A stretch of DNA of 37,869 nt from a virus, in the IMG/VR virus record IMGVR_UViG_3300032011_000041, positions 1 through 37,869 of that record. The stretch is one strand, 5' to 3'. Made by a program: the position numbers and the translations under genes. Below the pieces are notes generated by a model. The model saw only the letters and a program-made list of their open reading frames with translations, was not told the DNA's origin and made no database searches. Each line of letters begins with the position of its first letter. Position 1 is the first letter of the stretch. Shown one piece after another: positions 1 to 37,869 of this stretch.

Positions 1-219
1 GCTAAAAACCCCAATACCCACCCATCAGCAGCAGGTCAAGCAGAGGAATTCCTCAAAGGCTTTAGACGCTGTATGCACGCTTTCGATACAGAAAACGAAG
101 GCTTAATAGAAGAACTTGACACTATAGATAACAACACAAAAAAAGAATTCGATAACGTAATAGAATTAGATAAAAAAAGAGAGGAAAAAAATGAAAGATT
201 CAATACTGACACGGACTAG
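1..219 (+). CDS. C-terminal fragment of an unidentified early protein
   Basis: An open frame enters from the left edge and runs 72 codons to TAG at 217-219, overlapping the next gene by 29 bases. The visible part is hydrophilic and charged, with an acidic stretch (EELDTIDNN) followed by a Lys/Glu-rich tail (ELDKKREEKNE) that would form a helix. No motif is recognised. The tight overlap with the downstream DUF932-like gene suggests that the two are co-transcribed and perhaps translationally coupled. Its start lies outside the window, so family and length cannot be judged. Confidence 0.6.
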   Translation, partial: AKNPNTHPSAAGQAEEFLKGFRRCMHAFDTENEGLIEELDTIDNNTKKEFDNVIELDKKREEKNERFNTDTD

Positions 220-1348
220 CGGAAAGAACCTTACTTTCACTGAACTTAAAGATAAGTTGAACGAGGTAAGAAACGCACGCTATGACCTGATAGTACCTAG
301 CGAAGATCTAAAGGTGCATATGCCAGCAGTTATTACAACTCCTAGTATGCCTGAAGCGATTACAGCAACAGGCGTTGGAGTACCTGTAATGGATTGGCAG
401 TTAACACCCCATGCTTTCCGGCAATGGTGTAGCAAATTCAATGTACCAACCAAGTACTTAGCTAACTTAGCTGATTGGGGAGAATCATTACCCTATCAAC
501 AGCTATCTATGGAGATCATGAATACACACCACAAAGAAGCAGCTAAACCGTTGCTTATACGTGGCCTAAGGTCCCCAGAAAACCCAGACGACCAATACTG
601 TAGAGCTGTACTATCCCCAAACTATAACATAATCGAGAACTATGACATTCTTACAGCAGTATTTGAAGGACTACGAATAGTACGTGATGAACATGACATA
701 ACCTTCACATCTGGCCCTGCCCATGTAAGCGATACATCCCTTCGGGCAAGAATTAACCTGCCGCAGCTCTCCACTATTTCGGAAGCCTTGCTAAAGGATT
801 ACAGGTCGCCTTTTTCTGGAGAGACTGGTCTTGATAATCCCACTGTGTTTATGGGTATTGAGATTCGTAATAGTGAGGTTGGTGCTGGTGCGTTTACGTT
901 GGCTCCGATTGTGGTGATTGAGGTTTGTAATAATGGGATGACTTTAACGAGTGATATTTATCGTAAGGTGCATTTGGGTTCGACTATGGAGCATGGGAAG
1001 GTTTCTTCTCGTACTATGGCTGCGACGATGGAGCTTATTACGACTGAGACGATTGATAAGATTGTTGATATTGCTCATCCTGATTTTATTGCGGCGAAGG
1101 TGAGGGAGTTGGAGGGTTTGAAGGAGCCTGTTCAGCCTTCTGTCGTTTCTGATTATTTGGGTACTGCTTTTGCTGATGATTCGGCTAGTGGTATTTTTGA
1201 TATTTTTGTTAGTAGCGGAGACATATCAGCTTTTGGTGTTGCTCAGGCTATTACTGCCTATTCTCAGGCTGATTCGGTGTCTTTGGATGATGCTCTTATG
1301 CTTGATGATGGTGCTATAGATCATGCTGTGGCTTTGGCTGCAGTTTGA
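191..1348 (+). CDS. DUF932-like phage/plasmid protein
   Basis: This 385-residue protein resembles the DUF932 family (phage/plasmid-like protein, TIGR03299 type), widespread in phages and plasmids and of unproved function. Family-like signs are the central segment with 'RAVLSPNYNIIENYDIL', a later 'GIEIRNSEVGAGAF' segment and 'VCNNGMT', the usual order in this family. The ATG at 191 follows a purine-rich leader with AGAGGA about seven bases upstream. It is the last gene before the strong terminator at 1385-1430. Base use changes sharply near position 800: the first 200 or so codons favour A or C at third positions, the rest favour T or G, as if two histories meet inside the gene. Family assignment is from memory of the pattern and not from a search. 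Confidence 0.75.
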   Translation: MKDSILTRTSGKNLTFTELKDKLNEVRNARYDLIVPSEDLKVHMPAVITTPSMPEAITATGVGVPVMDWQLTPHAFRQWCSKFNVPTKYLANLADWGESLPYQQLSMEIMNTHHKEAAKPLLIRGLRSPENPDDQYCRAVLSPNYNIIENYDILTAVFEGLRIVRDEHDITFTSGPAHVSDTSLRARINLPQLSTISEALLKDYRSPFSGETGLDNPTVFMGIEIRNSEVGAGAFTLAPIVVIEVCNNGMTLTSDIYRKVHLGSTMEHGKVSSRTMAATMELITTETIDKIVDIAHPDFIAAKVRELEGLKEPVQPSVVSDYLGTAFADDSASGIFDIFVSSGDISAFGVAQAITAYSQADSVSLDDALMLDDGAIDHAVALAAV

Positions 1349-1384
1349 GTAAGTTGTTAGTTTAGGAGTAGACGCATACAACTT

Positions 1385-1430
1385 AGTGGGTGGGGATAGT
1401 GAGTCCCCCCTTACCCCCCACCCACTTTTT
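1385..1430 (+). terminator. Rho-independent terminator after the DUF932-like gene
   Basis: An 11-base-pair perfect stem joins 1385-1395 (AGTGGGTGGGG) to 1416-1426 (CCCCACCCACT), followed directly by a run of five T at 1426-1430. It lies 37 bases past the stop codon. It should separate the first early transcript from the RuvC-helicase operon. Confidence 0.9.
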
Positions 1431-1431
1431 C

Positions 1432-1820
1432 GCCCCGAAGATTCAGGGTAGTCACCAGTTGACGTAAATCCTAGAGCTGAGGGGTTTAGGAAAGGCCATT
1501 CCTTTACAACAACCTGAGCTGGGTACTCATAAAAATACCCATAAGATCGCTTATATGCACGGTAGAGTCAGCGATACAGGTCTTTGGACATGTCGAGATG
1601 CTGTTGACCTTTGACCGCCCTCTGTATTATAAGGAAACAATAGGGGAATGTAATAAAGGACGGATTGATCATCCACTGTGGAGGGTGAAAGCCTAGCGGT
1701 TAGTAGCGGCCTATTCAGAAAATTGTTAACAGGTTTTCTGGCGAATATGTCCCACCAGATCCCAGAGCCTTTGAATAAAGGATTCAGGGAGGTGTCCCCT
1801 GTTGTTTCGTGTATTCGCTA
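1432..1820 (+). ncRNA. Candidate structured RNA or structured leader of unknown class
   Basis: This stretch has no credible reading frame but many local helices, found by eye: 1491-1495/1501-1505 (AAAGG/CCTTT), 1520-1525/1536-1541 (TGGGTA/TACCCA), 1546-1551/1570-1575 (ATCGCT/AGCGAT), 1578-1582/1606-1610 (AGGTC/GACCT), a CCG..CC plus TATTAT arm at 1615-1630 pairing with 1650-1663, 1716-1722/1734-1740 (CAGAAAA/TTTTCTG), and a closed 3' domain 1741-1747/1812-1818 (GCGAATA/TATTCGC) that encloses CACC/GGTG, TCCC/GGGA and CCTTT/AAAGG. The 3' domain ends 14 bases before the RuvC start codon. It could be an independent RNA begun after the terminator, or a long regulated leader. Short stretches recall RNase P conserved regions (GGAAAG near 1489, GGTGAAAG near 1684), but the P4 partner is not found. 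Strand is inferred from the neighbours. Confidence 0.45.
1604..1630 (+). promoter_or_regulatory. Possible sigma70-type promoter inside the structured gap
   Basis: TTGACC at 1604-1609 and TATTAT at 1625-1630 each match the sigma70 consensus at five of six positions, but the spacer is only 15 bases. If real, it would start the RuvC-helicase transcript near 1637 and leave a leader of about 195 bases. The same bases also take part in a plausible RNA helix, so the two readings compete. Confidence 0.25.
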
Positions 1821-1832
1821 TAGCATAGATGT

Positions 1833-2312
1833 ATGCAATTAGCTAGAACCTATTTGGGTGTAGATCCGGGCACTACCACTGGTTTAGCTGTCCTTAGGTT
1901 GACTCATGAGGGTTTTGTTGCTGCCCATCATCAGATTGAGGGCATTCATGATGCTGCGTATTGGATTCGTAAGCATTGTGAGGGTAATTTTGTTGAGCTT
2001 GTGTATGAGAGTTTTTATATTGGTGATCGTACTTTGCGTGCTGGTAAGCAGGGCGTGTTTGATGCTTTGAATCTTATTGGTTGGATTGTTGTGGAGATTG
2101 AAGATTGGATAGGTACTCGTACTTATCCGCAGTCTCCTTCTGTTGGTAAGACTGTTGCTAATGACGTGTTGAAGGGTATGGGTTTGTATTCTTCTAAGTA
2201 TCGTCATGGTACTGATGCGATGCGTCATGTTGTGAGGCATCATTTGACTCATATTCCTAAGAGTAATGTTTCTAAGTTGTATGCGAAGGTGGTTGAAGAA
2301 ATAGATAATTAA
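1833..2312 (+). CDS. RuvC-like Holliday junction resolvase
   Basis: This 159-residue protein has the RNase H fold signature of RuvC-type resolvases: 'LGVDPGTTTGLAV' (first Asp at residue 11), a Glu in 'VYESFYIG', and the C-terminal 'GTDAMRHVVRHHL' with an Asp and His in the expected DAxxH-like arrangement. It would cut four-way junctions or branched replication products before packaging. The length fits the family. ATG 1833 is the only sensible start because a stop lies in frame at 1821 and the catalytic strand begins almost at once. No clear ribosome site precedes it, and the structured stretch 1432-1820 ends 14 bases upstream. Translation may therefore depend on that RNA. Third positions are T/G-rich, as in the following helicase. 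Confidence 0.85.
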   Translation: MQLARTYLGVDPGTTTGLAVLRLTHEGFVAAHHQIEGIHDAAYWIRKHCEGNFVELVYESFYIGDRTLRAGKQGVFDALNLIGWIVVEIEDWIGTRTYPQSPSVGKTVANDVLKGMGLYSSKYRHGTDAMRHVVRHHLTHIPKSNVSKLYAKVVEEIDN

Positions 2313-2331
2313 AAAAAGAAAGGAAAAAGAA

Positions 2332-2529
2332 ATGGCTAAGATGAGCGAACGTGATATTGAGATTCGTGAGTTGTTGGAGCATCCGGCTTTTGAACTTGCT
2401 GTTTTGCAGGTGGCTGAGAAACTTGTGCGTCCTGTTATGGAGAATGCTACTGAGAGGTACACCAAGTTTTTTGTGCTTAGGCATGAGCTTAAGGATAAGT
2501 GTTTTAAGAAAGGCAAGAACAATGGGTAA
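2332..2529 (+). CDS. Small hypothetical protein
   Basis: A 65-residue hydrophilic, helix-prone protein with an acidic first half (SERDIEIRELLEHPAFELA) and a basic end (KDKCFKKGKNNG). It starts at ATG 2332 after a good leader (AAAGAAAGGAAAAAG) and its stop overlaps the helicase start by eight bases, so the two are probably translationally coupled. No family is recognised. The overlap and the leader support it as a real gene. Confidence 0.7.
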   Translation: MAKMSERDIEIRELLEHPAFELAVLQVAEKLVRPVMENATERYTKFFVLRHELKDKCFKKGKNNG

Positions 2530-4342
2530 GTGGAATGGTTTTATATTGGATTATTGTCCCAGTCGGGAAAAGTTTATAGTTGTATTGCATCGTGGTGCTG
2601 CTGATGACATGACCGCAACTAATTTTTATCAGTATCCTTGGCAAACTGAGGCTGGTTACGTTAGTAGTTCTGCTGATTACCCTGAGTATGAGATTGTTTC
2701 TGCTAAAGGTTACGCCGAGTGGTTATTTACTGAGAATTTTCAGACCGTGTGGGACTTAACTACTTGTCGTTGGTATGAGAACATGCATTGCACTGATGAA
2801 GCTGAAGATCGTATTAGTTATTGGCTTTCCCTTCGGGATGGTGTAGTTAACTACATTAATAAGGACGACATTACCCCTAATAATGACAGGTTGTTTGGTT
2901 ATCAGTGGGATAATGCCGGTATTGCTCGCATGGCTGGCAGTGTTTTTATTAATGATGGTACTGGGCTTGGTAAAACTCGTTCGGCTTTAGCTGTATTGGA
3001 TAATAACTTTAGGATGGGTCCTAATATTATTGTTTGTCCTAATAATGCTATACCTGTTTGGAAGTCTGAGCTTGAGAAGTTTTGGGGGGCAGGTGTTTGT
3101 GATTACATTGTTATTGAAGGTAAAAAGAAAGAACGTGAGGCTCAGTTGCTTCATGTTGATGACGTTGACTTTGTTATTATTTCTTATAGTACTTTGATTA
3201 CTCATATTGGTTGTGACCATTGGGTCGATAACCTTGCTCGTGATAAAAAGGAGCTTGATGACATTAAATGGAACTCTGTTATTGTTGATGAGTCTCATCG
3301 TATTAAAAATCCTAAAGCTGCACGTACTAGGTGTTGTTGGAGGTTAGCTAAGGAAGCTAAGTATCGTATTGCTTTGACTGCTACGCCTATGACTATAGAT
3401 CCGCAGGATTTGTGGGCGCAGCTTAGGTTCCTTTCGCCTCGTGAGTTTCCTCATATAACTCATTTCCGTCGTAGATTTTTGGATATGGAAAAGGGTTTTC
3501 ATGGTGGCCTTGAATGTAAGGGTTGGAATGAAAATGGTCAGGAGAATTATGAAGCTGTTATGGGTTGGCGTACTACTCGTAGAAAGTTTGAGGATCGTAA
3601 GGTAAGTGCTGCTCTTGCTCATATGACTGTGCCTGAAGAAGCACCTTTGCTGATTCAAAATATTGAGTTAGGTTCCCAACAGAAACGTGCGTATAACCGT
3701 ATGGTTAAGCATTTAGTTTCTATAGATGAAGATGGTCAGATGCTTGTCGCTAAGAATGTTGCTGAAAGGTATGTTCGGTTGCGTCAAATTGCTAATGGTA
3801 AACCTGTCCTTAATGACAGGGATGAGGTTGTTGGTTTGAATATGCCTTCTAATAAGGTCCCTGCTTTGAAGCAGATTATTGAGGATGCTGATTGTAAGAT
3901 AGTTGTTTTTGCTGAGCATTCTAAAGTTGTGGGCCTTATGTATAGGGAGCTTAGTGATTGTATTTTTGATCGCCCTTTCCATGTGATTACAGGTGACACT
4001 AAAACTGTTATGCGTGAGCACATCATTAAGGAATTTCAGGAAGGCCCCGAACGAGATGTTCTTATATGTACTACAGGTACTATGTCTGAAAGCGTGTCGT
4101 TGACCAGTGCTGGGCTTGTTGTGTTTGCCCAAGAACCAGCCTCGTCTAGAGAGATGATCCAGTGTCGTGGTCGTGTACGCCGTATAGGTTCTACCATCGT
4201 CGTACCAGCCGTTGCGCTTCGTTCTGAAGGAACTGTAGAGGTATCCTTAGCTGGCAAAGTAGAGAATAAGTTAAAATACTTAAGCGATTATCTTGCTAAT
4301 GGAGAAAAAGCTTTTGCTGATTTACTTCTTGGCAAAGAATAG
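2522..4342 (+). CDS. SNF2/DEAD-like superfamily 2 helicase
   Basis: A 606-residue SF2 helicase of the SNF2/RapA-like type that would use ATP to remodel DNA or move along it. Visible motifs: Walker A 'DGTGLGKTRSA' at about residues 144-154, motif II 'VDESH' near 255, motif III 'ALTATPM' near 287, and the C-terminal motif VI 'QCRGRVRRIGS' near 546, so both RecA-like lobes are present. The first 120 or so residues are a non-helicase extension with many aromatic residues and no recognised family. The frame is open upstream to 2351, but ATG 2522 is preferred: it follows AAAGGC, and the upstream part lies over the preceding gene. Codons are T/G-ending until about 4050-4100 and then return to mixed use. 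Confidence 0.9.
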   Translation: MGKWNGFILDYCPSREKFIVVLHRGAADDMTATNFYQYPWQTEAGYVSSSADYPEYEIVSAKGYAEWLFTENFQTVWDLTTCRWYENMHCTDEAEDRISYWLSLRDGVVNYINKDDITPNNDRLFGYQWDNAGIARMAGSVFINDGTGLGKTRSALAVLDNNFRMGPNIIVCPNNAIPVWKSELEKFWGAGVCDYIVIEGKKKEREAQLLHVDDVDFVIISYSTLITHIGCDHWVDNLARDKKELDDIKWNSVIVDESHRIKNPKAARTRCCWRLAKEAKYRIALTATPMTIDPQDLWAQLRFLSPREFPHITHFRRRFLDMEKGFHGGLECKGWNENGQENYEAVMGWRTTRRKFEDRKVSAALAHMTVPEEAPLLIQNIELGSQQKRAYNRMVKHLVSIDEDGQMLVAKNVAERYVRLRQIANGKPVLNDRDEVVGLNMPSNKVPALKQIIEDADCKIVVFAEHSKVVGLMYRELSDCIFDRPFHVITGDTKTVMREHIIKEFQEGPERDVLICTTGTMSESVSLTSAGLVVFAQEPASSREMIQCRGRVRRIGSTIVVPAVALRSEGTVEVSLAGKVENKLKYLSDYLANGEKAFADLLLGKE

Positions 4343-4403
4343 TAACTGACTCCTGAACCCCTCATTCTGTAAAAAAATTTGATTGTGATATACACTATTA
4401 AAT

Positions 4404-5162
4404 GTGCCTAAGATACTGTATTACGATATCGAAACGGCCCCAAATCTTGCTTATGTCTGGGGACAATATGAACAAAACGTTATCCAGCATGAAAGAGAAT
4501 GGTACATGCTTTGCTTCGGCTATAGATGGGAGCATCATAAACATACTAAGGTCTGTTCGCTTACAGATTACCCTGAGGCTTACGAAAAGGACCCCGAAAA
4601 CGATTACCATGTGGTCAAAAAAGTCTGGGAACTTCTTAATCAAGCTGACATTGTTGTTGCCCATAATGGGGATAAGTTTGATATGCGTAAGTGCAATGCT
4701 CGTTTTATTTATCATGGGCTCGGCCCTGTATCTCCTGTCCAGTCTATTGACACGTTAAAGGTTGCAAGAAAATATTTTTATTTTAATGCTAACCATTTAA
4801 ACAACTTGGGCCAGCACTTAGGCTTAGGAAAGAAAGAAGAAACAGGTGGTTTCTCTACGTGGGCTGGTTGTATGCGTGGGGATATGAAATCTTGGCGGAA
4901 GATGATCAAGTATTGCAAACAAGATGTTGTCCTCCTACGAGATGTGTACCTTACGCTGCGTCCTTGGATGACAAATCATCCCAATTTAAATATGCATACA
5001 AAAGAACATGCTTGCCCTACATGTGGCTCTTATGATCTCCAGCGTCGGGGGAGAAGGATTACAAAGACCAGCCTCTATCAAGTATGGCAATGCAAAAATT
5101 GTAAAGCTTATAGCCGGAATCGTTTAGCAGACAAAGGATTTAAACCTGATATCGTTCCCTAA
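4404..5162 (+). CDS. DEDD-family 3'-5' exonuclease with C-terminal zinc ribbon
   Basis: This 252-residue protein has an exonuclease domain of the DnaQ/RNase H-like type: ExoI 'YDIETAPN' at residues 6-13, ExoII 'AHNGDKFDMRK' near residue 86, and ExoIII 'YCKQDV' near 170, giving the DEDD metal-binding set. A zinc ribbon follows from about residue 203 ('CPTCGSYDLQRRG', then 'CKNCKAYSRN' near 230). It would remove nucleotides from 3' ends in proofreading or recombination, with the ribbon perhaps binding DNA or a partner. No polymerase domain is fused or adjacent. The GTG at 4404 overlaps an out-of-frame ATG at 4402 and has no clear ribosome site. About 60 bases separate it from the helicase. Confidence 0.85.
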   Translation: MPKILYYDIETAPNLAYVWGQYEQNVIQHEREWYMLCFGYRWEHHKHTKVCSLTDYPEAYEKDPENDYHVVKKVWELLNQADIVVAHNGDKFDMRKCNARFIYHGLGPVSPVQSIDTLKVARKYFYFNANHLNNLGQHLGLGKKEETGGFSTWAGCMRGDMKSWRKMIKYCKQDVVLLRDVYLTLRPWMTNHPNLNMHTKEHACPTCGSYDLQRRGRRITKTSLYQVWQCKNCKAYSRNRLADKGFKPDIVP

Positions 5163-5195
5163 ATAATAAAGATAAATAAAAAAAGAAAGGAAAAA

Positions 5196-5489
5196 ATGGA
5201 AGATCAAGGACCTATTGAACATCAACTATCTTTAGCTTATGATTCACCTGTTCTTATAATGTGCGGCATCCATAAGTATATAAGTGCTGGCAACCCTGAG
5301 TTAGAACCAACCAAAGCGCACTATCAATGGCACGCTGTCATAGATTATGGGAGTAGTAAACCTAAGACACGTAAGGGTGACACTGGTGGCTTTAAGAAAG
5401 TAGCTAGCCGCAACTACCCAAACTATGACCAGTGCGCATTAAACATGAACATATTTTTATCCGAGGAGTTACATGATATACATCAATAG
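5196..5489 (+). CDS. Small hypothetical protein
   Basis: A 97-residue soluble protein with no recognised family. It contains 'CGIHKYISAGNP' and a basic middle (SSKPKTRKGDTGGFKK), with a C-terminal acidic helix. The ATG at 5196 follows the strong purine-rich leader AAAGAAAGGAAAAA shared with other early genes. Its end overlaps the Cas4/RecB-like nuclease gene by 17 bases, which suggests coupled translation and a role in the same replication or recombination step; that role is inference only. Confidence 0.7.
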   Translation: MEDQGPIEHQLSLAYDSPVLIMCGIHKYISAGNPELEPTKAHYQWHAVIDYGSSKPKTRKGDTGGFKKVASRNYPNYDQCALNMNIFLSEELHDIHQ

Positions 5490-6384
5490 AACAAAGGTAG
5501 ATCGTTTAGAGCGGTCAATAGATATTTCTTCAACTGCTCTTGGTACCTATAGTTCTTGCGCTAGAAAATTTGAATGGTCCAGAGTAGATGACTGGCAGTA
5601 TGATGGCCCTAAGCAAGCTAACAATATGTGCTTGGGTTCTTTAACCCATTTCTTTCTTGAAGAAGGACTGCCATATTTTCTTGACACAAAAGGTGGGCCT
5701 GCAACTGCAACGCATAACTGTGCAAATAATGTTGACTCTTGGATAGCTGCTTACACTGATAATGAAATGGTTCAAACAGATATCTATGTCAAGCTGCTAC
5801 CTTACGCAAAGCAGATGGCTGCCAATACTTTTAACTGGTTCGATCAAACAAAGTTCTTTGATAGGTATGAGTTTGTTTCAGCCGAAGAAACTTATTCGAC
5901 ATCAGTTTCGGACCCTGCTTATAAGTATTTAGATTGGAAGATACATTGCACGGCAGATCTTATTGTGAAATGTAAGGTGACTGGAACGTACAGCATACTT
6001 GATTATAAGACTGGCGCTAGTTTAAGTGTCGCACTTATGAACTCTGATTGGCAGATGAATGCTATGGCAGTCATCATGGAAGATCAGCTTGGGCCTGTAG
6101 GTACGGCTGGGCATATCAGAATTAAAAGGGTTAAGTCCAAGGCAGGTAAACCTCCTTACGTGCAGTTGAATGAGATGCGTTTTTCTCCAGAGAGAATTAA
6201 AAAAGCTAGGGAAAATATTCGTATTCTGATTTTTAAAATACTTGATGATGCGATACAATTACCTAACCCGAATTGGTCTTGTGACTCTGGATGTAGCTTC
6301 TTTGACGCTTGTGAATCTAAAAGCGCAGGTCAAGACTGGGAATATGTAATGCAAGTTGACCACAAGAAAGGAACAGATGAGTGA
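5473..6384 (+). CDS. PD-(D/E)XK nuclease, Cas4/RecB-like with probable Fe-S cysteines
   Basis: A 303-residue nuclease of the RecB/Cas4 type. The catalytic strand reads 'YSILDYKTG' near residue 176 (the D..K of the PD-(D/E)XK fold). Early on is 'SSTALGTYSSCARKFEW', the usual 'S.S.l..y..CP..f' opening of the family, and near residues 268-280 come three cysteines in 'SCDSGCSFFDACES'. One early and three late cysteines match the iron-sulphur arrangement of Cas4 and AddB-like nucleases. It would resect DNA ends and could supply single strands to the annealing ATPase encoded next. It overlaps both neighbours, a sign of tight co-expression. Confidence 0.88.
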   Translation: MIYINRTKVDRLERSIDISSTALGTYSSCARKFEWSRVDDWQYDGPKQANNMCLGSLTHFFLEEGLPYFLDTKGGPATATHNCANNVDSWIAAYTDNEMVQTDIYVKLLPYAKQMAANTFNWFDQTKFFDRYEFVSAEETYSTSVSDPAYKYLDWKIHCTADLIVKCKVTGTYSILDYKTGASLSVALMNSDWQMNAMAVIMEDQLGPVGTAGHIRIKRVKSKAGKPPYVQLNEMRFSPERIKKARENIRILIFKILDDAIQLPNPNWSCDSGCSFFDACESKSAGQDWEYVMQVDHKKGTDE

Positions 6385-7099
6385 TTTAAAAGTTTACTTA
6401 CACATTCATGGTGTCTTTGGTTCAGGTAAAACAACCTTTGGATTGACTGGCCCAAACCCTACGTTGATAGCTGACGTTGAAGGTGCGGCTATGAAGGCTA
6501 AGGCTGGAGGCAATAAAGTCCTTTGGTCTGATTGGGATAAAAAATCTGATGTTGATACCGTTGTGTACCCAACCAAAACAGAACAAGATCTACAGGATTT
6601 GATTACTTACCTTAAGGTAGGCGATCATCCTTTTGAAACGTTCGTACTAGATAGCTTAACTCTATTTCAAACGAAACTTAAAAGAGAGTTACAGCAACCT
6701 AATCAAAAATTTAACCCAGATGCAGAATTCACATTCCATGCATGGAATCGTGTCTTGAATCATATGCTGATGCAAGCTGAAGATCTGCTATCATGTGTTG
6801 AACCTAACGCTAACAAACCTATTAACGTATGTTTGATATCAGCGACAGATAGAGAAGCCCACTATATGCGCCCTCTATTAGAAGGACAGATAAGAAAAAG
6901 GCTGCCCGGCCTTGTCGATATTCATGGATTTATGAAGATGGAACGAGACAAAGACGGAGAGTTGCATACGATCTTACATTTTGAACCTTCAGATTTAGTA
7001 GATGCAAAATGTCGTCTCTGGCAAATTGCAGAAGCTAACACAAAAGGGTATATTGTAGACCCAACCATAAAAGAAATAATAGAAATAATAAATAGATAA
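6377..7099 (+). CDS. Sak4-like RecA-fold ATPase (single-strand annealing family)
   Basis: A 240-residue P-loop ATPase. Walker A is 'GVFGSGKTTF' at about residues 12-21 and Walker B 'FVLDSLTL' near 86-93, with the 'TLIADVEGAAM' segment typical of the AAA_24/phage nucleotide-binding group to which Sak4 recombinases belong. Known members anneal DNA with help from a phage SSB, and an SSB-like gene follows here at 7114. ATG 6377 is preferred over the upstream ATG at 6356 because it is preceded by AAAGGA at good spacing. It overlaps the nuclease gene by eight bases. Substrate specificity cannot be read from the sequence. Confidence 0.85.
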   Translation: MSDLKVYLHIHGVFGSGKTTFGLTGPNPTLIADVEGAAMKAKAGGNKVLWSDWDKKSDVDTVVYPTKTEQDLQDLITYLKVGDHPFETFVLDSLTLFQTKLKRELQQPNQKFNPDAEFTFHAWNRVLNHMLMQAEDLLSCVEPNANKPINVCLISATDREAHYMRPLLEGQIRKRLPGLVDIHGFMKMERDKDGELHTILHFEPSDLVDAKCRLWQIAEANTKGYIVDPTIKEIIEIINR

Positions 7100-7113
7100 A
7101 AGGAGAAAAAGAA

Positions 7114-7548
7114 ATGCCTTCATTTAGTGAATTAAGTTCCTCTGCGGAGGAGCGTTGGCAACCCGAAGAGGGGGGCGAATATACGGCAGTCGTTGTTGAG
7201 TGTCGTGTAGGCGAAACCTCTAATGAATATCCAAAGATAGGTCTTTGGCTTGAAGTTATAACAGGTGAAGATTCTGGTGAAAGATTCTGGGACAACACCT
7301 ACTTCTCAGCTAATGGTAGAGCTAACAACATGGCTTTTGCTAAGTTAGCTGCTGCTAATCCTAAGATGGATACAGCTTATTGGGATAATGATCCTGACGA
7401 AGTTGAAATAGAGCGTGCTCTTATGGGTAGTAAAATGAAAGTACGTACTACCTACGATGAAAACGACAGGGACCCTAGCCGACCTTGGCTACGTTGTACC
7501 TATATCCCACTGGATGATTCTGCAGTCGGGGGCGGAATAGAGTTCTAA
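7114..7548 (+). CDS. DUF669/SSB-like single-strand DNA-binding protein
   Basis: A 144-residue protein matching the DUF669 pattern: an OB-like core with 'GEYTAVVVECRVGET', 'IGLWLEVITGEDSGERFWDNTYFS' and a later beta segment ending 'WLRCTYIPLDD'. Like SSBs it ends in a short acidic and hydrophobic tail (GGGIEF). Its place right after a Sak4-like ATPase is typical, since Sak4 enzymes work with their own SSB. ATG 7114 follows AAAGGAGAAAAAG, one of the strongest ribosome sites in the early region, fitting a protein needed in quantity. Confidence 0.8.
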   Translation: MPSFSELSSSAEERWQPEEGGEYTAVVVECRVGETSNEYPKIGLWLEVITGEDSGERFWDNTYFSANGRANNMAFAKLAAANPKMDTAYWDNDPDEVEIERALMGSKMKVRTTYDENDRDPSRPWLRCTYIPLDDSAVGGGIEF

Positions 7549-7561
7549 AAGGGGGATAGGT

Positions 7562-10072
7562 ATGACACCGGATGTTGCGACTTCCGTAGCTAATCAAGCT
7601 AATGCTAAAACTCTACGGAAGGAGCTTCATCCGGCTGTCGTTCTTGGCTACTTTAAATGTCAGCCAGCGATAGTCGGGAAGCTCAGGCTTTCGTACTGCT
7701 CGCCGTTCAGAGAGGACTCTAACCCTTCGTTAGATGTCTTCCGTAATCAACGTGATGAATGGCGTGTTGGAGATTTTGCTGAAGGTTTTCAAGGTTCAGC
7801 GATTGATTTAATAATGCGTTTTAAACCTGATTGGTCTACGGATCAAGCTATGGATTTAGCTAGGGTTTTGTATGCTACACAACTTACATCGGATGTGGAT
7901 TACACAGCACCTGAGGTAATGGGCCGTGAGTTTCATTGGCCTAACCCAAAGCACGATGATCGCTCTGCGAGGATATGGCACTACCATTACTCGAAGTCTC
8001 ATCCTTGTTTGCCTCCTGTCGGGTTTCTTCGTTCGGAGTTTGCTGTGCATATCATGCCTAATGAGATGGTCTTTGCGCCTTATTACGATAAGTACGGAAA
8101 CATTATTGGTTATAAAACTCTTTCTCGTAGTGGAGGTAAGCGTGCTGGGGTAGGTTCTAAGATGGCTTTGTACGCTACTCGTGATGCTTTGCGTAGGCTT
8201 GAAATCATTGATGGCCCTATCATTATGTGTGAAGGTGAATCAGATACTTGGGTCATGGAATATTTGTATGGCTCTGACTACGTTGTTGTAGGATTTCCCG
8301 GCGCTAATCAAAATGTTCAAGAAATTCTAGGCGTTTACGACAGTGATGTTTGGCTTGAACGTGACGTTAGTATCGTCTTTGACGGTGATGCTGCTGGTAC
8401 TTCTGGCAGATTTCAGGTTGCGGATTGGCTGCATCAGCGTGGAGCTTGCGTTACATTAACTCCTCTCCCTGATGATAAAGATGTAGCTGATATGCAAGAA
8501 GAAGACATACGTGATTTGTTTGATAAGTGGCAGATGCCTTTTGGTGAAGCACAGAAGGTGACTCGTGTTGGTAATATTTATCGACGGCTTACAAACGATA
8601 ACGCTCAGGGTGCTGAGCTTACGAATTGGGCTATTGATATTGATAGGTTTCTTATAGGAGAAACTGAAGATGCGTGGGCGATTGAAGGTACGTTGGCTCC
8701 AACTGGAAGAAAAGTTCATTTAACTTCCTTGGAGTTTAGGTCAGTTCAAAAACTTATAGATTGGTCCCAAAGGCAAGCACGGCAATTCTTTGGCAACACT
8801 ACTGATGCACAAAAATTGGGCTCTTATCTACTTGATCAAGCTACAATGAAACCTGTGGGTAGAATGACTTCACGTGTTGGACTTCATCGTGGTGATTTTG
8901 TCTGGTCTAACGGAAGCATAGGAGATCAATCTTGGAAGTACATTCCTAAAGACTCAGGTTTACATCTTAACGATAGCCACACCGCTTTGCCTCCACAAAC
9001 CTCTCAAAAAGCTTTTGAAAGTCTTAGGAAGTTAACCGAGCTTCACCTGCCGGAAGTCACCATGCCTATTCTTTCTTGGCTTGCTACAACCCCATTGCGT
9101 ACTCTCTTTAAGGAGTACCCAATACTTCATTTGTCTGGTACTAGTGGCTGTGGCAAAACAACCTTGACTCATACTTTAGTCTACATATTTTCTGGCTCTA
9201 AGATAAATTCTAATTTGACTACGACAACACCGTATGCTATCTCCGCTCACTTTATGGCATCCAATGGTTTCCCTATATGGTTTGATGAGTACCGGCCCGG
9301 CGCTAGAGATGATGCAAAAAAGACGCTTGACCAGCTACTTCGTGATACATACACTGGTCAAATATCTACAAAAGGATCGATGAGTTCCAATAGAGCTGAA
9401 GTTACACAAATACTTACTGACACTCCTGTCATTGTAACTGGCGAAGATACGCTTTCAGAAAAATCCCATATAGATAGATCGGTCTTGATCAATATCCCTA
9501 TGGAGGGGAAGAACTCTGGCGCTTTAAACTACTTCGACTTTGAATCACCCATTGGCTATAACTACCTATCTTGGCTTCATAGAAACTATTTAACTTATGA
9601 CGTTAAGCTACCAGAAATCGACCTTCCCAACGACATCGAGGGAAGACAACGAAACAACTTTAAAATATTACAGTTAGGTTACAACCTTTTGTCTGATTAT
9701 GTGAATGAACTCAAAGAAGAATTGAGTTTTGATTGGCAGCTTCCACCCAAGTCATGGGATTTAATTCTTACTGACGCACGGACAGCTAAAGATGAGAACC
9801 CCATAGTAGAACTTATACGTTGGGCTTATGAATCTGATGAGAAAGCTGTCTTTCCTTTGGAAGATGATACTAAGATAGGGATCTCTACTGTTGAACTTAT
9901 GAGAGTACAGAATGCTCCTTGGGGCCCTAGACTGCCGTTGCCTTTTGAAAAGCACACAGCTTTTGGTAGATGGTTAGAAGATCATTTAGGTGCATCAAAA
10001 GAAAGAGTGTTTTATAATGGTAAACAACGTAGAGTTTATGTCGTCGATTACGAAAAGGTAATTATGCAATGA
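7562..10072 (+). CDS. Primase-helicase (TOPRIM plus P-loop ATPase)
   Basis: An 836-residue replication protein. The N-terminal part resembles a CHC2-type primase zinc domain ('SYCSPFREDSNPSL', residues about 46-60), but the usual second cysteine and histidine are absent, so zinc binding is doubtful. A TOPRIM domain follows: 'MCEGESDTW' near 222 and 'VFDGDAAGT' near 272. The C-terminal half carries Walker A 'LSGTSGCGKTTL' near 526 and 'IWFDEYRP' near 573 as a Walker B-like element, recalling DUF927-type helicases. It would prime and unwind at the fork. ATG 7562 follows AGGGGGATAGGT. The stop overlaps the next start (ATGA). Confidence 0.85.
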   Translation: MTPDVATSVANQANAKTLRKELHPAVVLGYFKCQPAIVGKLRLSYCSPFREDSNPSLDVFRNQRDEWRVGDFAEGFQGSAIDLIMRFKPDWSTDQAMDLARVLYATQLTSDVDYTAPEVMGREFHWPNPKHDDRSARIWHYHYSKSHPCLPPVGFLRSEFAVHIMPNEMVFAPYYDKYGNIIGYKTLSRSGGKRAGVGSKMALYATRDALRRLEIIDGPIIMCEGESDTWVMEYLYGSDYVVVGFPGANQNVQEILGVYDSDVWLERDVSIVFDGDAAGTSGRFQVADWLHQRGACVTLTPLPDDKDVADMQEEDIRDLFDKWQMPFGEAQKVTRVGNIYRRLTNDNAQGAELTNWAIDIDRFLIGETEDAWAIEGTLAPTGRKVHLTSLEFRSVQKLIDWSQRQARQFFGNTTDAQKLGSYLLDQATMKPVGRMTSRVGLHRGDFVWSNGSIGDQSWKYIPKDSGLHLNDSHTALPPQTSQKAFESLRKLTELHLPEVTMPILSWLATTPLRTLFKEYPILHLSGTSGCGKTTLTHTLVYIFSGSKINSNLTTTTPYAISAHFMASNGFPIWFDEYRPGARDDAKKTLDQLLRDTYTGQISTKGSMSSNRAEVTQILTDTPVIVTGEDTLSEKSHIDRSVLINIPMEGKNSGALNYFDFESPIGYNYLSWLHRNYLTYDVKLPEIDLPNDIEGRQRNNFKILQLGYNLLSDYVNELKEELSFDWQLPPKSWDLILTDARTAKDENPIVELIRWAYESDEKAVFPLEDDTKIGISTVELMRVQNAPWGPRLPLPFEKHTAFGRWLEDHLGASKERVFYNGKQRRVYVVDYEKVIMQ

Positions 10073-10509
10073 GTCAACCTTTATTGGATAATCCAGCTAC
10101 TCGTAGTAATTTATTGATGGCGCTTGCCTTGGGCAAGACACGTGCTGAAGCTTGCGGAGAAGCAGGTATAAGTATGCAGACTTTACGGAGGCATGAGAAA
10201 CGTGACCCTGAGTTCGCTGATCAGATACTAGACGCTGAAGAAGCTTCTTTTGATCAGGTGGAACGACGCATGAGAGAAATGGCTATCGCTGGTGACTCTT
10301 CGATGATCAAAGAATACCGTTCTCTTAAGCGTAAACGTGAAGCTCGTGAAGCTAGGACAGCTAAACTAGAGGTTCAAACTACGCACACACATGTGCTTGA
10401 AGCTACTGATTCTATTCGGGAACTTATAGGTACGCTTAAGCAACGTAAAGAACGTGCTTTGCTTAGTGAAAACGCAGAGATAATTGAAGCTATAACGGTT
10501 GAAGACTAA
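10069..10509 (+). CDS. Helix-turn-helix protein, possibly a terminase small subunit
   Basis: A 146-residue, mainly helical protein. Residues about 14-45 form a likely helix-turn-helix ('LALGKTRAEACGEAGISMQT' then 'LRRHEKRDPEFADQI'), the pattern seen in many phage terminase small subunits and DNA-binding regulators. A strongly basic region follows (SLKRKREAREAR) and then an amphipathic helix. It is the last early gene, coupled to the primase by an ATGA overlap, and faces the late operon with a 3-base gap. TerL lies at the far end of the window, so a small-terminase role is possible only if the two work in trans. A late-gene regulator is an equal alternative. Confidence 0.6.
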   Translation: MSQPLLDNPATRSNLLMALALGKTRAEACGEAGISMQTLRRHEKRDPEFADQILDAEEASFDQVERRMREMAIAGDSSMIKEYRSLKRKREAREARTAKLEVQTTHTHVLEATDSIRELIGTLKQRKERALLSENAEIIEAITVED

Positions 10510-10512
10510 TAA

Positions 10513-13500
10513 CTATTGTCTTAAAGCGTTTACAGCGTTAGCCATTAAACTACTTGGAGGTGGTGCTCCTCCTATGCCTGCTCCCCCCTCAGGAAAACTG
10601 TACTCTGGCTGGCCCCCTGCCATTCCTGCTTGGACTGCTTGCCACGCATTAATGTCGTTCATTGATACTTGAGCTTCGGTCCTTGGATCTAAAGCTCTTG
10701 GTACTTTAGGCGCTAAAGGAAGACCTAATCTATCTAATTGAGATTGACTAAATGGTTTTGTGCCATACCATATGAAATGCTCTACATCGCTAGGCGCTAC
10801 TTGCACACCTAGCATTGCGCATATCAACATAAACTCTGCTACATCTTCGGCAACTCTTGCTCGTAATGTAGCTAACTCTTCAACGGTGAGGCTTTTATCA
10901 AAGTCAAAAATGTCATTAGGAAGCCCCAGTTGCAGACGTTTAGCTTTTGAATAACCGTCAAGGTAGTTCATCAACGCAACGTTTGGGTCCATGTTAACTT
11001 CCATAGCGTCGTTCATGTACCTTACTATTTCAGGGAGTGGTGGCCTTACCGCTTTTGCTTCTTGAGGTGTAAGCCCTGCCATTTCGACCATTAAATTAAA
11101 CCATGTTTCTGCCCTAGCTATGTTAACTTCAGCACGTTCCTCTGCTAAGAATTGATTCTCAGTAAAAGGCTGTATTCCTATAGCACGGTACTCTTCATTC
11201 GTTAACCCTCCAGCAGTACCCATAGCTATCATTAACCGCTCTTCTTTATCTAACCTAAATGATCCTTTTCTAGATTCAGGTAAAGACTCATTAACCATGT
11301 TTTCCACTAATTCTATTTGAACACGCACATCATCTAAGTGTTCTTCTGCTGTTTTATCTGGCCTGTTTGTAGCTTCAAACGGTATACCCTTGCTCTCTAA
11401 GTAGTCTCTAGTAGCAGCATTCGCCAGATCTTCTTTCGCAGCTTGAGTGTCTTTCGCAAACAACAACGTAGATACCCACCTGTCAGCCTCAGCATAGACA
11501 CCCTCCTCTCGGAGTTCCGTCATCGTAGGAAGATCCATGTCTTCTTTCTTCCAATCAGCTCGCAGCTTATCGTACTGCGCTCTCTTTGAAGCTATCAAAC
11601 GAAGTTGTTGTTCTTCATTCAAGCTATAAGTGGACCCACCAAAAAAGAAGTTAAGTGTTCTAAGTTTAAGCATGTCTTTGTCAGTGAACGCTTCTTCCAT
11701 TTGTTGATGATTAGGGACAAGCTGTAAAGGATCTTTACCAGTCCATTTAGCAACTTCACGCACAGCTTTAGGCAGCGCTGGCATAGCTGTACCTATCAGG
11801 TGGACAAGCCTATTGCCTACATCTGTGTGCATTGGAGCTTTACTGAACATGCTTTTGCCCATCATTAGTTCAACAGCAGTAGTAATACCTGATTGTGGGC
11901 CGCTAGAAAACAATCCTAATCCACCTCTAACCCTGTCAGGCAAGTTAGGTACATTAATGCTGTCAGGCATTAATGGCTTTATTGTAGTAAATGGAGTTAA
12001 CCAAGCTACTTTTTCTACAGTTTCCATTGCGCTCAGCAAAGGAGTTTCAAATCTAGCCATAACCATGTCGTTAGGGCTAAACAAATAACCTGTATCTTGC
12101 GCCCAATCTGGAAGGAATTTACCTTCAAAATCTTCTTGGAATCCAAACAATTCTTTTTGTAGATGGACTACCAATTTCTGCATAGCTAAAACACTGCCGG
12201 GAGTTGATGTTAATATTCGTGCTTGTAGAGCTGTGTTCTTACGCATCCAAGTATAGAAACGACTATAGTTCTTGAACTTTAATTCTGTGTGGGTTAGATC
12301 TGTGTAATCAAATAAGTATTGGTGGACTCTGCTTAACGCATCGCTAGGGTCCATTCCTTTTTGTATGCCGTCAATGTAAAGAGCCATACGTGAACTATCT
12401 TCGATTGTTCTACCAATAAATTTACCTGATTTGGTAGCCCAGTTATTTAAATACTTATTTGATAAACGTTTGTTATTGAAATCAAATATGCCTGTTGAAT
12501 AATCTAGATCTTGGAAGAACCCTGCGGACACGACTCCCCTCTCATGCATGTCAACCAGCATTCTTGCATCTTCATACGTAGGCTTATAGTTTGCGCTCGC
12601 TTTACCAGCTATCCCATAGGATCTAGCAGCATCAGGATCTCTTACTAAATCCATGATGGCATCTTCATAATCGAAAAGCCCTCTATTAGACATATGTTTT
12701 TTAGTAACATGATTAAGCCACTGGTACTTCATCGCATCTTTCATCCTTAAAGGATTAATCCCAGCTAAAGCACTATTAAAGATGTTGCCTATGGCGTTTC
12801 TTGCATGGAATGCAAAACCTACAAGTGGGACAGTAGCATATGTAGCCCAGCCTGTACTGAACGTATTCATTGTTTTAGCAAAACCATTTCCTAAATGCTC
12901 TCCCCTCATAGGCTTTAATATGTTTTCTGTAAGTTCGTGGTGGATATCTTTATGCACCAGCCTGTACCCATCAGCAAACTCAAGAACAAGGTAATCTCCA
13001 TCGTGTATTGTTTTAGCAATACCTTGCATGTAGCTTTCAAGGGTTTGATCAGCATCACTCATAGCAGCAAATTTTGTTTCTCCGGTTACAGGGTCAGCGT
13101 ATTCAAATTCGAAACGCTGTGTTTGCACTTTGATAGGTTCACCTACATAAGTTTCACCTGCATCACCCATCTGAACCTCTACATTTGCAGTCTCCTTTTT
13201 TGTTCTTTGGTTGACAGTTCCCTTAATGACAGAATCCCTGTCACTATACATGCCCTCTCCTAAGCTCCAATCATTAACTCGAAGTTCTTCTAAGTCATTT
13301 AACACGTCGTACATTAAACGTCTTTCATGGCTTTGATTGCTGTAACGTATCCAAGCGTCAACAGGATCAACGTCATAGAATTTTGTTACCACAAAATCTT
13401 GGAGAAACTCAGGGTCCTCTGCACTTTTTACGTGACTAGCTATGCTATTAAGAACATCGTTTATTACATCGTTAACTTCATTAATGTTTTTAGTGTTAGG

Positions 13501-16500
13501 CAAGAAAGATCTAGCGTTGAGATGCCCTGCTCTTGTTAAAGCAGATTGCATATTTTTAGCTGCCATAGCTGGAGTCAAGACACTTGGGCTAAGGCTTCCG
13601 TTAGTTGCGTCCATCTTTAAAGACTTCAAAAGGTTCGGGAAAGCTTCAACCATTTCTTCTATTTCATCGGCAGCTAACCCATGTTCTTTACCTACTTTTC
13701 TAATGTGACTAGCAACTTCATCAGGGCTTTCAATTATCTGATGGTAAAAATCACGGACATCTTGCCCAGCTTCGCCACTGAATATCTTCTCAAATTTACT
13801 TAACGTTTCATCTGACACGACTCTAGGTGTGTACGTTGAAGGATCTATCTTACCTTCTCTCATAGCAGTTATTAGATCTTCAGCGATATTAAGTTCATCT
13901 GTAGAGTAAGCATCTAGCTGCTCTACAAATCTCTGCATATCTCCAATTAGTTCATCACTGTACCCTGTAGCGTTTTGCACCTCTTCCCAAATAGCAACAC
14001 GGCCATAAATCTCTGAAAAGTTTTCATTAGGCGTTACTCTTTCTGTGATGGGATCTGTTATAGTTTCAAACTTTCTGCCTACATCAAATGTTTCTTTAGG
14101 AGGAACAGTAGATTTTTTATTGTATATATTGGGCATTGACACTTGAAGGGCTTCATCTGACGCTTTGAGGTTTATGCCCACAGAACGAACAGTAGTAATG
14201 ATATTCATAAACTGTTCTCTAGCTTTTTTCTTACCTTCCTTGCCTTTAAAGAGACCGTCAGGAGATTCTTTCATTATCTTTTCAGCTACAAAATCAGGAG
14301 CTTCACTTAAAACCTTTATCCTCATTTCATGCTCAGCTCTAGCAGAAGCTTTCCTAGCACTAGCTTGACCACGCATCCACTCTCGACTGATCTTTCCATT
14401 TTTACCAGCCAACGCTATGTAAGGTCTAAACTTTTCTAACCTTTTATTAGTAGCCCTTAACGGACTTAAGAAAGGTTTAGCAACTACATTAGCGGCTTTA
14501 TCTACAATGCTCTTACCAAGTACCGCTTCTTCGTATACGTCAACTGTCGTGCCGCCAAAAAGCTCCTCGACAGAAAGAGGCCGAACGCCTCTAGTATTTC
14601 TTACTTCAGTAAGAGGATTTCTAGCAGCTCTTGCTCTTCCTCTTAATTTAGCTGGAGACGATTCAATTAGTTCCTCTCCATACTTAGCTTCAGTTAACAT
14701 GTCTACAAGAGCTTTACCAGTATCAGTTCCGCCTTTTTTAGCAGCATGTAAGACATCTATTACTGTGTCTAAGTTATCTCTAAACAAGTCATAAGCAACT
14801 TCATCGCTTATTCTCCCTCCGAGAACAGCATCCCCTGTCAAGGCATCCATACCGACTCTATTACCAACAACACTCTCGGCAGTTTCCTGAGGCAGCCAGC
14901 TTCCTTCCCATCCTAAAGGAACATAGCTACCTACATCATCTGGCCCGAAACCTCCAACCGTATACCTAGCTGTTCCTCCTCCTTTTTCGCCCCAGACAAC
15001 GTTTCCTGAATTCCACATTTGAAGGCTCTCAGCGTCAAAAGCATCTGAGTTACGGCCTTTCCAGTCTTCAAACTTTTTAGCTCTTGCAACTAAAGAAACC
15101 CAATCTTCAGTGCCTTCTTCAGCTACGGCTCTTTCAGCATTCGACAATCTATTGGCTCTCCAAATCGACCCATCAGGACTTAGCTCATCCGTTGTAAGGT
15201 ACGCCCACTTTGGGCCCTTAGCTGTAGCTACACCTTTTTCAGTCTTGACACCATGCTCAACTCCATACCATTTGTTTTCTTTTTGGGCAGCGATAAGACG
15301 GTTGCGGTAAGCTTTAACTCCTTTAGGGTCAAGCAACCCCATGCCTAACATTTCTTGGAAGTACATGTTTTCTACGTAGGCGTCAATCTGTGCTTCCCTA
15401 ACAGCTTCATCTCCACCCTGCGGCATTCCAGTAGGACGACGACGGCCGGGCACCTCATCAGTGCCCATAATATCATCCTTATATTCTTGCCATGCTTTAG
15501 TTCTTTTATCTAACCTATTGCCCTTTGTAATTTCGACGTAAGGAGGAGTGTCTCGCAATTCTCTTTGTAAATCATTTTGCTCAATTTGAAGCCGCTCAGC
15601 TACATCACCGTCTCCCTTATCTAAAGCTTTTTGTTTACGACGGCCAATTTCTTTTATGTCGTCTTCAAGTTTCTCACGAATTTTATTTCTTTTAGAGCCA
15701 AGCCTTTCAGGTATTTCCTGTGGCTTAGTTCGATTCGTCATCGAACCAAAATTTTGCCTAGCTTCTTCTAACGGGACAGGTTGACCGTCAGGATAAAAAT
15801 TATCGAACTGTAAATTAAAAGCTGGCCCATTATTATGAAGTTCAGGCTTGTCATATTTTTTGATCCACGTAAGACCCCGTTCATCAACAAAAGTATTCCC
15901 CTTACCTATTTCATAATCCATAATGAAAACAGGCGTAGCTAAATCATCAAAATCCCTAAGATCGGGCATTGTTGCTCGCTCCAACAAAGTCAGTTGATCA
16001 ATATACTTCTCAATGCCTCGCTGTATATACAAGCCTTGATTCACATACTCTTGGTTAATTCCATGAAGCGCTTCAATCTTTTCATCTATAACATTAAGCT
16101 CTCGGTTAATCTGATCAAGTTCTGCCTGATCAGCAGCCTTTGAAGCTTGCTCAACTAAATCCCCAGACTTATTAATTAAGTTTAAAATCTCGTCATCGTT
16201 ATCTTTAATCTCTTTAAACAAAGCTGCCTGAAGTTCATCTGCAGTTTTTCCAGCAGGAGGAGCTAGCCCAACAGGATTATCCAACCATTGATCAATAGAT
16301 TGAGCTTGCTTACTCTTATCAATAACTTTAGTTCCTGCGAGAACAGGATCTGCACTCGCAGCTTCCTCCAGCAAATCATTTACTAACTTGTCAAGCCTCT
16401 CAGCTTCATCAATCCTTCCTGCCGTATGCGCTTCATCAGCTTGAGCTTTAAGATCTTCAATCGGGGATTTTCTAGGCGCATCTGCCCTAGCAAGAGTATC

Positions 16501-18651
16501 TTCAATATCTCGCTGAATTCTCTTTTGAGTCCGCCTATTACGAACTTTCGTATACCTATTAAAGCTAGCATTACCTTTCTTAACGACTGTTCGCTTAAGA
16601 TAACCTGCATCACTTAAAATCTCTAAAACTCTTTGAGCCTGATCTTCAGTCAACTCTCCAGCTAAATTCTCTGCAGCGTCAGCCCCTTCTTTAGAATGAG
16701 GGTGCAGACGGTCATGCCCACCTAATGTTTGACCCGCATCACCTTCTTTTGTCCTAGCGTAACCTTTAGTCCCAGCGTCATCATAACCATGATCAGCACG
16801 GTTCCTCCACAGACGTTGAATCGTTTCAACATCTACAGTGTCAGAACCTTCCCTCTGTAAAATGTCAGCAGCAAAACCAGCCATATGCGTTTCCTCAAGC
16901 AACTCATCAATACTTGAAACACCTTTAACTTGCCTTCCAAAAACTTGAGTTAAAACACGAGTGCCTCTAAAAAACTTAGACGCTGATACAGTCAAACCAT
17001 TACGTTTAAAGACCTGATACAAACTACGGCTTCCGGGCATGTACGCAACTTTTCTTCCTGCGCCAAAACCAAAACCACCACCTAAACGACGATCTATAAG
17101 TTCCATGTTCTTTTTAATACGTCTTGCAGATTTGCCAACAGCTTCTTCAGCTAGATTAAGATCCCCCATCTCATCGCCAAGTTGCTTAATCTTCTCATTA
17201 ACTCTTTTAACATAAGGGTTTTCATCACCAAATCTTTTTGTTAATTTCGCTGACTTTTGTTGAAGAGCAGCTTGCTTACCAAGCTTGCTAGTATACGGCG
17301 CTCGCTTAAACGCCATCTCCAAAAGATCATCAGCAGCACCCTGCGGCAAACGAACATTATATTGTCTCCAAAACAACTCGTCCATATCGCCAACGAATTT
17401 CTTCCAAGGAATTCTATTTTCTAAAGCGTTCCTTGTCCCTTTCAAAACAAACTCTAATTGTTCAGGCGCAAGCTTAGAAGCAACACCTTTATACCCAAGA
17501 TCATTTAAAGATTTTTTAGCCCCAACTCGAAGCATGTCATCAATGGCAGCACCGCCAACCTTTATAGCCTGCTTGCCTGCACCACCAGCACCCATCGTTG
17601 CCCAACTCAAAGGATCAGTAACTACTTCACCTGTAAAGTCAACAATGTTACCAACACTAAAATGCTGAAGGAAAGGTAACGGAATTTTCCAATCGTTTGC
17701 CCAATCCTGATCTATCCCAAACGCTTCTCTAAAACCTATACGACCATCTGCATCAATATCGTATTTACTGGTATCGCTTTGATGGTCCTCTAACCAATTC
17801 TCAAAACCTTTCAAAGGTTCAACTTGGCCATAGGTAAACATTTGCACAGGCAACTGCGCCATATCAAGGCCAAATTCAAAAAGGCGATTACCTAAACTTC
17901 CCCAATTACCATCACGAACATCTAATACCATTCCATATATGGCTTGTTGGGGAGCTAAGATCTTATCAAAAGCCCAACCTAACATACTCATAAAAGCATT
18001 AGGCGTAGGCGGAGCTTCATACAAATCATCAAAGCTTGTCTTATAATTCGTTTGAACCCCTATAAGGTCCTTGAAAGGTTCATAATCTTTGAACGTATGT
18101 AGTATGTGTTGCCCATACAAAACAATTTCTTCATCCTCTGACTCGACCCACGTCATAGCCATACTTGCTATGTCACGAAGATTTTGAATATCTCCCGGCT
18201 TAACTGAAATTTGTTGTAAGTTGTCTAGGTTCTCTTTGAGGATCTTGTTACGGTTTTCGTAATAGATTTCTTGGTCGTCTTCAGAAATAGTTCTGGCTTC
18301 AAGAATGGGGTCCCAAAATGAATTTCTGCGTTTAGCACCTGAAGCGCTTCCTTGGTTGCCGCCAAAGTTTTGAATGATTTGTTGAACCTGAGAGTTGTCT
18401 TCACTGTAATTAACTGAACGAGGTTTACTGTAGTTTTGAAAAAGTAAATCTTGAGCTTCTGCAGATTGAGCGTATCTAGCAAGCTCTTCGTCAGTAAGGT
18501 CTTTAAGTTCAGGTAAGTCTTCGTAAAAAATTTGGCTTATGGGAAGGTTGTAGTTGGTTCGCCCATCTTCAGTGACTCCACCTACGTTAGAGCGAGTTAC
18601 TCCACCTGCCAGTATTTTTCCTGCAAGGTTTCCTAGCGGATTTGCTGACAT
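10513..18651 (-). CDS. Giant 2712-residue virion or polyvalent-type protein
   Basis: At 8139 bases this gene takes over a fifth of the window. A likely coiled-coil stretch lies at about residues 797-897 and a Lys/Arg-rich helical part near 700. Around 1940 is a hydrophobic segment (TVPLVGFAFHARNAIGNIFN), followed at about 2110-2160 by 'YLFDYTDLTHTELKFKNYSR' and 'FYTWMRKNTALQARIL', a block I recall from large polyvalent or internal-virion proteins of phages. The C-terminus is Gly/Pro-rich. No lysozyme, protease, polymerase or kinase motif was recognised. It is the last late gene, after the tail genes, where T7-like phages keep internal virion proteins injected with DNA; this role is inference. 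The first 150 or so codons and the middle differ in third-base use. Confidence 0.8.
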   Translation of the reverse strand: MSANPLGNLAGKILAGGVTRSNVGGVTEDGRTNYNLPISQIFYEDLPELKDLTDEELARYAQSAEAQDLLFQNYSKPRSVNYSEDNSQVQQIIQNFGGNQGSASGAKRRNSFWDPILEARTISEDDQEIYYENRNKILKENLDNLQQISVKPGDIQNLRDIASMAMTWVESEDEEIVLYGQHILHTFKDYEPFKDLIGVQTNYKTSFDDLYEAPPTPNAFMSMLGWAFDKILAPQQAIYGMVLDVRDGNWGSLGNRLFEFGLDMAQLPVQMFTYGQVEPLKGFENWLEDHQSDTSKYDIDADGRIGFREAFGIDQDWANDWKIPLPFLQHFSVGNIVDFTGEVVTDPLSWATMGAGGAGKQAIKVGGAAIDDMLRVGAKKSLNDLGYKGVASKLAPEQLEFVLKGTRNALENRIPWKKFVGDMDELFWRQYNVRLPQGAADDLLEMAFKRAPYTSKLGKQAALQQKSAKLTKRFGDENPYVKRVNEKIKQLGDEMGDLNLAEEAVGKSARRIKKNMELIDRRLGGGFGFGAGRKVAYMPGSRSLYQVFKRNGLTVSASKFFRGTRVLTQVFGRQVKGVSSIDELLEETHMAGFAADILQREGSDTVDVETIQRLWRNRADHGYDDAGTKGYARTKEGDAGQTLGGHDRLHPHSKEGADAAENLAGELTEDQAQRVLEILSDAGYLKRTVVKKGNASFNRYTKVRNRRTQKRIQRDIEDTLARADAPRKSPIEDLKAQADEAHTAGRIDEAERLDKLVNDLLEEAASADPVLAGTKVIDKSKQAQSIDQWLDNPVGLAPPAGKTADELQAALFKEIKDNDDEILNLINKSGDLVEQASKAADQAELDQINRELNVIDEKIEALHGINQEYVNQGLYIQRGIEKYIDQLTLLERATMPDLRDFDDLATPVFIMDYEIGKGNTFVDERGLTWIKKYDKPELHNNGPAFNLQFDNFYPDGQPVPLEEARQNFGSMTNRTKPQEIPERLGSKRNKIREKLEDDIKEIGRRKQKALDKGDGDVAERLQIEQNDLQRELRDTPPYVEITKGNRLDKRTKAWQEYKDDIMGTDEVPGRRRPTGMPQGGDEAVREAQIDAYVENMYFQEMLGMGLLDPKGVKAYRNRLIAAQKENKWYGVEHGVKTEKGVATAKGPKWAYLTTDELSPDGSIWRANRLSNAERAVAEEGTEDWVSLVARAKKFEDWKGRNSDAFDAESLQMWNSGNVVWGEKGGGTARYTVGGFGPDDVGSYVPLGWEGSWLPQETAESVVGNRVGMDALTGDAVLGGRISDEVAYDLFRDNLDTVIDVLHAAKKGGTDTGKALVDMLTEAKYGEELIESSPAKLRGRARAARNPLTEVRNTRGVRPLSVEELFGGTTVDVYEEAVLGKSIVDKAANVVAKPFLSPLRATNKRLEKFRPYIALAGKNGKISREWMRGQASARKASARAEHEMRIKVLSEAPDFVAEKIMKESPDGLFKGKEGKKKAREQFMNIITTVRSVGINLKASDEALQVSMPNIYNKKSTVPPKETFDVGRKFETITDPITERVTPNENFSEIYGRVAIWEEVQNATGYSDELIGDMQRFVEQLDAYSTDELNIAEDLITAMREGKIDPSTYTPRVVSDETLSKFEKIFSGEAGQDVRDFYHQIIESPDEVASHIRKVGKEHGLAADEIEEMVEAFPNLLKSLKMDATNGSLSPSVLTPAMAAKNMQSALTRAGHLNARSFLPNTKNINEVNDVINDVLNSIASHVKSAEDPEFLQDFVVTKFYDVDPVDAWIRYSNQSHERRLMYDVLNDLEELRVNDWSLGEGMYSDRDSVIKGTVNQRTKKETANVEVQMGDAGETYVGEPIKVQTQRFEFEYADPVTGETKFAAMSDADQTLESYMQGIAKTIHDGDYLVLEFADGYRLVHKDIHHELTENILKPMRGEHLGNGFAKTMNTFSTGWATYATVPLVGFAFHARNAIGNIFNSALAGINPLRMKDAMKYQWLNHVTKKHMSNRGLFDYEDAIMDLVRDPDAARSYGIAGKASANYKPTYEDARMLVDMHERGVVSAGFFQDLDYSTGIFDFNNKRLSNKYLNNWATKSGKFIGRTIEDSSRMALYIDGIQKGMDPSDALSRVHQYLFDYTDLTHTELKFKNYSRFYTWMRKNTALQARILTSTPGSVLAMQKLVVHLQKELFGFQEDFEGKFLPDWAQDTGYLFSPNDMVMARFETPLLSAMETVEKVAWLTPFTTIKPLMPDSINVPNLPDRVRGGLGLFSSGPQSGITTAVELMMGKSMFSKAPMHTDVGNRLVHLIGTAMPALPKAVREVAKWTGKDPLQLVPNHQQMEEAFTDKDMLKLRTLNFFFGGSTYSLNEEQQLRLIASKRAQYDKLRADWKKEDMDLPTMTELREEGVYAEADRWVSTLLFAKDTQAAKEDLANAATRDYLESKGIPFEATNRPDKTAEEHLDDVRVQIELVENMVNESLPESRKGSFRLDKEERLMIAMGTAGGLTNEEYRAIGIQPFTENQFLAEERAEVNIARAETWFNLMVEMAGLTPQEAKAVRPPLPEIVRYMNDAMEVNMDPNVALMNYLDGYSKAKRLQLGLPNDIFDFDKSLTVEELATLRARVAEDVAEFMLICAMLGVQVAPSDVEHFIWYGTKPFSQSQLDRLGLPLAPKVPRALDPRTEAQVSMNDINAWQAVQAGMAGGQPEYSFPEGGAGIGGAPPPSSLMANAVNALRQ

Positions 18652-18665
18652 TTACCCTCTCCCTT

Positions 18666-20600
18666 TTAGAAGAGAATCCATGATTCATTTGCTTGAGAGT
18701 AATCGTAAGTTGGAGAAGCAGTAACTTGTTTAGGGCGTTGTGGAGAAGTAGGAAGTACCATGTGCTGTTCAGCAGTTTGGCTAGCTATAACAGCATCCAA
18801 CTTAGCTTGTGCTGCAGCTTGCTTTCTTCGTTCTTCTTCTTCTCTTGCTAGCCTGTCCATCATTTGCTTATACATTAGGTCAATGTTTTTAGGCCCTTGA
18901 GTTGTAGGCGCTGTGTGTATAGCTTCAAATTGTTTATCTGTTTCTTGCGCTCTTGCAAAATCTGCAGCTCGTTGATCAAGAAGAGCTTGAAGATACTCAT
19001 CGCCTCTAGCAAAATTTGTAGTTTCAGTATTCCCTGTTAACAAATCAAATAAGTTTCCTCCTGTTGCATCTTTATTTTCTTGAGGAATCCTACTTAAAGC
19101 ATCTTCTTTTTGGTCAGGAGTAACTGCATAGAAAGGCGTATAACCGTCGTCAGCTTCTTCTTCTCTTGCTTGTTGTTGCTCAGGGGTTGGCCAATCAATA
19201 CCTAACATTTGATTGTAAGTTTTTGCAGCTCCTTCTTTTCCTGCTTTATGATCTACAAGTTGTTCTTCAAGAGCTTCTATTTTTTTAGCTTCTTTAAAAG
19301 CATCAAGATTATTTGGATCTTTACCTGCTGCTTTCGCTTCTTGTATCTTGAGAAGAATCTCTACTTCTTTATCGTCATAACCTTTAGCTTTAAACTCAGA
19401 AGCAGTAAGTTGCTTATCGCCCCAAGATGTCACTTCTGATCGTATTAAATCTTTAATGTAACGACGAGATTCTTGATCTTTAAAAACAGGTTTTGTATTT
19501 CCTTCTTGTAAATCGCCAACTCCAGAAGGCACCTGATCGTAATGTTCTTTAGGTGAACGCCGAACTATACCGCTGCCCACACCTTCAGGCAAACCAGCGA
19601 CATCAAAGCCTTGCCCTTGCAGAGCGTCACCTTGATTATAAGTATATTGGTCGGCGCTGTACCAGTTGCCTTGTACTGGTGTTATGCCAGCAGCTTCACG
19701 TTCTTGCCAAGTCCATTTATCCTCGTACCCTTCAAGATCATTTTGATGAGAGTTAACACCAATCAGCACAGTTGTAAAACGGTCAAGAGAATTCGTTTGA
19801 TCTTCTGTAAAGTTTTCACCACCTTCAGCCATTACCCCCTCATAAGCAACTACAGCAGCTTGTTGTGGAGAGTACCCATTAGCAATATAGGTATTCATTA
19901 TTTCTTGAAGATGTTGGAGATGTTGTGGAAGATTCCCATCAGGGCCAACAAACATATCCATTTGTTGTGGGACTATACCCCAAATTTCAGCTAACAACCC
20001 AGCATTTGTAACTTCTCCACCATGCAGACCAGTATCCATTGGATTAGCAGGATTCAAAGGATCGTCACCGTATTCTGGTTCTCCAACCACTTCGTTAATA
20101 ACTGCTTTATCTTCATCAGATAGTAATGCATAACCACTATCGGTTGTGCCACCACCTGTGCTTGTGCCGCCGCCACCGCCGCCACCGCCACGTGCAGCGT
20201 CAATGGAATCTAAACGAGATTGTATGGTTTTCTCCAAGTAAGGAAGACCAGCTTCCATTGCTTGAAGATAACCATCTAAAGCCTGCTGTTGCCTATCTAA
20301 ACTATTCTTACGAGAAACTTCCATGATAGCTAGTTCAGCAGAAACTAAATCCATGATTTGCTCTAACGTTTCAGTAGCTGCACCTAACTCTGTAGAAGTA
20401 ACTTCATTAGCAGTACCTGTTTGAACGTTCTGAACAGCTCCAGCTTCCGCCATTTCTCTTTGCGGACCAATACCCTCAAGCTGCTTTTGGGCATTAGAAC
20501 CATGCAAAGCGTACATCTCTTGGGCGGCAGCCGCTGCCGCATCGTAGGAAGGTGCCAACTGTTCTACAGTGCCGTAGTTTCTTTCATCTTTTTCAGTCAT
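18666..20600 (-). CDS. Probable internal virion or tail-associated protein
   Basis: A 644-residue hydrophilic protein with no recognised family. It begins with an Ala-rich helix ('YDAAAAAAQEMYALHG'), has a long helical segment (about 60-140), then a run of eight glycines followed by Thr/Ser/Gly (about 140-160) that looks like a flexible hinge, and ends with a Lys/Arg/Ala-rich helix and 'YDYSQANESWILF'. ATG 20600 is chosen over the upstream start at 20618 because GGAG lies seven bases before it and the longer form runs over the previous gene. It lies between the LysM protein and the giant protein, suggesting that all three form one internal or tail-tip assembly. Confidence 0.75.
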   Translation of the reverse strand: MTEKDERNYGTVEQLAPSYDAAAAAAQEMYALHGSNAQKQLEGIGPQREMAEAGAVQNVQTGTANEVTSTELGAATETLEQIMDLVSAELAIMEVSRKNSLDRQQQALDGYLQAMEAGLPYLEKTIQSRLDSIDAARGGGGGGGGTSTGGGTTDSGYALLSDEDKAVINEVVGEPEYGDDPLNPANPMDTGLHGGEVTNAGLLAEIWGIVPQQMDMFVGPDGNLPQHLQHLQEIMNTYIANGYSPQQAAVVAYEGVMAEGGENFTEDQTNSLDRFTTVLIGVNSHQNDLEGYEDKWTWQEREAAGITPVQGNWYSADQYTYNQGDALQGQGFDVAGLPEGVGSGIVRRSPKEHYDQVPSGVGDLQEGNTKPVFKDQESRRYIKDLIRSEVTSWGDKQLTASEFKAKGYDDKEVEILLKIQEAKAAGKDPNNLDAFKEAKKIEALEEQLVDHKAGKEGAAKTYNQMLGIDWPTPEQQQAREEEADDGYTPFYAVTPDQKEDALSRIPQENKDATGGNLFDLLTGNTETTNFARGDEYLQALLDQRAADFARAQETDKQFEAIHTAPTTQGPKNIDLMYKQMMDRLAREEEERRKQAAAQAKLDAVIASQTAEQHMVLPTSPQRPKQVTASPTYDYSQANESWILF

Positions 20601-20601
20601 G

Positions 20602-21564
20602 TTATGCTCCAGCAGCAAATAAGCTTATACGTTCGGCAGCTTCCGCTTCTTTCTGAATCTTTTCCTTGATTAGGTCCTCTTGAGCTTTTATCTTTGCTGC
20701 TTCTGAATTTTTCCAAGAGTCAAGAAGGGTACGTTCGTATTCTTTTTCGCTAAGATATCTTTCTTGTTCTATGTCGCCAAGGTCTTGTGTTAGCTGACCA
20801 CTGAATCCCATGCCTCTACCAGCGTGCGTGTCTACAGTTTGTTCACCTTGTTTGTCAAATTGAATATCATATAACCCTCCAGAACGGTACTCTGCTTTCA
20901 GCAGGTCCTCTGGGGAAGCGTCGCCTTCTAGCATGTTTGGGTTGTTCCATACGCCTAAAGCACTTGTTGCTTGCCCTGAAAGGCGTTCGCCTACTCGTGA
21001 TAGAAGGTCTTCACCTTGTTGTTGGCTGATTCCAAAGCTTGCCATGAAAGCCCTGTATTGGCTGTCTTGTAAGAGTTCCTCGACAGCTCCAAGTTCTATT
21101 AGTTGGTCAGGTGTAAAACCGCCTGTAGTTTCTAACTCCGGTGTTAACGTAGTAACAGGTCCATCATCAATAATTATTTCTGGATTTTCACCTTCAGGAA
21201 GAGGTTTTTCTTCTTCTACAGTTTGTAAATCTTCTTCAAGCGCAGATTCTGGCGCAATATCAAATTGTTCTTCTGCAGTTTCTTGTTCTTCTGCAGTTTC
21301 TTGTTCTTCAATAGCTTTTTTCTCAGCAGCTTTCCACGCTGCACCCCATTCATCTTGACTTCCATTTGCAAAGAAATTAGTAGCCCAACCAGCAGAAGTA
21401 CCCTTAGCAGTAGGCAAAATAACCGTTTGACCTACCCTAATAAGGTTAGGGTTGTTTTTAAATTTAGGATTAAGTTCTATTAACTTATCTACCGTAGTGT
21501 TATTTGCTCTAGCAATAGCCCAAAGAGTGTCTCCTCCAACTACAGTATGAGATGTCCTAGCCAT
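20602..21564 (-). CDS. LysM-domain virion protein
   Basis: A 320-residue protein opening with one LysM domain (residues about 5-52): 'HTVVGGDTLWAIARANNTTV', then 'LIELNPKFKNNPNLIRVGQTVILP'. LysM binds GlcNAc-containing polymers such as peptidoglycan. A Glu-rich linker follows with a repeated 'EEQETA' unit at about 91-102, then a helical C-terminal region ending in a Lys/Glu-rich helix. There is no signal peptide and no hydrolase motif, so this is more likely a virion part that grips the cell wall during entry than a lysin. It stands just before two large internal-virion-like genes. Confidence 0.8.
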   Translation of the reverse strand: MARTSHTVVGGDTLWAIARANNTTVDKLIELNPKFKNNPNLIRVGQTVILPTAKGTSAGWATNFFANGSQDEWGAAWKAAEKKAIEEQETAEEQETAEEQFDIAPESALEEDLQTVEEEKPLPEGENPEIIIDDGPVTTLTPELETTGGFTPDQLIELGAVEELLQDSQYRAFMASFGISQQQGEDLLSRVGERLSGQATSALGVWNNPNMLEGDASPEDLLKAEYRSGGLYDIQFDKQGEQTVDTHAGRGMGFSGQLTQDLGDIEQERYLSEKEYERTLLDSWKNSEAAKIKAQEDLIKEKIQKEAEAAERISLFAAGA

Positions 21565-21573
21565 ACAGCCACT

Positions 21574-21708
21574 TTACTCCTCTTCTTCCTCTCTGTCACC
21601 AACAATCTTCTCAAGTTTCTGAATCTGTAAATTCTGAATACATATCGTAAGTTCTTTATTGTACGTCTTACCCATTTCTTCAACTAACTCTTCTAATGTA
21701 ATATCCAT
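21574..21708 (-). CDS. Small acidic hypothetical protein (44 residues)
   Basis: A short frame fills the gap between the 87-residue gene and the LysM gene. It reads MDITLEELVEEMGKTYNKEL and continues to an acidic end (REEEEE), with TAA at 21574. ATG 21708 is preceded by AAAGGAT at good spacing, which supports it as real. The protein is helical and may form a coiled coil; no family is recognised. Confidence 0.6.
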   Translation of the reverse strand: MDITLEELVEEMGKTYNKELTICIQNLQIQKLEKIVGDREEEEE

Positions 21709-21717
21709 TATTATCCT

Positions 21718-21981
21718 TTACTCTGGATCTAGTGCTTCATCTTGCCTTTGTTTAGCTGTCTTAACAACAGCGTTATTGACAACTGTGTTCTTATCTGCAG
21801 GAATAGTAGAAACATCATCATCATCTGTCATGCGTATAACCTCTGCATCGTACAAACGATCTATAGTTTGACGGCATTTATTCTTAACAACGTTTTCAAC
21901 CCACCCTTCAGGGTCAACAGTGTCCCATGCAAATGCTTTTTCTTCAGCGTCAGTGATTGTTACTGTAAATGTTTTAGCCAT
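21718..21981 (-). CDS. Conserved small phage protein of unknown function
   Basis: An 87-residue protein with 'TFTVTITDAEEKAFAWDTVD' and 'GWVENVVKNKCRQTIDRLYD'. I recall similar small proteins near tail genes in aquatic phages, but their role is not known to me. The acidic middle (TDDDDVS) and the Lys/Gln-rich tail are hydrophilic. It follows the fibre gene after nine bases and could be a fibre-assembly helper; that is inference. Confidence 0.7.
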   Translation of the reverse strand: MAKTFTVTITDAEEKAFAWDTVDPEGWVENVVKNKCRQTIDRLYDAEVIRMTDDDDVSTIPADKNTVVNNAVVKTAKQRQDEALDPE

Positions 21982-21990
21982 AAGTACCTC

Positions 21991-23769
21991 TTATCCTACT
22001 AGAAATCCTTGAAATGAATTGTAATTCTGTGTTCGCCATGAATAAAGATCAAGAGCGCTAAACACATAACCTTGACAAGTATCACCTGCATCTAAATAGA
22101 ATACTCCAGCAACAGTACCTCCACCATCTTGACCTTGTATACCGTGGTTTGATATTACTTGCCCATTGCTAGAGTTAAACCCCCAATATCTATTGCTATC
22201 GTTGTCATAAGTTGTGTACATAAAAATAGTCATACTAAAATAGTAATAGCCAGTTACAGGCGCAGTAAATGTACCATTAGTTGTATTGTAGTTATTTCCG
22301 TTATCGTATAGCCCAGTTCCGCTATCAGCAGGAAATACAATAACTCCTGCTCCTACTGATGAACCGTTATGAATGTACCCTGCACCTCCTGTTGTGTTTG
22401 CTACACGAAACGCTGGAATATTAGGTTGAGTGACTTCTCCATTAGCAGTAATTTTTAATCTAGCTGTTTCATTCGTAGCAAGATACAGTTCACGCAAATG
22501 AGAGTTATGGCCAACCCACATAGCAGTACTATCTATAGCTATGCCACCTCTATATGCAGAAGGTGTGCCAGCAGCGATTGTAAACTGCCCCGACCAATTC
22601 GCATCAGGTGTTTTATTAGAGCTCGAAGTAATCTCTAAGCGACTATTTGATGCATCCCATTTGACAGAATCACTTCCACCTATTGTAACATCGCCACCTG
22701 AAAAATTTAATTTTAAAGCGCCAGCAGTAGTAGCATCATCTTTTGCTTGAATCTTTGTATCACTAATACCTATATGCGAATCCGCACCATCATTAGTACC
22801 AATAAGCAAAGTGCCACTGACACCATCTACATCTACATGCTGATCACTTGTAGCAGCAGTTAAAAAAACACGCCCAACATGATCAACAGCTAAACGAGTA
22901 GACGGAGTTTGAGAACCATCAGGAGTTGTCTGAAACTTAATAGTCGCACCCATATCATTATCACCAGTAGCAGCGCTAGCAGCAACAGATATCTTTGCAC
23001 CTACCGCATAGTCAGTACCATCATGACCAGCAAAATGAATCTCACCAAGATTATCTCCTGTATCTCGAAGAGCTGGCGAAGCTAAAGTATTATCAGCACT
23101 ACGCAAAACTATAATTGACTCAGTGCCCGGAGCATCAGCAAATGTTGAAACAGTCAACGTAGCTGAACTACCGTCCTTACTCATCGTAAAGTTTCCTGTA
23201 GAACCTATGGTATTAGAACTTTCCCTAAAAAATCCTGTGTCAAGGTCACTATTAAACGTTATTGAAGGAACGCCATGTGTGCCGTGGGAAAAACTAGCGA
23301 CACTTTTATGGGTAGTTCCATCGTTACTACCTACTCTAAAAGTACCTACAGCTCCTGCTCCAACAGCAAGAGTCCCACCATTATGCTGCAAGTACAGAAC
23401 ACCTGCAGTTGTCGCATCTGACTTTGACATAATCTCATTAGCGTCAAAAGCTAAATGCTGAGCTGAAGTAGACACGCCAATAATAGCATTACCGCTAGCA
23501 CCTGAAATATTCACATCGTCAGTAGCTGCCTTTACATGAATATTTCCACATATCAAATCACTATTTGTTTCTATGTTCCCAGTAGCTGCGTCAAGAGAAT
23601 ACCCTGCCGTGCCACTAGAAAAATTAGACGAAGCAATCGTTCCACGACTATGGCGCATATTGCCATTGATGGTCATGCCACTTTTTATAGAAAGATAGTT
23701 TTTAGAATCTTGATCAACAGTTCCTTGAGTCCCAGATTCTCTTCCTCGTATCCAATCAGCCCATTCCAT
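21991..23769 (-). CDS. Tail fibre with C1q-like tip
   Basis: A 592-residue fibre rich in Gly, Thr, Ser, Asn and Asp. The middle carries beta repeats: a unit near residues 84-140 ('SKSDATTAGVLYLQHNGGTL') returns near 300-360 ('AKDDATTAGALKLNFSGGDV'). 'SDLDTGFFRESSNTIG' is a motif common in phage fibre shafts. The last 140 or so residues look like a C1q/TNF-type trimeric tip: 'FTAPVTGYYYFSMTIFMYTT' and later 'YLDAGDTCQGYVFSALDLYS'. The tip probably binds the host surface. The start overlaps the stop of the nozzle-like gene (TAATG). There is no chaperone domain or self-cleaving end. Confidence 0.85.
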   Translation of the reverse strand: MEWADWIRGRESGTQGTVDQDSKNYLSIKSGMTINGNMRHSRGTIASSNFSSGTAGYSLDAATGNIETNSDLICGNIHVKAATDDVNISGASGNAIIGVSTSAQHLAFDANEIMSKSDATTAGVLYLQHNGGTLAVGAGAVGTFRVGSNDGTTHKSVASFSHGTHGVPSITFNSDLDTGFFRESSNTIGSTGNFTMSKDGSSATLTVSTFADAPGTESIIVLRSADNTLASPALRDTGDNLGEIHFAGHDGTDYAVGAKISVAASAATGDNDMGATIKFQTTPDGSQTPSTRLAVDHVGRVFLTAATSDQHVDVDGVSGTLLIGTNDGADSHIGISDTKIQAKDDATTAGALKLNFSGGDVTIGGSDSVKWDASNSRLEITSSSNKTPDANWSGQFTIAAGTPSAYRGGIAIDSTAMWVGHNSHLRELYLATNETARLKITANGEVTQPNIPAFRVANTTGGAGYIHNGSSVGAGVIVFPADSGTGLYDNGNNYNTTNGTFTAPVTGYYYFSMTIFMYTTYDNDSNRYWGFNSSNGQVISNHGIQGQDGGGTVAGVFYLDAGDTCQGYVFSALDLYSWRTQNYNSFQGFLVG

Positions 23770-25511
23770 TACAAGTTAACCCCTGTCATAGGGAATTGCG
23801 GCTCTATTGAGTATTCAATGCAAATTTTATAAAAAGCAACTGATACTATACTTTCTAAAAAAACATCAACAGATGAAGCCATAGGCATAACTGCTGGTGT
23901 AAAAACAACACGAGCTTTATTAGCGTTGTAATTGCTTGTGCTTGTTAATGCTGTAGCGTCTAAAGTGCCTGAAGTAATTGTAGACTTTTCGTCACCGTCA
24001 TGTATGTAGTCTGTTTTGATTACAAAAGCTGGAGTTGTAAAACCAGTAGCATTCCAGTAATCAAACTCAACAATTATTTTTTCTATACGAGCTAAAGAAT
24101 TCTCTGGCGGACGGTATGTTCCAAGCCAAAGACGACCTTGAAAACGATCAGTTGTGTCAGCGCTTGCATGAGCAGGTATTTCAGTATTTGAAGACCATGC
24201 ATCATTTGAATTTGATGGCCTATTTAGCGTAACTGGCCTTATATAAACTTTCTCGCCATCGTCTCCACTGTTAGTGTCTTCGATAGCCACAAAACCTATA
24301 TGAGAATTTCCAGCTTTAAATGTATCTATAACTGCAGGATTCAAGTCAGATCCTGAAGTAGGTCCCCAATATAAAGAATTGACCCAAACTCCATTTACTA
24401 AATCTATTGAACGGTCACCTTTAAAAGTTTCTTTAGATGTCCCAACAACAGTATCAACATGGTACGGCAAAGTAACAGAATTTTTACCTTGGTTTTCTAC
24501 CCCACGGAGGAAGTACACGAGTTGCTCGTCCTCTCCGTCTGTAGGAACTCTTACGTAACTTAAAGTAATATCGTCGATCTCGTCTCTAGTGGCAACTACA
24601 ACACCGCTATCCCTCGTCAAATACACCAACGAATCGCCAGCGCTTGCTGGCTGAACCCCAAAATCAGGAATTCGTTTAGTCCCTATATAACGGATCTCAC
24701 CAAAACCCGGACTGTCAGTAAACATAAATTTGTACCAACGAAGGTCTTTCATCGCTATAAGCAAAGAATCGTATATAGCCCAAACGCCAACTATGGGCCT
24801 ATTGGAATCAGCGCCAAGATCTAAATAATCATTAACTCCCCAACTCTGGTTATTACCAACAGCAGAGTAATGAATCCGGTTAGCGTTAGATGTATCCCCC
24901 CAAGACCAATAACGGTCACGCCAAGTAAAACAAGTATGTGGGTCCCACCCAGATGGGTATTCATCGCTAGCAGTTAATGTATCAGTTGTTACTGAACCAC
25001 TTGCAAAGTTTGTATATTGGGCTTCTCCGCCAACAATAGCTATTTCATTACCGATTTCTTCATGCGATAAAGTCCCTATAAGATTCTCTGGTGCTGCAGC
25101 GTATCTAGCTGGAAGGGATTGTCGTGTTATCGCATTTGAATCGGTAAGGGTAACGCTTGCTTCTACATCTTTATTGTCCAAGTTTACTCTAACTTGGTTA
25201 GCGTCATCGCTTGTAAAGATATAAAGCACTTTGTTATTTGACGTAGCTACAGCATTTTGCAATTCATAGTCATAATTCATATGCAAAAAAGCAGTACCCA
25301 GAATATTTGTATGGGTTAAATCGATAGTGTCGTCACCGTCATTAACTTCCATAAAGCAAGGGCGTGTCCCCAAAGAACCATTTTCGTATACCTGCATATT
25401 TACAGAGCTATACGTATAACCTTTGGCTGGACCAACTTCAGAACCTAAAGAATGCCACGGCCCTCTAGTCCAATCAGTTATCTCCTGATAATCAGTAGAT
25501 TCTGCAGGCAT
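23769..25511 (-). CDS. Nozzle or DNA-stabilisation-like tail protein
   Basis: A 580-residue beta-rich protein. Repeated stretches with the look of propeller blades occur, for example 'GVWAIYDSLLIAMKDLRWYK', 'IRYIGTKRIPDFGVQPASAG' and 'SLVYLTRDSGVVVATRDEID'. Short-tailed phages put a propeller-type nozzle or stabilisation protein (T7 gp12, P22 gp10) directly after the adaptor, as here. A role closing the portal channel and holding the fibres fits the position between adaptor and fibre genes. No exact family is claimed. Fibre and nozzle genes overlap by one base. Confidence 0.7.
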   Translation of the reverse strand: MPAESTDYQEITDWTRGPWHSLGSEVGPAKGYTYSSVNMQVYENGSLGTRPCFMEVNDGDDTIDLTHTNILGTAFLHMNYDYELQNAVATSNNKVLYIFTSDDANQVRVNLDNKDVEASVTLTDSNAITRQSLPARYAAAPENLIGTLSHEEIGNEIAIVGGEAQYTNFASGSVTTDTLTASDEYPSGWDPHTCFTWRDRYWSWGDTSNANRIHYSAVGNNQSWGVNDYLDLGADSNRPIVGVWAIYDSLLIAMKDLRWYKFMFTDSPGFGEIRYIGTKRIPDFGVQPASAGDSLVYLTRDSGVVVATRDEIDDITLSYVRVPTDGEDEQLVYFLRGVENQGKNSVTLPYHVDTVVGTSKETFKGDRSIDLVNGVWVNSLYWGPTSGSDLNPAVIDTFKAGNSHIGFVAIEDTNSGDDGEKVYIRPVTLNRPSNSNDAWSSNTEIPAHASADTTDRFQGRLWLGTYRPPENSLARIEKIIVEFDYWNATGFTTPAFVIKTDYIHDGDEKSTITSGTLDATALTSTSNYNANKARVVFTPAVMPMASSVDVFLESIVSVAFYKICIEYSIEPQFPMTGVNL

Positions 25512-25516
25512 TAGGT

Positions 25517-26143
25517 TTACTGCCAGTCTCTACGAGTAAATATTGTTACAGGCTCATAGCTCCTAGCAACATCATCACGAAAAGCCTTAAGTTGTTGTTT
25601 GTATTGAGTTTCCATCATTTGATATAACTCAGTGTCACGCAATTTTTGTGCAACGTATGAAGAAGTTTTAGTGACTATAAGATGGTCAAACCAATCTGGA
25701 TTGCCGACAGTAGCGCTAGTACTTCCTAACACATCGGTTGTTTCTAAATAACGATGACGTAAAGTGTAATTAGCGTCAGGACTTGGGTAAACGTACACAG
25801 TCCCAGCATGTTCTGTGTAAAAAGCAGGAATTCCTTGAGTGTCTGCATTTGCTAAACGTCGTGTCCATTTCCAAGTTCTTTTTTGAAGAACCCCATTTGG
25901 ATCATCTAACGTCAACGACAACGTAGTTCGCCAATCAGCAGCAGGAGTAAAAGCATTACCGCCTGCGTCAGTTAAATTAACTGATTCTATCTTTTGTCGC
26001 CAAGGCCAAGCTTCTTCCGCTTCTATGTCTTGCATTGCTGCATTAATAAAATCAAGTAAGTTAGCATCGGTTAACCTAGCATCATCAGTAGAAAGATTAA
26101 CCCTGTTTCTGATAGACACTATTAAAGCTGAAGCTGCAGTCAT
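25517..26143 (-). CDS. Head-tail adaptor, short-tail type
   Basis: A 208-residue protein with the opening 'LIVSIRNRVNLSTDDARLTD' followed by 'LLDFINAAMQDIEAEEAWPW', typical of adaptor proteins (gp6/gp11-like) that ring the portal. The C-terminal half alternates beta stretches and helices, ending 'VARSYEPVTIFTRRDWQ'. It overlaps the preceding gene by four bases (ATGA). The position between capsid-region genes and the nozzle-like gene agrees with the call. Confidence 0.75.
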   Translation of the reverse strand: MTAASALIVSIRNRVNLSTDDARLTDANLLDFINAAMQDIEAEEAWPWRQKIESVNLTDAGGNAFTPAADWRTTLSLTLDDPNGVLQKRTWKWTRRLANADTQGIPAFYTEHAGTVYVYPSPDANYTLRHRYLETTDVLGSTSATVGNPDWFDHLIVTKTSSYVAQKLRDTELYQMMETQYKQQLKAFRDDVARSYEPVTIFTRRDWQ

Positions 26144-26553
26144 TGTGAGCCTCCTTGCATAGCTTCTTGAAACGCTCCTATAAATATCATAGTTTTAATT
26201 TTCTGAGCTATCTCAGGAGAAAAAGAATCCATAGAAGGTAAATTTTCTTTGAAAGGAAAAGGCTTAGGAGCAGCTTGCAATTGGGCCGGAGCAGCAGGCG
26301 GCTGCTCAGCTTGCGCTTTTGAAGGTTCTCTTAAACGCTCCATCCTATCGTCTTGTTGCATTTTTCTATTTTTTGTTTGAGAAGCGGTGGCAGTTAATTG
26401 ATTTGGCGCTTGAACATTTGCAGGTTGAACAGTAGGAGCTTGCTTTCTAGGTTTTTTATTTGCTCTAGTAGCTTGACGAACATGTGGGTTATTAGCCAGC
26501 CTACGAGAATGTAACCGCTCTCTCGATAAATTACTTCCAGTTCGTTCAGCCAT
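26140..26553 (-). CDS. Hypothetical Pro/Ala/Gln-rich virion-region protein
   Basis: A 137-residue protein with a very basic first half (SRERLHSRRLANNPHVRQAT, then RANKKPRKQ) and a Pro/Ala/Gln-rich middle (about 65-95) that is probably disordered. The end is a short helix with 'TMIFIGAFQEAMQGG'. GGAG lies upstream of ATG 26553. No family is recognised. Basic disordered proteins in this place may bind packaged DNA or the inner capsid surface, but this is a guess. Confidence 0.65.
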   Translation of the reverse strand: MAERTGSNLSRERLHSRRLANNPHVRQATRANKKPRKQAPTVQPANVQAPNQLTATASQTKNRKMQQDDRMERLREPSKAQAEQPPAAPAQLQAAPKPFPFKENLPSMDSFSPEIAQKIKTMIFIGAFQEAMQGGSQ

Positions 26554-26565
26554 AATATCTCCAGA

Positions 26566-26997
26566 TTAGTATATTCTTCCCCTGTACCCACCTATTTCTT
26601 TATGGTGAGCTAAAGCAACTTTATCTTCTGCTTCTTCCATGCGGTCAGCATGTTTTTTCTTTTCATCCTCAATGATCTTATCGTTATGATCATCTATCTC
26701 TTTAACTATTTGATCCATTGATTTTCGTGACATATCACGCATCAACAAATATTCAACCATTTGATATGGATTAGGAAGTGGATCAAAAGGCGCTGAACCA
26801 ACTAAAGTTTCTTTGCCTGTCCCATTTCGTTCATCCCATATTTCTATACGATTTAATTGCTTATTCAAACAAACCATTAAAAAAGGATCGCCTTCCCAGC
26901 CCATAGCTGGAGAGCCCTTAGTGATTATGTCTGATAAATCAGTACCTATAATCTGGGTTTGGCGAATACGTTTCGTTAGTTCTGCTCGTCTATTCAT
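26566..26997 (-). CDS. Hypothetical protein near capsid genes
   Basis: A 143-residue protein with a globular first part ('GDPFLMVCLNKQLNRIEIWD', 'NPYQMVEYLLMRDMSRKS') and a charged helix ('KEIDDHNDKIIEDEKKKHAD') before a short 'GGYRGRIY' end. I recall similar proteins beside capsid genes in marine phages but know no function. ATG 26997 follows AGGAGAG. A hairpin lies just upstream at 27009-27045. Confidence 0.65.
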   Translation of the reverse strand: MNRRAELTKRIRQTQIIGTDLSDIITKGSPAMGWEGDPFLMVCLNKQLNRIEIWDERNGTGKETLVGSAPFDPLPNPYQMVEYLLMRDMSRKSMDQIVKEIDDHNDKIIEDEKKKHADRMEEAEDKVALAHHKEIGGYRGRIY

Positions 26998-27006
26998 AAC
27001 TCTCCT

Positions 27007-27047
27007 AAGACCGACAGGGAAGAAAGGATAAAAACCCTGCCGGTCCT
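27007..27047 (-). other. Inverted repeat between capsid-region genes
   Basis: Arms 27009-27019 and 27035-27045 pair over 11 positions with one mismatch around a 15-base loop, and the stem may extend by two more pairs. On the transcribed (minus) strand only two T follow before the next ribosome site, so it is not a classical terminator. It could slow polymerase or protect the 3' end of the capsid message, lowering expression of later genes. Confidence 0.55.
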
Positions 27048-27057
27048 AGTGTAGAGG

Positions 27058-27372
27058 TTACTTGCCAGTTACCTGAACCAAGCAACGCAAAGTATTTATA
27101 TCTGTAGTGTTAGCTACTTCAGCTTCTTTGCCTGTAGTGCCGTCTTCTACAAATACTTTAAGTTTGCTATTGGTGTCATCCCAGATAACACGGTGCAACG
27201 CAAGATTAGTCGAGTGCACAATTAGTGAATCTATTTGGTGCAACCCAGAAAACTGAGTATTTGCCAAAGCTTCACCATTTGTAGGATAGCTATCATCAAA
27301 CGCAATTTTTGCGTCAACAACTACCCTGTCACCCTGAATCCTACGGTCTTCGTTTGATATCGTTAGAGCCAT
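27058..27372 (-). CDS. Probable capsid accessory or decoration protein
   Basis: A 104-residue beta-rich protein ('RRIQGDRVVVDAKIAFDDSY', 'LALHRVIWDDTNSKLKVFVE'). Lying two bases after the major capsid gene, with GGAGAG as ribosome site, it probably shares the strong capsid transcript, as expected of a high-copy head protein. Small beta proteins here often decorate or stabilise the shell. That role is inferred from position only. Confidence 0.6.
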   Translation of the reverse strand: MALTISNEDRRIQGDRVVVDAKIAFDDSYPTNGEALANTQFSGLHQIDSLIVHSTNLALHRVIWDDTNSKLKVFVEDGTTGKEAEVANTTDINTLRCLVQVTGK

Positions 27373-27374
27373 GA

Positions 27375-28628
27375 TTAACTCTCCGATAGGTCAGCGATTT
27401 TACCGTGTGTATTTCTCTGGTCAGTACAGAGTTGATGGTACTTGAACATGAAAGCTTCCCATTCGTCGTAACCTGAACGGTTCCTTAGAACAGCGCCATC
27501 ATAATCAGCCCATTCCCAATCTGACATCTCATGTTGCACAAGGTGACTTGTGTTCAAAAGATATGCAAGATTAGCTGGACAATCCCGATCAGCTACCAGA
27601 GGTAAAGAAACATCACCACAATCAATGGTAAGTGCTTTAAAGCCACCCTTCAGGGTAAGCGAAGCACCGTCATTGAAGCGTTTCATGCTCTTTAACTGAG
27701 CTGCGTAGTTCCGACGAACACCTTTAGTGGTGACACAAAGATTCGGGCTTTTGCCTGATTCAATGTCTACATCGTCGATGACTTTCTCAAAGAGAGTGTC
27801 AGTTGCAGCTCGGTTTGTTCCACTGTTACTGTTGATCGTGGATGACCAAGATGTGTACGTGCTGGAATCTACGTTATGAAGTGAAGTTCCTGCAGCTCCA
27901 ACGATCTTTGCAAGACCGATAAGCTCCAAGGTTCCTGCTCCATCAGCAGCGTCAGCGCCTGAACCATCAGCATCTAGTTTGTTACCTTGCCTAAATAAGA
28001 AGTGCGAGGTTCCAATCCCTGATGTTGGGTTCGATGAAAAAGTTACTGTACCTGCAGATTTGTCAATAGACGAAATCGTAAGTCCAGCTCCTTTAGCATC
28101 AGCGTCAGATACTGTACCAATGTCAATCAACATACCAACATGAAGTTGATTCATTTGGGTTGTTGTTGGCGTGGTAAGTGTAACTGTCGCTGTAGACACT
28201 GAAGCACACTGCGCTATTGCAGCATTACCATCAGTAAAGATTTGACGGTTAATGTCACGACGTAGGTCGTTGACACCTTGTGTCATTTCCGATGAAAGCG
28301 CACGAACGAATGACCCTGAGTCATTAACTGTGGCTTTCATAGCTTGACCAGATACTCGAATGCGCAAGTAGTTGTACGAAAGTCCAACTCTTTCTTCTGC
28401 GTATCCTTGGCTTCCTGCGGTTGGCAGTGCTCCACCTTCTGCCCTTGCGCCAACACCGCTATTGCGTTGTACGTGCAAGGATAGTACGGCTCGGCGACCT
28501 TCAACGTGACGAGAAGTCCGTTCGATCTGAGCAAGCATCATATTTTCATTGTTTAGCTGTTCACGAGCCGGTGGAAGATAGTACTCTTTCAGGGCCGAGT
28601 CCAGCGTTGTAGTTGAGGCTGATGCCAT
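27375..28628 (-). CDS. Major capsid protein (HK97-fold type, by context)
   Basis: A 417-residue protein with the layout of a major capsid protein: helical N-terminal arm ('LDSALKEYYLPPAREQLNNE'), then 'RNSGVGARAEGGALPTAG' and 'VGLSYNYLRIRVSGQAMKAT', the E-loop-like region, and a beta-rich P-domain. 'QGVNDLRRDINRQIFTDGN' recalls the spine helix of the HK97 fold. Length, its own promoter at 28719-28747, and portal and scaffold genes on the same strand support the call. ATG 28628 follows AGGAGTAG. No protease gene was found, so the arm is probably not removed. Confidence 0.85.
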   Translation of the reverse strand: MASASTTTLDSALKEYYLPPAREQLNNENMMLAQIERTSRHVEGRRAVLSLHVQRNSGVGARAEGGALPTAGSQGYAEERVGLSYNYLRIRVSGQAMKATVNDSGSFVRALSSEMTQGVNDLRRDINRQIFTDGNAAIAQCASVSTATVTLTTPTTTQMNQLHVGMLIDIGTVSDADAKGAGLTISSIDKSAGTVTFSSNPTSGIGTSHFLFRQGNKLDADGSGADAADGAGTLELIGLAKIVGAAGTSLHNVDSSTYTSWSSTINSNSGTNRAATDTLFEKVIDDVDIESGKSPNLCVTTKGVRRNYAAQLKSMKRFNDGASLTLKGGFKALTIDCGDVSLPLVADRDCPANLAYLLNTSHLVQHEMSDWEWADYDGAVLRNRSGYDEWEAFMFKYHQLCTDQRNTHGKIADLSES

Positions 28629-28672
28629 TTCTACTCCTATGGATATAGATGAATAAATTACTTCGTCTACTA

Positions 28673-28690
28673 ATCAAAGCCTGCTTTGAT
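28673..28690 (-). promoter_or_regulatory. Perfect dyad in the capsid leader (possible operator)
   Basis: ATCAAAGC and GCTTTGAT flank a two-base CT centre, an 8-base perfect inverted repeat. It lies in the leader between the predicted start of transcription and the capsid start codon. The tiny centre suits a dimeric protein site better than an RNA hairpin. Confidence 0.5.
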
Positions 28691-28697
28691 GTGACTC

Positions 28698-28711
28698 GGT
28701 GACCTGTCACC
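28698..28711 (-). promoter_or_regulatory. Second perfect dyad at the predicted transcription start
   Basis: GGTGAC and GTCACC flank the same CT centre found in the neighbouring dyad, 25 bases away centre to centre. It begins about eight bases past the -10 box, so a bound protein would sit on the first transcribed bases. Confidence 0.5.
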
Positions 28712-28718
28712 TAGAAAT

Positions 28719-28747
28719 AATATATGTTAATTGTAACGTAAATGCAA
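28719..28747 (-). promoter_or_regulatory. Sigma70-type promoter for the major capsid gene
   Basis: On the minus strand TTGCAT (28747-28742) and TATATT (28724-28719) are separated by exactly 17 bases of AT-rich spacer, each box matching consensus at four or five positions. It lies in the only gap over 100 bases in the late operon, about 90 bases upstream of the capsid start codon. Confidence 0.7.
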
Positions 28748-28757
28748 CTATTAACTG

Positions 28758-29018
28758 CTACCAATCTTCATCTTCGTCTGTTTCAGCTACCAAATGGTTA
28801 CTAAAAGCTGCGTCAAGTTCATCACGAGTTAGCTGGCCATCATCCGCAAATGCAACAGCAATTTTCTGAAGCACTTGCGCCACAGCAGCTACACCGCTGA
28901 GGATCGCTGCTTTGTAAACTGGGATGCCGCCGATCATGCTGGCCCCTCCCAATATCGCCATTACCTGTATACCAAAAACACTTACAATTCGTAGTGCTGT
29001 GTTTACAAATAGATTCAT
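28758..29018 (-). CDS. Small membrane protein, holin-like
   Basis: An 86-residue protein with two hydrophobic segments (about 8-30, 'VSVFGIQVMAILGGASMIGG', and about 34-53, 'YKAAILSGVAAVAQVLQKIA') and an acidic, soluble end ('AETDEDEDW'). That layout suits a holin or antiholin. It resembles r1t-type holins less closely than the protein at 30959. It is the last gene of the lysis set, just before the capsid promoter, and overlaps the previous stop by one base. GGAGAAATA precedes the start. Confidence 0.65.
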   Translation of the reverse strand: MNLFVNTALRIVSVFGIQVMAILGGASMIGGIPVYKAAILSGVAAVAQVLQKIAVAFADDGQLTRDELDAAFSNHLVAETDEDEDW

Positions 29019-29200
29019 TATTTCTCCTTATCCCAATTAATAAATACCCCAAGCATATGAATAATAAAACTTGCGATAGAAATCCAAATACCATATTCAC
29101 GTGTTTCTCCTGACAGTGTAATCAACACTAGGCCAGTACCACCAATAGTCCAGCCAAGCATAGTCGTTTCTTCAATAAATTTTTTTATAAAATTTTTCAT
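29018..29200 (-). CDS. Two-segment small membrane protein
   Basis: A 60-residue protein with two probable membrane spans (about 13-30, '[19 protein letters not shown]', and 37-54, '[20 protein letters not shown]') and basic ends. It overlaps the Pro-Thr-rich gene by four bases, and its ribosome site GGAGGAGGA is formed by the last Arg codons of that gene. It may be a second holin, an antiholin or a membrane partner of the secreted protein. Confidence 0.65.
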
Positions 29201-30981
29201 GTCCTCCTCCTCCGTTGAGGCGTTGATGTTGTTGATGCGCTAGTTGAAGAAGCTCTTACCTGCGCTTTTGGGGTTGCTGCAGTGGCTGCAGAAATAGTAC
29301 TTGCTACCACTATGACACGTCTTTCTTCAACTGTCACTGTGCTATCTTCTGCAATATAATCGTCAAATCCCCCACCGAAAATATTAGTAGATTCTTCAAA
29401 CTCTTCTTTTACTTCATCAGAAGCTTCGTTAAAAACTTCTGGTGCTTTTTCAAATACTGCTTCTAATTCTTCTTCTGTAGACTCTTCAAAGAACTCTGGG
29501 TTATCTTCAATAACTTCTTCCAAAAACTCTTCAACGTCTTCAGGACTTTTAAGAATTTGATCCAGTACATCTGACTCCTCGTTAAGCAAATCTTCAACAT
29601 CTAATTCCTCGAAATCTTGTTCGTCCAATTCAAGTTCAGAAACGAACTCAAACTCTTCCTCTTCTTCGGGTTCCCCTTCAAATTCCTCAGGTAAAATTTC
29701 AATTTCTTCTTCCTCGATTTCTTCTTCAACATTTAATTCCTCCTCAAAAAATTCTTCTTCATATAGTTCAAAAAGATCTTCTTCAAGCAACTCTTCTTCA
29801 AAAAGGTCTTCTTCAATCTCAGGCACTTCATCAAATTCTTCAAACTCATATTCGCTAAAATCAAATTCATCCCATTCTATGTCGTCAAAAATGATATAAT
29901 CAGTAGGTGGCAATTCTTCTATTTCCTCTATGTCTACTGGGCTTGGTGTCCATATTGGTTCTGACGGCTCTGGGGGTATCTCTGGGGTGGGTGATGGTTC
30001 TACTTCTATTGTGGGGATTTCCTCTTCTGGCGTTGGTTCAGTTGGTAATTCTGGTTCTAATTCGGGAAGCTCTTCGGGAGTCGGTTCAGGAGTTGGATCA
30101 GGCGTGGGAATGGGAGTTGGAGTAGGTTGAGGGGTTGGCGTAGGAGTTGGTTCTGGCGTAGGCGTAGGTTCTGGAGTTGGTTCAGGAGTTGGCGTGGGTT
30201 CGGGCGTAGGAGTAGGTTCAGGTTCAGGAGTTGGCGTGGGAATTGGAGTAGGTTCTGGGGTCGGTGTCGGATTGGAAGTAACAGTCGGCTCTGGTAAAGG
30301 TGTCGGTGTAGGTGTCGGCTCTGGTGTGGGCGTAGGTGTTAGCGTTGGTAAAGGCGTAGGTGTGGGTGTCGGCGTAGGCTCCGGTGTGGGTGTTGGCGTT
30401 GGTGTTGGTGTTGGTGTTGGCGTTGGTGTTGGCGTAGGTGTTGGCGTAGGTGTTGGCGTAGGTGTTGGCGTAGGTGTTGGTGTAGGTGTAGGCACTGACC
30501 ACTCACCTCCAAAAATATCTAGAGAGTAAGTCCCAATAGTGGTTTCATCGTAAGCATCTGCTCGCAAAGAATAAAATCCAGCATCAAGAGTTTCACTGAT
30601 CATTGCATCCCAACAAAAGTTTACATCATTATTTATGTCAGAACCATCGTCATCCTCAAATAAAAGAGTGTCGTTTTCGTCATATAGATACAAATAAGGA
30701 TCAGCATAACCATTCTCAGAAGAGTCACCCCATGTATCGCATGTTAACGAAGTATAAGTTTTGACAGTAATTAATGTTTCTTCGGAAATAGTAAATGTAA
30801 ACACAGGGCCTTCGCCCAATGTCTCTACATTTATTGTGCATTCCCAACCTTCATCAGTTGATTCACAAGTCGCAATTTGGGCTTGTGCCGCAGGGGAAAA
30901 CCAAGCAACAAAAAGTAAAGAGGCCAATAAAGACCTGCTAAGTATTTGTAACGCTTTTTTAGTACGCTTTGACCTCACCAT
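29197..30981 (-). CDS. Secreted Pro-Thr-repeat, acidic protein in the lysis cassette
   Basis: A 594-residue exported protein. A basic start and hydrophobic core ('[20 protein letters not shown]') end in 'AQA', a classical signal peptidase I site near residue 33. Residues about 40-155 resemble a PPC-type beta domain ('[20 protein letters not shown]', then '[13 protein letters not shown]'). A Pro-Thr and Pro-Glu repeat covers about 162-340, followed by a very Glu-rich region to about 540, a weakly hydrophobic stretch ('[16 protein letters not shown]') and an Arg-rich tail. ATG 30981 is chosen because the signal peptide begins there; the frame is open to 31050. Such proteins belong to cell surfaces. 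Here it sits between an r1t-like holin and two membrane proteins, so a wall-spanning lysis role or a surface role is possible; neither is shown. Confidence 0.75.
30078..30493 (-). repeat. Tandem repeat coding for Pro-Thr/Pro-Glu units
   Basis: Imperfect six-base units (on the plus strand GGTGTT, GGCGTA and variants) repeat over about 400 bases inside the secreted protein gene. The 30370-30490 part is the purest. Sequences like this change length by slippage, so copy number may vary among relatives and assemblies may be wrong here. Confidence 0.9.
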
Positions 30982-31231
30982 ACATCTCATCCAAGGCAGA
31001 TTCGTCTGAATCTTGTTTCCGTAACATGGAACAAGATCCGTCCTTTCCAAAGATAGATGCGGCGTATCCTTTTAATAAACTAAGAACAGCAGCGCCACCA
31101 CTAGCTAAAATTAGTTTCCATTCTGAAACACCCATATCAATAATAGAGTTTGTACCAAGTGTTCCTACTGTCGCTTGAATAAATGTAGCGATACATCTTT
31201 CAGCGAGGTCTTTATAATCTATGTCTTTCAT
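30959..31231 (-). CDS. Holin, r1t-like
   Basis: A 90-residue protein with '[20 protein letters not shown]', an acidic turn, then '[20 protein letters not shown]', the order seen in r1t-type holins of Gram-positive phages: two spans joined by a short loop. The end is soluble and charged. It overlaps the endolysin stop by four bases (ATGA) and its own end overlaps the next start. It would open the membrane so that the endolysin reaches the wall. Confidence 0.8.
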
Positions 31232-31980
31232 TTAACCAAAGCCTTCCAAGTGTTAGGGCCCACTATACCATCTACAACAAGACCAGTTTTTTTCTGGAAT
31301 TGCTTTACAGCTCTAAGCGTATACCCTCCAAAGTGTCCGTCAATTCCTGTCTTTTTACTTGAATTGCTTGAAAGTCGGTATCCTTTACGTGCAAGCAAGG
31401 CTTGTAGCAACTCAACAGCTTTTCCACGCTTTCCTTTTCGTAAAGTTGTTTTCATAGCAAGCTCAAAGTTAGGGATAATTGCTTGTTTCTCAGCTTTAAC
31501 TATTGTATTTGTAGCCACCTCATCCTCTTTGTTAATAGCTGGAGCTGGATACCAATCGTACTTTTTAGTGTCATAACGGTAACCGTAAGCCTGATGATGC
31601 CACCATTCCGAAGGTACTGTACGAACAAGGCCATACTCTTTAGCAACCTGATTAACAGTAGCTGTAGATACATTCCCTATAATACGAAAATCAACAGCAA
31701 ACCCATACGATCCTTCAGGATGATTGGGCTGCTGCATGTGCCATGAGCCTTGAAACCCTCCGCCGAATACACGATCTGGATTCGCTACCAAATTTGGGAA
31801 AGTTCCGGCCTTGTAGCGCCTATAGAGTTCTTTCTGCTGCGCATATGTACGCACACCAGAACTAACTACAACCTTTCCCTTTATCTTCGGATCGGCAAGA
31901 AATTTCTTTAACCGAAGTTTCATTTTAGGATGAAGCTCCGTAAGCCGAACATGGTTTCCAGCTACAGGGATCTGACTCAT
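31228..31980 (-). CDS. Endolysin: M15 (VanY-like) peptidase with peptidoglycan-binding domain
   Basis: A 250-residue endolysin. The N-terminal M15 peptidase has 'VVSSGVRTYAQQKELY' (about 38-53), the zinc region 'SWHMQQPNHPEGSYGFAVDF' (79-98, with H81 or H87 and D97) and 'EWWHHQAYGY' (125-134). In the usual SxHxxGxAxD pattern the His and Gly are closer, so an insertion is present between them. A PG_binding_1-like domain follows from about 175 ('LRKGKRGKAVELLQALLARK' to 'VDGIVGPNTWKAL'). It would cut wall peptides, probably as a D,D- or L,D-peptidase. No signal peptide, so holin-dependent. TGATG joins it to the scaffold gene. Confidence 0.92.
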   Translation of the reverse strand: MSQIPVAGNHVRLTELHPKMKLRLKKFLADPKIKGKVVVSSGVRTYAQQKELYRRYKAGTFPNLVANPDRVFGGGFQGSWHMQQPNHPEGSYGFAVDFRIIGNVSTATVNQVAKEYGLVRTVPSEWWHHQAYGYRYDTKKYDWYPAPAINKEDEVATNTIVKAEKQAIIPNFELAMKTTLRKGKRGKAVELLQALLARKGYRLSSNSSKKTGIDGHFGGYTLRAVKQFQKKTGLVVDGIVGPNTWKALVK

Positions 31981-32750
31981 CAGTTGCTTACCTCCGACCT
32001 AAGTAAGGTCATCAAAGCATCGTCAGCGTCGTTAAACGATATTGGCTGCGTTTCGTTAATATTAGCAATCCCACTACCACCAACTTGTCCACCAGTAGCA
32101 GGAACATTTAATGGCTCTTGAGAAACTTCTGCATTACCGATCTGGATATTTTTAGGCTCTGAAGTGGCTTGACCTTCAAGATTTTCTCCGTTAAGGCGTT
32201 CCTTCACAAGATCATCAGCTTTTGATAAACGTTGTCCAATGTCAAGAGTAGCGTCAACTTCTTGAGTAGCTACTTGAATAAGCATCTTGCCCTTCCAGTC
32301 ATCAATGTTATAACCAAGATCAGAAACAATTTGATTAATCTCTTTAAATTGCTCTCTCTTTTCCCTTTCAGCCATCATCTTTTTATTTTCTTCATCTTTG
32401 CTATTGATGGCAGTCATAAGCCTTTCTTCCATAGCTTTAATCTGAGTTTCTGCATTCTCATCCATTTTTTTATTATCTCCTATATTCTCGTTGTTATCAA
32501 CACTATCTGCATTAATAAATTCTTGAGCCCAAATACCAAAGTTATCCTGCCCCATATTACCGACAGCTAACGTAGCAAAACGCTCTCCAGCTTCATAAGG
32601 ATTAGCATTAATCATTGTCAAAGTTTCTAAAATCCATTCAGTCGCTTCTTCATCAAAATTTTCAAAAGCTTTCTTGAAAGGAGTTAATTCAACTCTTCTT
32701 TGAGCAGCTTCATCCCTTACTTTTTTTAATTCCTTTTCTGTATCTGCCAT
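31980..32750 (-). CDS. Probable scaffolding protein
   Basis: A 256-residue, highly charged, mainly helical protein with a long Lys/Glu/Met-rich region around 95-130 ('QIKAMEERLMTAINSKDEEN') that looks like a coiled coil, and a Gln/Asn/Gly-rich, probably disordered part near 200-240. Scaffolding proteins have this composition, and the gene follows the portal by three bases, the common place. What is odd is that the capsid gene does not follow directly: five lysis-region genes lie between. Confidence 0.7.
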   Translation of the reverse strand: MADTEKELKKVRDEAAQRRVELTPFKKAFENFDEEATEWILETLTMINANPYEAGERFATLAVGNMGQDNFGIWAQEFINADSVDNNENIGDNKKMDENAETQIKAMEERLMTAINSKDEENKKMMAEREKREQFKEINQIVSDLGYNIDDWKGKMLIQVATQEVDATLDIGQRLSKADDLVKERLNGENLEGQATSEPKNIQIGNAEVSQEPLNVPATGGQVGGSGIANINETQPISFNDADDALMTLLRSEVSN

Positions 32751-32753
32751 ATC

Positions 32754-34658
32754 CTATCCAATTATGTTGTTAAGTTGTTCCTCTACCGGAGGTCCCATTC
32801 CTTGCGGCGTTGGTCCTCCCATTTCTGGAGGGGCCCCACCTTCAGGAGGAGCAACAGGTGGACCTTGACCAATATCAGGTACAGGTGCAACTGCTTGCTC
32901 AGCCATAGCTTGAGCCCCAGCCATCTTAATATCGCTTGCTTTATTTTCAGCAGCAAAGTTCTTGTGCATTTGAACATGATTAGTAAACAACTTCTGCAAC
33001 TCTTCAGGCAAAAGTTCCCAACGCTTTGTAGACATAAAAGCCTGATGTTCTTCAATATGCATTTCATGGTCATCTTGCTTATGCCATTCAGGGTTACTAA
33101 TTTCGCCACGAGCCAACTCAGAGTTTTCCCTCTTAGCTTTAGCTATCTGAGGCGATATCCCAGCAATTAAATTATCAGCTCCGGGTAAATTAGCTATACG
33201 AATGTACTGAGCTGGGGATTGAATCAAACCCATTTGAAGCATTTTATCTGCTTGCTGTATCATTCCTATCCTCGACCGAGGCTCAATTTCTTCCTGAGGG
33301 ACATTGACTTCAAACTCGGCAGATAGGTCAGACCCCCTATGAGGGAACCTTTCAGGGCCGAAGCCTGCATCAATAACGATTGTCCTTTCTTTTGTCTGTG
33401 TAGTCTGATAAACCTGCAAAGCCATTTGAGCAACTTCTTGCCAACAACGAGCAGTCTCTTTAATCAAACGTCCAGTCGGTGAAGAATCTTTTTCTGCCAA
33501 TATCGACAAGCCGGAACCAGATTCAATATTGGGTGGGGCTAAACCACGAGAAACATCGTGAACGCCCATTATGTCGTCAATCATCATCGAAGCCCGATCA
33601 AGAACAGCTTCATACCAGTTTTGTAATCTAGGTTGTTCAAGGTATTCCGGCATAGGAACACCATCGGGCCAAGGCTGAAAACCCGGCTTGTCAACCATTT
33701 CTTCAACGAAAGGTTCCGCAGATGCAGGGAACAGCGCTCTAATCGTTCCTAATTCCTTAGCGTGCTCTGCTATGCCAGACCAAATCCCATTTAAGATAAC
33801 TTGAACCTTACGAACATCGTCCATGTAGGTAGTTCCCCACCATTGGTTCTCTTCAACTGTTTCACGTGAGACAGCTATAGGTAAACGATCTTCAAAAGGA
33901 TACGGCCATTTGCCTTTTTGAATAACTTTGCCATCAACGATTACTTGAAATCCGCCTTTGGATTTACCCATTGGCCGTTCATAATACGTCAGTACTTTTG
34001 TCAATTCAGGAACAGTACTGTTCGTTCCCCAAGATTGATGAAGGATCTTATGTTGGAAAGGCGCTAAACCAGAATGAGCATCAGAAGGTGGTTCCTTTGC
34101 TAAACCAAAAATATTTTTTACCACCTTAGGAGGCAACGCCTCTACCTTAATACACCAACGAGCAGATTCAGCATTACGGCTACCTGCTTCGACAACAAAC
34201 TCTGCCAGCGAGAGGGGCTTTACCGTAGGAAGTCCATTATCAGGATCGATTTCCAAAATCAAAGCGGCAGTGCCACCCTTACAGGTAGCCTGCATATGCT
34301 CTTCACGTATGACTTCCCACCTTTGCCCACGATGAAGATCTCTCAGTATAGCTTCACCTAAACGTGCAGCTCTTACCGATTCATCGTCTGGACCTGTTGG
34401 TGTAACTTCAAAACTTAAATTACGTTGAGTTAAGTTAGAAATTATGGTGCGTTGGTTCGCTCTCATCTTGTTGAAGACAGCTTGAATCCGATCACGGTCT
34501 TCGACCTGTTCACTTAGACGTGTCACTGCAGTATTCCAACGCAACCATTGAAGGCCACGAACAAAAGCATGATTCAGCCAATACTGTTGCAAAGGCCCAA
34601 TAACATGTCGAGTCGCCTCAGTGTATAATTCCTCTACTACAGTTTGCTCTTTTGCCAT
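32754..34658 (-). CDS. Portal protein
   Basis: A 634-residue portal. Family-like signs are 'LNHAFVRGLQWLRWNTAV' near the start, 'MRANQRTIISNLTQRNLSFE', 'WGTTYMDDVRKVQVILNGIW' and the central 'LAPPNIESGSGLSILAEKDS' motif common to phage portals that precedes the long helix. The C-terminus is Pro/Gly-rich and disordered. As a dodecamer it would form the DNA entry ring at one capsid vertex and bind TerL. The length and the neighbours agree. Confidence 0.9.
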   Translation of the reverse strand: MAKEQTVVEELYTEATRHVIGPLQQYWLNHAFVRGLQWLRWNTAVTRLSEQVEDRDRIQAVFNKMRANQRTIISNLTQRNLSFEVTPTGPDDESVRAARLGEAILRDLHRGQRWEVIREEHMQATCKGGTAALILEIDPDNGLPTVKPLSLAEFVVEAGSRNAESARWCIKVEALPPKVVKNIFGLAKEPPSDAHSGLAPFQHKILHQSWGTNSTVPELTKVLTYYERPMGKSKGGFQVIVDGKVIQKGKWPYPFEDRLPIAVSRETVEENQWWGTTYMDDVRKVQVILNGIWSGIAEHAKELGTIRALFPASAEPFVEEMVDKPGFQPWPDGVPMPEYLEQPRLQNWYEAVLDRASMMIDDIMGVHDVSRGLAPPNIESGSGLSILAEKDSSPTGRLIKETARCWQEVAQMALQVYQTTQTKERTIVIDAGFGPERFPHRGSDLSAEFEVNVPQEEIEPRSRIGMIQQADKMLQMGLIQSPAQYIRIANLPGADNLIAGISPQIAKAKRENSELARGEISNPEWHKQDDHEMHIEEHQAFMSTKRWELLPEELQKLFTNHVQMHKNFAAENKASDIKMAGAQAMAEQAVAPVPDIGQGPPVAPPEGGAPPEMGGPTPQGMGPPVEEQLNNIIG

Positions 34659-34670
34659 GTCACTAACCTA

Positions 34671-34997
34671 TCATTTTTTCTTAGCTTTTTTAAGTTCCTC
34701 AACTATTCCTAAAGCAATTTCTGCTTTATCCAGTTTCTTTTTTAAACGTGCGTTCTCTTTTTTAAGCTCTTCATAACCAAGTTCTAACCTTGCAACAGAC
34801 TCCGGTGATTTCCAACCTATCTGTTGCGCAGCTTCAGTTATACAAGATACAGCTACATCTAAAAAGCCTTCTTCCTCTATTGGCGGACCACGAAAAATTC
34901 CAATTTCATCATCTGCTTTTGGTCGAAAAGTAACATAACACAATCCAACATTAGCACTATCTAAGCCAAAATCTCCACCCTCAACTAATCTAAACAT
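34671..34997 (-). CDS. Small protein with C-terminal coiled coil
   Basis: A 108-residue protein between terminase and portal genes. The first part has 'GLCYVTFRPKADDEIGIFRG', and residues from about 70 form a Lys/Glu heptad-like helix ending in a basic tail. ATG 34997 is preferred to the upstream GTG at 35021, since GAGG lies just before it and the longer form overlaps terL by 22 bases. No family is recognised. A link to packaging or to portal assembly is only a guess from position. Confidence 0.65.
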   Translation of the reverse strand: MFRLVEGGDFGLDSANVGLCYVTFRPKADDEIGIFRGPPIEEEGFLDVAVSCITEAAQQIGWKSPESVARLELGYEELKKENARLKKKLDKAEIALGIVEELKKAKKK

Positions 34998-34999
34998 AT

Positions 35000-36748
35000 T
35001 TACCTCATCATACTTGACCACTTATGCGGTTTCTTTGCTTTATCTTCTAGCTGTTTCCAGCATAGATCTTGTAACGTAGGCACTTTCTTGCGCTTATGTG
35101 AATACGCAGGCATAGCACGAGTCATCTCCCACGCATATGCACCAGTGTCTACCATATCGTCATGTTTCGAATTTGGGAAGTTACGATGCTCCTGCTCCCA
35201 TAAAAAAATCCAAGGAGCAGCTTTAGGGAACCAAACTTGTTGATTAGTGATCCCAGCGCCATAAGGAATAGCACGTTGAACCTTGTCACGATCCTTCGGA
35301 AAAAGAGGCCGGACGAAAAAGCCGCCTGCACGTTGAAAGAGCTGAATCAAGGTAAGGCCAAAAGAACGCTCCTCAATGCCTAAAACTTTAACATCCCACT
35401 GACGGCAAAGCGCAGTCGCCCACTCCAAATGCCTCGCAGATTCAATACGCTGCCTATCCATATGAACCAAAATCAAATTCTGAGTATCACGATGCCAATC
35501 CCAAATAGACATAACAGACCAATCAGCCCACGTCTTCAACGAAGCAGCAAGATCAATAACCCCGAACCGTTCACAATTTTTCTTAGGGACAACTATAGCT
35601 TCACCACTATCCAACTCAAGCCTGTAATTAGAACCAATATCAGTCCAATGGTGATACGGAGGTGAAAGAATACCACCAGCTTCCAAAGAAGGCGACCCCT
35701 GATACATGGCCTCAAACCACAAAGGATCATCCTCACGAATCTTCTCCAACTCAGTCAAAGTTTTACGAGCCGGACAAAGAGCTTCGCCAGCTTCCCTATC
35801 AATCACATCCTTATAATCATCACGAGGAAAATAATCAGGTTCCAAAGCAATAGCTGGCATTTCCAAAATACACCAATCATTACGAGGCACACGAGACTCA
35901 GACTCATAAATCCTACGACCAGAAAGATCATCCTCATGCCACCGAGTAAACATAACAACCTCAACAGCCATCGGTTCCTTACGAGTCAACCAAACAGACC
36001 CATACCAGTTATCCTTAGAATCCCTAGCTACCTGCGAAAGAGCTTCCTCAGAGTTTTTAAAAGGATCGTCAATAAGGCCAAAGTGATAGCCAGTACCAGT
36101 GAGCTTACCACCAACACCTGCAAATCGTAACTCTCCGAGTTTTTCGATTTCACGAATGAGTTGTCTATTCCCTTTAGTCTGAACAAAACCATTCCTCTCA
36201 TCTAACTGACGATTAATCTGTTCCCCCCACTCCCACGAAAACTCGTCAGAGTAAGTAACAATAGCCTGCTTTCTATCAGGCCACCGAGAAAGATACCAGC
36301 CCGGAGTATGCAAAGTCGTAATCCAAGATTTACCGTGACGAGGGGGCGCTGACAGGCCCAGCCGAAAAACCACTCGTTCTCCAGTCTCAGGATGCAAACC
36401 AAAAAATTCAAGAACGCCGCCACCCTCATCTCCGCTCAAAAAATCACGAAGCTCATCAGGACCCTCTATCGGGAAAGTCCCTTCCTCCGTTCTATAGAAC
36501 CAATCTGCTGGCGGTCCAACTCCCGAATGGTAAAGGCGGAACTCGCAGAGAGCTTGGATATAATCGGACACAACCTGCACGTGCTTGTAGCGTATTGTCT
36601 GAGGCGAAACGTAACACGCATAATCTAACGGCGATGCCAAAGCAACACGAGCCGATAAAAGATGCTCAATATACTTCGTCTCTTCAGGCGAAGCATACTC
36701 AAGGAGATCCAAAATCTCCTCATAGTTTAAATCATCGCTTCTTTGCAC
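35000..36748 (-). CDS. terL: Terminase large subunit
   Basis: A 582-residue packaging motor. The ATPase half has Walker A 'SAPPRHGKSW' near residue 132, Walker B 'FGLIDDPFK' near 221 and the coupling motif 'MFTRWHEDDLSGRR' near 265. The nuclease half has 'FGVIDLAAS' near 395, 'VLGIEERSFG' near 454 and 'HDDMVDTGAYAW' near 529, giving the acidic residues of the RNase H-like fold. It cuts concatemers and pumps DNA into the head. GTG 36748 is the start, as an in-frame TGA lies six bases upstream. It overlaps a 32-residue basic gene by 17 bases. Codons are T/G-ending up to about residue 470-490 and mixed afterwards. Confidence 0.95.
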   Translation of the reverse strand: MQRSDDLNYEEILDLLEYASPEETKYIEHLLSARVALASPLDYACYVSPQTIRYKHVQVVSDYIQALCEFRLYHSGVGPPADWFYRTEEGTFPIEGPDELRDFLSGDEGGGVLEFFGLHPETGERVVFRLGLSAPPRHGKSWITTLHTPGWYLSRWPDRKQAIVTYSDEFSWEWGEQINRQLDERNGFVQTKGNRQLIREIEKLGELRFAGVGGKLTGTGYHFGLIDDPFKNSEEALSQVARDSKDNWYGSVWLTRKEPMAVEVVMFTRWHEDDLSGRRIYESESRVPRNDWCILEMPAIALEPDYFPRDDYKDVIDREAGEALCPARKTLTELEKIREDDPLWFEAMYQGSPSLEAGGILSPPYHHWTDIGSNYRLELDSGEAIVVPKKNCERFGVIDLAASLKTWADWSVMSIWDWHRDTQNLILVHMDRQRIESARHLEWATALCRQWDVKVLGIEERSFGLTLIQLFQRAGGFFVRPLFPKDRDKVQRAIPYGAGITNQQVWFPKAAPWIFLWEQEHRNFPNSKHDDMVDTGAYAWEMTRAMPAYSHKRKKVPTLQDLCWKQLEDKAKKPHKWSSMMR

Positions 36749-36830
36749 GTTTCATTTGCTTGCGAGCTTTCGCAGCTTGCGCCTTTCCCTTTTTGGTATA
36801 AGCGTACTTCTTACCAGCTACCTTAGGCAT
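36732..36830 (-). CDS. Tiny Lys/Arg-rich protein (32 residues)
   Basis: The frame reads MPKVAGKKYAYTKKGKAQ and ends in a basic run 'KQMKRAKKR', with TGA at 36732. About 45 percent of residues are Lys or Arg. I recall similar tiny 'MPKV.GKK..YTKKG' proteins in many aquatic phages, often near packaging genes, without known role. AGGGG precedes the start, and its TAATG join to the gene before and overlap with terL make a compact row. It may bind nucleic acid. Confidence 0.7.
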   Translation of the reverse strand: MPKVAGKKYAYTKKGKAQAAKARKQMKRAKKR

Positions 36831-37117
36831 TATACCCCTGTCACAAATATCTTAACAGTAGGTGTACCAGAAGCAGCAATCGCATACAACTTCTCCAAAG
36901 GCTGAGTCATAGTGATAGGGCCAATAGTCGCACCAGCAACCAAAGACAGTCCCTTAGAATCATCAGCAACATCAGCACCACCAAGAGTCACCTCAATAGA
37001 ACCATCTTTATTTTCAACCCAAACAAGATTCGGGTGATCAACAGAAGCAGACTGCGTAGCAGTCCAAACAACTTCCCTCGCTGTACTCAGCGCATTATCT
37101 TCACCGTGAACGGCCAT
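36830..37117 (-). CDS. Small beta-rich protein, possible decoration protein
   Basis: A 95-residue protein with alternating hydrophobic residues ('AREVVWTATQSASVDHPNLV', then 'LYAIAASGTPTVKIFVTGV'), fitting a beta sandwich. It lies between the HNH nuclease and the tiny basic gene. Its small size and beta content recall head or fibre accessory proteins, but no family is recognised. ATG 37117 follows AGGAG, a good ribosome site. Confidence 0.6.
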   Translation of the reverse strand: MAVHGEDNALSTAREVVWTATQSASVDHPNLVWVENKDGSIEVTLGGADVADDSKGLSLVAGATIGPITMTQPLEKLYAIAASGTPTVKIFVTGV

Positions 37118-37129
37118 AATATCTCCTCA

Positions 37130-37564
37130 TTAGAACACACCCTTTAGTTTACTCATAGATTCCTTCCGATCAAGCTCCTCCAAAATATCTTCCAAAGGAC
37201 GAGCCTCAGACCTCTCCAAATAATCAGCAGCCTTCCGCAACACATCGGGGCGATCCAAAGAATGCCCCAACACCGAATTACAATGCAAACAAAGAAGACC
37301 ACGAATCAAATAACGATCACCATGCAAATGATCCACATGAATCTTAGAAGAAGGCATATACGTAAAATCAGCATCACAAATCTGACAACGACCACCCTGA
37401 GCAGCCATCAAACGAGTCTTATGCTTCGCAATATGATACTGCCGACGCTTATACACCTTCCAACAAGGATCACAATACGTCTGATTCTCCTTAAACTCAC
37501 TTACCCACTCCGAACAATACCTACAAAATTTTAAATCAGGATTCGAAACAGAAGAAGTAGCCAC
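37130..37564 (-). CDS. HNH endonuclease, Endonuclease VII-like
   Basis: A zinc-containing nuclease of the T4 endonuclease VII group. From GTG 37564 it has 144 residues: 'FCRYCSEW' and 'TYCDPCWKVYKRRQYH' give one Cys set, 'GRCQICDADF' and 'LLCLHCNSVLGH' another, and the catalytic core reads 'HVDHLHGDRYLIRGLLC'. It would cut branched DNA or nick near packaging sites; HNH genes often stand beside terminase and aid cos or headful cutting. The frame is open to a GTG at 37690, but that would add an unlikely hydrophobic segment and lie in a G/C-rich stem. The start is uncertain, with TTG codons also possible. Confidence 0.75.
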   Translation of the reverse strand: MATSSVSNPDLKFCRYCSEWVSEFKENQTYCDPCWKVYKRRQYHIAKHKTRLMAAQGGRCQICDADFTYMPSSKIHVDHLHGDRYLIRGLLCLHCNSVLGHSLDRPDVLRKAADYLERSEARPLEDILEELDRKESMSKLKGVF

Positions 37565-37625
37565 AACAAGAACATACTTCAGGACAACAAAAAACACAAC
37601 CCCAAACAACAAAAGACGTCTTTTA

Positions 37626-37695
37626 AAGGGGTGGGGGTGGGAGTGCTGGCCCCTGTCGTCGCATAGTGGCTGGTCTTTCTCCCACCCCACCCCTT
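37626..37695. other. Long G/C-rich inverted repeat
   Basis: Positions 37628-37643 (GGGGTGGGGGTGGGAG) pair with 37679-37693 over 15 pairs with one bulged G, and two more A-T pairs extend the foot. On the minus strand the stem is followed by TTTAAAA, so it may act as a terminator stopping transcripts that arrive from the right before the late operon. It resembles the 1385-1430 terminator in its G-rich arm. Confidence 0.65.
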
Positions 37696-37869
37696 CGGAA
37701 GGTGATCTGGTGGGGCCTATGCGTCTCGATCAACCACTCTGCCAGATAACCTTCCGGCTGTAAAGCCAACAAGCACCCAGTAGCCTGCCCTTGACAGCCG
37801 GAAGAACATCTGGCTATCGGGCCTCACGAGCCACCTAGACCCCACGCTAGATCACCGTGCTCCGAAGGG
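37691..37869. ncRNA. Candidate structured RNA or structured DNA site at the right edge
   Basis: Nested stems cover this stretch: 37691-37699/37861-37869 (CCCTTCGGA/TCCGAAGGG), 37701-37708/37849-37856 (GGTGATCT/AGATCACC), 37710-37715/37840-37845 (GTGGGG/CCCCAC), 37741-37747/37808-37814 (GCCAGAT/ATCTGGC) and 37751-37761/37794-37804 (CTTCCGGCTGT/ACAGCCGGAAG), the last two separated by a symmetric AAC/AAC loop. The outermost stem ends exactly at the window edge and may continue. It is upstream of the late operon. No known class is recognised and the transcribed strand is unclear. A pac or cos-type site or a replication origin are alternatives. Confidence 0.55.

Follow-up and report, generated by a model that had tools for sequence, protein, structure and literature searches.

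A modular structured RNA at a single intergenic locus in a clade of phages

Organization of the locus

The stretch of DNA analysed here (the window) is the 37,869-bp IMG/VR virus record IMGVR_UViG_3300032011_000041. Replication genes occupy the + strand up to ~10.5 kb, and the structural genes lie on the - strand. The host is probably an actinobacterium, since the major capsid protein is similar to those of Arthrobacter, Microbacterium and Cellulosimicrobium phages. One - strand ORF of 2712 aa (10513-18651) takes up one fifth of the genome and has no Pfam or PHROG match.

On the + strand, a gap of 484 nt separates a phrog_1362 gene from a gene encoding a putative RuvC-like resolvase, and contains a terminator-like hairpin followed by a block of 390 nt (1431-1820; Table 1). 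The product of the phrog_1362 gene has no match in Pfam and NCBIfam searches, and its profile finds none in GTDB genomes. The downstream protein is 30% identical to a Streptomyces phage 'RuvC-like resolvase' and has no Pfam family above the cut-off; PDB profile searches with both flanking proteins gave no significant match. As its structure prediction is only partly confident and its PDB matches are not significant, leaving the fold unconfirmed, the RuvC label stays putative. Another long gap, of ~426 nt (21565-21990), lies on the - strand side, where the sole ORF on that strand encodes 87 aa and has no PHROG match.

The initial annotation had described the block as free of genes, preceded by a terminator and followed by a start codon that lacks a clear ribosome site, and all three statements hold. 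The longest ORF starting inside the block encodes 54 aa and none is conserved as coding, the upstream hairpin is strong by local-window folding, and the start codon at 1833 has no Shine-Dalgarno sequence. A small ORF (1678-1842), open in four genomes to the end of the 3′ domain described below, was rejected as coding, the differences within it avoiding the third codon position and following the stems; this test was confined to the shared open frame.

Table 1. Coordinates of features at the locus, with the evidence or remarks for each.
Feature	Position	Strand	Evidence or remark
Upstream gene, phrog_1362, 385 aa	191..1348	+	PHROG E 4.8e-41
Terminator-like hairpin and T run, between upstream gene and RNA block	~1386..1430	+	local fold z -5.75
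Module A, 5′ part of RNA	1431..1546	+	core 1485-1546 common to L070 and L071
Linker and 5′ lead of module C	1547..1633	+	holds invariant GGACATGTC (alignment A4)
Module C, closed multi-branch 3′ domain, RNA core	1634..1808	+	z-scores, covariation, model R1
P1 5′ strand, 14-bp closing helix	1634..1647	+	pairs with 1795-1808; 100% of cells paired; 2 pairs double-changed
P2	1658-1661/1749-1752	+	encloses P3, P4-P5 and P6
P3 hairpin, self-complementary loop TGATCA (L069: TAATTA)	1662..1674	+	candidate homodimer kissing loop
P6 hairpin, self-complementary loop TGTTAACA (L068, L069: TGTACA)	1716..1740	+	candidate homodimer kissing loop
P7/P8, second arm	1753..1794	+	5 double-changed pairs in P8
P1 3′ strand	1795..1808	+	pairs with 1634-1647
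TAGCAT, -10-like TANNNT box	1821..1826	+	ends exactly 6 nt before RuvC-like start codon
Downstream gene, putative RuvC-like resolvase, 159 aa	1833..2312	+	phrog_1981 E 1e-10

Related loci

DNA searches with the block of the window found no match among 50,697 phage and 72,556 plasmid records, and searches of the phage records with the blocks of three relatives likewise returned none. The first relative met was one near-identical contig. Alignment of the major capsid protein yielded 51 related loci; for 48 of these, the complete record was searched with the DNA of the block. Five records carry the same locus, each with a phrog_1362 gene before it (59-63% amino-acid identity) and a RuvC-like gene after it (63-70%). 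Six distinct blocks are compared here: that of the window and those of records 3300030099_003858 (L067), 3300030090_002860 (L068), 3300017733_000030 (L069), 3300009593_000037 (L070) and 3300030376_005830 (L071). The L067 and L069 block types are repeated in two further records.

The L071 block spans the contig ends, and the two flanks of its intergenic stretch were joined with an assumed 6-nt overlap. Because the RNA locus of this record (L071/L108), classed as linear, is split over two contig ends, 3300030376_005830 effectively represents a genome that is circular or circularly permuted. Hairpins comparable to the terminator-like hairpin of the window were read by eye upstream of the blocks of L068-L071, and none is obvious in L067. 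Base composition also changes abruptly in the window at ~780, inside the phrog_1362 gene (AT skew of +0.24 before and -0.31 after), and L067 and L068 are T-rich throughout, which suggests a recombination joint; composition within the RNA block is close to balanced.

The sample comprises six distinct locus sequences, four of them with the 3′ domain named module C, all from one phage clade. Matches to the module patterns in viral contigs were confined to the same clade. Two pattern matches in GTDB genomes (Aquificales and Bacillus) were set aside because neither is matched by the RNA model. That model, R1, finds module C once in the window (195.6 bits) and, run over 42 phage records, retrieved only the known loci; small high-scoring pieces proved to be lone hairpins resembling P1 and were discarded.

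A conserved fold in the 3′ domain

The block had been described as structured, with local helices along its length. Folded as a whole, the region 1425-1835 has a minimum free energy z of only -1.4, and 150-nt windows across the block are at chance, so that single-sequence energy alone would leave the claim open. Stability above chance is unevenly spread, and the description stands for module C, whose z values are -4.0 in the window, -6.0 in L067, -4.4 in L068 and -4.15 in L069; in each case, none of 200 shuffles folded as well. On the - strand the same domain is 7 to 16 kcal/mol less stable than on the + strand. For whole blocks, the z values are -3.0, -4.4 and -6.8 on the + strand of L067, L068 and L069 (-0.8, -2.0 and -2.0 on the - strand), and only -1.7 and -1.3 for L070 and L071.

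Compensatory changes, the evidence anticipated from related contigs, are present in this 3′ domain. When the structure is taken from L067 alone and counted on the alignment of module C, 93.4% of cells are paired, and 11 of the 58 pairs (15 cells) are changed on both sides. None of 500 shuffles reaches the covariation score, and slid structures drop to 34-53% paired. The changes include G-C to A-U and U-A to C-G in P1 and GGAT/ATCC to GGGT/ACCC in the stem of P3, and the apical stem of P8 in L069 has TATC/GATA and a GTCGCA loop in place of CCTTT/AAAGG. P4 and the inner part of P6 are kept only in part across the relatives. The helix that the initial annotation had drawn as closing the domain, GCGAATA/TATTCGC (1741-1747 with 1812-1818), does not withstand the comparison: 77% of its cells are paired, it has no compensatory change and it is mismatched in relatives. 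The actual closing helix is P1.

Among the pairs of module C, 20 cells are G-U and 2 are A-C, an imbalance that places the RNA on the + strand. This bias bears on the proposal that the conserved object is DNA which the RuvC-like resolvase recognises, be it a cruciform, an origin of replication or a site of recombination. Palindromic stretches are present, a putative junction resolvase adjoins and the modules recombine; however, the symmetry of DNA predicts neither the excess of G-U over A-C nor the better folding of the + strand, and we regard a DNA element as very unlikely. With compensatory changes above controls and no coding signal, module C belongs to the structured noncoding RNAs, and it is well supported as a genuine structured RNA fold. 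Covariation and stability above chance are thus both found in the 3′ domain, and no conserved protein is, whereas the stability of the 5′ half is at chance.

In the window, module A combines extreme conservation with a stability not above that of shuffles, and the linker region is at chance in local folding. The core of module A is 94% (L070) and 92% (L071) identical, compared with 64-70% in the flanking genes, and its hairpin GGGTA/TACCC becomes GGGCA/TGCCC in L070, the one clear compensatory change. The case for the 5′ half consists of sequence conservation and this hairpin change. In module B, carried by relatives, 7 of 45 pairs are changed on both sides, as counted with a structure derived from the same alignment.

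Modules exchanged at one locus

The intergenic stretch measures 444-772 nt across the six genomes. All-against-all comparison resolves it into about five modules, A-E, whose combinations differ among genomes. Module A is carried by the window, L070 and L071; B by L067, L068 and L069 and in part by L070; C by the window, L067, L068 and L069; D by L068 and L071 and, shortened (d), by L069; and E by L070 only. The resulting orders are A-C in the window, B-C in L067, B-D-C in L068, B-d-C in L069, A-B-E in L070 and A-D in L071. The 3′ domain is thereby exchanged too, for E in L070 and D in L071. Each module occurs once per genome and at this locus only in the records searched.

Identity within modules is 76-95% (mostly 83-95%), compared with mostly 64-77% in the flanking genes. 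Module A is 94% identical between the window and L070, whose two flanking genes are 65% and 70% identical; module D is 94% identical between L068 and L071 (65% and 67% in the flanking genes), and module B 95% identical between L067 and L068 (69% and 77%). The opposite case is that of L068 and L069, in which the flanking genes are 96% and 93% identical and the 3′ RNA parts only 85%. Such a pattern is consistent with strongly constrained RNA modules that recombine. The folded RNA is real, previously uncatalogued and built of interchangeable modules swapped at one locus. Structured RNAs do not usually have their domains shuffled at one locus, and the natural chimeras reveal which modules are separable.

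The mosaic and its insertion-like variation might also be expected if a self-splicing intron or some other mobile RNA element had left its remnants here. However, models of group I and group II introns do not match, the block sits between genes rather than within one, and it is present in a single copy at a single locus, so that an intron remnant appears extremely improbable.

Start of the downstream gene

The initial annotation had left open whether the block is a phage non-coding RNA or a large regulatory leader. As a cis-acting leader, a riboswitch or attenuator, it would control the RuvC-like gene, and indeed the two are always direct neighbours on one strand, with the block first, and a weak terminator-like site is present at 1785-1801. 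At the 3′ edge of the block, however, a TANNNT box stands at an identical spacing of 6 nt from the start codon in all six genomes (TAGCAT, TAATAT in three genomes, TACAAT and TACAGT). The base rate of such a box at 6 nt before start codons of the window is 59/3,773 (1.6%), and the six cases, which are not independent, represent at least three distinct 3′ modules. TANNNT is the common -10 motif of mycobacterial promoters; in M. tuberculosis, 73% of primary start sites have it, and leaderless mRNAs are abundant in mycobacteria (PMC3898074).

The mRNA of the RuvC-like gene is thus apparently leaderless, with its promoter located after the RNA. Purine-rich ribosome sites precede many other genes of the same phage, and the missing one is best explained by leaderless transcription from this box. 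Because the downstream gene seems to possess its own -10 box, the RNA is probably not its leader. The wholesale module swaps, including that of the 3′ domain for E in L070 and D in L071, are moreover unlike a regulator built around one conserved sensor. We therefore consider a leader unlikely.

Alternatively, the block could belong to the phrog_1362 mRNA as its 3′ untranslated region, serving as a stability or processing element. It begins less than 100 nt after the phrog_1362 gene in most genomes, no promoter was recognised for the RNA itself, and its 5′ stem starts immediately after the hairpin and T run. Against this, a terminator-like hairpin lies between gene and block in five of the six genomes, and known 3′ stabilisers are far smaller and less ornate than this RNA. 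An untranslated region accordingly seems quite improbable.

The reading as a phage non-coding RNA is backed by covariation, a strand-specific fold, conservation exceeding that of the flanking genes and lack of coding signal. We think it rather likely that the block encodes an autonomous + strand structured non-coding RNA of ~390 nt, neither a protein nor a leader of the RuvC-like gene. That it forms a separate transcript is probable.

Comparison with known RNAs

Comparison with RNA families, proposed initially for RNase P, GOLLD, ROOL, group I introns and riboswitches, gave no family match in Rfam. The block yielded nothing at gathering score and only one chance miRNA match at E <= 10; the five relatives yielded only chance matches at E <= 1. 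No Rfam model of group I or group II introns, RNase P, tmRNA or riboswitches matched the block or its relatives, and the window has no tRNA or tmRNA. Neither the covariance model for GOLLD (RF02032), which represents its conserved 3′ region, nor that for ROOL (RF03087) matched any of the six genomes at E <= 10; the control genomes were likewise without ROOL.

In manner, nonetheless, the block resembles GOLLD and ROOL, being large, phage-borne and ornate, with variable regions. GOLLD is a large ornate RNA of phages and prophages from aquatic sources, with a conserved 3′ region and a less conserved 5′ region, and it forms a 14-mer nanocage held together partly by symmetric kissing loops; ROOL is a large structured RNA of phages and prophages that self-assembles (PMC12286853). 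The present RNA differs from GOLLD in that it is shorter, that the window has no tRNA nearby (GOLLD is often near tRNA genes) and that the 3′ domain is swapped as well.

A further likeness is to HEARO, the omega RNA of IscB and IsrB, as a structured RNA upstream of a gene for a RuvC-containing protein. By analogy, the RuvC-like protein could bind the RNA as its guide or scaffold, for which the position of a structured RNA directly upstream of the gene speaks, the gene order being the same in HEARO-IscB arrangements. However, Rfam gives no HEARO match, and the neighbour is a bare RuvC-like domain of 155-159 aa (159 aa in the window), not recognised as IscB or IsrB. A RuvC-like homologue in a further relative (G019) has no RNA block before its gene; since, in addition, the RuvC-like fold is unconfirmed, a guide function is disfavoured and appears highly improbable.

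The phi29 packaging RNA is a phage RNA of ~170 nt that multimerises through loops. It is named among natural RNA multimers (PMC12286853). The block differs in that it does not lie beside terminase genes, has no Rfam match and shares no recognised architecture with it.

Proposed mode of action

The autonomous RNA would be transcribed by read-through past the upstream terminator-like hairpin or by initiation near it, with or without processing. Two points count against this reading: no promoter was recognised for the RNA, and the preceding hairpin is expected to lower read-through into the block. We infer its release as a separate molecule from the leaderless promoter that the downstream gene seems to own. 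Once folded, it may act in trans during infection, in the manner of GOLLD and ROOL.

Two of the four hairpin loops of module C, those of P3 and P6, are self-complementary over at least 6 nt in four genomes and remain so through sequence change; a palindrome of at least 6 nt occurs in 4.7% of loops in shuffled folds. In the P3 loop, the two changed bases are too close to pair within one molecule. For OLE and GOLLD, palindrome switching of this kind was taken as support for symmetric kissing loops between molecules (PMC12286853). We hypothesize that copies of the RNA pair through the P3 and P6 loops, associating into a homodimer or a higher assembly, a proposal that draws on few events in two short loops. 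The variable 5′ modules could then be exchangeable peripheral domains that set partners or resistance to host factors.

A bolder proposal is that the RNA represents a new class of self-assembling phage RNA, a homo-oligomer held by P3/P6 kissing loops whose domains are shuffled like protein modules while the assembly core is kept. We put this forward tentatively and rather doubt it. If true, GOLLD and ROOL would be joined by another independent phage lineage of RNA-only complexes. The 2025 cryo-EM study of GOLLD, ROOL and OLE names as an open question whether large natural RNAs commonly self-assemble into cages (PMC12286853). The RNA described here is an independent case from phages, with loops that switch palindromes and a compact core of 175 nt that can be made in vitro, which renders the question of self-assembly directly testable.

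Several smaller observations concern recurrent elements and gene neighbourhood. A pairing element, UUC-A-GGG with CC(U)-A-GAG, is present in modules A and C with the order of its strands exchanged (1441-1480 and 1760-1790), and the hairpin loop GUCGCA caps covarying stems both in module B and in module C (hairpins of L069 and L067); both are possible recurrent tertiary or protein-binding motifs. In the distant Gordonia phage VanLee (L012), a phrog_1362-like gene has genes for a Ro-like RNA-binding protein and a RuvC-like protein nearby, a neighbourhood that hints at RNA biology around the phrog_1362-like gene.
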